Below are positions 1-64,000 of a stretch of 64,000 nucleotides of DNA, piece after piece. Under the pieces are notes generated by a model. The model made no database searches, was not told where the DNA came from, and saw only the letters and a list, made by a program, of their open reading frames with translations. This DNA is from Chloracidobacterium thermophilum B (lineage in GTDB: Bacteria > Acidobacteriota > Blastocatellia > Chloracidobacteriales > Chloracidobacteriaceae), in NCBI RefSeq assembly GCF_000226295.1, contig NC_016024.1:789501-853500 (forward strand). The letters are read 5' to 3'. The position numbers and the translations under genes were made by a program. Every line of letters starts with the position of its first letter. Positions within the stretch are counted from its first letter, which is position 1.

Positions 1-1025
1 GCCGCCACATTGCCATTTTGTGCCGTAAAGGGCGGTCGCCCGGCCAGGATTTCGTAGGTGACAATGCCCAGACTGTAGATGTCGGCCCGTCCATCGTAGG
101 GGAGAAAACTCAGGCGCTCCGGCGGCATGTACTTGGGTGTCCCGACGATGAGGCCACGGGTCGCTTCCGGGTGCGCGCCATCTTCGGGGGACATGAGCTT
201 GGCCAGGCCGAAGTCGAGCAGTTTGACGACCTCGCCCGTCGGCGGGCGGTGCAGGAAGATGTTGTCCGGTTTGATGTCGCGGTGAACGATGTGCATGGCG
301 TGGGCTTCGGCCAGAACCGATGCCACCGGGAGGATGATGTCCAGACACCGCTGGGGGGAGAGCCGCCCCAGCCGTTTGAGTTCCTGCCCCAGCGTTATGC
401 CCTGCAGGAGTTCCATCACCAGGTAGGCAAGGCCGTTTGAGGAAATGCCGAAGTCAATGACGTTGACGGCATTGGGGTGCTGGACACGACAGGCTGAAAT
501 GCCCTCGCGCTTGAACCGGTCGAGTTCTTCGGGCGTGACGCTGATGCCCCGGGGCTGGAGGATTTTGACGGCGACGGTCGTGTTCAGCGCGAGGTGTGTG
601 GCCTCATACACGGCACCATAACCACCGGCGCCGATTTTGCGTTCGAGGCGGTAGCGCCCGTCGAGCACCGTGCCTGGCAGGGCTTCCGTGTAGGCAGAAA
701 AAATCGTCTGGGCGCGCACCTGCGAATGCAGGAGAGCTTCCTGCGCGCGGATAAGGGCCTGGTTTTTTTCAAGCAGTTCCCGGTTTTTGGCTTCCAGTTC
801 GTGCTGAATGCGCAGCAGGCGGCTCTGGGTGGTGTCCCCGATGCCGGTCATTTTGACCGCCTGTTTGAGCAAAGCACGGTACTTTCTGACCAGTTCTGAA
901 AACTCCCGTTGCCACTCTGCCACGTTGGGCAGACCTTCCGTAGCAATTCGCTCGGCCGTGGACAGAACGGCGAATTCCGCAGCAAAGACTTCTTCAGCAG
1001 CCGTTTTGGGTTTTGGTTCAACCAT
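1..1025 (-). CDS. Serine/threonine protein kinase (C-terminal end outside window)
   Basis: Hanks-type protein kinase running off the left edge; 341 codons are visible. The N-terminal ~120 residues are polar and helical, with a probable coiled coil (many Glu/Gln/Arg/Leu after MTGIGDTTQSRLL). The kinase domain follows: glycine loop GAGGYGAVYE, VAVKIL lysine, catalytic loop HRDIKPDN at about residues 248-255, DFGLAKL and a PPE activation-segment motif. All core catalytic residues are present, so it should be active. The ATG at 1025 gives MVEPKPKTAAEE and lies 7 bp after the stop of the SiaC-like gene, which implies one transcript. A fusion to a C-terminal sensor or TPR region is possible but cannot be seen. 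Family assignment is secure; the substrate is unknown, with the SiaC-like neighbour an obvious candidate. Confidence 0.93.
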   Translation of the reverse strand, partial: MVEPKPKTAAEEVFAAEFAVLSTAERIATEGLPNVAEWQREFSELVRKYRALLKQAVKMTGIGDTTQSRLLRIQHELEAKNRELLEKNQALIRAQEALLHSQVRAQTIFSAYTEALPGTVLDGRYRLERKIGAGGYGAVYEATHLALNTTVAVKILQPRGISVTPEELDRFKREGISACRVQHPNAVNVIDFGISSNGLAYLVMELLQGITLGQELKRLGRLSPQRCLDIILPVASVLAEAHAMHIVHRDIKPDNIFLHRPPTGEVVKLLDFGLAKLMSPEDGAHPEATRGLIVGTPKYMPPERLSFLPYDGRADIYSLGIVTYEILAGRPPFTAQNGNVA

Positions 1026-1032
1026 GCGGCCA

Positions 1033-1413
1033 TCAGGACGGGATCGCTACGAATTTGAAGGGAATCGAGAAGTCTTCGGCGAATTCTTCTCCGTGTTCTC
1101 TCATGTCGTCGTCGTCTTCATAGTAGTGCCAGTTCAGGGTGACGGTCCGCCCGGCTTTGACGGCATGTTCAACCATTTCCAGAATGGTGATGATGCACTT
1201 CGAGGAGCTGGTGTTGAAATAGTCCAGACGAAAGTTGAGTGTAATGGGCGTGAAAGACTCGATCAGGTAGAGCGACAGCCAGTCCAGAACCGGTTGGTAG
1301 AAGTGCATCGCGTTTTCTGGATACGAATCGCCCTCCATATTGAGAATGCCTGTGGCGGCGTCAAAGGCGATGCGGGGTGTTGCTTTGGTTTTCTCGATGT
1401 ACAGGGTTTGCAT
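1033..1413 (-). CDS. siaC: SiaC/DUF1987 family phosphoprotein
   Basis: A 126-residue protein of the DUF1987 (SiaC) family. It has the characteristic N-terminus (TPRIAFD, GDSYPENAMHFYQP) and the YFNTSSSK segment. In Pseudomonas, SiaC is a phosphorylation switch that stimulates the diguanylate cyclase SiaD and is modified on a threonine by the SiaB kinase. Counting from this start, the threonine in YFNTSSSK is residue 68, the position I recall as the SiaC phosphosite. The start at 1413 was chosen over an upstream extension because the family begins near MQTLYIEKT and GAGG lies upstream at suitable spacing. The gene precedes a canonical Ser/Thr kinase by 7 bp; no SiaB- or SiaD-like gene is visible. 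Confidence 0.88.
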   Translation of the reverse strand: MQTLYIEKTKATPRIAFDAATGILNMEGDSYPENAMHFYQPVLDWLSLYLIESFTPITLNFRLDYFNTSSSKCIITILEMVEHAVKAGRTVTLNWHYYEDDDDMREHGEEFAEDFSIPFKFVAIPS

Positions 1414-1616
1414 AGTTGCCAACCTCGCAGGCGGTTGAGGGGTAAAGCCGCTACAGGCCAACCGACGCTGGTGTGAAACAGACCAAAGGGCACGTCAACG
1501 GTTGTTGACTGTGGTTCACACAATAAACGAAGTCACTGTTGACTGCAAAAGAGGAGCAGGACTGAAGCTGGCTACGTCTTGGGAGTGCCATTTCCGGGGA
1601 GGTTGGACCGAACCTG

Positions 1617-2300
1617 TTACCGGGATGGTGCCGAACAGACCGGCCAGCGGGCATAGAAATCAGGCAGTTCCGGCAGATGGAGTTGCTGTCCCAATTCGGC
1701 AATGCGTTCCTGGTAGGTGATCTGTGAGCCTTCGGAAGGCAGGTGCAACCGGGGGTCGCGCTGCACGGTGGTGTGGGCTGTGTCGCGGGCACGGCGTCCC
1801 CCACGGCGGGCCTGCCAGTGGACGTACAGCCGGATGGCGTTCCAGGCAATGAAGATGTTGGGACCGGGCAGCAGACCGAGCAGCAGTGTGAGAGGCAAAA
1901 GTGCAGTATTGACCCAGATGCCCCGCTGGTGGACGGCGAGGCGTGCCTCCAGCCAGCTCGTCCAGTGGGCGCGCACGGTGTCATCATCCAGTTCTCCGTC
2001 GTGGATGATTTCGACGGTATCCGCATGGGCTAACGCCCGCAGCAGACCTTCGGCCGGGTGCGTCCACTGTTCAAGCCAGAGCCAGATACGCCGGATGCCG
2101 CGCCAGAAGCGGTTGGGCGGCTGGTGCAGGAGGTGCGAGGCTTCCTCCCGAAGCCGATGGGCGCGCTGTACCAGCCGCTGCATCAGGCCTTCCGGCGGAG
2201 AGCTGTCTTCGGCCGGGAAGGCTTCGGGCGGTGCGTAGAACACCCAGCCGCGTACCGGGCAGCGGAGGGCATAGACTCGGACGGTGTGCAGGGTCTTCAC
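1617..2300 (-). CDS. Conserved membrane protein, possibly mitochondrial K+/H+ exchange-related family
   Basis: Protein of about 227 residues starting at GTG 2300 (VKTLHTVRVYALRC), 29 bp beyond the kynureninase stop. A longer reading frame starts inside kynureninase and is less likely. The middle is helical and Arg/Glu-rich. Around residues 150-185 there is a hydrophobic segment (ALLPLTLLLGLLPGPNIFI) followed by WNAIRLYVHWQARRGGRRA, which resembles the Mit_KHE1 pattern of a PxxPN-containing membrane segment followed by a basic stretch. The function is not established. It is probably cotranscribed with kynureninase, but no metabolic link is evident. Confidence 0.7.
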   Translation of the reverse strand: MKTLHTVRVYALRCPVRGWVFYAPPEAFPAEDSSPPEGLMQRLVQRAHRLREEASHLLHQPPNRFWRGIRRIWLWLEQWTHPAEGLLRALAHADTVEIIHDGELDDDTVRAHWTSWLEARLAVHQRGIWVNTALLPLTLLLGLLPGPNIFIAWNAIRLYVHWQARRGGRRARDTAHTTVQRDPRLHLPSEGSQITYQERIAELGQQLHLPELPDFYARWPVCSAPSR

Positions 2301-2329
2301 AGCAAGCAGGACTTCTGTGGCAGGACGGG

Positions 2330-3598
2330 TCAGGTTCGGGTAAAGCGTGCACGCCAGACCTGGGCAAGCTGCCACACGTCATGAAAGCTGGTGTACAGTG
2401 GCGCAACGGCCATCCGCAGGATGTCCGGTTCGCGGACGTCCACAATCATGCCTTGTTCCTGAAACCACGCTGCCAGCGGGCGTGCTTCCGGTACACGCCA
2501 GGAAAGCTGTCCGCCACGGGCAGCCGGATCGCGTGGGGTGATGAGCTGAAGGGGAAGCCCATCCAGCAGCGCCAGCGCGTAGGCCGTCAGCCGGACCGCT
2601 TTCGCCCGCAATCGCGCCATCCGGGCGCGGTGAAACAGGTCGAGGGAAGCGCGCAGGGCCGCCAGCGACAGAATCGGCAGGTTGCTGAGTTGCCAGCCGG
2701 CTGCACCGGCGGCCAGTTCGTAGGTGTCAGGCATCAGGAAGCGGGTGTCGGCGCGGTGTCCCCACCAGCCGACAAAACGCGGCAGGTCAAAACGTTGGGC
2801 ATGGCGCGCATGAACGAAATAGCCCCCGACGGCGCCGGGGCCGGCGTTGACGTATTTGTAGTGGCACCACACGGCACAATCCACGTCCCAGTCGTGCAGC
2901 GCCAGGGGAACGTTGCCAATGGCATGCGCGGCATCTATGCACACGACACAGCCCTTGGCCCGGGCCTGGGCAACAAGTGGCGCCAGCTCGAAAAACTGTC
3001 CTGTGGCATAGTTGACTGCCCCCAGCAGCAGGAGCGCCACCTGGTCGCCTTCGCGCTCCAACTGCTCCAGCATGTCTTCAGTGCGCAACAGGTCTTCGCC
3101 CGGACGGGGACGCATTTCCACTACGGCTTCACGCGGGTCAAAACCGTGAAAAGCCGCCTGGCTGAGCGCGGCATACCGGTCGGACGGAAAGGCGCGCGCT
3201 TCCATCAGGATTTTGAAGCGTTCCCGCGTCGGGCGGTAAAACGAGGCCAGCAGCAGATGCAGGTTGACCGTCAGACCATTGGCCAGCGCGACTTCATCAG
3301 GCTGTGCACCGACCAGTTCCGCCACCAGCGGACGGAGATCGGCGTCATAGTCGGCCCACGGGTGCGGCGGGGTGAAATGCCCGGCGACGCCCAGCGACGC
3401 CCACCGGTCAAGTTCCGTCAGGACGGCCTGCCGCGCAGCCACCGGTTGCAGCCCCAGCGAGTGACCGCAGAAGTAAAGCTGCAGCTTGCCCGTTGCTGGA
3501 TTGACCGGAAAGTGAAAGTGCGTGCGAAAGTCGGCGAGTTCATCGGCGCGGTCGAGTTCCCGCGCAAAGGTTTCATCGGGACGAAAATTGAGAAACAT
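2330..3598 (-). CDS. kynU: Kynureninase
   Basis: PLP-dependent hydrolase of the tryptophan-kynurenine pathway that cleaves kynurenine to anthranilate and alanine. The 422-residue length fits the family. Visible hallmarks are the N-terminal CGHSLGLQP, the ANGLTVNLHLLL segment, DAAHAIGNV, and the Schiff-base motif CHYKYVNAGPGAVGG with its lysine. The start at 3598 (MFLNFRPDETF) was chosen because the upstream in-frame extension is rich in Pro/Arg and unlike the family. The gene is divergent from prmC with about 100 bp between starts. No other kynurenine-pathway gene is in the window. Confidence 0.95.
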   Translation of the reverse strand: MFLNFRPDETFARELDRADELADFRTHFHFPVNPATGKLQLYFCGHSLGLQPVAARQAVLTELDRWASLGVAGHFTPPHPWADYDADLRPLVAELVGAQPDEVALANGLTVNLHLLLASFYRPTRERFKILMEARAFPSDRYAALSQAAFHGFDPREAVVEMRPRPGEDLLRTEDMLEQLEREGDQVALLLLGAVNYATGQFFELAPLVAQARAKGCVVCIDAAHAIGNVPLALHDWDVDCAVWCHYKYVNAGPGAVGGYFVHARHAQRFDLPRFVGWWGHRADTRFLMPDTYELAAGAAGWQLSNLPILSLAALRASLDLFHRARMARLRAKAVRLTAYALALLDGLPLQLITPRDPAARGGQLSWRVPEARPLAAWFQEQGMIVDVREPDILRMAVAPLYTSFHDVWQLAQVWRARFTRT

Positions 3599-3698
3599 AG
3601 AGTGTTCCGTCGGTTGACCCACAGGGTGGCAGGGTGTGGCCGCTGTCCGGCGGGTGTCACATTTCGCACCGGCGACGTACCGGGCGGGTGCAGGGCCT

Positions 3699-4610
3699 AT
3701 GTCAACGACATTTGGTGAACTCGTCAAGGAAGGCGCTCGCCTCCTGGCGGACGGTGGGGTGGATGAGCCTTACCGCACAGCCGGCCGCCTGGTGCGGGAG
3801 CTGCTGAACGTGGATGCTGTTACGCTTGCGGCCCATCCAGAGCGTGCGGTTTCCGACGCAGACGCCGAGCTGGTACGCCGTGCCTTCCGCCGGCGGGCTG
3901 ACGGCGAGCCGCTTCAGTACATCACGGGCTGGCAGAACTTCTACGGACGCGACTTTCAGGTAACGCGCGATGTGCTGATCCCACGCCCGGAAACCGAACT
4001 GCTGGTGGAGGTGAGCCTGGAGCACATCCGCACCCGTCCGCAGCCGGTGTGGCGGCTGCTGGATTTGGGGACCGGTTCGGGCTGTCTGGCCGTGACCCTG
4101 GCGGCGGAAATCCCGACGGCGCAGGTCGTGGCCGTGGATATTTCGCCGGCGGCACTGGCTGTGGCTGCCGCCAATGCCCAGCGCCATGGTGTTGCGGAGC
4201 GCGTCCGGTTGGTCGAGAGCCACTGGCTGGACGCCGTGCCCACTACGCCGCCGTTTGATCTCGTGGTGTCGAATCCACCCTACGTGGCGCAAACGGACTG
4301 GCCAGCGCTCCAGCGGGAAGTTCGTGACCACGAGCCGTACGTGGCCCTGGTTGGCGGAGAGCAGGGAACCGAAGTCTATGCCCACCTTCTGGCCGCCCTG
4401 CCGCCCTATCTGGTGGCCGGCGGGAAGTTTGCCTGTGAGGTTGGGTTTGAGCAGGCGGCACGGGTTTGTGCCGTGGGCGAAGCTGCCGGCTGGTGGGTGG
4501 AGCGCGTCATCCACGACCTGCAAGGTATCGCGCGCACCGTGGTCTTTACGTTTCCGCAGGTTTTCAGCGACAATCACCGGACTTGGCCCGGCCAGGGAAA
4601 TGAAGGCTGA
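3699..4610 (+). CDS. prmC: Peptide chain release factor N5-glutamine methyltransferase PrmC
   Basis: SAM-dependent enzyme (303 residues) that methylates the glutamine of the GGQ motif in release factors RF1/RF2. The N-terminal helical domain includes PLQYITGWQNFYG and RDVLIPRPETELLVE. The Rossmann methyltransferase fold follows, with LLDLGTGSGCLAVTLA for SAM binding and the substrate motif SNPPYV. The start at 3699 (MSTTFGELVKEG) fits the family; an in-frame upstream extension to 3636 overlaps the divergent intergenic region and is unlikely. It is followed after 18 bp by the first of three tandem coiled-coil genes, probably on the same transcript. prfA, the usual partner, is not adjacent. Confidence 0.95.
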   Translation: MSTTFGELVKEGARLLADGGVDEPYRTAGRLVRELLNVDAVTLAAHPERAVSDADAELVRRAFRRRADGEPLQYITGWQNFYGRDFQVTRDVLIPRPETELLVEVSLEHIRTRPQPVWRLLDLGTGSGCLAVTLAAEIPTAQVVAVDISPAALAVAAANAQRHGVAERVRLVESHWLDAVPTTPPFDLVVSNPPYVAQTDWPALQREVRDHEPYVALVGGEQGTEVYAHLLAALPPYLVAGGKFACEVGFEQAARVCAVGEAAGWWVERVIHDLQGIARTVVFTFPQVFSDNHRTWPGQGNEG

Positions 4611-4628
4611 ACCCGGAGGTGCGCTGTC

Positions 4629-4976
4629 ATGGAAACCAAGCCGACGATTGAAACCGTTCTTGAACGTCTCTCCGCCATGGAGTCCCGAAGCGCTGCCAGG
4701 GAGTCCCAAATCATAAGCCGTCTCGAAGCACTCGAAACGCAGGTGTCGGGGTTTGGGGTGCGTCTCGAAGCCCTTGAAGCCCGGGTGTCGGGAGTTGAAT
4801 CGCGTCTTGATGGCTTGGAAACACAGTTGAAGGAAGGCTTTCAGAAGGTCAACGACGGACTGGAGATAATGAAGTACAAGCTGGAAATCATGACGCAGGA
4901 CATTATGGATGTGCGCGCTGCCATGCGAAAACTTGATCGCCGCATACCAGGAGGGCTTGAACCCTCAGTTGCCTGA
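4629..4976 (+). CDS. Short coiled-coil protein, tandem paralogue 1
   Basis: Unrecognised 115-residue, highly charged protein predicted to be almost wholly coiled coil. It shares METKPTIETVLERLSAMESR and the C-terminal EIMTQDIMD block with the next two genes. The middle has two to three degenerate 14-residue units of the form RLEALExxVSG. There is no signal peptide or membrane segment. The ATG is preceded by a strong GGAGG, conserved before all three paralogues. Function unknown; the spacing to prmC (18 bp) suggests cotranscription. Confidence 0.8.
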   Translation: METKPTIETVLERLSAMESRSAARESQIISRLEALETQVSGFGVRLEALEARVSGVESRLDGLETQLKEGFQKVNDGLEIMKYKLEIMTQDIMDVRAAMRKLDRRIPGGLEPSVA

Positions 4977-5059
4977 ACCGCCCCACTGTCAGCCGCCACC
5001 GTTACATGGGTGGGAACGGTGAACAGGGAAATCAAATCTGAACCTGGAGGTGTGCTGCC

Positions 5060-5491
5060 ATGGAAACCAAGCCGACGATTGAAACCATTCTTGAACGTCT
5101 CTCCGCCATGGAGTCCCGAAGCGCTGCCAGGGAGTCCCAAATCATAAGCCGTCTCGAAGCACTCGAAACCCAGGTGTCGTCGTTTGGGGGGCGTCTCGAA
5201 GCACTCGAAACCCAGGTGTCGTCGTTTGGGGGGCGTCTCGAAGCACTTGAAACCCAGGTATCGTCTTTTGGGGGGCGTCTCGAAACACTCGAAACCCAGG
5301 TGTCGTCGTTTGGGGGGCGTCTCGATGCCCTGGAAACACAGGTGACGGAAGGCTTTCAGAAGGTCAACAAAACACTGGAGCACATGAAGCACAAGGTGGA
5401 AATCATGACGCAGGACATTATGGACATGCGCGCCAGCCTGCGTGCACTTGATCAACGCATACCCAGAGCGATTGAACCCTCAGTCGCCTGA
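5060..5491 (+). CDS. Short coiled-coil protein with 14-residue repeats, tandem paralogue 2
   Basis: A 143-residue paralogue of the preceding gene, with near-identical N-terminus and C-terminal EIMTQDIMDM block. Its centre contains four almost identical 14-residue repeats (RLEALETQVSSFGG) plus a degenerate fifth, i.e. two heptads per repeat, so extra units would lengthen the coiled-coil rod without breaking register. Preceded by a duplicated leader (AACGGTGAAC...GGAGGTG). Function unknown. Since the extra length comes only from whole 42-bp units, this gene looks like the repeat-expanded member of the family. Confidence 0.8.
   Translation: METKPTIETILERLSAMESRSAARESQIISRLEALETQVSSFGGRLEALETQVSSFGGRLEALETQVSSFGGRLETLETQVSSFGGRLDALETQVTEGFQKVNKTLEHMKHKVEIMTQDIMDMRASLRALDQRIPRAIEPSVA
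5150..5359 (+). repeat. 42-bp in-frame tandem repeats (about five units)
   Basis: Four near-perfect 42-bp units start at 5150, 5192, 5234 and 5276 (each beginning CGTCTCGAA), followed by a diverged fifth unit from 5318. They lie wholly within the second coiled-coil gene and encode 14-residue double heptads. Differences between units are mostly single third-position changes, which indicates recent slippage or unequal recombination. Confidence 0.95.
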
Positions 5492-5574
5492 GCCACCTTG
5501 CCGTCAGCCACCACCGTTACGTGGGTGGGAACGGTGAACAAGGAAATAAAATCTGAACCCGGAGGTGCGCTCTC

Positions 5575-5826
5575 ATGGAAACCAAGCCGACAATTGAAAC
5601 TGTCCTTGAACGTCTCTCCGCCATGGAGTCCCGAATCACAAGCCGTCTCGATGCTTTGGAAGCACAGGTGACGGAAGGCTTCCAGAAGGTCGCTGCCGAA
5701 CTCAAGCTCATGAACCGCAAGCTGGAAATCATGACGCAGGACATCATGGACATGCGCGCCCGGGTACGCGATGTTGAACACCGTATGGATGATGTCGAAA
5801 ACGAAGTCCGGGCGAAGGCCAGCTAG
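5575..5826 (+). CDS. Short coiled-coil protein, tandem paralogue 3 (shortest)
   Basis: An 83-residue member of the same family. It has the shared N-terminus METKPTIETVLERLSAMESR and the block KLEIMTQDIMDMRA, but only one central unit (RLDALEAQVTEGFQKV), followed by a new charged tail with RVRDVEHRMDDVENEVRAK. It is preceded by the same duplicated leader and GGAGG as paralogue 2. It is the last plus-strand gene before the convergent glycosyltransferase at 5904. Function unknown. Confidence 0.78.
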   Translation: METKPTIETVLERLSAMESRITSRLDALEAQVTEGFQKVAAELKLMNRKLEIMTQDIMDMRARVRDVEHRMDDVENEVRAKAS

Positions 5827-5903
5827 ACTCGTGACTGTCCTGCAGGAACGCCACAAACCGGGCCGGGTCACTTGTATGGAATCCGGCAGCAAGAGTCAGC
5901 GCA

Positions 5904-7496
5904 TCAGCGCAGCACTTCAATAACACGCACCTTCGGATAGGCGCTTGGGAAATCCACCCGGCGCACAATGTGAAAGCCCGGCACGTCCGGCGCGTCAAAC
6001 TTCTCTGAACGATAATCGAGAATGACCCACGCACGCCGTACTCCTTCTTCCCGCATCAGGCGTTCAAGCTGATTGTGCCCCACAGGTTCACCGGTCGGTG
6101 TCATCTGCGCCGGGTAGGTCATCCCTTCCAGTCCATAACGCGGCGCGTAGTAAGCCAGGCAGACATCCATGGCGTCGGGATCAATGACCACCCGCTCTCC
6201 GGGCCGGGACTCGCGGCGGATGAACTCCAGCGCCGGACGCAGATCGCTGTCCCGCGCTGTCGTGCCGTAGTGAATCCGCGTACCCTGCCAGAACAGCGTC
6301 CCGACACACAGGCCAATCAATGCCAGACGCCACCCGGCAGCACGTATCTGATACAGCCCGACGGCCGTGAAAAACCAGAAAGCGGGCGTCGTGAAAATCA
6401 GGTAGCGGGCCATCTCCATGCTGCCCTTCCGCAGCGACAACCCACTGGCAAGCAGCAGGGGCAGAACCAGAAACAGCACCGGCAGGGCCGCCCGTATGTC
6501 CGCGCGCGCCAGCTTCAGGTTGTGCCACAACCCGATGCCCATCAGAGCTGTCAGAAACAGGATGAAGACAATGTTGAACGTCAGCGGTTGCCAGAAAAAG
6601 CTTCCCGGCAGGTTCACGTGTTCCACGATGAGCCGCGTGAACCAGTCCCGGATGTGATCGAGATAGACGGCATAGCCCAACGTGGTTTCCTGGAAGTAGC
6701 CCACAACCTGCCAGCCGGCGTCAGCCAGCGTGAGCGGTTTGCGCCAGGTTTGACCGCGCTGCATCTGCGCTACGATGACTTCAACCCACGGGGCATACAG
6801 CAGCGCCATGACGCCCTGGGCGATAAACCAGCGCCGCGTCTGACGGCGGGTGGCCGCGCGCGTCGGGCCAAAGGCCGTCAGCACGAAGTGTGCGTTGACC
6901 GCAAGGACAGCCAGCACGGCAAAGTAGTGGCAGTACATCGCCGCCAGCGCCGCCCACAGGTACACCGCCAGCCCGCGCTCCACACCGCTTTCACGCCACA
7001 TGGCGTAGCCGCGCAGTGCCACCAGCACCAGCGCCATGACCAGCGGGTACATCCGGGCTTCCTGGGCAAAGAATATCTGGTGCGCGGAAACGGCCATCAG
7101 CAGCGTGGTGGCCAGCGCCACCGGGCCGCTGTAGCGGGGCGCGATCAGGCGGAAAACAGACACCAGCGCGGCCAGGCTGGCGACAACGGAAAGCGACCGG
7201 ACGGCCGCTGCACTGTCGCCAAAGAGGTTCATCCAGATTTTCAGCAGGATGTAAAACAGCGGCGGATGCACGTCCGCGGCGGCACACCGGGCAATCCCGG
7301 TCAGCGGCCGGCGGGCGACATCAAGGGAATACAGCTCATCGAGCCAGAGGTTCTGCTGCCCGATGTGCCAGCCGCGCAGCACGAGCGCCAGCGGCAGCAC
7401 TCCACACCAGAACAACCAGCCAGACCAGTCCCGCACCGTTGTGGAAGGGTTTGCGTCGGCAGATGAACCGGCAGGGGAAGTGACCAGCGCCGTCAC
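5904..7496 (-). CDS. GT39-family (PMT/ArnT-like) membrane glycosyltransferase
   Basis: A 530-residue integral membrane protein with about ten hydrophobic segments. The first periplasmic loop holds LWLDELYS, matching the acidic Asp-Glu motif of the ArnT/PMT/GT39 family, followed by DVHPPLFYILLKIW. Such enzymes use polyprenyl-phosphate sugars to glycosylate lipids or proteins outside the inner membrane. The C-terminus is a soluble periplasmic part. The start is GTG 7496, only 6 bp after the stop of the radical SAM gene, so the two form one operon and may act on the same envelope molecule. The acceptor cannot be predicted. Confidence 0.87.
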   Translation of the reverse strand: MTALVTSPAGSSADANPSTTVRDWSGWLFWCGVLPLALVLRGWHIGQQNLWLDELYSLDVARRPLTGIARCAAADVHPPLFYILLKIWMNLFGDSAAAVRSLSVVASLAALVSVFRLIAPRYSGPVALATTLLMAVSAHQIFFAQEARMYPLVMALVLVALRGYAMWRESGVERGLAVYLWAALAAMYCHYFAVLAVLAVNAHFVLTAFGPTRAATRRQTRRWFIAQGVMALLYAPWVEVIVAQMQRGQTWRKPLTLADAGWQVVGYFQETTLGYAVYLDHIRDWFTRLIVEHVNLPGSFFWQPLTFNIVFILFLTALMGIGLWHNLKLARADIRAALPVLFLVLPLLLASGLSLRKGSMEMARYLIFTTPAFWFFTAVGLYQIRAAGWRLALIGLCVGTLFWQGTRIHYGTTARDSDLRPALEFIRRESRPGERVVIDPDAMDVCLAYYAPRYGLEGMTYPAQMTPTGEPVGHNQLERLMREEGVRRAWVILDYRSEKFDAPDVPGFHIVRRVDFPSAYPKVRVIEVLR

Positions 7497-7502
7497 AGCG
7501 AC

Positions 7503-8615
7503 TCAGACGAAATTCGGGTTGTTGTTCGGATGGCGCAGCGTCCAGAGCACCTTGTTGATGGGATGACACCGGCAAATCGGCTGGCATTCATCCACGTTGA
7601 TGGACGCCATGACCTGCTTGCGCCGTTCGCCTTCCCAGATTTCCCTGAAGCTCTGGGTGCTGAGATCGCCCAGACAGAATTCCTCCTGCCCACGGGTCTG
7701 GGAGCAGTAATACACCTTCTTGTTGGCCTCGATGACCGGAAAAAACGTGGCATAGCACTTCCGGTAGGCGCTGCGTTCGAGGTCGGGCGCAAGGACGCCT
7801 GCAAACTGATCTTCCTTGACGAAGACGCGGAACGTCTCCGTCTCGTACATCTGCCGGGCGGCGCGCGCGCGATACAGGGCGTCGAGATAAAAATCGCGGT
7901 CGTAAAACTCGCTCGAGGACTTGGGATGCAAAATGACCGGCTTGATCTGGAAGTAGTCAATGCCGGTTTCCCTGACGCGCCGCGTGGCTTCCTCAACTTC
8001 GGCAAGGTTGGTCGGTTCGACGGAAATTTGCGCGCCAATCTGAACTTTTGACCCCTGGCGGCGCTTCTCTTCAGCCAGGTTTGCCAGATTGCCCAGCACC
8101 TTCTCGAAATCGTTGACCTTGTGAATCTTCTCACGGGTTTCGGGTGTGCCGGCGTTGAGCGAAATGCGAATCCAGGTGCAGTGCCGGGCCACAACCCGGG
8201 CCTTTTCGGGCGTCAGCAGACCACCATGCGTGATGATGGCCGAGTCCACGCCCTTGTGCGCCGTGTATTCGACAAACTCCATGAGGTTCGGATTGACGAA
8301 CGGCTCGCCGCTGCCCGAAAAAATCATGCTTTTCGTGCCCAGCGTGACCAGCTCGTCGAGCAGCGTCCGGTAGAAGGACAGCGGCATGATGCTCGCATCC
8401 GGGTTCGCCTTTTTGGACTTGTCATCGCCCTTGTGCGAGCCAAAGTACCCCCCGTGCATGCACCACGTGCAGAAGTGGTTGCAGATGGTTGAAGGGCTGA
8501 GTTCCATCGTAATCGGATAGACGTTCTTGCCCTGCCACCAGTCGTACATCACATCCATGTGCGTGAAGAGCTTGAGCGGGGAAAACACATCTGTCTTGAG
8601 ATCGGGCTGGTGCAT
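7503..8615 (-). CDS. Radical SAM protein with SPASM-like C-terminus
   Basis: A 370-residue protein with the radical SAM cluster motif CNHFCTWC near residue 45, FSGSGEPFVNP, and a cysteine-rich C-terminal region (CYATFF, YYCSQ, EEFCLGDL, CQPICRC) typical of SPASM/Twitch domains that bind auxiliary Fe-S clusters. Substrates in this class range from peptides to sugars and lipids, so the reaction is not assignable. The start at 8615 (MHQPDLKTD) has AGGAA upstream; the longer in-frame version begins inside the terminator hairpin and is unlikely. Operon with the GT39 gene. Confidence 0.88.
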   Translation of the reverse strand: MHQPDLKTDVFSPLKLFTHMDVMYDWWQGKNVYPITMELSPSTICNHFCTWCMHGGYFGSHKGDDKSKKANPDASIMPLSFYRTLLDELVTLGTKSMIFSGSGEPFVNPNLMEFVEYTAHKGVDSAIITHGGLLTPEKARVVARHCTWIRISLNAGTPETREKIHKVNDFEKVLGNLANLAEEKRRQGSKVQIGAQISVEPTNLAEVEEATRRVRETGIDYFQIKPVILHPKSSSEFYDRDFYLDALYRARAARQMYETETFRVFVKEDQFAGVLAPDLERSAYRKCYATFFPVIEANKKVYYCSQTRGQEEFCLGDLSTQSFREIWEGERRKQVMASINVDECQPICRCHPINKVLWTLRHPNNNPNFV

Positions 8616-8650
8616 GGTCAGTTGCGTTCCTTGCCGTGAGGAAAAACTTT

Positions 8651-8692
8651 CGGAAACAAACAAAAGATGCGTACGAATCCGTACGCATCTTT
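8651..8692 (-). terminator. Rho-independent terminator after the DUF1800-DUF1501 operon
   Basis: A perfect 13-bp inverted repeat (arms 8663-8675 and 8680-8692, 4-nt loop). On the minus strand it is followed by a T-rich tail (TGTTTGTTTCC). It lies between the DUF1501 stop (8754) and the radical SAM start (8615), separating the two minus-strand operons. Confidence 0.85.
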
Positions 8693-8753
8693 CGGAGAAG
8701 TCGGTGTGGCGTCAAGCCGTTGGCGTGTGAGGCTGCCGTAGTGGTTGCCGCCG

Positions 8754-10052
8754 TCAGCCCCGGCGGGCGAGAACGCCGATGAACTTGGCCGGCTGAAGGG
8801 TGTAGCCGGGGAAGACCGGCTGCGCCTGTGCAAGCCCCAGATGCCGCACAACCACTTCGGCCAGCACGGTGCGAAAGTCCGTGGTCACGGGAAGATCGCG
8901 CCCGTCGGCAAGATTGGCCGGCGCCAGTTTCGGTACGTCTCCGTAAACCTGCCCGCCGTGCACGGTGCCGCCGACCACAAACATGCACGAAGCCCGTCCG
9001 TGGTCGGTGCCACCGGCGCCGTTCTGGCGCACGGTACGCCCGAACTCGGTCATCGTCAGCACGAGGGTGTTGCGCATCTGCTCTGCGCCCAAGTCCTGTA
9101 CGAAAGCAGCAATGGCGCTGCCAAAATCGCGCAGCAGACGGTTGAGTTGCCCGGCGGGTTGTCCGGGAGCGCCCTGGTTGGCATGCGTGTCCCAGCCCCC
9201 GCAGTCTGTAAAGGCGACTTCGAGGCCGACATTGGCCTTGATGAGTTGCGCAATCTGGCGCAGTGACCGGCCGAGCGGTGAGTTCGGGTAGGTTGCGCCA
9301 TGTTCGGGCTGGAAACGCGACGGGTTGGCGCGCTTGAGAAACCGGATGGCTTCAAGGGTGTCCTGCCCGGTATGGCGCAGCGCATCGGCCGCAGCCTGGG
9401 CGTACATCTCCTCGAAACCGGATGTCACTTTGCCGGTAGCGCCTCCGGCGCGCAGCTCGAAGGCTTGCAGGTCATCGAGGGCAATGACGTCGGCTTTCCC
9501 CTGCAGGGTGCGTGGCGTCAGTTGGGTGAAGGACACCGCCCGAAAGGGCGATGCCTTCTGAAGCGGCGCCGCCTGCAGGTAGCGGTTGAGCCAGCCATCA
9601 GGCGTGCCTTTGCGGCCCGGCGTGGCCGATTCCATGTAGTCCTGCGCGTCGAAGTGCGAGCGGGTGCTGTCAGGCGAGCCGACGCCGTGGACAACGGCCA
9701 GCCTCCCGGACTGAAACAGGGGCAGCAGCGGGGCCAGATGGGGACTGAGACCAAACCGCCCATCCAGGTCGAGGGCCGCCGCCGGGTCGCCTGGTTTGGG
9801 TGGGGCTACGGCCAGAAGCGGGCGCGACTGGCGGTAATGCTCATCGCCATAGGGCGCGACGGCGCTCAAACCGTCCATTGCGCCGCGCTGGAAGATGACT
9901 ACCAGCCGTTGGCGCGGTTGGGCAACCTGGGCTTCGGCTGCACGGGCATACCGCTGAAACAGATACCCGAAAGCGGATGGCGTCAGCGCCAAAGCCCCCA
10001 ATCCGCTTGCGCCAAAGCGGACGAACTGCCGACGGGAAATGTGGTGCGACAT
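8754..10052 (-). CDS. DUF1501 domain-containing secreted protein (Tat signal)
   Basis: A 432-residue protein beginning MSHHISRRQFVRFGASGLGALAL, a twin-arginine signal, so it is exported folded. The DUF1501 family belongs to the alkaline phosphatase/sulfatase-like superfamily; visible blocks are VVIFQRGAMDGLSAV, HGVGSPDSTRSHFDAQD, GGWDTHANQGA, LTMTEFGRTVRQNGAGGTDHG. Activity is unknown. A strong AAGGAGG lies 8 bp before the ATG. It follows the DUF1800 gene by 21 bp; this pairing recurs in Planctomycetota and Acidobacteriota and implies joint function. Confidence 0.92.
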   Translation of the reverse strand: MSHHISRRQFVRFGASGLGALALTPSAFGYLFQRYARAAEAQVAQPRQRLVVIFQRGAMDGLSAVAPYGDEHYRQSRPLLAVAPPKPGDPAAALDLDGRFGLSPHLAPLLPLFQSGRLAVVHGVGSPDSTRSHFDAQDYMESATPGRKGTPDGWLNRYLQAAPLQKASPFRAVSFTQLTPRTLQGKADVIALDDLQAFELRAGGATGKVTSGFEEMYAQAAADALRHTGQDTLEAIRFLKRANPSRFQPEHGATYPNSPLGRSLRQIAQLIKANVGLEVAFTDCGGWDTHANQGAPGQPAGQLNRLLRDFGSAIAAFVQDLGAEQMRNTLVLTMTEFGRTVRQNGAGGTDHGRASCMFVVGGTVHGGQVYGDVPKLAPANLADGRDLPVTTDFRTVLAEVVVRHLGLAQAQPVFPGYTLQPAKFIGVLARRG

Positions 10053-10073
10053 AGGCTTGCCCTCCTTTGGAAA

Positions 10074-12176
10074 CTAGCGGCGCTGGAACTCCGGTGAACC
10101 CAGAATGAGGCCGGTCAGTTGTGCGGTGAGGGGAAGTGGCGCATCGGCCTGCGCGAGGGCTTCAAGCGCCAGATCATAGCGGCGCATCGCCGGGTTCACG
10201 CCCGGTGCAAAGGCCTTTCCGGGCGTGCGCCGCGGCCGGGGCATGGCCGCCATCGTGCCTGCATCATCGGCCTGCGCAGCTTCACCTTCTTCCAAGTCCG
10301 GTTCGTTGTCCGGTGTGGTCGGTGTGCGGACTTTGAGGCGGGTGCGGTCGCCCACGATGTCTTCAAGCGCCCGGTACGTCGTTTCGGAGACACTGCCGCC
10401 AACATAGCGGGCCAGAAGGGTCTCGATGAGTGCCTTGCTGTCCGCACCGGAAGCCGTAGGTGGGAGCTTGACGCCGGGCAGGTTGCCGCTGGCGAGCACC
10501 AGGGCAAAGTTGAGGCGGTTGAGCAGGGCCCCGGTGTTGACCCAGGCTTCGGCGACATCCTTGTAGCCCGTCGGCGGCTGGCAGCCGTAAAGCGGCATGC
10601 CCATCCGTGCCAGCGCCCCGGTCAACACTTGGGCATCTGTGATTTCGGCTCCGGCGGCGCGCAGCGTGCTGGCGACGAATTCCAGCGGCGTCTTGACCTT
10701 CGCCTGGTAAACCGCCGGATCGAAGAACTCCGGCGACTCAAAAATGGTTTGCAGGCAGGCGCGGATGTCGCCCTGCGTCCGCTCAAACGTAGCGGCCACC
10801 CTGGCGACAAGTCCGGCCGGCGGCTCATCGGCGACAAACCGGCGGCACAGTTTCGTGGCGATGAACCTGGCGGTTGAAGGATGCCGCGCCAGCAGCGTCA
10901 GCACCATGTCGCCGTCCCGTTTGCCGCCGCCGGCTGGAATTTTGACGCCCAGCACAACCTTTTCACCCTGATCGTGCGCCCAGTCGCGGTAAATGAACGA
11001 GCCGGGCGGCACATCGGCTGCGCCGGGCATGCCAGGGCGGGCAAAACGGTCACGGCGCTGCCCGCCAAAGGGCTGGTGGATGCTCCAGCCTGTAAAGCAC
11101 CGGGCCACTTCCTGAACGTCCTTCTGGGTGTAGCCGCCGTCCACGCCGAGCGTATGCAGTTCCAGCAGTTCGCGGGCGTAGTTTTCGTTGATGCCGGGCT
11201 GTCGCCGTTGTGCCGCACCCGGGTTGGGGGGAGTTGCCGGTTTGGAGCCAGCTTGCGCTGGCGGCGGGAAAGGTCTCTGCATGCCACCACGGTTGAAGAT
11301 GCCGCCCGGCCCAAGTCTTCCCCGGCCGAAGCCTCCCCGGCCTAATGGCCACTGTCCCGGTTGCCCGTTGCCGGGACGCACGCCGCCAAGGGGACGCCGT
11401 TCCCGGCCGGGCAGCTTCAAATCCGGCGTGACCGACTGCCAGTTGTCCAGGTAGAACAGCATTGCCGGGCTGTGGGCCGTGGCGCGCAGCAGGTCTTCAA
11501 ACCGCCCCAGGGCATGGGGGCGGATGGCATCGCGTTCGTATTCGCTGAGGAAGACGCGCACAAGGTTCTTGCCGGCAAAAACGTTGAAGTGATTGAACCA
11601 GAAATCCGTCATGACCTCCTGCAACTGCCGTTCGCTATAGACAGCACGCAGCAGTTTGGCCTGCTGGAGGTCGCTGACCATCCGGCGCGGGTTGCGTTTT
11701 TCGTCCCCGAAGACTTCGCGGTAGCGTTCCATCATCTGGCGACGTTCCTCCGGCGGCAGCTTGGCGAGGGCTTCTCCGGGGTTTTCAGGGAGGTTGCCGC
11801 CCTGACGGCGGAGAACTTCCTGTCGCATCTGACGCGCCTCGGCTTCCAGCCGGACCAGCTCGGCCGTCGGTGTTTCCAGCATCGGCAGGCGCTTCAGCCG
11901 GGCTTCCACGGCGCTGTCGTCAATCGTTTCGGGATGAAGCTGCTGGGCAATGTACTGCCGCAGCCCCAGACGGCGGACGCGCTCAACATCGCCGGGCCGT
12001 GGGCCGTAGCCCAGACGGTTGAGAACGTGGAGCATCCGTTGGTCTTCAGTCAGCGCCAGGGAGCGGGTGGTTTCGGTTGACCGGGGCGCGGCCGACAGGG
12101 GCATCAGCGGCGACAGGAGCAGCATACCGGCCAGAGGCAGACTCAAAGCACGGGAGAAGCAGGGCATGATCGTCAT
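10074..12176 (-). CDS. DUF1800 domain-containing secreted protein
   Basis: About a 700-residue protein with a signal peptide (PCFSRALSLPLAGMLLLSPLMPLSAA) and the DUF1800 family hallmarks: LNRLGYGPRPGDVERVRRLG near the N-terminus, DFWFNHFNVFAGK, ENYARELLELHTLGVDGGYTQ, ARCFTGW and AWVNTGALLNRLNFA. Between the YLDNWQSV block and ENYARELLE it carries an insert of about 70 residues rich in Gly, Arg and Pro. Start chosen at 12176 (MTIMPCFS); 12167 is an alternative. Function unknown; in an operon with the DUF1501 gene. Confidence 0.9.
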   Translation of the reverse strand: MTIMPCFSRALSLPLAGMLLLSPLMPLSAAPRSTETTRSLALTEDQRMLHVLNRLGYGPRPGDVERVRRLGLRQYIAQQLHPETIDDSAVEARLKRLPMLETPTAELVRLEAEARQMRQEVLRRQGGNLPENPGEALAKLPPEERRQMMERYREVFGDEKRNPRRMVSDLQQAKLLRAVYSERQLQEVMTDFWFNHFNVFAGKNLVRVFLSEYERDAIRPHALGRFEDLLRATAHSPAMLFYLDNWQSVTPDLKLPGRERRPLGGVRPGNGQPGQWPLGRGGFGRGRLGPGGIFNRGGMQRPFPPPAQAGSKPATPPNPGAAQRRQPGINENYARELLELHTLGVDGGYTQKDVQEVARCFTGWSIHQPFGGQRRDRFARPGMPGAADVPPGSFIYRDWAHDQGEKVVLGVKIPAGGGKRDGDMVLTLLARHPSTARFIATKLCRRFVADEPPAGLVARVAATFERTQGDIRACLQTIFESPEFFDPAVYQAKVKTPLEFVASTLRAAGAEITDAQVLTGALARMGMPLYGCQPPTGYKDVAEAWVNTGALLNRLNFALVLASGNLPGVKLPPTASGADSKALIETLLARYVGGSVSETTYRALEDIVGDRTRLKVRTPTTPDNEPDLEEGEAAQADDAGTMAAMPRPRRTPGKAFAPGVNPAMRRYDLALEALAQADAPLPLTAQLTGLILGSPEFQRR

Positions 12177-12398
12177 CCGTCCTTGCCTGGAAAATTCGTC
12201 TGGAAAATTCTGGAAGCCAGTGGCGTCCACCACGGGCAACCTCGCTGTGCTATGAGTCCGGTCGGCCCGGTAAAGTTTGGCAAATTGCTTCTCTCCGGGG
12301 CGCGACTTGCACGTGCCGATTGTTCATGCCTAGCCGGTCTGTGGTAGTTACGCATCTTTGCGCGCAAGGCGCAGGTATTCCTTTCCGCGAGGCTTTCC

Positions 12399-13739
12399 AT
12401 GACTGAAAAGAACAAGACTTCCATACCCAGCCCGGCTCCGATTGCCGAACCGACGGGCAAGCTGGGGGTGCTGCTGGTTGGGTTGGGTGCGGTCAGCACA
12501 ACGTTCATTGCCGGCGTCGAAGCCGTCCGTCGGGGCAAGGCGCTGCCGATTGGCTCACTGACCCAGATGGCCTGCATCCGGCTGGGCAAGCGCACCGAAA
12601 ATCGCAACCCACGCATCAGGGATTTTGTCCCGCTGGCGACCCTCGATGATCTTGTCTTTGGCGCCTGGGACATCTTTCCCGACTCGGCCTACGAGGCGGC
12701 ACTGCATGCCGGGGTTCTGGAACGTTCGCTCATTGAAGACCTCAAGCCGTTTCTTTCCAAAATCAAGCCCATGCCGGCCGCTTTTGACCGCAGCTACGTC
12801 AAGCGGCTGGACGGGCGGAATGTCAAGCCAGCAGCCAACAAGTACGAACTGGCCGAACAGCTCATCGCCGACATCGAGAACTTCAGAAAAAAGCACCACT
12901 GCACGCGCCTGGTCATGATCTGGTGCGCTTCGACCGAGGTCTATCTGGAGCCAGCGCCGAAGCACCACGGCACGCTCAAAGCCTTCGAGGCGGCAATGAA
13001 AGCCAACCATAAGAGCATTGCGCCTTCGATGCTCTATGCCTACGCCGCGCTCAAATGCGGCGTCCCCTTTGCCAACGGCGCTCCGAATCTGACCGTGGAC
13101 ATCCCGGCGCTCATTGAACTGGCGCAGATGAACAACGTGCCCATCTGTGGCAAGGATTTCAAAACCGGGCAGACGTTTATGAAAACGCTCATTGCGCCGG
13201 GGCTGAAATCCCGCATGCTGGGGCTGCAAGGCTGGTATTCCACCAACATCCTGGGCAACCGCGATGGGGAGGTCCTCGACGATCCGGAGTCTTTCAGGAC
13301 GAAGGAAGAATCGAAGCTGTCCGTGCTGGAATACATCCTGCAACCGGAGCTGTACCCGGAGCTGTACCGGGATTTTTCGCACGTCGTACGCATCAACTAC
13401 TACCCGCCACGTGGCGACAACAAGGAAGGCTGGGACAACATTGACATCGTGGGCTGGCTTGGCTACCCGATGCAGATCAAGATCAACTTCCTGTGCCGGG
13501 ATTCGATTCTGGCCGCCCCCCTGGTGCTGGATTTGGCGCTGTTCCTGGATTTGGCCCAGCGCGCCGGCATGCGCGGGATTCAGGAATGGCTGAGCTTCTA
13601 CTTCAAAAGCCCGATGGTCGCGCCGCAGCTTTATCCCGAACACGACATCTTCATTCAACTGATGAAGCTGAAAAACACGCTGCGCCACCTGCGCGGGGAA
13701 GACCTCATCACCCACCTGGGGCTTGAGTATTACGACTGA
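12399..13739 (+). CDS. ino1: myo-Inositol-1-phosphate synthase
   Basis: A 446-residue NAD-dependent enzyme that converts glucose-6-phosphate to inositol-3-phosphate, the first step to inositol lipids or solutes. Evidence: the nucleotide-binding LGVLLVGLGAVSTTFIAGVE, WCASTEVYLEP, the GKDFKTGQTFMKTLIAPGL signature with catalytic lysines, NILGNRDGEVL, and the C-terminal LALFLDLAQRAGM. The ATG at 12399 has GAGG about 7 bp upstream. It is divergent from the DUF1800 operon and adjoins lnt, suggesting expression with envelope-lipid genes. Confidence 0.93.
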   Translation: MTEKNKTSIPSPAPIAEPTGKLGVLLVGLGAVSTTFIAGVEAVRRGKALPIGSLTQMACIRLGKRTENRNPRIRDFVPLATLDDLVFGAWDIFPDSAYEAALHAGVLERSLIEDLKPFLSKIKPMPAAFDRSYVKRLDGRNVKPAANKYELAEQLIADIENFRKKHHCTRLVMIWCASTEVYLEPAPKHHGTLKAFEAAMKANHKSIAPSMLYAYAALKCGVPFANGAPNLTVDIPALIELAQMNNVPICGKDFKTGQTFMKTLIAPGLKSRMLGLQGWYSTNILGNRDGEVLDDPESFRTKEESKLSVLEYILQPELYPELYRDFSHVVRINYYPPRGDNKEGWDNIDIVGWLGYPMQIKINFLCRDSILAAPLVLDLALFLDLAQRAGMRGIQEWLSFYFKSPMVAPQLYPEHDIFIQLMKLKNTLRHLRGEDLITHLGLEYYD

Positions 13740-13752
13740 CGGGAGCCGCCGC

Positions 13753-15360
13753 GTGGAGATGGCTTCTGCCGCAAAGCCCAAGACCGGCCGGCCGGCGGCG
13801 TGGTGGACGGGCGTCAGTCCGTGGCTGTCCGCCGTGGGGAGCGCCGGCTTCCTGACGCTGGCCTTTCCGCCGTTCGGCTTCTGGCCGCTGGCTTTCGTGG
13901 CGCTGGCGCTGCTGCTCTGGGCTGTGACTTCGGCGGAGCGGCTGGTGACGGCCGGACTGCTCGGCTGGCTGTTCGGGGCGTTGTTTTACTACGGGTCAAG
14001 CTGGTGGGCGACGCACTCGCTCATCGTCTATGGGGGAATGTCCACGCCTGTTGCCCACGTGCTGATCGGCGTGGCGGCCGTTCTCGTCGCCATACCGACG
14101 GCACTGTTCGCGTTGGGGGTTCACCTGACGACGCTGCGGGAGCCGTCGCCGGGATGGTGGTGCATCCCGGCGTGGTGGTGTGTGTGCGAGTGGCTGCGCG
14201 GTGAGGTACTTGCGTTCGGGTGGAATCCGCTGGCCAATGCCGTGGCGCTGGAGCCATGGCTGGCGCGCGCGGCCCGGCTGGGCGGACATTACCTGGTCGG
14301 GGCCATGGTGACGGCCTTTGCCGCCAGCGTTGTCTATGCCCTGCGGCAGTGGGCGCACCGCCCGGTGCATGCGCTCCGGGGGATGGCGGCCGGAACGCTG
14401 GCGCTGCTGCTGCCGTCGCTGGCGGCGTTGACCGGCGCGTTGCGGCCGCCCGAAGACGTTTCTGACAGGGAAGCTGCGGTGGCGGTCATTGCCGTCCAGC
14501 CCTGCGCACCCATGCTCACGAAGGTGATGTCAGCCTACGAGCAGGCCGAAGCCCGGCAAATGCAGCTTGCTTTGGAAGGGCTGCGCGCCGCGTCAGACAG
14601 CGCGCGCCGAATGGTCATCTTTCCAGAGTCGCAGATTGCCCTCGATGCCGACCGGCCCGGCGCTGAGCAGTCCCTGCGGCCGCTTCTGGCACAGGGGGCC
14701 TGGGTGTTGACCAATGCCACCCGGCGGGTTGGAGATGGTTTTGCGAATACTGCGCTGCTCTACGCGCCGGATGGCAGCACGGCGGAATACCAGAAGGTGC
14801 ATCTCATGCCGTTCGGCGAGTATGTCCCGCTGGGCCGGTACCTTCCGGTGGAGTTGCCGACGTTGGCCGTGGAAGCGCGTCCCGGAAAGCGCATTGTGAC
14901 CCTGCCCGTTACCGATGACCTGCGGCTTGGCGTGGGCATCTGTTTTGAGTCGGCTTTTCCGTCCCTGCACCGTGCCTTCCGGCAACAGGGAGCGACGGTA
15001 CTCGTCAACCTGGCCAACGATGGCTGGTTCGGCCGGACGCCGGGCAGCGAACAACACCTGCGGCATCTCGTCTATCGCGCCATTGAAACCGGCTGCCCTG
15101 TTGTTCGCGTCACCAACGATGGCATCAGCGCCCTGATTGACGCCGGAGGGCAGGTGCGCGATGTCGTCCCACAGGGACAACCCGATGTACGTGTGTGGCC
15201 GGTGTTCCCGGCCGCCAGCGGGATGACACCATACGTTGTCGTGGGCGACCTCTTTGCCTGGAGTTGTCTGGCAGCCGTCGTCGGCAGGCTGCTGTGGCGG
15301 CTCTGGACGCGGATTCGGTTCTACACGGAAGCCATTACGGATTTGGTCGCGGGAGAATAA
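13753..15360 (+). CDS. lnt: Apolipoprotein N-acyltransferase Lnt
   Basis: Inner-membrane enzyme that adds the third acyl chain to lipoproteins; about 535 residues. The N-terminal half has several membrane segments (including AFPPFGFWPLAFVALALLLW). The C-terminal nitrilase-like domain shows the catalytic triad: FPESQ (Glu), YQKVHLMPFGEYVPLG (Lys), and VGICFESAFPS (Cys). The start was taken as GTG 13753, with GGAG 7 bp upstream; ATG 13759 and an ATG at 13723 overlapping ino1 are alternatives. It lies directly behind ino1. Its presence supports a diderm cell with triacylated lipoproteins. Confidence 0.94.
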   Translation: MEMASAAKPKTGRPAAWWTGVSPWLSAVGSAGFLTLAFPPFGFWPLAFVALALLLWAVTSAERLVTAGLLGWLFGALFYYGSSWWATHSLIVYGGMSTPVAHVLIGVAAVLVAIPTALFALGVHLTTLREPSPGWWCIPAWWCVCEWLRGEVLAFGWNPLANAVALEPWLARAARLGGHYLVGAMVTAFAASVVYALRQWAHRPVHALRGMAAGTLALLLPSLAALTGALRPPEDVSDREAAVAVIAVQPCAPMLTKVMSAYEQAEARQMQLALEGLRAASDSARRMVIFPESQIALDADRPGAEQSLRPLLAQGAWVLTNATRRVGDGFANTALLYAPDGSTAEYQKVHLMPFGEYVPLGRYLPVELPTLAVEARPGKRIVTLPVTDDLRLGVGICFESAFPSLHRAFRQQGATVLVNLANDGWFGRTPGSEQHLRHLVYRAIETGCPVVRVTNDGISALIDAGGQVRDVVPQGQPDVRVWPVFPAASGMTPYVVVGDLFAWSCLAAVVGRLLWRLWTRIRFYTEAITDLVAGE

Positions 15361-15421
15361 ACTGCCGGCCTGCCGCCGAACGGTGTAGCATCCGGTGTCG
15401 TGTTGGGGGACGACCCAAGCC

Positions 15422-16825
15422 ATGAGCATGCACTTTTTCAACTCACTGACGCGCCAACGGGAGCCATTTGTCCCGCTCGAAGGGCGGCGGGTACGGATGT
15501 ACGCCTGTGGGCCGACGGTCTATAACTTCGCCCACATCGGCAACTTCCGCACGTTTGTCTTCGTGGACATCCTGCGGCGGCATCTGAAGTGGCGCGGTTA
15601 TGAACTGCTCCACGTCATGAACCTGACCGACGTGGACGACAAAATCATCCGCGACGCCCGCGCGGCCGGACTGCCGCTGCGTGAGTTCACTGAGCGGTAC
15701 GTGACGCATTTCTGGGAAGATGCCGACGCGCTGGACATCGAGCGGCCGGAAGTCACACCCCGCGCCACCGATCACATCCCCGAAATGGTGGCCCTCATCG
15801 GGCGTCTCATCCACTGCGGCTGCGCCTATCACAGCGACGGCTCGACCTACTTCCGCATTGCCTCGTTCCCCCGGTACGGCGTGCTGTCCGGGAACAAACT
15901 GGCCGGAAACATCGCCGGCGGAAGCGCCCGGGTTGAAGCTGATGAGTACGAGAAAGACGACGTACGGGATTTCGTGCTGTGGAAGCGTACTCAGCCGGAT
16001 GAACCCACGTGGGATTCACCGCTGGGTCCCGGCCGTCCCGGCTGGCATATCGAGTGCTCGGCCATGGCGATGAAGTATCTGGGGGAGTCGTTTGACATTC
16101 ACTGCGGCGGCGTGGACCTCATCTTTCCCCACCACGAGAACGAAATTGCCCAGTCAGAGGCGGCGACTGGGAAGCCTTTTGCCCGGTATTGGCTGCATGC
16201 CGAACACCTGCTGGTGGATGGGCGCAAGATGTCCAAGCGGGAAGGCAACTACTACACGCTGCGCGATCTGCTTGACCGGGGCTACCGTGCGCGTGCGGTG
16301 CGGTATGTCCTGGCGGCCGTGCCGTATCGCAAGCCCCTGAACTTCACGCTGGAAGGGGTGGAAGCCGCCGAGCGGCGGCTCAAACGGCTGAACGAGACCG
16401 TACGGCGGTTGCGCGAGGCTGTTCCAACGACGACCAACCAGGTGGATGAAACGGCAAAAGTCGTAGCTGACATCCGCCAGAGCTTCGGTGCAGCCATGGA
16501 TGACGATCTCAACACGGCGGAAGCGCTGGCAGCCGTGGCGCAGCTTGAAACGACCGTCAACATTGCCCTGAGTCGTGGGGAACTGACCGAAGCGGCAAAG
16601 GCGGCGGCATTGGCCGGCTTTGAAGATGTGCAGGCCGTGTTGGGAATTCTCGACCCGGCACAGCCGGAGTTGCTGCCGGCTGACATTGAAGCCCTGATTG
16701 CCGAACGTCTCGCGGCGCGCCGGGCCAAAAACTTTGCCCGTGCGGATGAAATCCGGGCGCAACTCGCCGCCCAGGGCATCATTCTGGAGGATGGAAAAGA
16801 CGGAACGCGCTGGCGCCGGGCGTGA
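15422..16825 (+). CDS. cysS: Cysteinyl-tRNA synthetase
   Basis: Class I aminoacyl-tRNA synthetase, 467 residues, charging tRNA-Cys. Zinc ligands and nucleotide motifs are visible: YACGPTVYNFAHIGNFR (HIGN), WHIECSAMA, HCGGVDLIFPHHENE, and KMSKREGN in place of KMSKS, a known CysRS variant. The C-terminal DALR-type helical domain and IRAQLAAQGIILEDGKDGTRWR end are typical. The start at 15422 was chosen because the conserved N-terminus begins there. It is the last gene of the ino1-lnt-cysS run, before a base-composition drop. Confidence 0.96.
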   Translation: MSMHFFNSLTRQREPFVPLEGRRVRMYACGPTVYNFAHIGNFRTFVFVDILRRHLKWRGYELLHVMNLTDVDDKIIRDARAAGLPLREFTERYVTHFWEDADALDIERPEVTPRATDHIPEMVALIGRLIHCGCAYHSDGSTYFRIASFPRYGVLSGNKLAGNIAGGSARVEADEYEKDDVRDFVLWKRTQPDEPTWDSPLGPGRPGWHIECSAMAMKYLGESFDIHCGGVDLIFPHHENEIAQSEAATGKPFARYWLHAEHLLVDGRKMSKREGNYYTLRDLLDRGYRARAVRYVLAAVPYRKPLNFTLEGVEAAERRLKRLNETVRRLREAVPTTTNQVDETAKVVADIRQSFGAAMDDDLNTAEALAAVAQLETTVNIALSRGELTEAAKAAALAGFEDVQAVLGILDPAQPELLPADIEALIAERLAARRAKNFARADEIRAQLAAQGIILEDGKDGTRWRRA

Positions 16826-16864
16826 GAATTTGGGAGTATAAAGCAAAATAAGCATCTTGTAGTT

Positions 16865-17239
16865 GTGCAAAGCCACTTGGCTGAACCAGTGAAAATGCAA
16901 GTCAGGTATTACCGCTACATATCGGATCAATTAGGTGAAGGGCGAATTTTAGTAAAAAACGTTGAGGCCTTTCTTGCCGTCAATCCACAAGCACAGATTA
17001 GCACAAACGTGACGGCTCCCTTATTCAGGGTATCACTCAATCAACGCCAAGTAGGACTCAAACCACGTGGTGTTGAACTCGTTGAGTTCGATCCATCCAG
17101 TGGCAGTATTATAAGTCGGCTATTTGTTCCAGTCACGACTCCATCTGACTTTGAAAATATCCAGGTCAGTCAGAGTTATCTTATCAATGGCAAAGGCTAT
17201 GGGGTTCATCGAAAGCGTTACGAAGTCATTGGACGCTAG
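16865..17239 (+). CDS. Orphan hypothetical protein in an AT-rich patch
   Basis: An unrecognised reading frame of up to 124 residues. The start is uncertain: GTG 16865, GTG 16889 or the ATG at MQVRYYRYISDQ. Codon use is visibly AT-richer than the flanking genes, which suggests recent acquisition. The predicted protein is soluble, with beta-rich stretches (ISTNVTAPLFRVSLNQRQVG, LFVPVTT) and no recognisable motif. No mobile-element ends were found around it. Modest confidence that it is a real gene. Confidence 0.5.
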   Translation: MQSHLAEPVKMQVRYYRYISDQLGEGRILVKNVEAFLAVNPQAQISTNVTAPLFRVSLNQRQVGLKPRGVELVEFDPSSGSIISRLFVPVTTPSDFENIQVSQSYLINGKGYGVHRKRYEVIGR

Positions 17240-17359
17240 CATATTTTCTACCCCGTGCTTGGTTGGTAAATGGAAGAATAAGCGAATAGGTACACTTGTC
17301 GAAATATCAATCAGGCTGTACTCCACTAACTGACACAGTATTGCTTGTGAAGCCCGATC

Positions 17360-17608
17360 TTACCACCTGTCTTGAGGGGAAACGAAGTAGAGTCCCTCCG
17401 GGGCCGTGCGCACCTCGCGGTCGGCTTCGAGTTCCCGGATGATCTTCCAGAACTTCCTGGGAGCGATGCCAAAACGTTGCTGGATGTATTCATCACCGGC
17501 CTGGCTGCGCGTGATGGGAAGAAAGCCATCCTGCCGCAGGGCTTCAAAAACCATGCCCCGGCGTCGCGCGGGGTTGGCCTTGGACGACTGTCGGGACATG
17601 CGGGCCAC
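17360..17608 (-). CDS. Small basic protein, possible winged-helix fold
   Basis: An 82-residue protein with a basic N-terminus (SRQSSKANPARRRG) followed by a compact helical part (FEALRQDGFLPITRSQAGDEYIQQ, APRKFWKIIRELEADREV) and a short beta hairpin (GLYFVSPQ). The pattern helix-helix-helix-wing suggests a small DNA-binding domain, but no family is recognised. It is divergent from the M16 peptidase, whose true start (17702) is downstream of it, so the region is free for this gene. Confidence 0.55.
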   Translation of the reverse strand: MARMSRQSSKANPARRRGMVFEALRQDGFLPITRSQAGDEYIQQRFGIAPRKFWKIIRELEADREVRTAPEGLYFVSPQDRW

Positions 17609-17701
17609 CGCGGCCTTTCGTCAAAACGACTTGCCCTGTCGGGCGCAGAGCGTAGGTTAACAACCAAACGGCATTGCCGATTCAACCACAGGGGAGCCGC
17701 C

Positions 17702-18997
17702 ATGACCACCAACCATGCCAACTCGTTGCTGACGGCCGGTGTGCAGCGTTATGTGTTGTCCAACGGACTGACGGTGCTGCTCAAGGCCGTGCCGGCCAAT
17801 CCCATCGTTTCCACGATGATTTGGTACCGCGTCGGTTCACGCAACGAGCCGGCCGGAAAAACCGGGATGTCGCACTTTCTGGAACACATGATGTTCAAGG
17901 GGACGCAGCGGCTCGGCAAAGGTGAGATTGACCATCTGACGCTGGTCAACGGCGGACGTAACAATGCGTTCACCTGGATGGATTTCACGGCTTACTACTT
18001 CACCTTTGCGGCTGACCGCTGGGAAGTTGCGCTCGACATCGAAGCCGACCGCGCATGCAACACAACCTTCGATCCGGGGGAGTTCGAGGCTGAAAAGCAG
18101 GTGGTGCTTGAAGAGCTTCAGATGTATTTGGACAGCCCGTTTGACGCGCTGGAGATGGAGGTCTGGGCGACGGCTTTTCGGCAGCATCCCTACCACGTGC
18201 CGACCATTGGCTGGCGCGAGGATGTCGAACATCTCACGGTGGATGACCTGCGGCACTACTACGAAAGCTATTACTGCCCGAACAACGCCACGCTGGTCAT
18301 TGTCGGGGACATCCGCCCGGAAGCGGCTCTGCGCCGGATTGAGGATACCTTCGGGGCGCTTCCGGCGCGTCCGTTGCCGCCGCCGCCCCATGCCACAGAG
18401 CCACCCCAGCGGGGTGAAAAACGGGTCATCGTCAAAAAGCCGACGCCGCTGCCCCGGCTGACCATAGGCTACCACGTCCCGGAAGTTGCCCATCCCGACT
18501 CGTATGCCCTGCACGTCGCGTCCATGCTGTTGTCTTACGGGCGCACCTCGCGGCTCTATCAGCGCCTGCAGGAGAAAGATGAGTCCGTGACATTTGCCAC
18601 GGCGCACTATGCCGAGCACATGGACCCGTCACTGTTGACGATAGCGGCGGAAGTCAAACCCAACCACACGCCGGAAGAAGTCGAGGCGGCGATTACCGAG
18701 GAAGTCGAGCGGCTTATCCATGAACCCCCGACCGATCTGGAGCTGGCCAAGGCCAAGCGGCAGACCGAGGCGCAGTTCATTCTTGGCAACGAGGAAATCC
18801 TCAACCAGGCCATGCTCCTCGGCGAATATGAAACCATCGCCTGTGGGGCAAAGATTCCCGAAGAAGCCCGTGGGTATCACTACCTTGACGCTTACCTGAA
18901 CCACGTCCGGCAGGTTTCACCGGCTGACATTCAACGCACGGCGGCGCTGTATCTGCACCGCGACAATCGCACGGTAGGATGGCTGATCAATCCCTGA
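17702..18997 (+). CDS. M16-family zinc metallopeptidase (pitrilysin-like)
   Basis: A 431-residue single-unit M16 peptidase with the inverted zinc motif HFLEH (SHFLEHMMFKG), the downstream glutamate region (EKQVVLEELQMYLDSP), the WYRVGSRNEPAGKTGMSH lead-in and a C-terminal VxxPTP-type second domain. It lacks a signal peptide, as do many bacterial 45-kDa M16 proteins, which often work as pairs; only one unit is present here. Start 17702 (MTTNHANS) has GGGGAG upstream; a longer frame from 17372 overlaps a minus-strand gene. Its TGA overlaps the ATG of the next gene. Confidence 0.92.
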   Translation: MTTNHANSLLTAGVQRYVLSNGLTVLLKAVPANPIVSTMIWYRVGSRNEPAGKTGMSHFLEHMMFKGTQRLGKGEIDHLTLVNGGRNNAFTWMDFTAYYFTFAADRWEVALDIEADRACNTTFDPGEFEAEKQVVLEELQMYLDSPFDALEMEVWATAFRQHPYHVPTIGWREDVEHLTVDDLRHYYESYYCPNNATLVIVGDIRPEAALRRIEDTFGALPARPLPPPPHATEPPQRGEKRVIVKKPTPLPRLTIGYHVPEVAHPDSYALHVASMLLSYGRTSRLYQRLQEKDESVTFATAHYAEHMDPSLLTIAAEVKPNHTPEEVEAAITEEVERLIHEPPTDLELAKAKRQTEAQFILGNEEILNQAMLLGEYETIACGAKIPEEARGYHYLDAYLNHVRQVSPADIQRTAALYLHRDNRTVGWLINP

Positions 18998-19887
18998 TGA
19001 GCAGTGAGCGGTACTTTGATTGGCAGGGCTGGCACTGTTTCTATCAGGCGGCCGGTGAGCCGGGAGCGCCGCCGGTGGTGCTGATTCACGGGCACGCCAC
19101 GTCGCACTTCACCTGGCGGCATCAGGTGGCGGCGCTTCAGAAGGATTTTCAGGTCTTTGCTCCCGATTTGCTCGGATTTGGGCGCTCGGCCAAGCCGCGC
19201 GACGTGGCGTACAACGTGGAAGTCTGGACGGCGCAGATCACGGATTTCATCCGGTCAGTGATTCAGCGTCCGGTTCTGCTGGTGGGGAACTCTCTGGGCG
19301 GACTCATTGCTGCGCATATTGCCGACCGCCACCCGGCGCTGGTCTCGAAACTGGTGCTCATCGCTTCGGCCGGGGCATCAAGCTACTGGCAAAGTTCGCT
19401 GGTCAACTTTCCGTTCCTGCTGATGCGGACGCCCGTCATCGGACGGACGCTGTTTGACACTTTGGTGCAACAGCGGTTTGTCGAGTGGAACATTCGCCAT
19501 CGGCTCTACGCCAACCCGGCGGCTGTGACCCCGGAGGTCATCGCCCACTACCGGGAATGTTTCTTTGCACCGGACAACCGCGAAATCGTGTTTGAAGTCA
19601 CCAAGCAGTTCTATGACTTTGTGATGGACGACGCCATGGCCCGGCGGATTGCCCACCCGACCCTGTTGCTGTGGGGTGAACGGGATACCTTCGTGCCGCC
19701 CATTCGTGGGCGACAACTTGTACGGGTGATGCCCCGCGCCCGGCTGGAGGTGCTGCCCCAGGCATCGCACTGCCCGCACGAAGACCAGCCGGAGCAGGTC
19801 AATGCCCTTCTGCAGGCATTTCACCGGGAAGCCGACCCGGTGGCATCCGGCGGCGGAAATGGGGTGCGCCAAACTCAGCCGGATTGA
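18997..19887 (+). CDS. Alpha/beta-fold hydrolase
   Basis: About a 296-residue hydrolase with oxyanion region VVLIHGHATSHFTW, DLLGFGRSAKP, nucleophile elbow GNSLGG (Ser), acid WGERDTFVP (Asp) and a late His in SHCPHEDQPE. The organisation, with DLLGFGRSxKP and an ExWTxQI segment, resembles hydrolases widespread in cyanobacteria and other phototrophs, but the substrate is unknown. Start at 18997 makes an ATGA overlap with the peptidase stop and implies translational coupling; an ATG at 18979 is an alternative. Confidence 0.88.
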   Translation: MSSERYFDWQGWHCFYQAAGEPGAPPVVLIHGHATSHFTWRHQVAALQKDFQVFAPDLLGFGRSAKPRDVAYNVEVWTAQITDFIRSVIQRPVLLVGNSLGGLIAAHIADRHPALVSKLVLIASAGASSYWQSSLVNFPFLLMRTPVIGRTLFDTLVQQRFVEWNIRHRLYANPAAVTPEVIAHYRECFFAPDNREIVFEVTKQFYDFVMDDAMARRIAHPTLLLWGERDTFVPPIRGRQLVRVMPRARLEVLPQASHCPHEDQPEQVNALLQAFHREADPVASGGGNGVRQTQPD

Positions 19888-19940
19888 TTTCAGTGCCAAT
19901 CCCAAGGCACCCCGGAACGAAATGCCGGAACAGAGACCAT

Positions 19941-19972
19941 GAAAAAACGGGCGACCGAAACAGGTCACCCGT
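19941..19972 (-). terminator. Rho-independent terminator of the prepilin gene
   Basis: A 10-bp stem (ACGGGTGACC with GGTCGCCCGT, one G-T pair) and 6-nt loop, followed on the minus strand by TTTTTC. It lies 41 bp beyond the stop of the prepilin gene. Confidence 0.85.
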
Positions 19973-20012
19973 CAGAAAGTGGTAGCTGGAAAGTCGTGGT
20001 CGGGAGTTGCTA

Positions 20013-20690
20013 CTAGATGCCGCGAATCTGGGACGGCGGCTGGGTCATCAACGTCACGATTTGAACTGTGCGAAGGGCGCTTCCGGCAACCCGGGTGTAG
20101 GGATACCGAACCTGCACAATGACCCGCTTGACCAGGTCGGTATTGCTTTCCGGCGGACAGTTACTGTCGTTGCTAAGATCGTAGCTGTTGTCGTATTCCT
20201 TGTCGAAACAACCCGAGGTTGTAAAAGCCGTGCGTACCAGCACCCGCATCGTGAAGGATTCATAGCGTGGATCAATGCCGCTGCTGATTTCATCCGGGTC
20301 AGCTGTGCCCCGAATCATGTCCCGGCCGGGACTGCGGTAAACAGGCCGAAACTCTGGGGGAAAAATACCGTTAAGGTCCAAGCGGTTGCTGAGCCGGATG
20401 AAGGTGTTTTGATTGCGGTTGCCCGGCTCTGGAATCCCCCCAATGGCATTCATCTCACGCATCATGATGATCTGGTTGAGTGTTTCTTCCGCGAGATTGC
20501 GTGCCAGGAGCAACTTGTTGGCATTGAGGGAGTTGGTCAGTGCGATGGACATAAACGCCAGCGCCCCAAACATCCCGACAAACAGAACCATCAGCGCTAT
20601 GATGAGTTCGACGAGTGTCACTCCCGACTGCGCCCGCTGAAGTTGAATCCGTCGAACGGTGCGTGTGACGTGTCCCATGTGCATCCTCAT
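20013..20690 (-). CDS. Type IV prepilin-like protein (PilV-like)
   Basis: A 225-residue protein with the class III signal QSGVTLVELIIALMVLF, cleaved by prepilin peptidase after Gly; the conserved Glu+5 is present. A long N-terminal helix is followed by a globular domain with two cysteines (GCFDKEY and NCPPES) that may form a disulfide. The architecture fits a minor pilin/pseudopilin of the PilV type. Start 20690 (MRMHMGHVTR) has GGAGG 6 bp upstream. It is a single gene with its own terminator; no other pilus gene is in the window. Confidence 0.85.
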   Translation of the reverse strand: MRMHMGHVTRTVRRIQLQRAQSGVTLVELIIALMVLFVGMFGALAFMSIALTNSLNANKLLLARNLAEETLNQIIMMREMNAIGGIPEPGNRNQNTFIRLSNRLDLNGIFPPEFRPVYRSPGRDMIRGTADPDEISSGIDPRYESFTMRVLVRTAFTTSGCFDKEYDNSYDLSNDSNCPPESNTDLVKRVIVQVRYPYTRVAGSALRTVQIVTLMTQPPSQIRGI

Positions 20691-20875
20691 GGACGGCCTC
20701 CGCTGAAACGTCAAGTTCGTCTGCTGCAACCAAGGAGCAAGTCTGATGCCACGCGGGTGGATAGTGCTAACTGTACTGACTGTGGAAATTTAGCCTTCGG
20801 AAAAGGTTTTGGGAGGCATAGCTGCTCTTCAAAACTGTTACAGAAGGTGACATTTCCTGAAGCCAATGGCCCGGC

Positions 20876-22195
20876 TTAGCCCTTCTCCGTGGCCGCCGGC
20901 AGGGCTTTGATGACCACTACGGTCAGGTCATCCCCCAGTGGGGCCGGACTGGCAAAGGTCCGGGCAGCATCGTAGATGGCGCGGGCCAATTCCTGGGCCG
21001 GCGCTTCCCGCTGGCGCTGGACGGTCTCAATCAATCTGGCCAGTCCGAATTCCTCCCCGTCCTGTCCGGCTTCGGTCAGCCCATCCGTGTAGAGAACAAT
21101 GATGTCACCCGGCTGCAGGGTGCAGTAGCACTCGATGTACTTCCGGTCCTCGAACAGCCCCAGCACCGTGTTGCCGCAGGAAAGTTCCTCGTAGCTGCCA
21201 TCGGCATGGAGGAGCAGCGCTGGATTGTGGCCGGCGTCTCCATAGCTGAACCGCCGGCTTGCCGGATCAAGTACTCCGTAAACTGCTGTGACGTACTGAG
21301 AGCTATCGAGGCTTTCCCAGAGCAGGTAGTTGACCTTGCGCAGAATGACCCGGATGGAGAAGTCGTTGCGCACCTGGGCGCGCAGACAGGCCCGAAACGT
21401 GGCCATGATGAGCGCCGCCGGGATGCCCTTGCCGGAGACATCGGCAATGGCAATGCCAAGTTGGTGATTCGGAAATGGGATGAAGTCGTAATAGTCCCCA
21501 CCTACGGCTTCGTTGGGAACGGTCAGCCCGGCAATGTCAAAGCCTTCCACGGTCGGCGCGCGGTCCGGCAGCAGGCTTCGTTGCACCTGGCGTGCAATGG
21601 CCAGTTCGCTTTCCAGACGGCGTTTTTCCAACCGTTCCTGGTGCAGAATGGCTTTCTCGATGGAAATAGCCGCGGCCGAGGCAAACAGGGTCAGTACTTC
21701 CAGGTCGGCTGCCTTGTAGGCATCCAGGGTGCGGCTTTCGAGATTGAGCGCCCCGATGATACGGTTGTTGGCAATGATGGGGACAACAATTTCCGACATT
21801 GTCAGCGGGTCGGAACTGATGTAGCGCTGGTCGTTGCGGACATCAGGAATCACAATCGCCCCACCCGACTGTACCACCCAGCCGACGAAGCCTTCCCCAA
21901 GGCGCAGCAGGCGTTCCATGGAAGCCTCATCGTAGCCACGATAGACCGTGGCCCGGATGCGGCGGTCGCGGCCGTTGGTTTCCAGAACGTAAATGGCGGC
22001 GGAATCGTAGGGTACGAACGACTTGACCGAATCAATGATGAGCGACAGGGTCTCATCCAGATCGAGTGACCGGCTGATGGTACGGGTGATGTCCAGCAGC
22101 AGCCGGAATTTGGTCTCGAAAGACAGGGCTTCCGGCGAAGTTGCCGAGGCCGTCGCCGAAGGCGCTGGGTCTGAGTCCGTGGAGAGTGCAGGCAT
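20876..22195 (-). CDS. GAF-domain PP2C/SpoIIE-type serine phosphatase
   Basis: A 439-residue protein: a short linker, a GAF sensor domain (about residues 30-185), a coiled-coil joint (EKRRLESELAIARQVQRSLLP) and a SpoIIE/RsbU-type phosphatase domain. Metal-binding motifs are intact: GGDYYDF, IADVSGKG, YGDAGHNPALL, YTDGLTEA, LGDDLTVVVI. Such enzymes dephosphorylate anti-sigma-factor antagonists or similar switch proteins in response to a GAF ligand. It is divergent from a receiver-histidine kinase gene (244 bp between starts) and may share its control region. No STAS protein is adjacent. Confidence 0.93.
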   Translation of the reverse strand: MPALSTDSDPAPSATASATSPEALSFETKFRLLLDITRTISRSLDLDETLSLIIDSVKSFVPYDSAAIYVLETNGRDRRIRATVYRGYDEASMERLLRLGEGFVGWVVQSGGAIVIPDVRNDQRYISSDPLTMSEIVVPIIANNRIIGALNLESRTLDAYKAADLEVLTLFASAAAISIEKAILHQERLEKRRLESELAIARQVQRSLLPDRAPTVEGFDIAGLTVPNEAVGGDYYDFIPFPNHQLGIAIADVSGKGIPAALIMATFRACLRAQVRNDFSIRVILRKVNYLLWESLDSSQYVTAVYGVLDPASRRFSYGDAGHNPALLLHADGSYEELSCGNTVLGLFEDRKYIECYCTLQPGDIIVLYTDGLTEAGQDGEEFGLARLIETVQRQREAPAQELARAIYDAARTFASPAPLGDDLTVVVIKALPAATEKG

Positions 22196-22439
22196 AAACG
22201 AGTCCTTCCGCTGCCATGACCTTATCGCTTTCGGCGTCGCTGCGCCATGTTTTCACGGTGCCAGCACCTTGCTGATGCCCACGCCGGGCATCCCGGCGCT
22301 GCCGTCCACCCACCTTGAGAGAGTTTCCGGGAGGAAAACAGGTTGCCGACTTGAAAGACTGGTTTTGTAGCTTGAGAATCATTCTGAAACTGTTTTGCAA
22401 CGGTTCTGTCTTATATCCGGCTTCAAGGGTAACTGTACG

Positions 22440-23987
22440 ATGCGCATCCTGCTCGTCGAAGATGATATGGATTATGCCGTTGTGGTGCAGGGCTATCTCC
22501 GGCGCATCACGGCGGAAGTCACGGTTCAGCACGTCACCTCACTGGCAGCCGCCACTGCCCTGGCTGTGGCGGAGCACTTCGATGTCGGCGTGCTTGACCT
22601 CAACCTGCCGGACTCCCAGGGAACAGCCACAGTCACGGCGCTGGCGACCGCCGCCCCGCATCTGCCACTCGTCGTCCTGACCGGCGAAATAGCCAGCGAC
22701 ACCGACCTGCAGGCCCTTGAAGCCGGGGCACAGGAATACCTTGCCAAAAACGAGCTGGGCGTGGTTCCGCTCCGGCGCGCCATTCGCTACGCGCGGGAAC
22801 GGCATCGGCTGACCCGAGCACTGGCGCAGGCCAACCAGCTCAACCGTCTTGTACTCGACCACATGCCGACCAACATCAAGCTTCTTGATGCGGAAGGCCG
22901 CGTGCAGTTCATCAATCCGGCCGGGCTGGCCGCCCTGGGTCTGAGCGACCCCAGTGCCGTCCTGGGACACCCATGGTTGCAGCTTTGGGCCCCGTCAGCC
23001 GAACCAGCCATCCGTGCGCTGCTGGAGCAGGCCCGTGCCGGGCAGCCTTCCACCACGGAAGCCTTTTTGGCGCATGCCGGCGCTGCGCAGCATTGTGCGC
23101 CGCGCTGGTGGCATATCACGGTGCTACCACTGCCGCCGAACAATGCCTCATCTGCCCGTTATCTGGTTGTGACCCAGGATTTCACTGCGCGCCACTTCCA
23201 CGAAAAACACCTCTATCAGGCGCAGCAGACGGCGCTGCTCAAGCACATTGCGGCCGGGGTTGCCCATAACTTCAACAACCTGCTCACCGTCGTTCAGGGC
23301 TACAGTGAAATGATGCTGCGTACCCTGCCGGAAGAAGACGCGCGGCAGCGTCGCCGGGCCACAGACATTCGCCAGGCTGCCATTCGGGGCAGGCAACTCG
23401 TCGAGCATCTGCTGGCCTACAGTCATTTTGCCGAGCTGTCACCCAGGATCATTGACCTCAATGCGTTTCTGGAGCAGGAAGTAAAACTTTTGGAAAGTAC
23501 GCTCAACCCCCTTGCGAGCCTTGGTTTTGAGCCATCGCCGGAGCCGCTTCAGGTGTATGCCGATCCGTGGTTGCTGTCCTCGACCCTGCTGACCTTTGTG
23601 CTCAATGCCAATGAGGCCATGCCGGAGGGTGGAACCGTGACGCTATCCGTCAGCCGGGTGACTTTGGATGCCACGTTTCTGAACCAACCGGCCGCTGACC
23701 GGCTGGTGGGTGATGTCGAAGCCGTGTTGTCCACCGGTTCGCCAGTGCCGTTGGTCAGAATCTCGGTCCGGGATACCGGCCCCGGCATGGATGCCGCAAC
23801 CCTGGCCAACATTTTCACGCCGTTTTTCACGACGAAACCGGCGGACAAAGGAACCGGCCTGGGGCTGGCCACCGCTGCCGCTCAGGTGGAGCGGATGGGT
23901 GGATTCATCGGCGTGACTTCGCAACCCGGCACTGGGGCGCAGTTTGATGTGTACCTGCCTCTCGCTCCAGCCCAACCGGTGCCTTGA
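22440..23987 (+). CDS. Response regulator-PAS-histidine kinase hybrid
   Basis: A 515-residue protein: N-terminal receiver domain (MRILLVEDDMDY; phospho-acceptor Asp53 in VLDLNLPD; conserved Lys in YLAKN), a PAS domain (about residues 140-260, LLDAEGRVQFINPAG), and a C-terminal histidine kinase. The H-box is IAAGVAHNFNNLLTVVQGY, the N-box FVLNANEAMPEGG, with RDTGPGM and KGTGLGLATA as nucleotide-binding glycine boxes. A receiver placed ahead of PAS-HK suggests it is driven by another kinase. Start at 22440 fits the receiver N-terminus. Convergent with pckA. Confidence 0.93.
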   Translation: MRILLVEDDMDYAVVVQGYLRRITAEVTVQHVTSLAAATALAVAEHFDVGVLDLNLPDSQGTATVTALATAAPHLPLVVLTGEIASDTDLQALEAGAQEYLAKNELGVVPLRRAIRYARERHRLTRALAQANQLNRLVLDHMPTNIKLLDAEGRVQFINPAGLAALGLSDPSAVLGHPWLQLWAPSAEPAIRALLEQARAGQPSTTEAFLAHAGAAQHCAPRWWHITVLPLPPNNASSARYLVVTQDFTARHFHEKHLYQAQQTALLKHIAAGVAHNFNNLLTVVQGYSEMMLRTLPEEDARQRRRATDIRQAAIRGRQLVEHLLAYSHFAELSPRIIDLNAFLEQEVKLLESTLNPLASLGFEPSPEPLQVYADPWLLSSTLLTFVLNANEAMPEGGTVTLSVSRVTLDATFLNQPAADRLVGDVEAVLSTGSPVPLVRISVRDTGPGMDAATLANIFTPFFTTKPADKGTGLGLATAAAQVERMGGFIGVTSQPGTGAQFDVYLPLAPAQPVP

Positions 23988-23995
23988 ATGCCCAT

Positions 23996-24030
23996 CTTGT
24001 GGGCAACCATAGCTGACGGTTGCCCACAAG
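23996..24030. terminator. Hairpin between convergent genes, probable bidirectional terminator
   Basis: A perfect 13-bp inverted repeat (23996-24008 and 24018-24030, arm CTTGTGGGCAACC) with a 9-nt loop. It sits exactly between the histidine kinase stop (23987) and the pckA stop (24053). No clear T-run is seen on either side, so termination is inferred from position and stem strength. Confidence 0.6.
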
Positions 24031-24052
24031 GGCCCAAGGGAGAAGAAAAATC

Positions 24053-25666
24053 TCAGGGACGTGGCGCGGCAGCGCGGATAGCCGGTTCGACCATACTTTC
24101 AAACTTGGCAAAGTTTTTGACGAACATCTCGGCCAGCCGTTTTTCCTGGGCATCGAACGCCGCTTTGTCTTCCCATGTGTTGCGGGGATTGAGGATGCTG
24201 TCGGGAACACCGGGACAGGTCACCGGAACCTCGAAGCCAAAGACCGGGTTTTTGATGTATTCGACCTGATCGAGATGGCCATCCAGCGCCGCGTGCAGGA
24301 TGGCGCGGGTGTAGGGCAGGCTCATCCGCTGTCCGACGCCGTAGGGGCCACCCGTCCAGCCGGTATTCATCAGCCAGATGTTGACTTTGTGCTGGGTAAT
24401 TTTTTCACCCAGCATCCGGGCATAGACGCTTGGATGCAGCGGCAGAAACGGCGCGCCAAAGCAGGCGCTGAACGTGGCAACCGGTTCAGTGATACCCATT
24501 TCCGTGCCGGCCACCTTGGCGGTGTAGCCCGAAATGTAGTGATACATTGCCTGTTCCCGTGTCAGGCGGGCAATCGGCGGCAGGATGCCAAAGGCGTCAC
24601 AGGTCAGCATGACAATATGACGCGGAATGCCGCCCAGACCATCGCGCGTCATGTTGGCAATCTGCGTGACCGGATAAGCACCGCGCGTATTTTCGGTGAT
24701 GCTGGCATCATCGAGGTCGAGAATGCGCGAATGCTCGTCGAGAACGACATTTTCCAGAACCGTCCCGAAGTGGCGCGTCGCCGCAAAAATTTCCGGTTCG
24801 GTCACGGGGGAGAGGCGAATCATCTTGGCGTAGCAGCCACCTTCGATGTTGAACACCCCGTTGTCACTCCAGCCGTGTTCGTCGTCCCCGATGAGCGTGC
24901 GGGTTGAATCGGCCGAGAGCGTGGTTTTGCCGGTGCCGGAAAGTCCAAAGAAGATGGCAGTATCGTCTTTGCTCTTGCCGTAGTTGGCCGAGCAGTGCAT
25001 CGAAAGCACACCCCGCTGCGGCAGGACATAGTTCATCAGGGTGAAGATGGACTTTTTGATTTCTCCGGCGTAGTGCGTCCCGCCGATAAGCACAAGCTTG
25101 CGGGCAAAATCCAGAACGACAAACGTTGGAGATTTTGTCCCGTCAATCTCAGGGATGGCGAGAAAGCTGGGGACGTGAATGACCGTAAATTCCGGGACAT
25201 GCTGCGCCAGCTTCTGCGCGTCATATTCACGCAGAAACAGTGTCCGCGCAAAAAGGGCGTGCCAGGCCGTTTCGGTCACAACCCGGATCGGCACGCGGTA
25301 ACGTGGGTCAGCACCGGCATAACAATCCTGCACAAACACATCCCGGTTTTGCAGGTAGGCCGATACCCGCAGGTAGAGTGCGTCAAACACGGACTGCGGA
25401 ATCGCCGCGTTGTTTTCCCACCAGACACGGGCTTCTGACTCCTCGTTGCGGACAATGTACTTGTCCTTGGCTGAGCGTCCCGTGTGCCGTCCGGTGCGCA
25501 CGACGAGCGCCCCATCGTGGGCGAGCAACCCTTCGCCGCGCTTGATGGCCTCTTCGTAAAGCACCTCCGTCGCCGAATTCCAGTAGATGGCCTTCTGGTT
25601 GGTCAGCCCATGATGCTCCAACCCATAGTGACTCTTACCACGCCCAATGATTTCGACCGTACTCAT
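24053..25666 (-). CDS. pckA: Phosphoenolpyruvate carboxykinase (ATP)
   Basis: A 537-residue gluconeogenic enzyme converting oxaloacetate and ATP to phosphoenolpyruvate. Motifs: RTGRHTGRSAKDKY, FGLSGTGKTTLSAD (P-loop), LIGDDEHGW (metal site), IEGGCYAK, NTRGAYPV, GYTAKVAGTE and NTGWTGGPYGVG. The start at 25666 (MSTVEIIGRG) has GGAG 6 bp upstream; an ATG four codons earlier is less well placed. Upstream, toward the divergent DUF808 gene, lies a 257-bp region with a small GGGGT/ACCCC hairpin at 25769-25784 and no other evident feature. Confidence 0.97.
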   Translation of the reverse strand: MSTVEIIGRGKSHYGLEHHGLTNQKAIYWNSATEVLYEEAIKRGEGLLAHDGALVVRTGRHTGRSAKDKYIVRNEESEARVWWENNAAIPQSVFDALYLRVSAYLQNRDVFVQDCYAGADPRYRVPIRVVTETAWHALFARTLFLREYDAQKLAQHVPEFTVIHVPSFLAIPEIDGTKSPTFVVLDFARKLVLIGGTHYAGEIKKSIFTLMNYVLPQRGVLSMHCSANYGKSKDDTAIFFGLSGTGKTTLSADSTRTLIGDDEHGWSDNGVFNIEGGCYAKMIRLSPVTEPEIFAATRHFGTVLENVVLDEHSRILDLDDASITENTRGAYPVTQIANMTRDGLGGIPRHIVMLTCDAFGILPPIARLTREQAMYHYISGYTAKVAGTEMGITEPVATFSACFGAPFLPLHPSVYARMLGEKITQHKVNIWLMNTGWTGGPYGVGQRMSLPYTRAILHAALDGHLDQVEYIKNPVFGFEVPVTCPGVPDSILNPRNTWEDKAAFDAQEKRLAEMFVKNFAKFESMVEPAIRAAAPRP

Positions 25667-25923
25667 AGCTGACTCCAAGGCCGGGACAAAACCGGCCAGG
25701 AAAAAGAAAAAACCAGCCTGGGGACCGTGCTGGATGCTTGCGTGCTAACGCTAACACACTCACTTTTTGGGGTGAAAGTACCCCATCTGCAGGTGCTGTG
25801 AGGGATGGCTCCACCGGCTTTCACATGGTTTTTCCCCAGCGTGCTATCGTTACGGAAAACCGTCCGAAACTGCCGCCGCGGTCGGCTGCCTTCGTCTGCG
25901 AGCGATTCGAGGTTCTGGGAACC

Positions 25924-26865
25924 ATGCCTGGTGGAAGTCTGCTGCTTTTGCTCGACGACATTGCATCCACTCTTGACGACATTTCGGTGATGACCAAGGT
26001 CGCAGCCAAGAAAACGGCGGGTGTTGTGGGTGACGACCTGACGCTCAATGCCCAGCAACTGACGGGGGTGCGTACCGACCGTGAGTTGTCCGTAGTGTGG
26101 GCGGTGGCCAAAGGCTCTGCCATCAACAAGGTGATCCTTGTTCCCAGCGCCCTGGCCATCAGTGCCTTTCTGCCATGGCTGGTCATTCCGCTGCTGATGA
26201 TTGGTGGCGCTTTCCTGTGTTTTGAAGGCGTCGAAAAACTGGTTCACAAATTGCTGCACCCGGAAGAAAACCAGGACGCAGCCGAAACTACGCCTCACGA
26301 TGGTGCATCTGCTGATGCCACATCGGGCAACGAACGGGAAAAGATCAGAGGTGCGGTCCGAACGGATTTCATCCTGTCGGCCGAGATCATCGTGATTGCG
26401 CTTGGGGCAGTGGCAGCAAAGCCGTTCCCTACCCAGCTTGGTGTGTTGACGGCCGTGGCCGTGCTCATGACGGTTGGCGTCTATGGGTTGGTGGCCGGGA
26501 TTGTCAAGCTGGATGATGTGGGGCTTTATCTCAGCCAGCGCCCGACTGTGCTGCTGCGGTGGCTGGGGCGCGGGCTGGTGGGATTGGCCCCCTATCTGAT
26601 GAGGTTTCTTTCGATTGCCGGGACGGCCGCGATGTTTCTGGTCGGCGGCGGCATTCTGGTTCACGGTGTGCCGGTAGTTCACCACTGGGTCGAGGAACTG
26701 GAACACCTGGTGGCAGCCATCCCGACGGTGGGGCGCGCCCTGTCCTGGTTTGTCGGCCCGGTGGGCGATGGCGTGTTTGGCGTCCTCGTCGGTGCTGGCG
26801 TTCTGCTGCTGGTTTTGGTGTTCAAACAACTTGCCGGACGGTTCCGAATGCGTCCTGCGTCCTGA
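25924..26865 (+). CDS. DUF808 family membrane protein (YedI-like)
   Basis: A 313-residue integral membrane protein. The family signature is at the N-terminus (GSLLLLLDDIASTLDDISVMTKVAAKKTAGVVGDDL... with VWAVAKGSAINK). Several hydrophobic segments follow, including FLPWLVIPLLMIGGAFLCFEG and SAEIIVIALGAVAA. The function of the family is unknown. The start at 25924 matches the conserved N-terminus; the in-frame 62-codon extension upstream is unlike the family. It is followed after 29 bp by a small transporter gene. Confidence 0.9.
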   Translation: MPGGSLLLLLDDIASTLDDISVMTKVAAKKTAGVVGDDLTLNAQQLTGVRTDRELSVVWAVAKGSAINKVILVPSALAISAFLPWLVIPLLMIGGAFLCFEGVEKLVHKLLHPEENQDAAETTPHDGASADATSGNEREKIRGAVRTDFILSAEIIVIALGAVAAKPFPTQLGVLTAVAVLMTVGVYGLVAGIVKLDDVGLYLSQRPTVLLRWLGRGLVGLAPYLMRFLSIAGTAAMFLVGGGILVHGVPVVHHWVEELEHLVAAIPTVGRALSWFVGPVGDGVFGVLVGAGVLLLVLVFKQLAGRFRMRPAS

Positions 26866-26894
26866 AGGCTATCCTGGATAGGGGAAACACCAGC

Positions 26895-27341
26895 ATGAAA
26901 CCTGGATGGGTGACGGTCGTGCTGCTGACCGGCATGATGTTGCCGGTACAGGCGGCCGTGAATGCCAAGCTCCGTACTTTCGTCGTCAATCCCATTTACA
27001 GCGCGCTCATCAGCTTTGGGGTCGGAACGAGTCTGCTCGTTGTACTGGCCTCCGCTATGGCCTGGGCAGGCTGGGCCGGGCATCTGCGGGGTGCGGTCTC
27101 CGCTCCGTGGTGGGCCTGGGTGGGAGGGGCGCTGGGGGCGGTCTTCGTCACCATGGCCATTCTGGCTGTGCCGCGTATCGGCGCGGCCGGCTACTCGGTA
27201 GCCATTATCACGGGACAACTCATCGGGGCGCTGATCCTTGACCACTACGGTTGGTTGGGGCTGGCACAGCAGCCTCTGACCTGGTCACGCCTGCTTGGTG
27301 CCGTCTTGTTGCTGGTGGCTGTGTGGCTCATCCAGCGTTAG
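26895..27341 (+). CDS. DMT/DUF606 (YdcZ-like) small membrane transporter
   Basis: A 148-residue protein with about five hydrophobic helices and the repeated small-transporter pattern of the DUF606 branch of the drug/metabolite superfamily (MTLP-like N-terminus MMLPVQAAVNAKL, VTMAILAVPRIGAAGYSVAIITGQL). Members often act as a pair or homodimer; the substrate is unknown. It probably shares a transcript with the DUF808 gene. Convergent with the PBP gene, whose stop is 14 bp away. Confidence 0.85.
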   Translation: MKPGWVTVVLLTGMMLPVQAAVNAKLRTFVVNPIYSALISFGVGTSLLVVLASAMAWAGWAGHLRGAVSAPWWAWVGGALGAVFVTMAILAVPRIGAAGYSVAIITGQLIGALILDHYGWLGLAQQPLTWSRLLGAVLLLVAVWLIQR

Positions 27342-27354
27342 CCGGCGCGCAAGG

Positions 27355-29796
27355 CTAGTCACGGGGTGGCACATCCGGCGGACGCCGGTCGCGGGGACGG
27401 GTAGCGTCGGGCAGCGGCGGCGGCCCGGTCACTGGCGGCAGTTCCGGTGGGGGAAGCTGGATGTCAGGTTCGACCACCACGCCCGGAGTGCCCATCGCGG
27501 CGGCGTTAGTCTGCGTGCAATCCTTCTTTGGGGCTGTCCCGGCCAGAAACCATTCCTCGATGGTTTCACCCTGGCAGGCTGGAGAAGGAAGCAGCCCGGT
27601 TTGCAAATCCACGGTCACTTTTTCCACGCCTTCGGCATCAGGGAAGGCATCACCGGTCAGGTCAGGGCGGAACTTGAGGACGGCGCGCATGAAGTTGACG
27701 AAAATCGGCAGCGCCGAATTCCCTCCGGTGATACCGAGTTGGCGGTTGTCGTCATATCCGACATAGACCACGCAGACCATGTGTGGTGTAAAGCCGGCAA
27801 ACCAGCCATCGCGGCTCGTGCCGGTTTTGCCGGCCAGGGCCTTGGTCAAACCGTTGGCTTTGGTGGCCGTGCCGCGTTCGATGGGGCCGCGCAGCAGGTG
27901 CGTCATGACGGCGGCGACGGCCGGAGAGATGACCGGCGTTGTCTGCGGCTCCACCTTTTCCACGAGGTTGCCTTTGCCATCGGCGATGAAGGTCAGGGCG
28001 CGGGGTTCGACCCGTGCGCCACGGTTGGGGAAAGCGGTGTAGGCGCGGGCCACTTCAAGCGGTGTTGCCTCTTTTGTGCCCAGCGCCAGACTCGGATACG
28101 CCTCCGGGCGCGGCAGCCCGAACCGTTCAGCCGTACGCGCTACCCGGTCGTAACCTACGGCCTCGGCGACGCTGACCGTAACGACATTGAGCGACCTGGA
28201 CAGCGCCGTGCGCACGGTGACGTATTGGTTGCTGTAGGTCTGTCCAAAATTGTCAGGGCTGTAGGTCTGCCCGTTGCCGTAGGTGAAGGTGCGCTTCTCG
28301 TCCTTGAACAGGGATGATGGGGTGATGACCTCTTCCTCAATGGCCGCCGTATAGACGAAGGGTTTAAACACCGAACCCGGTTGGCGGCGGGCGTCCGTAA
28401 CGCGGTTGAGCTGGGATTGCGAATAGTCCCGGCCGCCCACCATGGCCAGAATGTCTCCAGTGTGGGCATCGAGGGCGATGAGCGCAGCATCCAGCCCTGG
28501 TGCCGGCTTTTTGACGAGATTTGCCAGCCCCTTCTGGACGGCTTCGACCGCGGCCTGCTGCAGGTTGATGTCCAGCGTGGTGTAAATGCGGGCGGCCGGG
28601 TCAGAGAGCACCCGGTCGAGTTTTCGCTCGGCAAGCACGCTTTGCAGGTAATCCAGATAGTAGGGGGCATCGGCGTTGCTGCTGGCGCGCCGGGGCGCAA
28701 CGCCAAGCGGGGCAGCCTTGGCTTTTTCATACTCGGCCGGGGTGATGAAGCCGACTTCGAGCATGTCGCCCAGCACCTTGTTGCGGCGTTCGAGGGCGCG
28801 TTCCGGGTGTTTGAAGGGCGAGTAATAGCCCGGACCGCGGATGATGCCGGCCAGAAAAGCAGCCTCCGGCAGGCTGAGCTGGATGATGTCCTTGCCGAAG
28901 TAAAACCGCGCTGCTTCACCAAAGCCGTTAATGGAATAGCTGCCATCCTGCCCCAGGTAAATCTCGTTGCAGTACATCTGGAAAATCTGGGGCTTGGTCA
29001 GGCGCGTTTCAAGGATGATGGCAATGTAGGCTTCCTTGAGTTTGCGGCTCAGCGTGCGCTCCGGCGTCAGGAAAAAGTTTTTGACAAGCTGCTGGGTGAT
29101 GGTTGAGCCGCCCTGCAAGCCGCCGTCCCGATCTGTGAAGTTCCGGTAGATGGCGCGGGCCAGTCCGCGCAGGTCAATGCCCCGGTGGTCGAAAAACCGC
29201 CGGTCCTCGACGGCGACTACGGCCTGGACGAGTACCTTGGGCAGGTCATTGAACTCGACGATCTTGCGCTTTTCCCGTTCCCTGTTGAGCGCCGTCAGCA
29301 GCGGCGGTTCCAGCAGGCATTCGGTGAGCGGTTGCTGGTTGGGGAGTTCGACGATGTTGACCGGCGTGTTACCGTTGAACCGGATGCGGACGGAAGGGAA
29401 TTTCTGTCCGGCCAGCGGCGCATCGGTGCTGGGGAGAATGTCGAGCCGGTTGCCATCGAGCAGGTAGCGTCCGCGCGTGGTGTCACCTGCCTGGGACTGG
29501 GCAACGTAACCGGCCCGGTTCAGGTATTCCAAGATTTGCGCCTTGCCGAACGGGCCACCTTTGATGATACGCGCCGGAGCCGCATAGATACCACTGGACC
29601 GGACAAAGGACTCCCCCCGCAGCTTCTGGTCAATCATCGTCGAGAACACGACGTAGTAGTAGGTCAGGACGATAACGATCGGGAGCAGGGCCAGCGCCAG
29701 AAAAAAAACACGCCGTGGCGTAATGAGCCGTTGCCACCAGTGTTTGGTGCGAAAAACCCGCGGGTCGTTCTTGAAAGCTGGGTGATTTCCAGTCAT
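27355..29796 (-). CDS. Bifunctional penicillin-binding protein (class A, PBP1b-like)
   Basis: An 813-residue peptidoglycan synthase with one N-terminal membrane anchor (FFLALALLPIVIVLTYYYVVF), a UB2H-like segment (about 70-130), a GT51 transglycosylase domain (AVEDRRFFDHRGID with catalytic Glu, GGSTITQQLVKNFFL, EIYLGQDGSYSINGFGEAA) and a transpeptidase domain (SVFKPF nucleophile Ser, SLN, KTGTS). The C-terminal tail is Pro-rich (PPPELPPVTGPPPLPD). All catalytic motifs are present. Single gene between convergent and divergent neighbours. Confidence 0.95.
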   Translation of the reverse strand: MTGNHPAFKNDPRVFRTKHWWQRLITPRRVFFLALALLPIVIVLTYYYVVFSTMIDQKLRGESFVRSSGIYAAPARIIKGGPFGKAQILEYLNRAGYVAQSQAGDTTRGRYLLDGNRLDILPSTDAPLAGQKFPSVRIRFNGNTPVNIVELPNQQPLTECLLEPPLLTALNREREKRKIVEFNDLPKVLVQAVVAVEDRRFFDHRGIDLRGLARAIYRNFTDRDGGLQGGSTITQQLVKNFFLTPERTLSRKLKEAYIAIILETRLTKPQIFQMYCNEIYLGQDGSYSINGFGEAARFYFGKDIIQLSLPEAAFLAGIIRGPGYYSPFKHPERALERRNKVLGDMLEVGFITPAEYEKAKAAPLGVAPRRASSNADAPYYLDYLQSVLAERKLDRVLSDPAARIYTTLDINLQQAAVEAVQKGLANLVKKPAPGLDAALIALDAHTGDILAMVGGRDYSQSQLNRVTDARRQPGSVFKPFVYTAAIEEEVITPSSLFKDEKRTFTYGNGQTYSPDNFGQTYSNQYVTVRTALSRSLNVVTVSVAEAVGYDRVARTAERFGLPRPEAYPSLALGTKEATPLEVARAYTAFPNRGARVEPRALTFIADGKGNLVEKVEPQTTPVISPAVAAVMTHLLRGPIERGTATKANGLTKALAGKTGTSRDGWFAGFTPHMVCVVYVGYDDNRQLGITGGNSALPIFVNFMRAVLKFRPDLTGDAFPDAEGVEKVTVDLQTGLLPSPACQGETIEEWFLAGTAPKKDCTQTNAAAMGTPGVVVEPDIQLPPPELPPVTGPPPLPDATRPRDRRPPDVPPRD

Positions 29797-29874
29797 GAGG
29801 ACATCGTACGACGTTTCCTAAACTCGCCAATACCCCCTTGCCAGGACTTTACGCTTGTTGTCAGGAGTTTTTTC

Positions 29875-30591
29875 ATGGATTTCACTGGGAAAGTCATCCT
29901 CATCACGGGTGGCGGCCGCGGCATCGGACGGGCTGCGGCCCTGAAGTTTGCCCGGCACGGCGCCGATGTGGCGCTGGCCGCGCGGACGGCGGCTGATCTT
30001 GAAGCCGTGGCCGGAGAGATTCGCGCCCTGGGGCGGCGCGTTGTCGCCGTGCCAACCGATACCACCAACCGCGAGCAGGTGACCGCTTTTGTGGCAGCCA
30101 CCATAAGCCAGCTTGGCCGCATTGATGTGGTTGTCAATGCCGCCGGGATTGGGATTCTCAAGCCGTTTCTGGAGTTGACCGAAGCCGATCTGGACCGGAT
30201 GCTGGCTGTCAACGTCCGGGGCGTTTTCAACGTAACACAGGTGGCGGCACCGGAGATGACCAAAACCGGTGGTGGGATTGTCATCAACATTCCGGGGATT
30301 CTGGGGCGGGCGGCGATGATGCAGGCCGCCGGATACTGCGCCTCAAAGTTTGCCGTCACCGGTATGACCCGCGCCATGGCGCTCGACTTGAAGCGCAACG
30401 GCATCCGCTTTACGCTGCTACACTTTGGCGGTGTGGATTCACCTTTTTGGGATACCATCGCCATGCGCGTCCAGCGGGACAGGATGTTGTCGGTCGAAGA
30501 AGCCGCCAACGCCATTCTCTTTGCCGCCTCGCACACCGGCAACGGCGTGCTGAACGAACTGGTGCTCCAACCGGAAAGCCATCAGATGTGA
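29875..30591 (+). CDS. Short-chain dehydrogenase/reductase-like protein, catalytic Ser replaced by Gly
   Basis: A 238-residue Rossmann protein with the NAD(P) motif TGGGRGIG, a VNAAG motif and YCASK (Tyr154, Lys158). In classical SDR enzymes the catalytic serine lies 13 residues before the tyrosine; here that position (residue 141) is glycine within INIPGILG. The enzyme may therefore be inactive, use another residue, or serve a binding role. ATG 29875 has CAGGAG 8 bp upstream. It lies just before panC with 59 bp between, containing a hairpin. Confidence 0.88.
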   Translation: MDFTGKVILITGGGRGIGRAAALKFARHGADVALAARTAADLEAVAGEIRALGRRVVAVPTDTTNREQVTAFVAATISQLGRIDVVVNAAGIGILKPFLELTEADLDRMLAVNVRGVFNVTQVAAPEMTKTGGGIVINIPGILGRAAMMQAAGYCASKFAVTGMTRAMALDLKRNGIRFTLLHFGGVDSPFWDTIAMRVQRDRMLSVEEAANAILFAASHTGNGVLNELVLQPESHQM

Positions 30592-30607
30592 GTTGCCATC
30601 AACCCCC

Positions 30608-30633
30608 GGCAGGGAAGCCATGGCTTCTCTGCC
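30608..30633 (+). terminator. Hairpin between the SDR gene and panC
   Basis: Inverted repeat GGCAGGGAAG/CTTCTCTGCC (one G-T pair) around CCATGG, 17 bp after the SDR stop. It is followed by GTCTTTGG rather than a clean T-run, so it may attenuate rather than end transcription into panC. Confidence 0.4.
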
Positions 30634-30650
30634 GTCTTTGGGTGTAGGGT

Positions 30651-31514
30651 ATGGAAATCGTCACGCGCATTGCCCGAATGCGCCATTTGGCGCCGCGCCT
30701 CAAGCAGGACCGGAAAAAACTGGCGCTGGTGCCAACGATGAGCGCCCTCCACGAAGGCCATCTCAGTCTTATCCGCCGGGCGCAGATTCTGGCTGATGCG
30801 GTGGTCGTTTCGATTTTTTTCAATCCGATTCACTTTCAGGCCGGAGAGGAGTTTGATGTTCCGGCCCGTGACCTGGCGCGTGATGCCGAGCTGATGGCCA
30901 AGCGCGGAGTGGATGTTTTGTTTGCGCCGAGTGTGGACGAAATTTACCCGGAGGACATGCTGACTTACGTCACAACAGACACCCTGGATTGCCGGCTGTG
31001 TGGGGCCCAACAGCCTAACTACTTTCGCGGTGTGACGACCATTGTCAACAAGCTCATCAACATCGTACGGCCGGACTACACGCTGGTGGGGCAGAAGGAT
31101 GCCCAGCAGTCCATCATCATCCGCCGGATGGTACGTGACCTGTCCATGGACACTGAAGTGGTCATCTGCCCGACCCACCGTGAGCCGGATGGACTGGTGA
31201 CCTCTTCCCGGAATGCACTGCTCAGTGTACCGGAACGGCAGGCGGCCACGGCGCTCTACCGTGGATTGCAGCAGGCGCAGAAATTGGTTGAGCGAAATGG
31301 CGTCCGGGATGCGGAAACCCTGATCGGTGCGGTCCGGCAGGTGCTTGACTCAGAACCGCTAGTGCGCCCGGAATACATTGCCCTCGTGGATATGGAAAAT
31401 CTGGCCCCGCTGACAGCGATTGCAGAAGGTGAGGAGTGCCTGCTTGCCCTGGCGGCATACGTCGGGCAGGTGCGCCTTACGGATAACATCATTCTCGTGG
31501 GGAGTACGGAATAA
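30651..31514 (+). CDS. panC: Pantothenate synthetase with altered active-site motifs
   Basis: A 287-residue ATP-dependent ligase joining pantoate and beta-alanine in coenzyme A synthesis. Family hallmarks are PTMSALHEGHLSLIRRA (HxGH), LVGQKDAQQ, REPDGLVTSSRN. Three usually conserved sites differ: the PTMGALHEGH Gly is Ser, the NPxQF Gln is His (FFNPIHF), and the RPGHF block is QPNYF. The Gln and His changes touch the pantoate-binding area, as I recall from characterised enzymes. Overall fold and length remain standard. Annotation as PanC is likely, but activity is uncertain. Confidence 0.85.
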   Translation: MEIVTRIARMRHLAPRLKQDRKKLALVPTMSALHEGHLSLIRRAQILADAVVVSIFFNPIHFQAGEEFDVPARDLARDAELMAKRGVDVLFAPSVDEIYPEDMLTYVTTDTLDCRLCGAQQPNYFRGVTTIVNKLINIVRPDYTLVGQKDAQQSIIIRRMVRDLSMDTEVVICPTHREPDGLVTSSRNALLSVPERQAATALYRGLQQAQKLVERNGVRDAETLIGAVRQVLDSEPLVRPEYIALVDMENLAPLTAIAEGEECLLALAAYVGQVRLTDNIILVGSTE

Positions 31515-31533
31515 CCTGGGTGCAATGGCTTTC

Positions 31534-31563
31534 TTGCCGCGAACTTTTTGAGAATGTTACTAT
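31534..31563 (+). promoter_or_regulatory. Candidate sigma-70 promoter for the zinc-ribbon/FGE gene
   Basis: TTGCCG (31534-31539), 18-bp spacer, TACTAT (31558-31563), about 125 bp ahead of the ATG at 31689. Assigned by consensus only. Confidence 0.35.
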
Positions 31564-31688
31564 GCTGTTGGCTGGCTGACTTGTGGCAGACTGGCATCTA
31601 TGGGCAGCTTGCCCTGAACGGCGATTTGAAGGCACAAAACACCCGGCGACGCTTGGTATGTAGTTTGGGGTGGTATGGGTAACTCGTC

Positions 31689-33419
31689 ATGTTCTGCCCA
31701 AAGTGCGGTACTGAAAACCGTCCAAATGCTCGTTTCTGCAAAAGCTGTGGTCACGCTTTCGCCGGGGGTGGAGCCGGTGACTCAGCGCCGCTGACTGGCC
31801 CCCCGTCCATTCAGCAAACCTTTGTCATGCGTTCGGTCGGCCCTGATGACCCAGGGCGGACAAACGTCTCCCTGCCGGCTCTGGAAGTACAGCCGGAGAC
31901 CGCGCCGCCAGCCGGTCAAACCCTGGACAACGGCCATCACGGGGACGGTTTCATTCTGGGAGACATCTCTTCACCCAACCTGCGGCTGGATGCGCCACCA
32001 CCAAGCGCTCCTATTGGGCCGGAATCCATCCCAGACCTGTTTACAACGAACACTTCCACCCCGCAGTTTCCGCCAACGCTCATCCCACCGCCAGCCTCAT
32101 CCCCACTGCCGCCACCGGCAAGCGGTTTTTCCGTGCCCGATCCGTTGGCGACCAAGACGGGCACACCAGCAACTTCTCCGCCAACACCATCAACACCCAT
32201 CCCCCCCCCGCCAGCTTCATCCCCACTGCCGTCGGCAAGCGGTTTTTCCGTGCCTGATCCGTTGGCCAACCGAACGGGTACACCGGCAGGGGGAACACCA
32301 GTGGTTACGCCGCCAACCCCGCCGCTCAACCCGACGCCGCCCGGTGGAGTGCCACTTCCGCCAGAGTTGGCGGCTACCCCCTTTCGTCCGGTGGAACCGC
32401 CCGTTGGTGCGCCCCGTCCGATGGGGCGACAGCTCACGGAGATGCCAGCGCTGCCGCCCAAGCCACCGGCTGACCTCTTTGCCCAGACCACTCCGGCTGC
32501 GGCACCACCCCGCCGTACTGGCTTTCCGCTCTGGCTGGTCGTTGGGCTGTCGGTCGGAGCCATTGTGGTTTTGATTGGGATTGTAGCAGCCATTGCTTAC
32601 TTTCAGTGGGCTACGCCGTCTGTTCCGACGGGTTCCAGCGCACCAGCAGATACCCCGGTGACCAGCTCGGAACCCTCCACCCAACCCGCATCACCGGTGA
32701 AACCAGCCCAGCCGGTCATCCCTGAAAACATGATCGCTATCCCAGGAGGGGAGTACCTCATTGGACGCAACAGCGGTGATTTCCTCGACCCCTATGAAAA
32801 ACCGCAGCATACGGTGACATTGCGGCCGTTCTACATTGACCGGACCGAAGTCACCAACGCTGACTACCAGAAATTCATCGAGGCAACCGGGCATCCGGCC
32901 CCGGCTTCCTGGATTGGTGGGCGGTTTGAACCTGGCAAGGAACTGTTTCCGGTCACAGACATCACCTTGTCCGATGCCGAAGCCTATGCCCGCTGGGCCG
33001 GTAAGCGCCTGCCCACCGAAGAGGAATGGGAGGCGGCCGCCCACGGACGTACGCCAACGGTTTTCCCCTGGGGCAACACCTTTGATCCCAGCCGTGCCAA
33101 TGTCAAAGCCAGTGGTCTTGGTGTGCCGGTACGGGTTGGGACGTATCCGGCCGGCGCCAGTCCCTTTGGGGTGCTCGACATGACGGGCAATGTCTGGGAG
33201 TGGACAGCTTCAGAAGCCCGACTCTACCCCGGAAGCACCGAGAAACCACCGAGTTGGGACAAGCCGCTCAATCCCGGCACACGGTTGCAAATCATTCGGG
33301 GCGGAGCGTTTACGGAAGACACCAGGCGCTGCACCGTGACTTACCGCAACTGGGTCCCGTCGGACTTCAAGGCCCGTGAACTTGGCTTCCGCTGCGCCCA
33401 GGATCAGCCGCCACAGTGA
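31689..33419 (+). CDS. Zinc-ribbon, proline-rich, membrane-anchored FGE-sulfatase-domain protein
   Basis: A 576-residue protein. The N-terminus is a zinc ribbon (CPKCGTENRPNARFCKSCG). A long Pro/Thr-rich linker follows, containing a duplicated block SGFSVPDPLA. One transmembrane helix sits near 280-300 (LWLVVGLSVGAIVVLIGIV). The exported C-terminal domain belongs to the formylglycine-generating enzyme/SUMF1 group (NMIAIPGGEYLIGRN, FYIDRTEVTNADYQ, KRLPTEEEWEAAA, DMTGNVWEWT, LGFRCAQD). The cytosolic ribbon and external domain suggest a transmembrane signalling or modification role. Catalytic status is not clear. Confidence 0.87.
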   Translation: MFCPKCGTENRPNARFCKSCGHAFAGGGAGDSAPLTGPPSIQQTFVMRSVGPDDPGRTNVSLPALEVQPETAPPAGQTLDNGHHGDGFILGDISSPNLRLDAPPPSAPIGPESIPDLFTTNTSTPQFPPTLIPPPASSPLPPPASGFSVPDPLATKTGTPATSPPTPSTPIPPPPASSPLPSASGFSVPDPLANRTGTPAGGTPVVTPPTPPLNPTPPGGVPLPPELAATPFRPVEPPVGAPRPMGRQLTEMPALPPKPPADLFAQTTPAAAPPRRTGFPLWLVVGLSVGAIVVLIGIVAAIAYFQWATPSVPTGSSAPADTPVTSSEPSTQPASPVKPAQPVIPENMIAIPGGEYLIGRNSGDFLDPYEKPQHTVTLRPFYIDRTEVTNADYQKFIEATGHPAPASWIGGRFEPGKELFPVTDITLSDAEAYARWAGKRLPTEEEWEAAAHGRTPTVFPWGNTFDPSRANVKASGLGVPVRVGTYPAGASPFGVLDMTGNVWEWTASEARLYPGSTEKPPSWDKPLNPGTRLQIIRGGAFTEDTRRCTVTYRNWVPSDFKARELGFRCAQDQPPQ

Positions 33420-33486
33420 CCTGCCAGCCGTGAAATGCTGTAAGTACGTTCGATTTTCATCCCGCACCACGCTTTGACTTGCCACT

Positions 33487-35166
33487 ATGTTCACTGCCAA
33501 GGGCTGTGTTCCCGGTTCTTTCGCCAGGTGGTTTGCGTGTTCACAGGCGTCTCTGCCAGCGGCCGGTCTGGTCTGGACGTTTGTTCTGCTGGGGGGCATT
33601 GTTTTCCTGGGCAGCCGCAGCGTAGCCCAGATCGGGCGCGCGGATGATGTGCCGCCCGCCTCGGCCAACCCGTCCGCACCTGGAACGCCACCGGGCAAGC
33701 GCCCCTCTCCGCCACGTCGCCCGGCCATCGTCAAAACCCCCACGGGCGTTGCCATGCCGCTCGGTCGTCCGGCGGAGTTTTACTTCGAGGAAGGCAACGA
33801 GCTGTTTGACAAGGGAGACTTCGTCTCGGCCCGGATGTTTTTTGAGCAGGGTGGGAAAGTGGCGCGTCCCAAAAGCGACCTGGTGGAAGTCCTGCAGCGC
33901 CGCCGGGATGTATCCGCCCACATGGCCGTCGGCAGGCAGTTCGAGCGGGAGTCACAACTTGTCGAGGCCCTGGCCGAGTACGACAAAGCCCTGGCTCTTG
34001 AGCCGGTCAACCCGGTGGCCAAAAGACATGCCGGGCAAGTGCTTCAGATGCTGGGCAAGGCGGCGATGCTGACCAAAAACTGGCAGGCGGCGATTGGTTA
34101 TCTCCGCCGCGCCCAGGAGCTTGACCCTGATGCGTCCACACAGGCCGCACTGGTTACGGCTCTGCTGCGGTTGGCTATGGAGCAGTCCGATCCAACTGAA
34201 GCACAGCGCACCTACCGGCAGGTGCTGGAGATAGCGCCCGGCAATGAAGATGCCCGTCTGGGACTGCGCCGCATGGAGGCACGGCTCCGTACCCGGCAGG
34301 CCGAAGCCGCCTTCCAGGCCGGACGCTATAACGAAGCCCGGAGTGAATACGAAGCCGCGCTTGAACTCGACCCTGAACATGCGCTGGCAGCGGCTGGCAA
34401 AACCAGGGTGGAAGCCTATCTGGCCCGCCAGTCGGCAGATGAAGCCTATCGCCGCCGGGACTTCCGCACGGCGTATGCCGACTACCAGAAATTTCAAGCC
34501 GTCGTCCCGGATGACCCGCAGGTGACAGAGCGGTTACGGGAACTCTCCCTGCGGCTGGAGCCGCCCCTGCCGCTGCGTGGCTCACTGATTTACAAGCTCA
34601 ACACGGCCAGCCCCTTTCGGATTCGCCTGCATCGCGATCAGGTGGAAAGCGCCCTGCTCGACAGCGAGAACCCCATCAAGCCGGACATCAAGCTCGAAGG
34701 CCGCCTCCCGGCGCAGGATGCCGTCTTCCGGCTGGGCAAGTCTTCCGCCAATGTCACAGTCCGTATCGCTGTGATGCCGGTTGCCGACAATGACTACACG
34801 GCCGAGCTGATTGCCACGCCCAAAAATCCGCGTTCGGAAGATGTCATCGTCGTGGCCGAATGGCAGCTTCCCCTGAAAGGTGGGGTTCAGTGGAAAAGGC
34901 AGCTCGAACCCGGCGCCTACCGGGTCTATTGGCAGGGACCCTTCTTTGAGGTTTTTGACCCAACCGGCGTCTGTATTGAATCCAGCCGGCAGTCACCCCT
35001 GCCGCGCCAGCCTGTCACAGTCAAGGTCAAGCCAATCAAGGGGGTCACGGTGCAGGTTGTCGAGCAACCCAATCCCGGAAACGACTTTACCTTCGCCCTC
35101 AACCTGGCTGTCACCAGCCCGACCCTGCTGCTGCTTGACCTGAGCTGGGATGTGGGCAAAAAGTAA
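33487..35166 (+). CDS. Exported TPR-repeat protein
   Basis: A 559-residue protein with an N-terminal hydrophobic signal or anchor (GLVWTFVLLGGIVFLGSRSVA), a Pro-rich linker, then about six to seven tetratricopeptide repeats between residues 95 and 345 (e.g. EYDKALALEPVNPVAKRHAGQ, ARSEYEAALELDPEHALAAAG). The C-terminal ~190 residues are a beta-rich domain (LIYKLNTASPFRIRLHRDQ, VTVRIAVMP). It follows the zinc-ribbon/FGE gene by 67 bp and may act with it. Binding partner unknown. Confidence 0.85.
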   Translation: MFTAKGCVPGSFARWFACSQASLPAAGLVWTFVLLGGIVFLGSRSVAQIGRADDVPPASANPSAPGTPPGKRPSPPRRPAIVKTPTGVAMPLGRPAEFYFEEGNELFDKGDFVSARMFFEQGGKVARPKSDLVEVLQRRRDVSAHMAVGRQFERESQLVEALAEYDKALALEPVNPVAKRHAGQVLQMLGKAAMLTKNWQAAIGYLRRAQELDPDASTQAALVTALLRLAMEQSDPTEAQRTYRQVLEIAPGNEDARLGLRRMEARLRTRQAEAAFQAGRYNEARSEYEAALELDPEHALAAAGKTRVEAYLARQSADEAYRRRDFRTAYADYQKFQAVVPDDPQVTERLRELSLRLEPPLPLRGSLIYKLNTASPFRIRLHRDQVESALLDSENPIKPDIKLEGRLPAQDAVFRLGKSSANVTVRIAVMPVADNDYTAELIATPKNPRSEDVIVVAEWQLPLKGGVQWKRQLEPGAYRVYWQGPFFEVFDPTGVCIESSRQSPLPRQPVTVKVKPIKGVTVQVVEQPNPGNDFTFALNLAVTSPTLLLLDLSWDVGKK

Positions 35167-35195
35167 AAAAACGCGCTCTTGCGGTTGAAAAAATG

Positions 35196-35264
35196 ACAGC
35201 CATACCCGAAGTTGAAGGCAGACCCCGCACGGACACTCCCTAGAAGCTTGGGTATGGCTGTTTT
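35196..35264 (+). other. Long-loop inverted repeat with T-run after the TPR gene
   Basis: Arms ACAGCCATACCC (35196-35207) and GGGTATGGCTGT (35250-35261) are perfectly complementary over 12 bp, enclosing 42 nt, and the second arm runs into TTTT. This can serve as a terminator for the preceding gene; the long internal segment also allows a small structured RNA. The rest of the 244-bp gap to the ABC permease shows nothing recognisable. Confidence 0.5.
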
Positions 35265-35410
35265 CCTGACAAAGAAACGAGGCAACTTTCATACCAGAGC
35301 TGCAACACCCAAAACGGACGGCATCGCCCTTGGTTTCTGGTACTGGATTGACAATTCTTTTTAGTCGTTGGTTGCCAATTTTTGTCATCCTGTCTCTGTT
35401 TTGACAGGAA

Positions 35411-36307
35411 ATGGTGACGTTTTTCGTGTCTGACACCCTGCTGCTGCTGGTCTCACTCTTTGGTTCGACGCTCCGCCTCTCGACGCCACTCATCCTGGCC
35501 GCCTTGGGTGGGCTGTATGCCGAACGAAGTGGGGTCATCAACATGGCGCTGGAAGGCATTATGCTGGCCGGTGCATTTACTGCCGCCACCGTGACGGCGC
35601 TGACTGGCAGCCCGTGGCTGGGGCTGTTGTCCGGCCTGGCGGCCGGGCTGCTCGTGGCGGCACTCCATGCGTTCTGCTGCATTACCTGTCGCGCTGATCA
35701 GGTCGTCACCGGCACGGCCATCAACATTCTCATGCTGGGCGTCCCGCCGTTGATTTCGGGGGCCTTGTTCGAGTCCACAGGTTCGACACCCAACCTGGCT
35801 CAGACCCAGACGCTCCCCACCCTGCCCATTGTGGCCGCCCTGATCGCAGTACCGGTGACGATGTTTATCCTGTTCAAGACGCCCTTTGGCTTGCGGTTGC
35901 GCGCCGTTGGTGAAGTGCCGGAAGCTGCGGCTACGGCCGGCGTCAGCGTCACGCGGCTGCGCTGGCAGGGCGTCCTGCTTTCAGGACTGCTGGCCGGGTT
36001 GGGCGGAGTCTATCTCTCAATTGGGCAGAATTCGCTCTACACGCGCAACATGACCGCCGGGCGTGGCTACATTGCGCTGGCGGCGTTGATTTTCGGCAAC
36101 TGGCTGCCGTGGCGCGTCCTGCTGGCCTGCCTGCTGTTCGGCTTCATGGACGCCGTGCAGATTCGCCTGCAGGGAACATCGTCCATTCCCACGCAGTTCA
36201 TTCAAATCATCCCGTACATTTTCACCATGGTGGTGCTGGCCGGCTTCATCGGGAAAGCAACGCCACCCCGGGCGTTAGGCACGCCCTACATCAAAGGACG
36301 CCGGTGA
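35411..36307 (+). CDS. ABC transporter permease, BmpA/nucleoside-type
   Basis: A 298-residue membrane permease of the branched-chain-amino-acid-like/nucleoside uptake group (COG1079 type). Typical features are LILAALGGLYAERSGVINMALEGIMLAGAF near the N-terminus and the EAA-like loop with PFGLRLRAVGEVPEAAATAGV. Partners (second permease, two-domain ATPase and BmpA lipoprotein) are not in the window on its right; the left neighbour is unrelated. Its last 33 bp overlap the convergent panE-like gene. Confidence 0.88.
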   Translation: MVTFFVSDTLLLLVSLFGSTLRLSTPLILAALGGLYAERSGVINMALEGIMLAGAFTAATVTALTGSPWLGLLSGLAAGLLVAALHAFCCITCRADQVVTGTAINILMLGVPPLISGALFESTGSTPNLAQTQTLPTLPIVAALIAVPVTMFILFKTPFGLRLRAVGEVPEAAATAGVSVTRLRWQGVLLSGLLAGLGGVYLSIGQNSLYTRNMTAGRGYIALAALIFGNWLPWRVLLACLLFGFMDAVQIRLQGTSSIPTQFIQIIPYIFTMVVLAGFIGKATPPRALGTPYIKGRR

Positions 36308-37324
36308 ACCCGCCAGGTGGGCGATGCGCTCCCGGAGCCGTTCGAGCGGGAATTGCCCAACACCCTTGCCCGTCTCAATGGATTCCCGGACAGCCGCCAG
36401 CAGGGCGCGGTTGATGGGCGTCGGAACACCATACCGTTCCCCAAGCCGCACAATCTCGCCATTGAGGTATTCGACTTCGGTTTCGGGACGGCGAAAGTGC
36501 AAATCCTGCCACATGGACGGATAGCCGCGCTGTTCCGGCGGTACGTCGGCAAACTCGGCCTGACGCGCGGCAAAGGCTTCGACCTGCGCGCGAATATCGA
36601 AACGACCGGTCACATCAGCCGGGGAAATGCCGGCCGCAGCCAGCACACGCAGCCCTTCTTCCATAACGGCGCGCATCATGGACAGCATCTCCGGCGTCGC
36701 AAAGGCTTTCTGCCAGTAGCAGTCCGTGACGGCCAGCAGCGCGTTGTTGAGGTTCCCGATGAGCTTGCCCCACTTGACGGCCATGGCGTCGGGATGCTCG
36801 CGGGTGGGCAGCCCGGCGGCCGTAAAGTCTGCCGCCACCTGGGCCGTCAGGGCATCCGTCCCTTTTGGAAAACGTCCGACGGCGAGAAAGTCCATGATGG
36901 TCAGCACGACGCGGCCGGGTTCCGGCAGGACGGCGTTGAACAGCACCAGGACGGGATACACCTGCGTGACGTATTCGGCGACAATGGCTTCGTTGGCAAT
37001 GCCGTTTTGCAGGCACAACACCGGTGTTGTGGGCGGAACCTGCCGGGCGATGTCGGCCATGGCAGCGGCGGTCTGGGTTGCCTTGACGCCAAGGAGAATG
37101 GCATCGCCTTCTCCCGGTGCAGCTTCAGCGAGATGGGAAACGGCCGGGATGTCGAGCGTCAGGGTTTCCGTTGGCGTTTCCAGGCGCAGCCTCCGCGCCC
37201 GGATGGCTTCCACGTGGGCTGGACGGCCGACCAGACAGGCGGCATATCCGGCGCGGTGGAGCAGCCCGCCGACAACGCTGCCGACGGCTCCGGCCCCATA
37301 GACAATGTACCGTCGAATCGTCAT
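36275..37324 (-). CDS. Ketopantoate reductase-family protein (PanE/ApbA)
   Basis: A 349-residue protein with the NADPH motif VYGAGAVGSVVGG at the N-terminus, LLGVKATQT, LQNGIANE and the catalytic AVKWGKLIGNLNNALLAV (Lys and Asn). The family reduces 2-dehydropantoate, but members with other substrates are common. Its ATG overlaps the crtYd stop (ATGA), so it is the third gene of a tightly coupled carotenoid-cyclase operon, which leaves its role open. A panC gene lies about 5 kb away. Confidence 0.87.
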   Translation of the reverse strand: MTIRRYIVYGAGAVGSVVGGLLHRAGYAACLVGRPAHVEAIRARRLRLETPTETLTLDIPAVSHLAEAAPGEGDAILLGVKATQTAAAMADIARQVPPTTPVLCLQNGIANEAIVAEYVTQVYPVLVLFNAVLPEPGRVVLTIMDFLAVGRFPKGTDALTAQVAADFTAAGLPTREHPDAMAVKWGKLIGNLNNALLAVTDCYWQKAFATPEMLSMMRAVMEEGLRVLAAAGISPADVTGRFDIRAQVEAFAARQAEFADVPPEQRGYPSMWQDLHFRRPETEVEYLNGEIVRLGERYGVPTPINRALLAAVRESIETGKGVGQFPLERLRERIAHLAGSPASFDVGRA

Positions 37325-37632
37325 GCACGTAGTTCTTCGGGCAGAAACAGCACGAGGCTCTGCGACACGAGCAGGCTGGTCAGAAAAAAGAAAATAACTT
37401 CTTCCAGCGGCACGACGCCCACGTGGATGCCCAGAATCTGATTGGCGTCAAACAGCCAGATGCCTTCGGCAATGGCCAGCGCATCGGCTACGACGAAGTA
37501 CAGCCCAATGGCCACGACCGGCAAAAACACCGCCCGCGCATTGCGCACCAGGATGCGCCAGCCAATCGCCCACTGGAGGATGACCACCGGCAGCATCCAG
37601 CCGAGCAGATGGAACAGGTAGTTGGTTTTCAT
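37321..37632 (-). CDS. crtYd: Lycopene/carotenoid cyclase subunit CrtYd
   Basis: A 103-residue membrane protein with three hydrophobic helices and the PLEEVIFFFLTSLLVSQ motif shared by the CrtYc/CrtYd/CarR-type cyclases. Such cyclases close ionone rings on carotenoid ends and are heterodimers of two small subunits. The true start is 37632 (MKTNYLFHLLGW), which overlaps the crtYc stop in an ATGA arrangement. The downstream panE-like ATG overlaps its stop likewise. Confidence 0.9.
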   Translation of the reverse strand: MKTNYLFHLLGWMLPVVILQWAIGWRILVRNARAVFLPVVAIGLYFVVADALAIAEGIWLFDANQILGIHVGVVPLEEVIFFFLTSLLVSQSLVLFLPEELRA

Positions 37633-37955
37633 GCGGCTTTCCCCGTGGCGGTTGAGCTGGAGCGCGGACGCAGCAGCGCCACCGTCAACAGCCCGACGCT
37701 GATGGTTTGCAGCAGGAAAAAGCCATATTCCTCGATGGGCAGCCGCCAGATGCGAAACAGAATCTTGTCTTCCGGGAAGTCCCATATCCCCAGTTTGACG
37801 GCATGGTTGTCCCACGGGGTGGTGAAGACAAAGACAATGACACAGACAAGACCAAGCCAGCGGGCATGGACACGGGAAAACCTGCCCCGCGCCAGCCAGG
37901 CCGTCACCAGCAGCAGGGGAAGGCTGAAGTAAAGGTGAAACTGCAAGTACGTCAT
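37629..37955 (-). CDS. crtYc: Lycopene/carotenoid cyclase subunit CrtYc
   Basis: A 108-residue membrane protein with three hydrophobic segments, beginning MTYLQFHLYFSLPLLLV, and the motif RLPIEEYGFFLLQT (PxEE) that pairs with the PLEE motif of CrtYd. The FTTPWDNHAVKLGIWDFPEDKI stretch is also typical of CrtYc. It heads an ATGA-coupled operon. Two separate subunits are arranged as in Gram-positive and archaeal systems. Confidence 0.92.
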   Translation of the reverse strand: MTYLQFHLYFSLPLLLVTAWLARGRFSRVHARWLGLVCVIVFVFTTPWDNHAVKLGIWDFPEDKILFRIWRLPIEEYGFFLLQTISVGLLTVALLRPRSSSTATGKAA

Positions 37956-38035
37956 GAAAGCCAGCGTTGTGTTGTGAATCGGGGGCGATGACAGCTTATC
38001 GAAGTGACAGGCCAGGCAAAAGTCTATGTGTTTTT

Positions 38036-38725
38036 TTACGTCGGACACGCAGACATTCCCAACCAAGGTGCGGGCGGGCGGGTGAGCGTCCAGTGGCGGT
38101 CGCTGGTCTGGGCAAGGGTGACGCCGGTCAGTCCGGCCGCCTGAGCCGCGGCTGCAATTTCATCGAGCGTCAGCGCTGCCCCCAGCGAATCGCGGAAAAG
38201 CTTTTGCTGCCGGGGTGATTCGTTCCCGGCGTACTGCCTCACCAGAGCGTCGGCAGCTTCCGGGGTGTCCGGCCGCAGGAGGTCCCGGATGAGCAGCGCT
38301 GCCCCCGGTTTGGCCACCCGCGCCATTTCACGCAGGACCGTGACTGGCTCCGGGATGTGGTGCACGATGCTGTTGGAAATCACGGCGTCGAAGGTCGCCG
38401 CCGGAAAGGGCAGGTTTTTGGCGTCAGCCAGATGCAGGCTGATGCGGGCTTCGAGCCGGGCTGCCCGGAGATGGGCCGCCGCCAGTTTGAGCATTTCCGC
38501 CGACAGGTCCACGGCGGCAATCCCCACATCCGGCAGGCGTTCGGCAATGAGAATGGGAATGCGCGCCGTACCTGTGCCCACGTCCAGCACATAGCCAGCC
38601 CGAATGCCAAGCGCCACGACGGCATCCGCAAACGCCGTATTGACTTCGGTGAAGTCCATGGCGTCGTAGTCCTGGGCTTCTTCCGCTGTGTCCATGACTT
38701 CGGGTTCAAGAATCCGCTCCATCAT
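38036..38725 (-). CDS. Class I SAM-dependent methyltransferase
   Basis: About a 229-residue methyltransferase with the SAM-binding block VLDVGTGTARIPI, acidic loop AAVDLSAEM, LHLADAKNLPFP and ISNSIVHHIPEPVTVLREMARV. The pattern is that of the UbiE/COQ5-like small-molecule class; the substrate is not assignable. The start is one of GTG 38728, ATG 38725 or ATG 38722; AGG lies just upstream. It lies 80 bp upstream of crtYc on the same strand, so a link with carotenoid or quinone metabolism is possible. Confidence 0.85.
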   Translation of the reverse strand: MMERILEPEVMDTAEEAQDYDAMDFTEVNTAFADAVVALGIRAGYVLDVGTGTARIPILIAERLPDVGIAAVDLSAEMLKLAAAHLRAARLEARISLHLADAKNLPFPAATFDAVISNSIVHHIPEPVTVLREMARVAKPGAALLIRDLLRPDTPEAADALVRQYAGNESPRQQKLFRDSLGAALTLDEIAAAAQAAGLTGVTLAQTSDRHWTLTRPPAPWLGMSACPT

Positions 38726-38782
38726 CACCTGTTTCGTGGTTGGTTTGCTGCCACAAGGTTGGTCAATGGCGATGTTGTTTCG

Positions 38783-40858
38783 TCAGGCCAACTGCGCGCG
38801 CAGGGCATCGGGCGTTGTAACCGGGGCCTGGCAGGTAAAGTTCTGGCAGACGTAAGCCGTGGGTTGGCCGTTGTGCATCGTCCGCTGCGCCACCAGCGGA
38901 ACATACTGCGCGTGGTCGCCATCTTCCGGGTTCAGCAGGGCCACGACGCGGTGCGGACGGAAGGCTTCCTCGACAACCCGGCGAAGCTCGCGCGTCTCCG
39001 CTGCGTCCGGCGGCCCGACGATGACGATTTCCCGGACACTGGCCAGATAGAAGTCGAGCGCCCCCAGCAGTTGCCCGAATCCAGAGGGCATCTTGGCCAT
39101 GGAACTGGACAGTGTTTGCAGGATGTGTTCGGCCCGCTCGCGGTAGCGTTGCTCGCCGGTCAACAGCGCCAGGCGCAGCAGAACCTCCACCGCCACCGAA
39201 TTGCCCGACGGCGTAGCATTGTCGAAGACATCCTTGACGCGCGTGATGAGCTGTTCGTGCCGGTCGCCGGTAAAGAAAAAGCCCCCGCCCTGCGGATCGT
39301 CGAATTGCGCCAGCATGGCCTCAGTCAGTTCGCGCGCCGCACAGAAGTATTTGACGTTTCCGGTGGCTTCATACAGCGCCAGAAGCCCCTCGGCATAGCA
39401 GGCGTAGTCTTCCTGGTAGCCCGGAAACTTGTTTTGTCCGTCCTTGTGTGACCGGTACAGGATGCCGTCCACATACATCGTGCCCAGAACAAACGCGGCA
39501 TTGCGTTCTGCTACGGCACGGTAATCATCCCGTTCCAGAACGGCTGCCGCCCGCGCAAAGCTGTAGAGCATCAGTCCATTCCACGCTGCCAGACATTTTT
39601 CATCGCGCGCCGGTTTGACCCGCTGTTCACGGGCTTCAAACAGGATGCGCTTCGCGCGCGCCAGCACATGTTCCAAGTGTTCCGGTGTCACTTCCTTGAG
39701 ACGGGCAACGGTTTCGAGCGGCAGGGGCGTGCTGAGCACGGTTTTGCCGGTTCCCTCGAAATTGCCTTCTTCGGTGACATCAAAGTACCGGCGCACCAGG
39801 TCAGCATCGGCTTCATCGAGCAGGGTATTGATTTCCTCCGGCGTCCAGACGAAAAACCGGCCTTCTTCACCTTCGCTGTCGGCATCCTGAGTGGCGTAAA
39901 AGCCGCCCGTTGGCGCGGTCATTTCACGCACCACGTAGTCGAGTGTTTCTTCGACGATCTGGCGGTAGCGTGGTTTTCCGGTTGCCTGCCAGGCTTCGAG
40001 GTACGTCCGTGCCAGCAGGGCGTTGTCGTACAGCATTTTCTCAAAGTGCGGGACAAGCCACTGGTCGTCCGTCGAGTAGCGATGAAAGCCGCCGCCCAGG
40101 TGGTCATACATCCCGCCGCTGGCCATCTTGTCGAGGGAGAGTTCGACCATTTCGAGCGCGTGGAGTTCGCCCGTCAGTCGCCAGTAACGGAGCAGGAAGG
40201 AGAGCAGCATCGAGTTGGGAAACTTGGGCGCGCCACCGAAGCCGCCGTGAACGTGGTCAAAGCGCGTGGACAGGCGGCGGTAAGCGTCTGTGAGAATTTC
40301 CGGTGACAGTGTCCGTGCGCCGTCCAGCGGTTCGTGTATCCGTCGGAGTTCGGCTGTGATTTCAGCGATGCTCTGCCGCACGTCCTGGCGGCGCTGGCGG
40401 TAGGCGTCAGCCACTGAGCGGAGAATACGCGGAAAGCCCGGCATCCGCCCGCGGTCTTCGGGCGGGAAGTAGGTTCCGCCGTAGAACGGTTCGCCGTCCG
40501 GCGTCAGAAATACCGTCAGCGGCCAGCCGCCCCGCCCGGTCATAAGCTGGACGGCGTTCATATAGAGCGTATCCAGGTCGGGGCGTTCTTCGCGGTCCAC
40601 CTTGATGTTGACAAACAGCTCGTTCATCAGGGCCGCAATGGACGGATTTTCAAAGCACTCGTGCTCCATGACGTGGCACCAGTGGCAGGCCGAATAGCCG
40701 ATGCTCAACAGGATGGGCTTGTCTTCAGCTTTGGCCCGGGCCAGGGCTTCCGGCCCCCACGGATACCAATCCACCGGGTTGTGGGCATGCTGCAAAAGAT
40801 ACGGACTCGTTTCGCTGATGAGCCGATTGACAAACTGCGGACTGGGTTGTGCCGACAT
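38783..40858 (-). CDS. DUF255/YyaL thioredoxin-domain protein
   Basis: A 691-residue protein of the family related to mammalian SPATA20. The N-terminal thioredoxin-like domain begins [21 protein letters not shown] and holds CHWC ([17 protein letters not shown]), [11 protein letters not shown] and [13 protein letters not shown]. The large C-terminal part is an (alpha/alpha)6-like barrel with repeated helix pairs. Function unknown. The start at 40858 is clear from the family N-terminus. Upstream, 138 bp separate it from the IS607 copy, with no recognisable feature beyond its own promoter area. Confidence 0.92.
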
Positions 40859-41013
40859 GATGACGGGATGATTCCTTTGCTGATAATCGTCGCCAATACA
40901 CCAAGCTAAGCTTTCTTCTGTCGGGCGTTCAATGGCTGTACCAGAACGGACGCTTGGGAAGCCGCGCCGGCAGACGCTGACCGACGGGCAGCCGGCCGGA
41001 GCCGGACTCTAGT

Positions 41014-41042
41014 TTGCCGTATAGTACGCGATAGTGTATAAT
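41014..41042 (+). promoter_or_regulatory. tnpA promoter, possibly giving leaderless mRNA (copy 1)
   Basis: TTGCCG (41014-41019), exact 17-bp spacer, perfect TATAAT (41037-41042). The expected start of transcription is about 41049, at the A of the native tnpA ATG (41050), so the message would be leaderless. The same arrangement is in copy 2. Confidence 0.65.
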
Positions 41043-41711
41043 AATGCTCATGGAAAGCACTATAAGCACAGGCAAGGCGGCAAAACTCCTTGGTGTCCCG
41101 GTCAAGACGTTGCAGCGTTGGGGACGTTGCAGCGTTGGGAACGCGAAGGAAGGCTGATTCCGGTGGCCCGAACGGACAGCAACCGCCGCCTCTACACTGA
41201 GACGCAGGTCCGTGAGTTCATCGGTTTGCGGCAGGCCAACCATGCGCCAACAAAGCTTGTCGCCTACTGTCGGGTATCGAGTGCGGCGCAGAAGCCGGAC
41301 CTGGCGAATCAGCGCAAAGTGCTGGAAGAGTTCGTGGTGGCGAAGGGATTGGCGGGGGTCGGGTTTATCGAGGAAGTGGGCGGCGGGCTGAACTTCAGGC
41401 GCAAGCGGTTTCTGGCCCTTATGGACGAGAGCGGGCGACGGGAAGTCAGGATGCTGATCCTCGCTCACCGGGACCGCCTCACCCGTTTCGGCTTTGAGTG
41501 GTTCGAACATTACGCCCAAACCCATGGCTGCGAAGTGCTGGTACTCAACCAGGAACGGCTGTCTCCCGAACAGGAAATGGTGCAAGACTTAATGACCATC
41601 GTGCACTGTTTTTCGTCTCGGCTATACGGTTTGAGGAACTATCGAAAGAAGTTGGATGAAGCGCTGAAACAGGATGTGAATGACGTCAAAAAGGCCCAAC
41701 AATGCAACTAA
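41034..41711 (+). CDS. tnpA: IS607-type serine transposase TnpA, N-terminus frameshifted (copy 1)
   Basis: Serine-recombinase transposase. The native ATG at 41050 encodes MESTISTGKAAKLLGVPVKT, the start of a MerR-like DNA-binding helix-turn-helix, but a 17-bp tandem duplication at 41106-41139 shifts the frame and stops it after about 36 codons. The downstream frame is open from GTG 41034 and contains LQRWEREGRLIPVARTDSNRRLYTE and the intact recombinase domain (AYCRVSS with nucleophile Ser, AHRDRLTRFGFEWFE). Deleting one 17-bp unit restores a normal IS607 TnpA. It is therefore probably inactive, unless frameshifting or a variant N-terminus works. Confidence 0.85.
   Translation: MYNNAHGKHYKHRQGGKTPWCPGQDVAALGTLQRWEREGRLIPVARTDSNRRLYTETQVREFIGLRQANHAPTKLVAYCRVSSAAQKPDLANQRKVLEEFVVAKGLAGVGFIEEVGGGLNFRRKRFLALMDESGRREVRMLILAHRDRLTRFGFEWFEHYAQTHGCEVLVLNQERLSPEQEMVQDLMTIVHCFSSRLYGLRNYRKKLDEALKQDVNDVKKAQQCN
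41106..41139 (+). repeat. 17-bp tandem duplication disrupting tnpA (copy 1)
   Basis: Two exact copies of GACGTTGCAGCGTTGGG at 41106-41122 and 41123-41139. The length is not a multiple of three, so the frame changes. The single-copy reading is KTLQRWEREGRL. Confidence 0.95.
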
Positions 41712-43042
41712 CCCACAAGATCGCTCTTTGTCCGACTCCTGAGCAAGTGGACTACTTCAAGCGCGCCTGCGGCACGGCGCGGCGTGTTTGGAACTGGGCG
41801 CTCAATGAGTGGAACAGGCAATACGCAGCAGGCGGCAGGCCAAACGCCATGGCGCTCAAAAAACAGTTCAACGCCATCAAGTACACCGACCCGCAGTGGC
41901 TCGATGAGAACGGTCGGCCTTGGTTGCGAGACATTCACCGGGATGCCCACGCCCAGCCGTTTGCCCATCTCGCCAAAGCCTGGGAAAGATTCTTCACCGA
42001 CCTCAAGGCTGGCAAAGAGGCACACGCACCGCGCTTCAAGAAAAAGGGGCGCTGCCGCGACAGCTTTTACGTAGCCAACGACAAGTTCCGTCTGGTCGGT
42101 AAGACGATCCGCCTACCCAAGATCGGCGAAGTCGCCATGACCGAGGAACTGCGATTCAAAGGAAAGATACTGGGCGCAACGGTTTCTCGCACCGCGGATC
42201 GTTGGTTTGTGGCCATACAGGTCGAGGTGCCTGATGCGCAATTTTATCGGCGTCGCACGTCGCACGAGGTCAACGGCGTCGACCTGGGCATCAAGGCTGC
42301 CGCAACGATCTCCAGCGGTGAAGTCATCGAGGCGCCAAAGCCGCTCAAAGCAGCGCTGCGCCGTCTGGAAATCCGTAGCCGACGTCTCAGCCGCAAGCTG
42401 GAAGCCGCCAAGCAGACAGCAGGATTTGAACGCCATGCCCGCCTGCCCAAAGGAACGCGCCTGCCGGTATCGAACAACCGGCAGAAGTCCGCTGCGATAT
42501 TGGCAAGGCTCTATGCCCGCGTTGCCAATATCCGAGCGGATTTCACCCACAAGCTCACGACTCGACTCTGCCGCGAAAACCAAGCGTTAGTGATCGAGGA
42601 TTTAAACGCCAAAGGGATGCTGCAGAACGAGAAACTCGCCCGCGCCATCTCTGACGTGGGTTTTGGGATGTTGCGCTCGCAGTTGGAATACAAGGCCCGG
42701 CGCTACGGTACTCGTCTTACCATCGCTGATCGCTGGTATCCAGGCAGCCGACTGTGCTCCATCTGTGGCTGGAAGAACGAGGCGCTGACATTGAGAGATC
42801 GAACATGGGTGTGTGCTCAATGTGGTGCGCACCATGACCGTGACCTCAATGCGGCGCTGAACCTGAAACGGCTGGCAACCGAAACTGCCCTACCCGTGGC
42901 GAGTCCGTCCAGCAATGGCGGCGCTGCGGCGGGGACCGTCCCCGCCGTAGTCGGGAAAGTCACGCCTGTCAGATACGACGGTGGTCAACAGGACACGTCG
43001 GGGCAGGAAGAGAACCGTGCGCACTTTTGCGCACATTCTTGA
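41702..43042 (+). CDS. tnpB: TnpB RNA-guided nuclease of IS607 (copy 1)
   Basis: A 446-residue TnpB. The N-terminal domain begins MQLTHKIALCPTPEQVDYFKRACG. RuvC-like residues are GVDLGIKAA (Asp), VIEDLNAKGM (Glu) and DRDLNAALN (Asp), with a zinc finger CSICGWK...CAQCG between. All are intact, so nuclease activity is expected. The last ~45 residues are low-complexity and coincide with the presumed omega-RNA region. It starts within the tnpA end. TnpB nucleases cut DNA matching the flank carried by their RNA next to a short motif, aiding retention of the element. Confidence 0.93.
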   Translation: MQLTHKIALCPTPEQVDYFKRACGTARRVWNWALNEWNRQYAAGGRPNAMALKKQFNAIKYTDPQWLDENGRPWLRDIHRDAHAQPFAHLAKAWERFFTDLKAGKEAHAPRFKKKGRCRDSFYVANDKFRLVGKTIRLPKIGEVAMTEELRFKGKILGATVSRTADRWFVAIQVEVPDAQFYRRRTSHEVNGVDLGIKAAATISSGEVIEAPKPLKAALRRLEIRSRRLSRKLEAAKQTAGFERHARLPKGTRLPVSNNRQKSAAILARLYARVANIRADFTHKLTTRLCRENQALVIEDLNAKGMLQNEKLARAISDVGFGMLRSQLEYKARRYGTRLTIADRWYPGSRLCSICGWKNEALTLRDRTWVCAQCGAHHDRDLNAALNLKRLATETALPVASPSSNGGAAAGTVPAVVGKVTPVRYDGGQQDTSGQEENRAHFCAHS

Positions 43043-43048
43043 TAGCAG
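42900..43048 (+). ncRNA. Predicted omega-RNA scaffold at IS607 right end (copy 1)
   Basis: The 3' end of tnpB and the right end of the element contain two stable hairpins: CGGCGGGGA/TCCCCGCCG (42927-42947, 3-nt loop) and GTGCGCA/TGCGCAC (43017-43034, 4-nt loop). TnpB guides are made from this end and continue into the flank, so the guide here would begin TTCGTCCATCC. Boundaries are approximate and no transcript is shown. Confidence 0.4.
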
Positions 43049-43118
43049 TTCGTCCATCCAGAAGACCAACTGACCGGCGAAGGCGGTGCCGACCGGCCGT
43101 GGCACTGAGGCCGGGAGA

Positions 43119-44738
43119 TCAGGCCGGGGACGGCGGAGAGGTTTCGCCCCCGGAAGCCAGGGGGGGACCTGAAGGCAGGGCCGGTGGCGGCGGTTTGAAA
43201 TACGTCCGGTAGGCCAGACGGGCAACGTTCCAGATTTTTTCCCATCCGATGCGGACTTCCTCGCCGCGCAGCAGCTTGCCGAGCACCTGGTCGCGGACGT
43301 GGGCCGTGGCGCGCTTGAGCAGAAATTCCTTGGCGTGAGGGCGTGCGACCTCGAAAAGGCGAAAGTTGGGGTCGAGACTCTGTCCCATGCCTTCGAGCGT
43401 CATCAACGCCCGTACCACGAAGGTAAAACTGCCGGGAATGCGGAAGGGATAGGCGTAGAGCGTACTCGAAACGGTCGCATTGAGTTCGGAAAAGGTCAGT
43501 TGGGACAGTTTTTTGCCTTTGTACTGCGCCAGAATGCCCTGGGCTGCTTCCTGGAAGGCAACCGGGTCGTAGCCGGGTTGCAGAAAGCCCAGTGCAATGG
43601 CATCGCCGACCAGGCCCATCAAATCGCGGTCAGTGATGTGAAAGAAGGCGTCGAGCAGGCCCATCCGCATCTCATCCGTGATGCGTCCGACCATGCCAAA
43701 GTCGAAGAATGCCAGCCGCCCGTCGGCCATGATGCGCAGGTTGCCCGGATGCGGATCAGCGTGAAAGAAGCCATCTTCGAGCAACTGCTTGAGATACGTG
43801 CGCACGAGCAGGGTCATCTTCTGCATCGGGTCAAAGCCGGCCGCCCGCAGCCGTTCGGCGTCGGTCGGTTTGACACCGGCAATGTATTCCATCGTGATGA
43901 CGTGGCGGCTCGACAACTCCGGGTAGATGCGGGGGAGATAGACTTCCTGCTGCCAGTTGGCAAAGTTGCGCCGGAACTGGGCGGCGTTTTCCATTTCGCG
44001 CTCGTAGTCCATTTCTTCGCCGAGCATGGTCTCAAACTCGGCGACGATGCCGCTCCAGTCGGCGCCTTTGACGCCGGCCAGCCAGGTTGGTCGGCGTTCC
44101 AGGTAGGCAGCCACAACGCGCAGAATCTGGAAATCGAGCCGGACGATGTCCGCCAGGTTGGGGCGCTGAATCTTGACCACAACCTCCGTGCCATCCGGCA
44201 GTTGGGCGCGGTGTACCTGCCCCAGGCTGGCGGCCGCCAGTGGACGCGGCTCGATGCGCCGAAACAGGGCCTGGGGCGGCTGTCCAAGCTCTTCCGTAAT
44301 CCGCTGCCAGGCGATCTCGGTTGGAAAAGGCGGTACTTCGTCCTGAAGAACGGTCAGCGCCTGGGCGTAGGTCAACGGGAGCAGGTCGGTGCGCGTGGAA
44401 AGCATCTGGCCGATCTTGATAAAGGTCGGCCCCAACGCGATGAAGGCCGCGCACAGGCGTTCGGCCTGACCGGCGTGAAAGGCAGCTTCCGTGGCCTGGG
44501 CGGGCGTGGAACGGTGCAGCAGACGCCGGAGTCCACGTTTCCACCAGACAGCAGGCGTTTCTCCGGTTGCGGTGAGGGAGCGGATAACGTAGGGCAGCAG
44601 GAGCCACAGACCCAACCGCAGGATGCGCAGCAACCGCCGCCGGGCACGCCAGTCGAGCTGGCGCAGGGCCGCCCAGAAAAAGCGGACAGTGCTCCAGAGC
44701 GATTCCCGTTCAGGCGAGGTGTCGGTTGGCTGGGACAT
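43119..44738 (-). CDS. ABC1/UbiB/AarF-family atypical kinase
   Basis: A 539-residue member of the UbiB (ADCK) family, atypical protein-kinase-like ATPases needed for isoprenoid-quinone metabolism. Signatures are the KxGQ motif (FIKIGQMLSTRTDLLP), the Ala-rich loop AAASLGQVHRA, VVVKIQRPN, ITMEYIAG, HADPHPGNL and FFDFGMVG. The N-terminus has hydrophobic stretches; the C-terminus ends in a Pro-rich tail. It lies between IS607 copy 1 and the redoxin gene. A role in quinone lipid handling is the usual expectation but not shown here. Confidence 0.92.
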   Translation of the reverse strand: MSQPTDTSPERESLWSTVRFFWAALRQLDWRARRRLLRILRLGLWLLLPYVIRSLTATGETPAVWWKRGLRRLLHRSTPAQATEAAFHAGQAERLCAAFIALGPTFIKIGQMLSTRTDLLPLTYAQALTVLQDEVPPFPTEIAWQRITEELGQPPQALFRRIEPRPLAAASLGQVHRAQLPDGTEVVVKIQRPNLADIVRLDFQILRVVAAYLERRPTWLAGVKGADWSGIVAEFETMLGEEMDYEREMENAAQFRRNFANWQQEVYLPRIYPELSSRHVITMEYIAGVKPTDAERLRAAGFDPMQKMTLLVRTYLKQLLEDGFFHADPHPGNLRIMADGRLAFFDFGMVGRITDEMRMGLLDAFFHITDRDLMGLVGDAIALGFLQPGYDPVAFQEAAQGILAQYKGKKLSQLTFSELNATVSSTLYAYPFRIPGSFTFVVRALMTLEGMGQSLDPNFRLFEVARPHAKEFLLKRATAHVRDQVLGKLLRGEEVRIGWEKIWNVARLAYRTYFKPPPPALPSGPPLASGGETSPPSPA

Positions 44739-44896
44739 CAGTCGTCGGCATCCATCAGAGCAAGCCGGTTCATCTGGGCAGCAGGGACGGCAGCCCCGTG
44801 CATCCGTGCAACCTATGCGGCTTGACTGTGGCGAGCGAAGGCAGATGCGTCAAGTTTTCTCCACGCCAGACCGGGAGCCGGGCGCTGCTGCATAGG

Positions 44897-45523
44897 TCAG
44901 TCAGGTTGAACGACACGCAGCAAATCCGCCCGCATCTGCTCTGCCAGGTTTGTGGTGAGGTCAAGTCCCTCACGCTTGACGGCCACCGTGCCATCTTTGC
45001 GGAGCAGGACAAAGCTGGGAATCACGGAGAGATTGAGGCGCTGGAACAGCAGAGTACCGCGTGGGTCCCGCGCGACAGGGTAGGTCAGGTGCAACTGGTC
45101 GCGCCAGGTTTTCAGGTCGGCGTCGCTGATGAAATCCCGGTCGCGAGGCTGGGTGCTGTTGGTAAGGACGAGGCAGAGCGTCACCTGGGGATGGTTGTCG
45201 GCAATGGTGTTCATCTGGCGCAGGAGCAGTCGCATCAGGGGCGACCCATGGGCAGTGAAGCACAGAAGAACAGCCTTGCCCCGCAACTGTTCCGCGTCGA
45301 GGGGCGAACCATCGGGAGTCGGCAGGAGAAACTCAACCGGATCGCCCTGTTTCTGAACCTTCTGCACCACCGTCGGATTCTTTTCCTGCGGAAGGGCCCC
45401 CGGGTCCGTGCCAGAGTGGCCGGCGAGGTTATGAGCCGGAACCGGCTGAACCACGAGTCCGGCCCACAGGAGCAGCGTCAAGACCCACGACCGGCCGGCA
45501 GGGAAGGATTTGGTAGGCAACAT
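44897..45523 (-). CDS. Exported thioredoxin-fold (TlpA/AhpC-like) protein lacking CxxC
   Basis: A 208-residue protein with a signal peptide (SWVLTLLLWAGLVVQPVPA) and a redoxin-type fold (EFLLPTPDGSPLDAEQLRGKAVLLCFTAHGSP..., IPSFVLLRKDGTVAVKREG). Where TlpA-like proteins carry WCxxC after the first strand, this one has FTAHGSPLMRLLL without cysteines, so it cannot act as a dithiol oxidoreductase at that site. The cis-Pro in IPSFVL is kept. The start at 45523 excludes a basic upstream extension. Function unknown. Confidence 0.8.
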   Translation of the reverse strand: MLPTKSFPAGRSWVLTLLLWAGLVVQPVPAHNLAGHSGTDPGALPQEKNPTVVQKVQKQGDPVEFLLPTPDGSPLDAEQLRGKAVLLCFTAHGSPLMRLLLRQMNTIADNHPQVTLCLVLTNSTQPRDRDFISDADLKTWRDQLHLTYPVARDPRGTLLFQRLNLSVIPSFVLLRKDGTVAVKREGLDLTTNLAEQMRADLLRVVQPD

Positions 45524-45709
45524 GATCTTTCTGCGGCTTCGATAAGGATACACCCGAATACCACCGATGAAGGCCCATCCGGGAAGGTTGCGTCAGGCAC
45601 TCGGCCGGCGTTGAAGACCTCGACAGCAGGAGGCGTTTGGGTACGTACCGAATAACTATGTTACATTCCAAACGGCCCGGTAAGCGATAGGGAGGTTCAC
45701 AAACATTTT

Positions 45710-47188
45710 ATGGTCACGGTGCTCGCGGCGCTTTGGTGGGGCGCCAGTCTGCTGGCGAGTGAGACGCTCGTCATGCTGGCGGCATTTCTGGTCGTACTGG
45801 GGACGACGGTCGTCATTCACGAGTTTGGTCACTTTGCTGCCGCCAAGTGGCTTGGCATGAAGGTCGAGATTTTTTCCGTCGGTTTTGGAAAGCGCCTGTT
45901 CGGCTTTCGGTGGAAAGAAACCGACTACCGGCTTTCGCTGCTGCCGCTCGGTGGTTACGTCAAGATTACCGGCATGGACCCGGAGGAAGAAGCCGCCCGG
46001 CAACAGCATCCTGACGCCTACCTGATGCGCCCGAAATGGCATCAGTTTTTGGTTCTGGTGGCCGGGCCGGCCATGAACATCCTCCTGGCACTGGCCATTC
46101 CCTTTGTCATCGGGCTGTTTTTCTTCAAGGCACCGGCCTATCTCAGCCAGCCGGCAGTGGTTGGCGCCGTGCCGATTGGCTCTTCGGCAGAAGAAGCCGG
46201 CATCCAGCCCGGTGATCGCATCGTCAGGTTTGCCGGTATCGAGTCTCCGACCTGGAGCAAGGTGCGCGATTACACGGCCATCAATGACGGCAAGCCCGTT
46301 CCGGTGACTATTGAGCGTAACGGACAACGGCTGGAGTTGACCATTATCCCGAAAGCCCGGCAGCAGGCCGGGAACATCGTTGGTGACGCTGGACTCCTGC
46401 CACAGGACATCCCGGCAGCACTGCCGGTCGTGGCCGCCGTGCAGCCCGGCTCGCCGGCGGCGCAGGCCGGGTTGCAACCGCAGGACAAGCTGCTGGCACT
46501 CGACGGACGCCCCATTCCGAACTTTGACTGGTTCAAGCAGTCGCTCCAGGCGTATGAAAACCGCCAGGTGGTGCTGACGGTCGAGCGCAAAGGCGAAACC
46601 CTCACCCTCACGCTGACACCCAAGCGCATTGACGGGGAAATCCGCATCGGATTCGTACCTGTCCCGCCGCCGCCGCTGCCACTGACACGCGAGCGGAAGT
46701 CCCTTCTGGGGGCAGCCCAGCATGCCGTCAACGAAAATATCCGCTTCATTGTGCTGACCGGTGAAGCTTTCCGGCAGATTTTCCGTGGGGAACGGAAAGT
46801 CTCCGACACGCTTTCGGGTCCCATCGGGATTGCCAAGGCTTCCGGCGATGCCGTGAAGTTCGGCGGACTGGAAGGACTCTTCTTCATCATGGGACTGCTC
46901 AGCCTCAACCTGGGGATTTTCAATCTGCTACCCATTCCCGTCCTGGATGGGGGGCACATTTTCCTGCTGGTGCTCGATGTCATGGCGGGCTGGGTTGGCT
47001 GGCGGCTCACCGATGACCTCAAGCAGCGTTTCAATCAGGCCGGTTTTGCCGTGCTGATGCTGCTGATGGTGTTTGTGATGTTCAACGATGTCACCCGTTT
47101 CTGGTGGAAGCCCGGCGCTGCCGAGCCGCCGCCACCGCCTCCACCGGCGGTTGAAAAGCCATCCCCGGAGAAGGCTCCTCCACGCTGA
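45710..47188 (+). CDS. rseP: RseP-type site-2 zinc metalloprotease
   Basis: A 492-residue intramembrane protease with HEFGH in the first helix, a second metal-binding element LLPIPVLDGGH, and two tandem PDZ domains (about residues 145-215 and 235-310; GSSAEEAGIQPGDRI and GSPAAQAGLQPQDKL). GGYVKITGMDPEE is also typical. RseP-like proteases cut anti-sigma factors and clear signal peptides at the inner membrane. The Pro-rich cytosolic tail is unusual in its length. It is followed after 167 bp by the rpmH operon. Confidence 0.95.
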   Translation: MVTVLAALWWGASLLASETLVMLAAFLVVLGTTVVIHEFGHFAAAKWLGMKVEIFSVGFGKRLFGFRWKETDYRLSLLPLGGYVKITGMDPEEEAARQQHPDAYLMRPKWHQFLVLVAGPAMNILLALAIPFVIGLFFFKAPAYLSQPAVVGAVPIGSSAEEAGIQPGDRIVRFAGIESPTWSKVRDYTAINDGKPVPVTIERNGQRLELTIIPKARQQAGNIVGDAGLLPQDIPAALPVVAAVQPGSPAAQAGLQPQDKLLALDGRPIPNFDWFKQSLQAYENRQVVLTVERKGETLTLTLTPKRIDGEIRIGFVPVPPPPLPLTRERKSLLGAAQHAVNENIRFIVLTGEAFRQIFRGERKVSDTLSGPIGIAKASGDAVKFGGLEGLFFIMGLLSLNLGIFNLLPIPVLDGGHIFLLVLDVMAGWVGWRLTDDLKQRFNQAGFAVLMLLMVFVMFNDVTRFWWKPGAAEPPPPPPPAVEKPSPEKAPPR

Positions 47189-47355
47189 GTCCGGGGGGCA
47201 TCTGCCAGCCAGGCTTGGCGAGGAGGAATGTCAACCAGCCTTCAAGTCCGCAGCTTGACGCCTGGCAGTCAAGGCCGTTACGCTTGCCGACTTTCATTGT
47301 GGTTCGGGGTGGCAACCGCTGACGGCCGTATTTTCAGAGAAAGGAAGTGATTGGG

Positions 47356-47505
47356 ATGAAGCGCACATATCAGCCGAATAACCGGAAACGGGCCAAGACG
47401 CATGGCTTTCGGGAACGCATGAAAACCAAGGGTGGGCGCAACGTCCTCAAGCGGCGTCGGGCAAAAGGGCGCAAGCGTTTGACGGTGAAGCACTACGGTT
47501 TCTGA
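47356..47505 (+). CDS. rpmH: 50S ribosomal protein L34
   Basis: A 49-residue, strongly basic protein [19 protein letters not shown]...VKHYGF with the typical L34 start and the conserved R-rich core ([17 protein letters not shown]). It is short enough to be easily overlooked. GGAAGTGATTGGG precedes the ATG. It heads the conserved rpmH-rnpA-yidD-yidC-jag cluster. dnaA and other origin-linked genes are not in the window. Confidence 0.98.
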
Positions 47506-47524
47506 CGCAGCGGCGGCCCCGGAT

Positions 47525-47944
47525 GTGACCGATGTTGAACGGCCTGTCGCCCCCGTTTCCTGTCGGTTTACAAAACAGGCGCGCTTACGGACACCCCGCG
47601 AGTTTCAGCGGGTGTATCGCCAGGGCAGGCAGTTGCACTCATCACTGTTCACCATTTTCGTGGCTCCCAACCGGCTCGGCCGAACGCGCTTGGGCATCAC
47701 GGCCAGTCGGAAGGTGTCGAAGTCGGCCGTAGTGCGCAATCGGTGCCGGCGCCGGCTGCGGGAAGTGTTCCGCCGCCAGCAGGCGACGTTGCCGGTGGGC
47801 TGGGATATTGTGGTGAATGTCAAGTTTCAACTGACGACAGCAAGCTATGCGCTCATCGAACAGGAGTTTACCCGCCTGATGGAAAAGCTCTCCAAACTGG
47901 CAGCCGGTAGCCCGGCAGAGCCGACGGGTGAGGTGAGTGACTGA
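47525..47944 (+). CDS. rnpA: Ribonuclease P protein component
   Basis: A 139-residue RNase P protein that, with the catalytic RNA, trims the 5' end of tRNA precursors. It has the family motif [24 protein letters not shown] with the central RNR, after a [20 protein letters not shown]-terminus. Start is GTG 47525, 19 bp after rpmH. Slightly longer than typical, owing to N- and C-terminal extensions. Confidence 0.95.
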
Positions 47945-48002
47945 CCCCGTGGCGCCGGCCAGGCTTCGGGAAGCGGGTGACTGTCGCCGGCAGCAGGTTG
48001 AA

Positions 48003-48278
48003 ATGCCTATGTTGAAGCAAGCGGTCTTGGCGCTGATTCGTCTGTATCAGCTTTTGATAGCTCCTCTCATGCCCCCGGTGTGTCGGTTTCAGCCCACCTG
48101 CTCGCACTACACCGCCGAAGCCATTACGCGGTACGGTCTGTGGCATGGGGGCTGGTTGGGCGTTTGTCGGCTGGCGCGGTGTCAGCCTTTCTGTCGTGGT
48201 GGGTACGATCCGGTCCCTGAGTTGACCACGCGGGCCATCGCGCAGGTGTCGCCGCGCACGAAAGGTAGTTCAGGCTGA
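48003..48278 (+). CDS. yidD: Membrane protein insertion efficiency factor YidD
   Basis: A small protein (91 residues from ATG 48003) with the YidD motif [15 protein letters not shown] and [16 protein letters not shown]. It assists YidC-dependent membrane insertion. A GTG at 47937 overlapping rnpA would give 113 residues, but the family normally begins near this ATG ([16 protein letters not shown]). Its TGA overlaps the yidC ATG. Confidence 0.93.
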
Positions 48279-50152
48279 TGGAAAAGTCTCGCGTTGCACT
48301 CGCCTTTGCGCTGTCATTGGCGGTGATGTTGGTCTGGCAGTATTTTTTTGCGCCGCCACTTCCGCCTCCCGGCGACGCGGCGGCTCCTCCGGCGGCCGGG
48401 CGTCCGGCGGCGTCCGAAGTGCCGGTGACCACCAGCCAAGCCTCCCCGGCCGCACCTTCCGACCTGACCCCCGCCGATGCCCCGGCCCGGGACATCACCG
48501 TTGAGACGCCCCTGTGGCGCGCCACCTTTTCCAACCGGGGTGGGGTCCTGACCCGGTTCGTGCTCAAGGCGTTGCCCAACGGGCGTGCGCTCCGCGCAAG
48601 CGATGGCAAATCGGAACTGGAAGTGCTGACCACGACTTCCCGCCGGGGCGACCCCGGTGCGCCGACGACCGAACTCGGTGCCGCCTTTGAGCTGATTGCT
48701 GCCGGGCAGGACGAGTTGACGGCATTCCTGAACCAGAGTCGCTACCAGGTCGAAGGCGCTGTTGCTGAAGAACTGTCCGTGGGTGAAGGCGAGACGGCCA
48801 CCCTGACCTTCGGCCTCAGCACGGCCCAGGGCTATCAGATCGTCAAGCAGTACGTCATTCGGGGCGGACGTTATGACTTCGACTTTCTGGCCGATGTGAA
48901 AAAGGATGGCGCACCGGTGCCGGTCATGTTTCGTCTGGGGCCGAATTTTGGCGACCAGGTGTTTGCCGAGTATGACGGCTACACGCACACGCCACCCCAC
49001 GCCGTGACGGTCATCGGCGGAAATGCCACCTTCACGCCCTTTACTTCAGTGGATGTAACTCCGCCTGGCGCGGCCAAACCCGCCTACCTGGCCAAGCCCG
49101 GTACGGCCTGGTGCGCACTGACCGATCACTACTTTGCCTTCACGGCCATTCCGCCGCAGCCCGGCACGGTACAGCTCAGCCGACGGGATGCCGTGACGCG
49201 CTTTCAGGGGCGCGATGTCAAGCGGGAATACGTCTTTCTGGATGTGCCGACGGTCAATGCGGCGGCCAACATCATTTACATTGGCCCGAAGGATCGGACG
49301 TACCTGGCTTCGGTGAGCCGGCTGCTCAAAACGGAGCGCAACCTCGATGTGGACTTACGCGAACTCAACGACTACGGCTGGCTGGCCTTTTTCGTACGGC
49401 CACTCATTCCGGCGCTCGACTGGCTGCTCCGGTTTTTCTATGCGCAAACCCAGAACTATGGCTGGGCTATTGTGCTGCTGACCTTTGTCGTCAACATGCT
49501 GCTGTTTCCGCTGCGCTGGAAAACGGCCGTATCCTTTCGCAAGGCGGCCGTCCATGCCCCGCGTCACAGGGAGTTGGCCGAACGGCTCAAGCAGTTGCAG
49601 GCGCAGAAAGTCAAAATGGATGACCCGCGCATGCTGGAGTTACAGCGCGAGCAGATTCAGCTTATGAAGGAAAGCCTGCCTATCATGGGCTGCCTGCCGA
49701 TTCTGTTGCAGTTGCCGATTTTTGTCGCCATTTACGTCTATCTTCAGCTTTCGATTGACCTGCGCCAGGCACCGTTCATCGGCTGGCTCACGGATTTGTC
49801 TATGCCTGACCCGTGGCATGTGCTGCCGGTGGTGCTGTGTGTGACCCAGATTGGGCAGAGTTACCTGATGCCGCAGCCGCCGGGGCCTGAAGACCCGGCG
49901 CTGGCGATGCAGCGCAAGATCATTGTCTGGGTGATGCCGATTCTGTTTGCGGCGCTGTTTTTCTGGAGTGCGCCCAGCGGGTTGGTGGTGTACTGGATGG
50001 CCGGGAATATCATCGGCATTACGCAACAGCTCATCATCAACCGCATGTTGCCGCCGCTGCCTGTTGCCGGCACGTCCCCAGGGAGTGCGGCCGATACGTC
50101 CGCTGCTGATGGAAAGGATAAAAAGAAGAAATTCAACCCCCGTCCAGCCTAG
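48278..50152 (+). CDS. yidC: Membrane protein insertase YidC
   Basis: A 624-residue Gram-negative-type YidC: N-terminal anchor (ALAFALSLAVMLVWQYFF), Pro/Ala-rich linker, large periplasmic beta domain (about 70-370), then five membrane helices with the conserved cytoplasmic hairpin (QLQAQKVKMDDPRMLELQ) and IMGCLPILLQLPIFVAIY. A Lys-rich C-terminal tail (KDKKKKFNPRP) may touch ribosomes. Start codon overlaps yidD stop. Confidence 0.97.
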   Translation: MEKSRVALAFALSLAVMLVWQYFFAPPLPPPGDAAAPPAAGRPAASEVPVTTSQASPAAPSDLTPADAPARDITVETPLWRATFSNRGGVLTRFVLKALPNGRALRASDGKSELEVLTTTSRRGDPGAPTTELGAAFELIAAGQDELTAFLNQSRYQVEGAVAEELSVGEGETATLTFGLSTAQGYQIVKQYVIRGGRYDFDFLADVKKDGAPVPVMFRLGPNFGDQVFAEYDGYTHTPPHAVTVIGGNATFTPFTSVDVTPPGAAKPAYLAKPGTAWCALTDHYFAFTAIPPQPGTVQLSRRDAVTRFQGRDVKREYVFLDVPTVNAAANIIYIGPKDRTYLASVSRLLKTERNLDVDLRELNDYGWLAFFVRPLIPALDWLLRFFYAQTQNYGWAIVLLTFVVNMLLFPLRWKTAVSFRKAAVHAPRHRELAERLKQLQAQKVKMDDPRMLELQREQIQLMKESLPIMGCLPILLQLPIFVAIYVYLQLSIDLRQAPFIGWLTDLSMPDPWHVLPVVLCVTQIGQSYLMPQPPGPEDPALAMQRKIIVWVMPILFAALFFWSAPSGLVVYWMAGNIIGITQQLIINRMLPPLPVAGTSPGSAADTSAADGKDKKKKFNPRPA

Positions 50153-50221
50153 CCCCCTCTGATGGCTGCACCTTACCGGCGGTGTCACTGGGGGGCGTAA
50201 GGTTGGATAGATGTCCTGCCC

Positions 50222-50713
50222 ATGTCCGATGCACTTTTGTCTGAACTGACTCCCGTTCGGGATGACGACAGCCTGACGCCGCTCCTGCACGATTTTCTGG
50301 CCAAGGTCATCCGCTACAGCGCCTGGCGAATGACGTTCACGATCAGCGAGCAGGGCGGGGTCTGGCAGGTGAATTTTGTCGGTGAAGATGCCGGCCTGTT
50401 GCTGGCCCGTGGGGGGGAAGTTCTCCAGGCGCTGGAGCACCTGCTGGAGCGCGTTGTGAATCATCACGCGCCGGGGCGGTGGGCGGTGCGTCTTGATGCC
50501 AACGGCTACCGCGCCAACCGTGAGCGGGAACTGGCGCTGATGGCACGGACGGCGGCTGCGCAGGTCAAAAAGTATCGTCAGCCTTTCACCTTCAGTGCCT
50601 TGAATGCCGCCGAGCGCCGGATTATTCACCTGACGCTGGCGACAGAACCCGGAGTGCGAACAGAAAGCATCGGTCATGGAGACGACCGCAAAGTGGTTGT
50701 CCATCCGGTATAA
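50222..50713 (+). CDS. jag: Jag/KhpB-type RNA-binding protein (KH and R3H domains)
   Basis: A 163-residue protein with a degenerate KH-like region and an R3H domain (NAAERRIIHLTLATEPGVRTESIGHGDDRKVVV). It lacks the N-terminal Jag_N domain, so it is a short form. The protein binds RNA and often follows yidC. Position 69 bp after yidC matches that order. Confidence 0.87.
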   Translation: MSDALLSELTPVRDDDSLTPLLHDFLAKVIRYSAWRMTFTISEQGGVWQVNFVGEDAGLLLARGGEVLQALEHLLERVVNHHAPGRWAVRLDANGYRANRERELALMARTAAAQVKKYRQPFTFSALNAAERRIIHLTLATEPGVRTESIGHGDDRKVVVHPV

Positions 50714-50740
50714 CCACGGCTGACCCGAGGACAACCTTTC

Positions 50741-51700
50741 GTGAAAACGGGTGCCGTGCATTGGAAATTTCTCATCCTGCTGTGGTTGGGCGTGCTGCTA
50801 AACGGCGGCTGTCTGACTTCGCGTGTGTCCCTGCCACGGCTGCTGCCGCTCCATCCGCCGGTTGCTGCTGAAGAGCTGGTGGGGCGCATTGCCTGTCTTC
50901 AACAGGTACAGGCGGTGCGGACAGCCGTCCAGTTGCAGTTTGTGGACTATCGGGATTCGACACGCGGCGTCGGCAAAGCCTATCCTTCGGCCAGCGGGGC
51001 GCTGGTGCTGCGGCGTCCACAGTTCATTCGCTTACAGGTGCAGGCGTCGTTGCTTGGCTCGCTGGCGGATATGGCCTCGGATGGGCAGCAGTTTACCGTA
51101 GCCGTGTTTTATCCTGCCGACCGGCAGGCTTTCATTCGCGGGTCCAATGCCAAGACCTACAAGCTACCGGCTGCGGAGCAGAAGCCGGCGCCGGATGTGA
51201 GCGCGTTTGCCAGCCTGCGACCGCAGCACCTCTCTGTGCCCTTGCTGCCGCCACCCATCCCGCCGGCCTCCCCGGACATCAGTTGGTCGGTGTTTGAGAC
51301 GCGCCGGGATGAAAGCCTGATGACGGATGCGCGACCGGAGTGGGTGACACGCACGTACTATCTCCTTTATGTTGCCCAGCGCGATCTGTCGGGGCAGTGG
51401 CATCCGCGCTTTGCCTATTGGTTTGACCGGACGCAACCGGGGACGCCCCTGACACGGCTCGAAGTCTTTGAAGAAAACGGAGACCTCAGCACCATTTCGG
51501 ATTTTGGCGGATATACTACGAATGGCGGAACGCCCAAGCTGCTCCCGGAGTGGGTACGGATTTTGCGCCCGGCGGAAGGCTATGCCCTGCGGGTGATGTT
51601 TCAGTCGCCGGAAATCAACCCGCCGTCTCTGCCGGAGGACGTTTTCACCCTGACCAATGACCGCAACCTGAAAGTCGTGGACCTCGATGCCCAGCCCTAG
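50741..51700 (+). CDS. Probable outer-envelope lipoprotein of unknown function
   Basis: A 319-residue protein starting at GTG 50741 with GAGG 9 bp upstream. The N-terminal signal [15 protein letters not shown] ends in a weak lipobox, so Cys lipidation is likely but not certain. The rest is beta-rich, with [17 protein letters not shown] and [21 protein letters not shown], resembling the concave beta-sheet of LolA/LolB-like carriers. Three genes later comes a LolA-like protein and directly after it an ABC ATPase, which suggests envelope lipid or lipoprotein traffic. Confidence 0.75.
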
Positions 51701-52436
51701 CCCCCTGCCCGGTATAACTCCTGCTCCGACTGACACGGCGGCCGCTCCAGTTCTCGTTGCGGTGCAGTCAGTGACCATGGTCTATAAAGTGGGACGGATT
51801 GCCGTGCGGGCCTTGGACAATGTGAGTTTTACCGTCCGGCCCGGGGAATTTGTGTCCATCATTGGGCAATCGGGTTCGGGAAAGTCCACCCTGCTGCACA
51901 TTCTGGGCGGGCTGCTCAAGCCGACGAGTGGTTCGGTCATCTTGGACGGACAGGACCTGGCGGCCGTCAGCGATCAGGAACGAACGGCCATCCGCCGGCA
52001 GAAGATTGGCATCGTGTTTCAGCGTTTCAACCTGTTTCCGACCCTTTCCGCCGAGGGCAACCTGCGCCTGGCCGAGCAGATTCGCGGGGTCAACGGGCAG
52101 GACCCGACTCATCGCCGCGAGTTGCTCCGGCTGCTCAACCTCGAACAGCGCCTGCACCACAAACCGCTGGAGCTGTCCGGGGGCGAACAGCAGCGGGTGG
52201 CCGTGGCGCGGGCCCTCATCAATCGTCCCAAGTTGCTGTTGGCGGATGAGCCGACCGGCAACCTCGACAGCGAAAACTCCCGCATCGTGCTCGACATGCT
52301 GCGGCAGCTCAACCGGGAACTTCACCAGACGGTCATCATGATTACCCACAACCCGGAAGCGGCGGCCATCGGCACACGCATCATTTCCATGCGGGATGGG
52401 AAAATCATCGCCGACCAGCCCAACGACCCCCAATGA
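51687..52436 (+). CDS. ABC transporter ATP-binding protein (LolD/MacB type)
   Basis: A 249-residue ATPase: Walker [11 protein letters not shown]-loop [10 protein letters not shown], signature [15 protein letters not shown], Walker [16 protein letters not shown]-loop ITHNPEAA. The [11 protein letters not shown] form is typical of the LolD/MacB/FtsE group. It overlaps the preceding lipoprotein gene by 14 bp, and the next small gene by 4 bp. No cognate permease is present. Confidence 0.93.
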
Positions 52437-52792
52437 AGCAACTCTTTCGTGGCATCAAGGCGGCTGTCCTGTGGAACTATGAGCGCGGCTCGTGGCAGTA
52501 CGACGTGCTGTGCTGCCTCATTCTGGCCTTCATTTTCCTGATTCCATCGAGCTGGTTTGATGAGCGTCCCGTGACGCGCCGCCAGGCGGCCGCCCGGCTG
52601 GGCAACATTGGAAACCCGGAGTTCATCAGCATGGCGGAACTCGGTCAGTTCCCGCCCACGACGACCTTGCAGTTCGCGCTCGAACAGGTGGGCACGGCCC
52701 GCTACGGGCGTCCCGTACGGGTACAACACTTCGAGTATGTCAACGATGTGTCCGGGTGCCAGATTGCCGGGTATCACGTCTGGTTTGAGTGA
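52433..52792 (+). CDS. Small membrane-anchored hypothetical protein
   Basis: A 119-residue protein of unknown family. It has one hydrophobic helix near residues 26-42 ([17 protein letters not shown]) and an exported C-terminal part with two conserved-looking blocks ([17 protein letters not shown] and [11 protein letters not shown]). It begins in an ATGA overlap with the ABC ATPase, so translational coupling suggests a working link with that ATPase. Confidence 0.75.
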
Positions 52793-52913
52793 GCACCGGA
52801 CACAGCCGCATCAATTTCGGCAACATCTCCCGGTTTAGGCGTGAGTCCGGCGACGGATATGCGATAGCATGGGCGTTTGTCATCCTTCAGCCAAGGTGGA
52901 GCAGGGCATCATT

Positions 52914-53606
52914 ATGAGAGAGCGACGGCGACAATGGATCGTGAGCGGGCTGCTGTCCCTGATGGGTCTCATGTGTGCAGGGCTTCCGGGCAGCGCGCGG
53001 CCCGGTGGTGTGGACCTTCAGACGGTCATCAGGAATTTACAGGCGGCGAATCAGCGACTCAGTGGCTTGCGCGCCACGGTGGTGCACCAGCGGGTCAACT
53101 CACAACTTGGCGTCCGCGAGCCACAGCAGGTGGGCACGCTGCGCTTCAGCACGAAAGGCAATGTCCGGCGGCTGCGGATTGATTACACCGAGCCGCAGTC
53201 GAAGACGGTCGTCGTCAACGGCAATGAGGCCATTCTGATTGAACCGGCGCTCAATCAGGCTTTCGTCAGCACGACCAGCGAGATAGCCAAGAAAACGGCC
53301 TCGACCAGCCTGCTGACCGTCCTGACCGATGCACAGCAGCTTTCCGACAACTTCGAGGTATCACTTGAAGGCGACGAAAACCTTGATGGGCAGCCCACGA
53401 CGAAGCTGCTCCTGCGTCCAAAGGGCAAAAGCCAGTACACGCGCCTCGAAGTCTGGGTGTCGCACCAGAACTGGCTGCCTGTCAAACAGGTGCTGCATAC
53501 CCGGAGCGACTACACCACGATCCTGCTGAGCAACATCCGCTTGCAGTCCATCCCGGAATCCAGCTTCAAGGTGGACTACAGCAAATACAAAGTCATCCGG
53601 GGCTAG
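52914..53606 (+). CDS. LolA-like outer-membrane lipoprotein carrier
   Basis: A 230-residue protein with a signal peptide (WIVSGLLSLMGLMCAGLPGSA) and a LolA-type beta-sheet domain (VDLQTVIRNLQAANQRLSGL, GTLRFSTKGNVRRLRIDYTEPQSKTVVVNGNE, LPVKQVLHTRSDYTTILLSNI). LolA shuttles lipoproteins across the periplasm. Start ATG 52914 chosen because the upstream frame is unlike a signal peptide. It follows the ATPase and small membrane protein in the same direction. Confidence 0.8.
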   Translation: MRERRRQWIVSGLLSLMGLMCAGLPGSARPGGVDLQTVIRNLQAANQRLSGLRATVVHQRVNSQLGVREPQQVGTLRFSTKGNVRRLRIDYTEPQSKTVVVNGNEAILIEPALNQAFVSTTSEIAKKTASTSLLTVLTDAQQLSDNFEVSLEGDENLDGQPTTKLLLRPKGKSQYTRLEVWVSHQNWLPVKQVLHTRSDYTTILLSNIRLQSIPESSFKVDYSKYKVIRG

Positions 53607-53621
53607 GGGGACGCTTGGTGG

Positions 53622-54980
53622 TCAGAGCCGTCCACGCATTTTGACCTCAAGGTAGCGGTTGACCAGGGCGACCGAGAGTTGTCCGGTCGGTACGTCCAGC
53701 GCCAGTCCGCCGAGTTCGACAATGCGATTCAGAGCCTGTTCGCGTTGGGTGAGGAGTTCTTCGGCCACCGACTGGGCATAGACCTCATCGAGGGACGCCG
53801 GTGGCGGTTTGACGAAGGCGCGCAGGTCGCGGTCGCCGATGGTGACAATGAGCGGCAGGTGGCGCGGAATGAGCGCCGCCGTATGCGCCAGCAGGTCGGC
53901 CGACGCATCGGCATCCACAACATCGGTCAGCAGGACAACCAGCGACCGCCGCCGGCAGTGACGCCCCAGATAGGCAAAGGCCCGCGCATAGGACGGTTCA
54001 ATCATCTGCGGCTGTAGGTCGTGCAGGTGCTCCAGAATGACCCCCAGTTGGCTGGCGCCAGGCCGCGGCGGCAGGAAATCTTCCACCCGGCGGGTGAAGG
54101 TCAGCAGCCCGACCTGGTCGCCGCCGGCCACGGCGACGTAAGCCAGCGCCAGCGCTGCATTGACGGCATAATCGAGTTTGGTCAGATCGCCAAGGCGGGC
54201 GGTCATCAGGCGGCCGCAGTCCAGCATCAGCAGGATGCTCTGGCTGCGCTCAATCTGATACTGCCGCGTGACCAGCTTGCCCCGCCGGGCCGAAGCCGCC
54301 CACGCCACATGGCGCAGTTCGTCGCCGGTGACAAACTCGCGCAACGACTCAAATTCCCGTCCCTGCCCACGCAACCGCTGCCGGCGCTCGCCCTGGCGAC
54401 CCAGGCGATAGGCTTCGATGACCTGCCGCTGTGCGGCGCGAAAGTCGGGGTACACTTTGACCGATTCCACAGCCGGAACGGATGTCTGCCGCCAGACAAG
54501 GCCCCACGGACTGCGCAGCCGCACCGCGATGTTGCCAAATTCGAAGCACCCGCGTGCCGGTGCGAGCAGTTCATAGTGCAGCGTCGCCGTTCCGCGTGGG
54601 GGAACTGTAAACTGTCCCTCCCGTCTCGGCGTCTGCATCTGGGGAGGAGGCTCATCCTTGACCCACAGCGTCAGTGGAACCGGGCGGTGGTTCTGGACTT
54701 CAATGGTGACGCCATTGCCACTGCCAATGGCAAAGCGTTCCGCACACCGGCGGCGCAGGGTGAAGCTGCCTCGAAGAGGGGTCCGGGCTGCGTCGAGCAG
54801 GGCCGCAGCGAGCAGGACGACGTCGAACGCCATCCCGGCCCACAGGAAAGACGGGTTGCTCCAACCCAGTGAAAAGAGACCCAATCCCCCGGCAAAGGCC
54901 ATGAGAAACCGGGCCGTGAAGACGATGTTCATGGTGCTGTGCAACACCGGAGTAGGTGTTTTTTCCACGCGCAAAACCAT
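53622..54980 (-). CDS. DUF58 domain-containing membrane protein
   Basis: About a 452-residue protein: two N-terminal membrane helices (FTARFLMAFAGGLGLFSLG, MAFDVVLLAAALLDAA) and a DUF58 region with the conserved DPREFESLREFVTGDELRHVAW-like block, then a von Willebrand A-like fold (ILLMLDCGR, VVLLTDVVDAD). Such proteins often accompany MoxR ATPases and transglutaminases, absent here. Starts at 54980 or 54932 are both possible. It overlaps no neighbour, and is divergent from the O-antigen ligase gene. Confidence 0.88.
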   Translation of the reverse strand: MVLRVEKTPTPVLHSTMNIVFTARFLMAFAGGLGLFSLGWSNPSFLWAGMAFDVVLLAAALLDAARTPLRGSFTLRRRCAERFAIGSGNGVTIEVQNHRPVPLTLWVKDEPPPQMQTPRREGQFTVPPRGTATLHYELLAPARGCFEFGNIAVRLRSPWGLVWRQTSVPAVESVKVYPDFRAAQRQVIEAYRLGRQGERRQRLRGQGREFESLREFVTGDELRHVAWAASARRGKLVTRQYQIERSQSILLMLDCGRLMTARLGDLTKLDYAVNAALALAYVAVAGGDQVGLLTFTRRVEDFLPPRPGASQLGVILEHLHDLQPQMIEPSYARAFAYLGRHCRRRSLVVLLTDVVDADASADLLAHTAALIPRHLPLIVTIGDRDLRAFVKPPPASLDEVYAQSVAEELLTQREQALNRIVELGGLALDVPTGQLSVALVNRYLEVKMRGRL

Positions 54981-55073
54981 AGTATCCCGCCGGTACAGAC
55001 ACAACCGCCAGGTGGTCAGTCAGTCGTTACCTCGGCCGGTGGTGACTTTGAGGACAGGTGTGAAAAAGCTGGC

Positions 55074-56582
55074 GTGGCCCGGTCATCCATAGCGTACGAA
55101 GCTCTCCGGCGGAGGCTCCTGCTGCTTTCCAGGTGGTTTTTGCTGTTGTATGCCGTGCTGGCACCCCACTCGATTGCCGGCGCGCAGGGCAGCGCCTTGG
55201 TGCTGGCCCTGCTGTGGGGGCTGGAACGGTGGTTGGCGGCTGGTGACACCTCGCTTCTGGCGCCGGCGTCCCGGCGACAGGAGGCCGCGCAGCGATGGTG
55301 GCCGCTGGCGTTTTTTTGGGCCCTATGTACCGTGTCGGCGCTGATGTCCTACGAGCCACGGTGGAGTCTGGATGGGCTGCGCAGCGTGGCCTTTATGGCC
55401 ACCTGTGGCATTGTGGCGTTCTGGGTGCAATCCCGCGCTCAGGCATGGTGTCTGGCGTGGACGCTGCTGCTTTCAGCCCAGGTCGGGTGGCTTTACACCG
55501 GGTATCAACTGCTGGTGGGGAATGGTGTGCGTCTGGTCGAACTCAGCCCTGACTCACCTCTGCATCCGTACTTTCAGCCTGGCGATGTCGTGCTGCGTGT
55601 GGATGGTGAAGTCGTCCGTACCCCGGAGGACATCACCCGCCTTGTTCTCCAGAAACCATTGCCTTCCAGCCAACCCGTGAGCGTGACCGGACGGCGCGTT
55701 GAGATACCACTTACGGCGCAGCTTGACCGGGCGGCACTTCAGACCCGTCTGGTGTTGTTGGGGTCGGCTGGGCTGGGCATTCGCGCCAGTGCGCCGGCGC
55801 GGGACTTTCGCGCCAGCGGTTTCTTTTCACACTACGTCACCTATGCCGAGGTGCTTCAGATTCTTGTTTCCCTGGCGCTTGGCATGGCCTGGTGCACTGT
55901 CGGACGCCAGCGCCGGTGGCTCTGGGGGTTGGCGCTGGGACTTATGCTGGCCCTGGGGCTGACGCTGTCCCGCGGCCCGACGGGCGGCCTCATTGTCAGC
56001 GTCGGCGTGATGCTGTATCTGCTGTGGCGGGAGGGCACAGTCAGTACGCCACGGGTGGTGATAGGGCTGGTAATTGCCGGCATCCTGCTGTCCAGTGCGT
56101 TGGCCTATGCCTACGCCATGCGCCACATGTCCGTAGTGGATGCCCGTGAAGGCAGTCTGTTCTGGCGGTTGGTGGTCTGGCAGGAAGGCATCGGGCTGGT
56201 GGCAAAACACCCCTGGTTTGGTATTGGGCGCTACAGCGACAAGCTGCACGCGGCAGAATGGGGACTGTACGCCCATGGCGATTTGCCGCCCGGCCACTTT
56301 CACAACACCTACCTGCAGGTGGCGGTGTGGTACGGGCTGCCGGCGCTGGCGGCCTATCTCTGGTTGCTGCTGACTTATGTCGGGCAACTGCTGCGGCGGC
56401 GGCGCGATGGCATTGCCTTGGGCGCGCTGGGCGCACTCACCGGCTTTGCGGCGAGCGGCATAGCCCACTTCAACCTGGGGGATGGTGAAGTGGCCATGGT
56501 GCTGTGGTTTGTGATAGGGATAGCGTTGGGGATGCCGGTCACAGCGGAGCCGGACTCTAGCTTGCCGTATAGTACGCGATAG
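55074..56582 (+). CDS. O-antigen ligase/polymerase-like membrane protein with PDZ-like insert, 3' end replaced by IS607
   Basis: About a 502-residue membrane protein of the O-antigen ligase type, with a dozen hydrophobic helices and the conserved large-loop pattern (LFWRLVVWQEGIGLVAKHPWFGIGRYSD and PPGHFHNTYLQVAVWYGLPALAA). Between helices, around residues 150-216 (55523-55720), lies a soluble segment resembling a PDZ domain (VRLVELSPDSPLHPYFQPGDVVLRVDGEVVRTPEDI). The start (GTG 55074) is uncertain. The last ~12 codons and stop come from IS607 copy 2, so the native C-terminus is lost, though the core appears complete. Confidence 0.85.
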   Translation: MARSSIAYEALRRRLLLLSRWFLLLYAVLAPHSIAGAQGSALVLALLWGLERWLAAGDTSLLAPASRRQEAAQRWWPLAFFWALCTVSALMSYEPRWSLDGLRSVAFMATCGIVAFWVQSRAQAWCLAWTLLLSAQVGWLYTGYQLLVGNGVRLVELSPDSPLHPYFQPGDVVLRVDGEVVRTPEDITRLVLQKPLPSSQPVSVTGRRVEIPLTAQLDRAALQTRLVLLGSAGLGIRASAPARDFRASGFFSHYVTYAEVLQILVSLALGMAWCTVGRQRRWLWGLALGLMLALGLTLSRGPTGGLIVSVGVMLYLLWREGTVSTPRVVIGLVIAGILLSSALAYAYAMRHMSVVDAREGSLFWRLVVWQEGIGLVAKHPWFGIGRYSDKLHAAEWGLYAHGDLPPGHFHNTYLQVAVWYGLPALAAYLWLLLTYVGQLLRRRRDGIALGALGALTGFAASGIAHFNLGDGEVAMVLWFVIGIALGMPVTAEPDSSLPYSTR

Positions 56583-56590
56583 TGTATAAT
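56562..56590 (+). promoter_or_regulatory. tnpA promoter, possibly leaderless (copy 2)
   Basis: TTGCCG, 17-bp spacer and TATAAT identical to copy 1; the native ATG lies 7 bp after the -10 element. It overlaps the reading frame of the upstream ligase gene. Confidence 0.6.
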
Positions 56591-57259
56591 AATGCTCATG
56601 GAAAGCACTATAAGCACAGGCAAGGCGGCAAAACTCCTTGGTGTCCCGGTCAAGACGTTGCAGCGTTGGGGACGTTGCAGCGTTGGGAACGCGAAGGAAG
56701 GCTGATTCCGGTGGCCCGAACGGACAGCAACCGCCGCCTCTACACTGAGACGCAGATCCGTGAGTTCATCGGTTTGCGGCAGGCCAACCATGCGCCAACA
56801 AAGCTTGTCGCCTACTGTCGGGTATCGAGTGCGGCGCAGAAGCCGGACCTGGCGAATCAGCGCAAAGTGCTGGAAGCGTTCGTGGTGGCGAAGGGATTGG
56901 CGGGGGTCGGGTTTATCGAGGAAGTGGGCAGCGGGCTGGACTTCAGGCGCAAGCGGTTTCTGGCCCTTATGGACGAGATCGGGCGACGGGAAGTCAGGAT
57001 GCTGATCCTCGCTCACCGGGACCGCCTCACCCGTTTCGGCTTTGAGTGGTTCGAACATTACGCCCAAACCCATGGCTGCGAAGTGCTGGTACTGAACCAG
57101 GAACGGCTGTCTCCCGAACAGGAAATGGTGCAAGACTTAATGGCCATCGTGCACTGTTTTTCGTCTCGGCTATACGGTTTGAGGAACTATCGAAAGAAGT
57201 TGGATGAAGCGCTGAAACAGGATGCGAATGACGTCAAAAAGGCCCAACAATGCAACTAA
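56582..57259 (+). CDS. tnpA: IS607-type serine transposase TnpA, N-terminus frameshifted (copy 2)
   Basis: Same structure as copy 1: native ATG at 56598 (MESTISTGK), 17-bp duplication breaking the frame, then an intact serine-recombinase domain (YCRVSS, AHRDRLTRFGF) in the other frame, open from GTG 56582. Six residue differences from copy 1 are visible (for example TQI for TQV, EAFVV for EEFVV, GSGLD for GGGLN). The shared duplication means the frameshift predates this copy. Confidence 0.85.
   Translation: MYNNAHGKHYKHRQGGKTPWCPGQDVAALGTLQRWEREGRLIPVARTDSNRRLYTETQIREFIGLRQANHAPTKLVAYCRVSSAAQKPDLANQRKVLEAFVVAKGLAGVGFIEEVGSGLDFRRKRFLALMDEIGRREVRMLILAHRDRLTRFGFEWFEHYAQTHGCEVLVLNQERLSPEQEMVQDLMAIVHCFSSRLYGLRNYRKKLDEALKQDANDVKKAQQCN
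56654..56687 (+). repeat. 17-bp tandem duplication disrupting tnpA (copy 2)
   Basis: Exact repeat GACGTTGCAGCGTTGGG twice, at the position corresponding to copy 1. Confidence 0.95.
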
Positions 57260-58590
57260 CCCACAAGATCGCTCTTTGTCCGACTCCTGAGCAAGTGGAC
57301 TACTTCAAGCGCGCCTGCGGCACGGCGCGGCGTGTTTGGAACTGGGCGCTCAATGAGTGGAACAGGCAATACGCGGCAGGCGGCAGGCCAAACGCCATGG
57401 CGCTCAAAAAACAGTTCAACGCCATCAAGTACACCGACCCGCAGTGGCTCGATGAGAACGGTCGGCCTTGGTTGCAGGACATTCACCGGGATGCCCACGC
57501 CCAGCCGTTCAGGAATCCCGCCAAAGCATGGGAACAGTTCTTCGCCGACCTCAAGGAGGGCAAAGAAGCGCACGAGCCACGGCTCAAGAAAAAGGGGCGT
57601 TGCCGCGACAGCTTTTATGTTGCCAACGACAAGTTCACCCTGGAAGGCAGGACGATCCGTCTGCCCAGGATCGGCGAAGTCGCCATGACCGAGGAACTGC
57701 GATTCAAAGGAAAGATACTGGGCGCAACGGTTTCCCGCACCGCGGATCGTTGGTTTGTGGCCATACAGGTCGAGGTGCCTGATGCGCAATTCTATCGGCG
57801 TCGCACGTCGCACGAGGTCAACGGCATCGACCTGGGCATCAAGGCTGCCGCAACGGTCTCCAGCGGTGAAGTCATCGAGGCGCCAAAGCCGCTCAAAGCA
57901 GCGCTGCGCCGTCTGGAAATCCGTAGCCGACGTCTCAGCCGCAAGCTGGAAGCCACCAGGAAGGCAGCCGGATTTGAACGCCCTGCCCGCCTGCCTGAAG
58001 GAACGCGCCTGCCGGTATCGAACAACCGGCAGAAGTCCGCTGCGATATTGGCAAGGCTCTATGCCCGCATTGCCAATATCCGAGCGGATTTCACCCACAA
58101 GCTCACGACTCGACTCTGCCGCGAAAACCAAGCGTTGGTGATCGAGGATTTAAACGTCAAAGGGATGCTGCAGAACGAGAAACTCGCCCGCGCCATCTCT
58201 GACGTGGGTTTTGGGATGTTGCGCTCGCAGTTGGAATACAAGGCCCGGCGCTGCGGTACTCATCTTACCATCGCTGATCGCTGGTATCCAGGCAGCCGAC
58301 TGTGCTCCATCTGTGGCTGGAAGAACGAGGCGCTGACATTGAGAGATCGAACATGGGTGTGTGCTCAATGTGGTGCGCACCATGACCGTGACCTCAATGC
58401 GGCGCTGAACCTGAAACGGCTGGCAACCGAAACTGCCCTACCCGTGGCGAGTCCGTCCAGCAATGGCGGCGCTGCGGCGGGGACCGTCCCCGCCGTAGTC
58501 GGGAAAGTCACGCCTGTCAGATACGACGGTGGTCAACAGGACACGTCGGGGCAGGAAGAGAACCGTGCGCACTTTTGCGCACATTCTTGA
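57250..58590 (+). CDS. tnpB: TnpB RNA-guided nuclease of IS607 (copy 2)
   Basis: A 446-residue TnpB with intact RuvC residues (GIDLGIKAA, VIEDLNVKGM, DRDLNAALN) and zinc finger (CSICGWK, CAQCG). Compared with copy 1 the C-terminal half is almost identical, while residues ~75-140 carry a cluster of changes (for example QPFRNPAKAWEQFFADLKEG versus QPFAHLAKAWERFFTDLKAG). Both ends align without gaps. Nuclease activity is expected. Confidence 0.93.
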   Translation: MQLTHKIALCPTPEQVDYFKRACGTARRVWNWALNEWNRQYAAGGRPNAMALKKQFNAIKYTDPQWLDENGRPWLQDIHRDAHAQPFRNPAKAWEQFFADLKEGKEAHEPRLKKKGRCRDSFYVANDKFTLEGRTIRLPRIGEVAMTEELRFKGKILGATVSRTADRWFVAIQVEVPDAQFYRRRTSHEVNGIDLGIKAAATVSSGEVIEAPKPLKAALRRLEIRSRRLSRKLEATRKAAGFERPARLPEGTRLPVSNNRQKSAAILARLYARIANIRADFTHKLTTRLCRENQALVIEDLNVKGMLQNEKLARAISDVGFGMLRSQLEYKARRCGTHLTIADRWYPGSRLCSICGWKNEALTLRDRTWVCAQCGAHHDRDLNAALNLKRLATETALPVASPSSNGGAAAGTVPAVVGKVTPVRYDGGQQDTSGQEENRAHFCAHS

Positions 58591-58596
58591 TAGCAG
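58448..58596 (+). ncRNA. Predicted omega-RNA scaffold at IS607 right end (copy 2)
   Basis: Same two hairpins as copy 1 (58475-58495 and 58565-58582). The guide read from the right flank would begin ATGGCAACCGATC, differing from copy 1. Ends are approximate. Confidence 0.4.
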
Positions 58597-58726
58597 ATGG
58601 CAACCGATCATCCGCTGTCCGGGCACAGGGGAGTTTCATCCGGGGAGCATTTTTCGTAGCATGCCGTGCCTATGGCCCCAGGGGCCGCATAACACAAAAA
58701 CGCTTTTTGAACGGTAGGAGCCAGGC

Positions 58727-59824
58727 GTGAAAATTCATTCGTGGTGGTTGTTGGCCGGCTGTGGTTTGGGCGTCGGCGCGGCGCTGCTTCCGCTGCCGGG
58801 AATGGTCGCTGACTGGCAGGTCGCGGCCCAGGAAGCAGTGGTGATTGATGAAACCCTGGCCAGCGTCAACAAGGAACTCATCACCCGCTCAATGCTGCGC
58901 CGGGCTGAGAATGCCCTGCGGCGTGATCTTCAGGAACAGTTCCCCAACGATCCGGCCAAGCAGGAAGAAATCTTCGCCCGTTTGCAGCCACGGCTGCTTG
59001 TCAGCCTGATTGATGAACGCCTGATTGCGCAGCGCGCCGAGGAAATGGGACTGCTGCCCGAAATCGAGGCCCAAGTCAACGCGACGATCCTTGAACTGTG
59101 CAAGCAGAACAACTTGGAAAACCTCGATGCCTGCCGCGCGGCTATGGAACGGCAGGGCCTGACGATGGAGGACATTCGGATGAGCTATCGCGGGCAGTTC
59201 CTGCGCCAGGCTGTCTATGGGCAGGATGTCTACAGCGTCCTCATCGAGCAGGTGACGAACCGCGAAGCCGAGGAATACTACCGCACCCATCCGGCTGATT
59301 TCACCGAGCCGGGAGAAATCGAGATCAGCGAAATCCACATTGGCTTCACGCCGGAGACTCAGGCGGCTGCCGAGGCGCGGGCGCGGCAGGCCCAGGCCGA
59401 ACTCAGAGCTGGCCAGCCCTTTGCCGAAGTCGCACGGAAGTTTTCCGACGAAAAACGGGCGTCGCGCGCCAATGGCGGCAAGCTGCCGCCCTACAAGGAC
59501 AACCAGTTGGCCGAGGCCTTCCGGGCCGAACTCGACAAACTCAAGCCCGGTGAGGTGACGCCCATCCTGAAGCTGGAAAAGGCGTATCAGATTCTCCGGC
59601 TCGATGCCCGCCGTCCGCCTTCGGTCAAGCCCTTTGCCGAAGTGCGCGATCTGGTCAAACGTCTGATTGCGCAGCAGCGCGCCGAAGCCAAAATCCGGGA
59701 ATACATGCGCGGTTTGCGGGCCAAGGCGCTTATTCGCCTGGCCGAGCCGTACCGGAACGCTCTCATCGAAGCCGAAAAGGCCGAAGAAGCCGAAGCGGCC
59801 GAGGGCGGCAAGAAAAACGGCTAG
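58727..59824 (+). CDS. SurA-like parvulin-type peptidyl-prolyl isomerase
   Basis: A 365-residue exported protein with a signal peptide (WLLAGCGLGVGAALLPLPG), a SurA-type N-terminal helical chaperone region (LASVNKELITRSMLRR), a parvulin domain (EIEISEIHIGFTPETQ, FAEVARKFSDEKRASRANGGKLPPY) and a Lys/Ala-rich tail. It likely helps fold outer-membrane proteins. GTG 58727 has AGGAG 7 bp upstream. The 130 bp after IS607 copy 2 are non-coding. Confidence 0.92.
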   Translation: MKIHSWWLLAGCGLGVGAALLPLPGMVADWQVAAQEAVVIDETLASVNKELITRSMLRRAENALRRDLQEQFPNDPAKQEEIFARLQPRLLVSLIDERLIAQRAEEMGLLPEIEAQVNATILELCKQNNLENLDACRAAMERQGLTMEDIRMSYRGQFLRQAVYGQDVYSVLIEQVTNREAEEYYRTHPADFTEPGEIEISEIHIGFTPETQAAAEARARQAQAELRAGQPFAEVARKFSDEKRASRANGGKLPPYKDNQLAEAFRAELDKLKPGEVTPILKLEKAYQILRLDARRPPSVKPFAEVRDLVKRLIAQQRAEAKIREYMRGLRAKALIRLAEPYRNALIEAEKAEEAEAAEGGKKNG

Positions 59825-59915
59825 TTTGTCTTTCTGCCAAAACAGACATCTCCCGTTTACTCCGTTGAGAGCAGTGGGGAGACCGTCTCCTTCGCGCATA
59901 AGCATTGGCTGTCAA

Positions 59916-59963
59916 AGTACGTTTGAGTACATTGTTGAGTACCTGTGGCAGGCGGCATAGATT
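59916..59963 (+). promoter_or_regulatory. Candidate promoter with three phased AGTAC sites
   Basis: TTGAGT (59935-59940), 17-bp spacer, TAGATT (59958-59963). Upstream and overlapping, AGTAC occurs three times (59916, 59926, 59938), at 10- and 12-bp intervals, on about the same face of the helix, like an operator array. Confidence 0.4.
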
Positions 59964-59969
59964 GGAAAC

Positions 59970-61730
59970 ATGTCCTCCCTACCTTTGTCATCAAGTGAGC
60001 CGCCTATGCCGACTGCGCTCGATCCGCCACCGTCCACGCTGGATAACGCCGCCATGAACAAAAGACTTGGGGATTACCTCAAAGCCTACGGCGCGCCATT
60101 GCCATCCCAGGAAGCCCTTGACCTCTTTCTGGGGATGGCGCGCATTGTCCATGGCATGCACGAACAGTTTGCCTTCTATGGTCAGGAGTTGCGGTTTGAC
60201 AACGTGATCCTGAGCGCGGAGCAGCCGCCACGTGTCCTTGATTGCGGTGTTCCTCAATCCCGGCTGTCCGCCAAGTCACCTACGCCGGAGGATGTCGCCC
60301 AAGGTATCCGCCGGGATATTCACCAATTGGGCATGATGCTGTACCAGATGGTGACGGGCCAGCCGGTGCCGGAGCGGCACGCCACGCACAACTTTCGTAC
60401 GGATTTCGACGAGACCTCTGACCTGCTGCCAGTGCCGGACCCGCGGACGGTCAACCCGGCGGTCTCCGTGGAAATTGCCCGTCTGGTCGCCAAAGCCACG
60501 GCCCGCGACGCGCAAAGCCGGGCAAAAAGTATCGGGGAGTTGTTGGCTCTGCTGGAGCCGTCACCGGATGCGACACCGGAGGAGACAGCAAAGGTGCAAT
60601 CGGCCTCACTCGTGCCGGCCGCATCCGCGCCAGCTGAGCCTGGACAGGCGTCTGAGGCAAGCCCGCCGGTGCGCCGGGAGGCCAGAGTGACCCTCGCCAA
60701 GCGGTCTCTGCCGGTAGTTTCCGAACGCACGGGCTTTGTCGTCAATGAAGCCGCCGTCAAGCGGGATACTCCGGCTGTGACGCCAGCGCCGCCGGCCACG
60801 CTGGTGGAAGGGCTTGCCCAGGCCTTTGCGGATTTGAGCGGGACAGGAGAGCGTCCAACCGGCAGGGGCTTCAAGTTCTTCGTGGCTGGCATGAGTTGCC
60901 TGTTGCTGCTGGTCGTGAGCCTGATCACGTACCGGATCGTCGAGAAGTTCTTTCTGGGTGGCGGGACTGGCGTGGCAACGCGCCCCACGGTGGAAGCCCT
61001 GCGGAGTAAGAGCGAAACGTCCAACCGTCCGATCTTTACTCCAACGCCTGCGCCGGATGATACCCGCGCCCTGCTGCCGGCACTTGTGGCCGTCAAAGGG
61101 GGATCGTTTGAGATGGGCAGCCGTGATGGGCAGCCGGATGAGCAGCCGGTGCACCGGGTGACACTCTCCGACTTTGAGATTGGCAAGTATGAAGTCACGA
61201 ACGCCCAGTACAAGGCGTTCTGTGACGCCACCGGCCGTCCCTATCCCGAAGAACCGAACTTTGCCCGGCTGCGCAACTACTTTCTGGACTATCCCCATCA
61301 TCCGGTGGTGCGGGTGAGTTGGGATGATGCCAACGCCTACTGCGTCTGGCTGAGTGAACGGACGGGAGACCTCTACCGCTTACCGACGGAAGCTGAATGG
61401 GAATATGTTGCCCGCAACAGCCCGATTGGCTGGGACAGCTACCATAGTGGCGGCGCACCGCATGAGGTCGGAACCAGCCCCCCCAACGAACTGGGGATTT
61501 ATGACCTGATGGGCAATGTGTGGGAATGGTGCGCCGACTGGTACGGCTCCTATCCAGCCGAACCGCAGACGAATCCGAAAGGTCCACCGCGTGGCACGCA
61601 TAAGGTGCTGCGGGGGTGTTCGTGGTATTTTAGCACCGTGCCGTGCCGTCCGACTTCGCGGTTTCGGTTCGACCCGACGTTGAATTACTGGTTCAACGGG
61701 GGCTTTCGTGTTGTCCGGGCCAAGCACTGA
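59970..61730 (+). CDS. Degenerate kinase-like domain fused to a membrane-anchored FGE-sulfatase domain
   Basis: A 586-residue protein. Residues ~40-215 resemble only the C-lobe of a Ser/Thr kinase (QELRFDNVILSAEQPPRVLDCGVPQS, RDIHQLGMMLYQMVTGQPVP, ARLVAKATARDAQSRAKSIGELLALL), but the HRD motif is missing and DFG is replaced by DCG, so it is a pseudokinase. A linker and one membrane helix follow (MSCLLLLVVSLITYRIV, about 310-325). The exported C-terminus is a formylglycine-generating-enzyme-like domain (VKGGSFEMGSRDGQPDEQPVH, YRLPTEAEWEYVA, LMGNVWEWCADWYG). Later starts at 60006 or 60054 are possible. Confidence 0.87.
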   Translation: MSSLPLSSSEPPMPTALDPPPSTLDNAAMNKRLGDYLKAYGAPLPSQEALDLFLGMARIVHGMHEQFAFYGQELRFDNVILSAEQPPRVLDCGVPQSRLSAKSPTPEDVAQGIRRDIHQLGMMLYQMVTGQPVPERHATHNFRTDFDETSDLLPVPDPRTVNPAVSVEIARLVAKATARDAQSRAKSIGELLALLEPSPDATPEETAKVQSASLVPAASAPAEPGQASEASPPVRREARVTLAKRSLPVVSERTGFVVNEAAVKRDTPAVTPAPPATLVEGLAQAFADLSGTGERPTGRGFKFFVAGMSCLLLLVVSLITYRIVEKFFLGGGTGVATRPTVEALRSKSETSNRPIFTPTPAPDDTRALLPALVAVKGGSFEMGSRDGQPDEQPVHRVTLSDFEIGKYEVTNAQYKAFCDATGRPYPEEPNFARLRNYFLDYPHHPVVRVSWDDANAYCVWLSERTGDLYRLPTEAEWEYVARNSPIGWDSYHSGGAPHEVGTSPPNELGIYDLMGNVWEWCADWYGSYPAEPQTNPKGPPRGTHKVLRGCSWYFSTVPCRPTSRFRFDPTLNYWFNGGFRVVRAKH

Positions 61731-61816
61731 GCCTTCAGACATCGAACAGAAGGCACTGGAAGCGGCTGCGAACGTCGGGCTGGGGCAGTATCAATCAATC
61801 TTCGCTGAAGGGTTTT

Positions 61817-63331
61817 ATGGGACTCTTTGACCACGTCCGAAGTGCGCGGGAGCAGGTGTCGAATATCCAGGATACTTCGGCACTGGTGGCTTCGATTGAG
61901 CAGTGCGAACGCATCCTGCAGGCTGATCCCAAGCACCTTCCGACCTTGCTGGAGCTGGGACGGCTCTACCAGGAACACGGCCAGACCCAAAAAGCCTGCG
62001 ATGTGTTTTGTCGGGCCGGTGAAATTGCTGTTGAGCGCAACGATACGGAGCAGGCGCTGGTCAGCTACCGCAAGGCCGAACGGCTGGCAGCAGGCGATCT
62101 GCGGGTTGAGCTGTGGCACAAGCTGTTTTATCTCAGCTACAAGCTGCGTCGCATGGAGGAGGCTTTCGAGCGGGCCAAGCAGATCGTCGAAACCCTTGTG
62201 GAACGTGGCAACACGAAGCGGGCTGCCAACTTTGTCTCCGCCATGCCGGACTTGGGAGCCAAGGATGCCGAATACCGGCAAATCCTCGAAGCCATGGCCG
62301 GGGTTGTGCCGCGCCAGACGGGTGCAACTGGAACGGCTGTTGGCACCTGGCGGCGGGCAACCTCCGGCCAACGGAGCGCTGATGAGTACTTTCCGGGACA
62401 GACCATCCTGATTGTGGATGACGAGCCGGAGTTGCTGGAAATCCTCGAATCATCCCTGCGGACGCTTGGCGCACGCATCATCACGGCCGCAAACGGTCAC
62501 ATAGCCTGCGAAAAGGTCAAGAAGTACGCGCCTTCGCTCATCATCAGTGACCTCGCCATGCCGGGCATGGATGGCAGCCAGTTCTTTGAGTGGGTGAAGT
62601 CACAACCCGAACACGCGCGGGTGCCCTTTATCTGCCTGTCTTCGATTGGCTCAGAGGCAGAACGTGTCGCCGCCTTTGAGATGGGCGTCGAGGACTACTG
62701 GACCAAACCCTTTCATCCGACGGAAATCCGCTACCGCGTCAAGCATCTGCTGCGGCGTCTGCGGCGGCCCGTGGATTTTCAGGGCAAGCTGTCCCAGGTC
62801 AACCTCGCTGAAATCATCCAGATTCTGGAGTCCGGCCGCCGTACGGGATTGCTGACCATCGAATCCGGTGCAGAGCAGGCGTACCTGTACTTCCGGGATG
62901 GCTTCATCCTCAATGCCGAGTGTGGAAACCTCGCCGGGGAGCGGGCGGTGTTTCATCTGGTGGGCTGGACCAGCGGTGATTTTGCCTTCTGCACCATGCC
63001 GATGATGCGTGAAAAGGTCATTCAACTGAGTCCACAGCAGTTGTTGATGGAAGCCTTCCGGCGCTTTGATGAAGCCGAGCGCGTGTTGTCGTCCCTGCCA
63101 AACCAGCATGAAGTGTTCGTCTGTCGGCCGGGATTTGAAAAGGCCCCGGAAGTGGCCGAACAGTTGGCGCAGGGGGGCGAATTCGTTGCCAACCTGGAGA
63201 CCATTCGGCAGCTTTTCGACGGCACCCGCACGTTGGAAGCCTGTTGTCAAGTGTTGCGTGATGACCTGGAAACGCTGCTTCTCGTGCGTGAACTCATTGA
63301 CCGCAAGTTACTCGTGCCACGCTCAGGGTAA
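61817..63331 (+). CDS. TPR-receiver-DUF4388 signalling protein
   Basis: A 504-residue protein. The N-terminal ~170 residues have tetratricopeptide-like helices (LLELGRLYQEHGQTQKACDVF, ALVSYRKAERLAAG). A response-regulator receiver follows (ILIVDDEPELLE; phospho-acceptor Asp245 in SDLAMPGMDG; Lys in YWTKPF), then a C-terminal DUF4388/PATAN domain (GKLSQVNLAEIIQILESGRRTGLLTIESG). PATAN receivers act in gliding, motility and surface-response control. Start 61817 (MGLFDHVRS) is supported by the paralogue just downstream. Confidence 0.9.
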   Translation: MGLFDHVRSAREQVSNIQDTSALVASIEQCERILQADPKHLPTLLELGRLYQEHGQTQKACDVFCRAGEIAVERNDTEQALVSYRKAERLAAGDLRVELWHKLFYLSYKLRRMEEAFERAKQIVETLVERGNTKRAANFVSAMPDLGAKDAEYRQILEAMAGVVPRQTGATGTAVGTWRRATSGQRSADEYFPGQTILIVDDEPELLEILESSLRTLGARIITAANGHIACEKVKKYAPSLIISDLAMPGMDGSQFFEWVKSQPEHARVPFICLSSIGSEAERVAAFEMGVEDYWTKPFHPTEIRYRVKHLLRRLRRPVDFQGKLSQVNLAEIIQILESGRRTGLLTIESGAEQAYLYFRDGFILNAECGNLAGERAVFHLVGWTSGDFAFCTMPMMREKVIQLSPQQLLMEAFRRFDEAERVLSSLPNQHEVFVCRPGFEKAPEVAEQLAQGGEFVANLETIRQLFDGTRTLEACCQVLRDDLETLLLVRELIDRKLLVPRSG

Positions 63332-63481
63332 GGGTAGCTCGTGGCTGCCAGATTGTGGCACGATGGGGACTGATCGTTTCAAAGCCATACCTTCACCTAT
63401 CCTTTGACCTGTTTTTCAGTCTGTTGACGACCGCAGTGCCGCTTTCCCCGGCGTTGTACCAAGGTGACATTCGAGGTTGCC

Positions 63482-64000
63482 ATGGGACTGTTTGATCGGA
63501 TTCTGAATGCCCGCGCACAAGTGACCAACCTGCTTGACAATGCCAAGCTCAACAGCGCCATCGAGCGTCACGAGCGTGAACTCGAACGCGACCCCGACAA
63601 CCTGGGTGCTTTGCAGGAGCTGGGGTTGCTGTATCAGGAGCGCGGTGAGCCGCAAAAAGCCTGTGAGGTGATGCTGCGGGCGGCGACAATTTATTTTGAT
63701 CGTCTGGATTTCGAGCAGGGAATGCTTCTGTGCCGCAAGGCGGAGCGGCTGGCTTCCGGGGAAACCCGGCTCGATGTCTGGCGCAAGCTGTTCGAGATCA
63801 ACCATCGCCTGCGTCGGTATGACGACGCCTTCGGACGCGCCAAACAGATTGTCGAACACCTGATGGAGCTGGGCGAAACAGCGCGCGCGGCGGACTTTGT
63901 CAACCTGATGCCAGACTTGGGGCCGAAAGACATTCTCTACCGCCGGGAACTCAAGCTGCTGGCCGGTCTCGAAGCCGACAACGTCGCCACGGTCGGACAG
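63482..64000 (+). CDS. TPR-receiver protein paralogue (incomplete at window end)
   Basis: 173 residues are visible: MGLFDRILNARAQVTN and TPR-like helices (LGALQELGLLYQERGEPQKACEV, LLCRKAERLASGETRLDVWRKLFEI, RAADFVNLMPDLGPKD) closely parallel the preceding gene, which implies a tandem duplication. The rest, presumably a receiver or DUF4388 part, is outside the window. GAGG precedes the ATG by about 6 bp. The 150-bp gap between the two shows nothing distinctive. Confidence 0.82.
   Translation, partial: MGLFDRILNARAQVTNLLDNAKLNSAIERHERELERDPDNLGALQELGLLYQERGEPQKACEVMLRAATIYFDRLDFEQGMLLCRKAERLASGETRLDVWRKLFEINHRLRRYDDAFGRAKQIVEHLMELGETARAADFVNLMPDLGPKDILYRRELKLLAGLEADNVATVGQ

Follow-up and report, generated by a model that had tools for sequence, protein, structure and literature searches.

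A protein encoded at positions 60006-61730 of the 64,000-nucleotide stretch of Chloracidobacterium thermophilum DNA analysed here (the window; source genome of 3,695,372 bases in two contigs) raises the question of what a membrane protein does with part of a kinase that looks catalytically dead. The first-pass annotation had described it as a pseudokinase joined across the membrane to an FGE-like domain. Of that description the kinase C-lobe, the broken motifs, the transmembrane (TM) segment and the FGE-like domain all stand, while two features had been missed: the kinase N-lobe is absent altogether, and the first FGE cysteine is lost.

Gene start and protein layout

The reading frame at 59970-61730 on the forward strand is open and encodes 586 aa, with an in-frame TAG four codons 5' of its ATG. 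A start at 60006 (Met13 of the frame, MPTAL...), giving a protein of 574 aa, is likely because the alignments of all seven orthologues from the genus, this one included, begin there, because the nearest orthologue (L019) has no Met where 59970 falls, and because the other five diverge before 60006. The layout of the protein, with residues counted from 60006, is as follows.

60006..61730, + strand: half-pseudokinase-TM-FGE protein, likely 574 aa (586 aa if the start is at 59970)
60060..60560, + strand: kinase C-lobe remnant, residues 19-185 (hhalign, hmmsearch, dN/dS)
60177..60212, + strand: catalytic-loop remnant YGQELRFDNVIL, canonically HRDLKPEN... (kinase alignments)
60240..60248, + strand: DCG replacing DFG (8/8 orthologues)
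60708..60752, + strand: conserved motif LPVVSERTGFVVNEA in an otherwise variable cytosolic linker (orthologue alignment)
60819..60869, + strand: conserved cytosolic juxtamembrane segment QAFADLSGTGE.PTG.G (orthologue alignment)
60876..60938, + strand: TM helix, about residues 291-311 (hydropathy)
61077..61727, + strand: outer FGE-like (C-type-lectin-fold) domain, residues 358-574 (Pfam FGE-sulfatase, E 1.2e-52)
61629..61646, + strand: FGE cysteine-pair site, Phe542 and Cys547 (phmmer alignment to human FGE)

Hydropathy agrees with the single TM segment first proposed, and the Pfam match confirms the FGE-like nature of the outer part. Arg and Lys residues on the N-terminal side of the helix suggest an N-in orientation.

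The cytosolic part is homologous to the kinase C-lobe

Single-sequence matches to kinases were weak for Pfam Pkinase (E 0.0031, under the curated cut-off) and better for NCBIfam PknB_PASTA (E 5.8e-7). When a profile of seven orthologues was run against the PDB, its positions 21-186 matched StkP at E 3e-6, and when eight orthologues were compared by hhalign with 28 kinases from the source genome, the probability was 99.4 and the E value 2.7e-21. In the hhalign alignment residues 19-176 correspond to kinase columns 85-259 of 263, and hmmsearch coverage was 85-257 of 258. Scored with the kinase profile, the eight real N-terminal parts reached 37.7-45.7 bits. Among 2000 shuffled sequences, of which 1243 returned a score at all, the maximum was 5.3 bits, and the eight reversed copies all fell below zero. 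The kinase C-lobe features first noticed in the N-terminal region are therefore genuine by these profile comparisons, and the cytosolic part is, on the same alignments, homologous to Ser/Thr kinases over the C-lobe only. The remnant comprises alphaD/E, a degenerate catalytic loop, the DCG, a shortened activation segment and the alphaF-alphaI region.

AlphaFold prediction from four alignment rows returned a mean pLDDT of 39 for residues 1-193 and 32 for the whole protein. Because the certain FGE domain was modelled badly as well, these low values are uninformative on the fold of the half-kinase. Helices at 15-27, 35-54, 94-117 and 155-172 of this poor model (pLDDT 39) correspond approximately to alphaD, E, F and H when read against the alignment, and a Foldseek search with the model gave nothing below E 1 (best E 1.1, Nek7). 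An isolated kinase C-lobe may not fold alone. PADLOC reported PD-T4-6, PglW, mad6 and MkoA; all of these matches lie on the kinase part, and we took them for kinase similarity only. A plasmid collection held no relative of the N-terminal part.

The N-lobe is missing and the catalytic motifs are broken

Most pseudokinases retain both lobes of the domain and have lost only the function of their motifs. Here, the first 84 kinase columns, which hold the glycine loop, the beta3 Lys and the alphaC Glu, have no aligned residues in any of the eight orthologues. A six-frame search of 1.5 kb upstream of the gene at eight loci recovered no N-lobe (best E 2.4), and the same search recovered it at 4/4 intact control loci (E 3.5e-11 to 1.4e-36), which rules out an unannotated upstream N-lobe or a wrong start. 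A degenerate whole kinase domain is likewise ruled out: with the N-lobe missing altogether, the region is not bilobal. A separate N-lobe gene acting in trans is unlikely: a Pkinase search of the genome at E 0.001 gave 41 matches, none of which covers N-lobe columns only, and the shortest spans positions 74-151. A lone N-lobe too weak for this threshold would have escaped the search.

In what remains, the motifs have decayed. The place of HRDLKP is taken by G[QSR]ELR[FVI] in the seven orthologues from the genus and by YEDLTI in G007, a genome from another genus of the same family. The loss of HRD proposed from the single sequence thus extends to all eight orthologues, G007 retaining its catalytic Asp alone (YED), and the proposed change of DFG to DCG is equally general. 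Compared with kinases, the activation segment lacks some 14 residues. Speaking against a purely non-catalytic role, some catalytic-type residues do remain: the Asp and Gly of DCG in 8/8, an Asn at the metal-binding place in the seven genus orthologues, and the Asp of YED in G007. Glycine loop, beta3 Lys, alphaC Glu, HRD and DFG, the marks of an active Hanks-type kinase, are all wanting, so that, to judge from the residues left, the half-kinase should be unable to do kinase chemistry or bind ATP. At the sequence level, kinase homology with lost catalytic motifs makes the protein a pseudokinase, within the C-lobe columns only.

The outer domain is FGE-like and has lost the first catalytic cysteine

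In canonical FGE the catalytic Cys pair, C-x4-C, binds copper. Human FGE matches the outer domain with a phmmer E value of about 1e-26, and we take Cys336 and Cys341 to be the catalytic cysteines in human numbering. Cys336 falls on Phe542 in the phmmer alignment, and Cys341 on Cys547 by ungapped counting. The Phe is shared by the seven genus orthologues and G007. On this alignment the outer domain, although homologous to human SUMF1 and bacterial FGE, is FGE-like and not a canonical FGE, because the first catalytic Cys has been replaced by Phe. The Cys-pair pattern that we used was held by none of the 47 FGE ORFs examined.

That the outer domain might nonetheless be catalytically active, as a cofactor-dependent or metal-dependent enzyme belonging to the wider FGE/EgtB/PvdO group and regulated by the inner half, is a reading that we consider highly improbable. 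It could draw on NCBIfam matches to the PvdO, EgtB and GldK profiles, but these lie far under their cut-offs; and while none of the five outer-domain cysteines, which include Cys538 and Cys547, varies across seven genomes, the Phe at the first FGE cysteine and the lack of a DinB-type iron-site domain in the Pfam results speak against it. In all likelihood this is a further case of an FGE-like outer domain serving as a binding head and not as an FGE enzyme.

In the portions of PMC10907252, PMC7159879 and PMC4605624 available to us, FGE-type domains occur among DGR targets and in conflict systems and are proposed to be sensors or effectors. The DGR-diversified FGE/C-type-lectin sensors of PMC10907252, as far as that portion describes them, share with our protein the use of an FGE-type domain as a binding scaffold and putative sensor; they are hypervariable, however, whereas the outer domain here is almost invariant. 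A search of the source genome for reverse transcriptase (RVT_1, E 0.001) gave no match, with 3 of 14 control genomes positive, so the outer domain is not a DGR target, and a DGR-diversified variable protein is ruled out on both counts.

Intact relatives in the same genome

The source genome gave 15 FGE matches, corresponding to 13 genes: four with an intact kinase, a TM segment and FGE, the half-kinase gene, one Zn-ribbon-TM-FGE gene, one short TM-FGE gene, five exported or lipoprotein forms and one EgtB-like gene, the last three types (seven genes) being read by eye from sequence and hydropathy. The search for active-kinase versions of the architecture that had been advised was thus rewarded within the same genome, with four proteins whose catalytic motifs are intact (C1:2428907, 2494344, 1759047 and 1046279), each with a hydropathy-predicted TM segment. 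They share the TM segment and outer FGE-like domain with the half-kinase protein, in the same cell, but unlike it have a complete kinase domain in which G-loop, beta3 Lys, HRD and DFG are all present. The half-kinase protein itself belongs to the kinase-TM-FGE class by its kinase-type part, one TM segment and C-terminal FGE-like domain, with a kinase reduced to the C-lobe and a predicted sidedness.

The Zn-ribbon protein had also been pointed out from the sequence as a second membrane-anchored FGE protein, and its domain matches and TM segment uphold this.

31689..33419, + strand: Zn-ribbon-TM-FGE protein (Zn_Ribbon_1 E 5.8e-8, FGE E 1.1e-52)

It consists of a Zn ribbon (residues 2-23), a Pro-rich linker, a TM segment at about 277-297 and an FGE-like domain at 346-570. 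Orthologues are present in 7/7 genus genomes and in G007; in four of these genomes the alignment breaks into two pieces that belong to a single open frame. Kinase, half-kinase and Zn ribbon among 13 genes bear out the early suggestion that different cytosolic modules are attached to FGE-like domains; the further suggestion, that these modules control or report the outer domain, is conjectural.

Across 47 FGE ORFs, some of which are fragments or overlapping copies, a kinase match was seen in 25: eight half-kinase proteins, matching from position 85 or 87 to about 255, and 17 proteins matching from position 1. The beta3 Lys, alphaC Glu, HRD and DFG are present in all 17. These loci are not a random sample, because they were picked by their similarity to the half-kinase protein. 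A tree built from 42 FGE domains places the half-kinase proteins in a single clade (support 100/100); in the branches around this clade, FGE domains linked to a kinase are intermingled with FGE domains that have none. Five rows were excluded beforehand: the EgtB-like protein, two partial FGE proteins, an overlapping copy and L047, a kinase-FGE protein of the source genome whose FGE domain is degenerate. The simple reading of these data would be that the half-kinase protein descends from a kinase-TM-FGE protein that lost its N-lobe. As a separate observation, an ORF on the second contig of the source genome (L139:815-2578; C2, 437814-439577) aligns to the kinase profile from position 33 and has HGRL for HRDL and GYG for DFG; from its sequence it is a probable further pseudokinase.

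The presence of four intact relatives, whose shared outer domain type makes co-assembly thinkable, would suit a dominant-negative or allosteric partner that forms hetero-oligomers with an active kinase-TM-FGE protein through the outer domains. We judge this decidedly unlikely. In the FGE tree, three of the source genome's four active kinases are placed away from the half-kinase clade (the fourth, L047, being excluded). In addition, for the MviN/ActPs3 back-to-back dimer, which the accessible part of PMC12599244 likens to the dimer of canonical bacterial kinases, the family-specific residues are in the N-lobe, and the N-lobe is absent here.

Distribution

The half-kinase protein occurs in 7/7 genomes of the genus, the six others being 75-90% identical to that of the source genome, and G007 carries it over the whole length (E 2e-238). 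Two more genomes of the family, G008 and G009, gave a match to the FGE part only. Outside the genus and G007, the best profile E value was 1.8e-10 among 162 genomes of the class (first 19 candidates per genome) and 1.2e-14 among 396 genomes of the phylum (first 8 candidates per genome). None of the eight weak-match loci that were opened held a half-kinase: seven encode a whole kinase and one (L123) a split kinase. A contig pattern scan recovered three relatives, all near.

Two side observations concern these genomes. In L123 (phylum genome G308) the kinase is split by a frame change into overlapping N-lobe and C-lobe ORFs, which is probably an assembly error or a pseudogene. FGE-domain matches at E 1e-20 or better number 21 in G008 and 17 in G009, genomes of 8.3-8.4 Mb, and the opened loci with a kinase-FGE fusion with HRD and DFG intact number six and three, respectively.

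The half-kinase is under purifying selection

Nei-Gojobori estimates of dN/dS for the C-lobe were 0.137, 0.056 and 0.110 in three pairs (dS 0.35, 1.54 and 0.52), with the dS 1.54 pair near saturation and a fourth pair saturated. For the FGE-like domain four pairs gave 0.02-0.08 (dS exceeded 1.5 in two of them), and for the linker at residues 186-222 the range was 0.21-2.0. Mean pairwise identity is 0.78 for the C-lobe, 0.25 for linker 186-222, 0.79 for the linker motif columns 223-255 and 0.92 for the FGE-like domain, which is the best conserved part of the protein (186 of 222 alignment columns invariant over seven genomes). Since its dN/dS is 0.06-0.14, the C-lobe is, by this measure, under purifying selection and kept. 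Selection and occurrence in two genera together rule out recent decay of the half-kinase.

These values bear on the view that the outer FGE-like domain does the work, by binding or by other chemistry, and that the half-kinase is an inherited anchor or stabiliser with no part in signalling. The FGE-like domain does exceed the C-lobe in identity and has the lower dN/dS, and the same genome has exported FGE-like proteins without a cytosolic part. Yet the C-lobe is far more constrained than the neighbouring linker, it contains lineage-specific invariant residues across two genera, and some 165 conserved residues are more than a mere anchor needs. We regard the anchor view as rather unlikely.

The residues in question are T.NFR and PDPR, between alphaF and alphaH, invariant in the eight orthologues and not in the 28 kinases; the column-by-column comparison covered the alphaF-alphaH stretch. 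This region of kinases is a frequent docking site for partners. The lineage-specific invariance hints at docking, and is suggestive only because one stretch was compared and because the orthologue set is small, with seven of its eight sequences from one genus. Separately, LPVVSERTGFVVNEA (60708-60752) places an invariant Ser/Thr inside the fast-changing cytosolic linker and is possibly a docking or phosphorylation site.

A candidate receptor or scaffold that docks through a C-lobe

The reading that we prefer, and to which we give about an even chance from the sequence comparisons, is a single-pass membrane receptor or scaffold that would descend from the kinase-TM-FGE family, having shed the N-lobe, and whose C-lobe would dock a cytosolic partner. 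The outer FGE-like domain would bind a ligand or an envelope partner on a scaffold of the C-type-lectin type; the TM helix would pass the outer state (occupancy, clustering or localisation) to the cytosol; and the C-lobe, without ATP binding, would offer its alphaF-alphaG surface, together with the conserved linker motif, as a docking platform. The most probable partners would be either the TPR-receiver-DUF4388 proteins, whose genes follow directly downstream, or an active kinase from this family. More tentatively, and short of an even chance, the freed C-lobe could be a stand-alone selected interaction module, a 'half-pseudokinase' scaffold that reads the outer lectin-like domain and, transferring no phosphate itself, feeds an output through TPR-receiver-PATAN proteins, possibly one affecting surface behaviour or type IV pili.

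If true, a conserved, selected C-lobe without an N-lobe would mean that the C-lobe alone is usable as a docking module, and the intact-kinase relatives in the same cell would offer a natural comparison for working out the role of such a receptor when catalysis is absent.

Chlamydia Pkn1 may be a kinase-FGE relative, but the portion of the review PMC5177608 available to us has no mention of FGE, and we give it no weight. Kinases with a periplasmic FGE-type domain are common in Planctomycetota according to the accessible sections of PMC11032199, and these single-spanning Ser/Thr kinases share with our protein a membrane kinase and an FGE-type domain that is mostly outside. They are listed there as kinases, however, whereas the half-kinase protein has no N-lobe and broken catalytic motifs, and the word pseudokinase is absent from the text. 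As far as those sections go, the kinase-TM-FGE architecture is already known, and what is new is a conserved form without the N-lobe. The bacterial pseudokinase families ActPs1-3, GLW, CP1, DLHK, DYD and EssB/YukC, as described in the excerpts of PMC12599244, are similarly non-catalytic and several are membrane-anchored C-terminal to the domain, but they keep the kinase domain with motif changes or local deletions, and those excerpts mention no loss of the N-lobe; 'sulfatase' and 'formylglycine' are absent from the text. No published half-kinase or N-lobe-less FGE receptor was found in the open-access literature, part of which was represented by excerpts.

Gene neighbourhood

Three genes lie next to or near the half-kinase gene.

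58727..59824, + strand: SurA/parvulin-type peptidyl-prolyl isomerase (PPIase), upstream, probably exported (Pfam)
61817..63331, + strand: TPR, response-regulator receiver and DUF4388 gene, downstream, adjoining the half-kinase gene in 7/7 genus genomes
63482..64000, + strand: second receiver/DUF4388 gene with weak TPR matches, extending beyond the window end

Both receiver/DUF4388 genes lie directly 3' of the half-kinase gene in all seven genus genomes, with a gap of 72-86 bases to the first at the four loci measured. The PPIase gene is 5' in 3/4 neighbourhoods, and is absent among the ORFs listed for L095. In G007, different genes flank the half-kinase gene and the receiver/DUF4388 homologue is on another contig. 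Because the G007 flanks differ, the link between neighbours is genus-wide at most, and the adjacency may be shared gene order only. We take DUF4388 to be the PATAN domain. In the part of PMC7690835 at hand, PATAN response regulators are tied to pilus motors in cyanobacteria; by analogy, a link between the half-kinase protein and type IV pili would be a lead only, and it is unsupported by G007, where the flanks are different.

Rfam models at the gathering score gave no match in 56500-64000. Between the O-antigen-ligase and PPIase genes, at 56582-58590, lies an IS607-like pair, read by eye as a recombinase whose beginning is of the MerR type, plus a TnpB-like protein; missing from the L094 and L096 neighbourhoods, the pair is present in the source genome.
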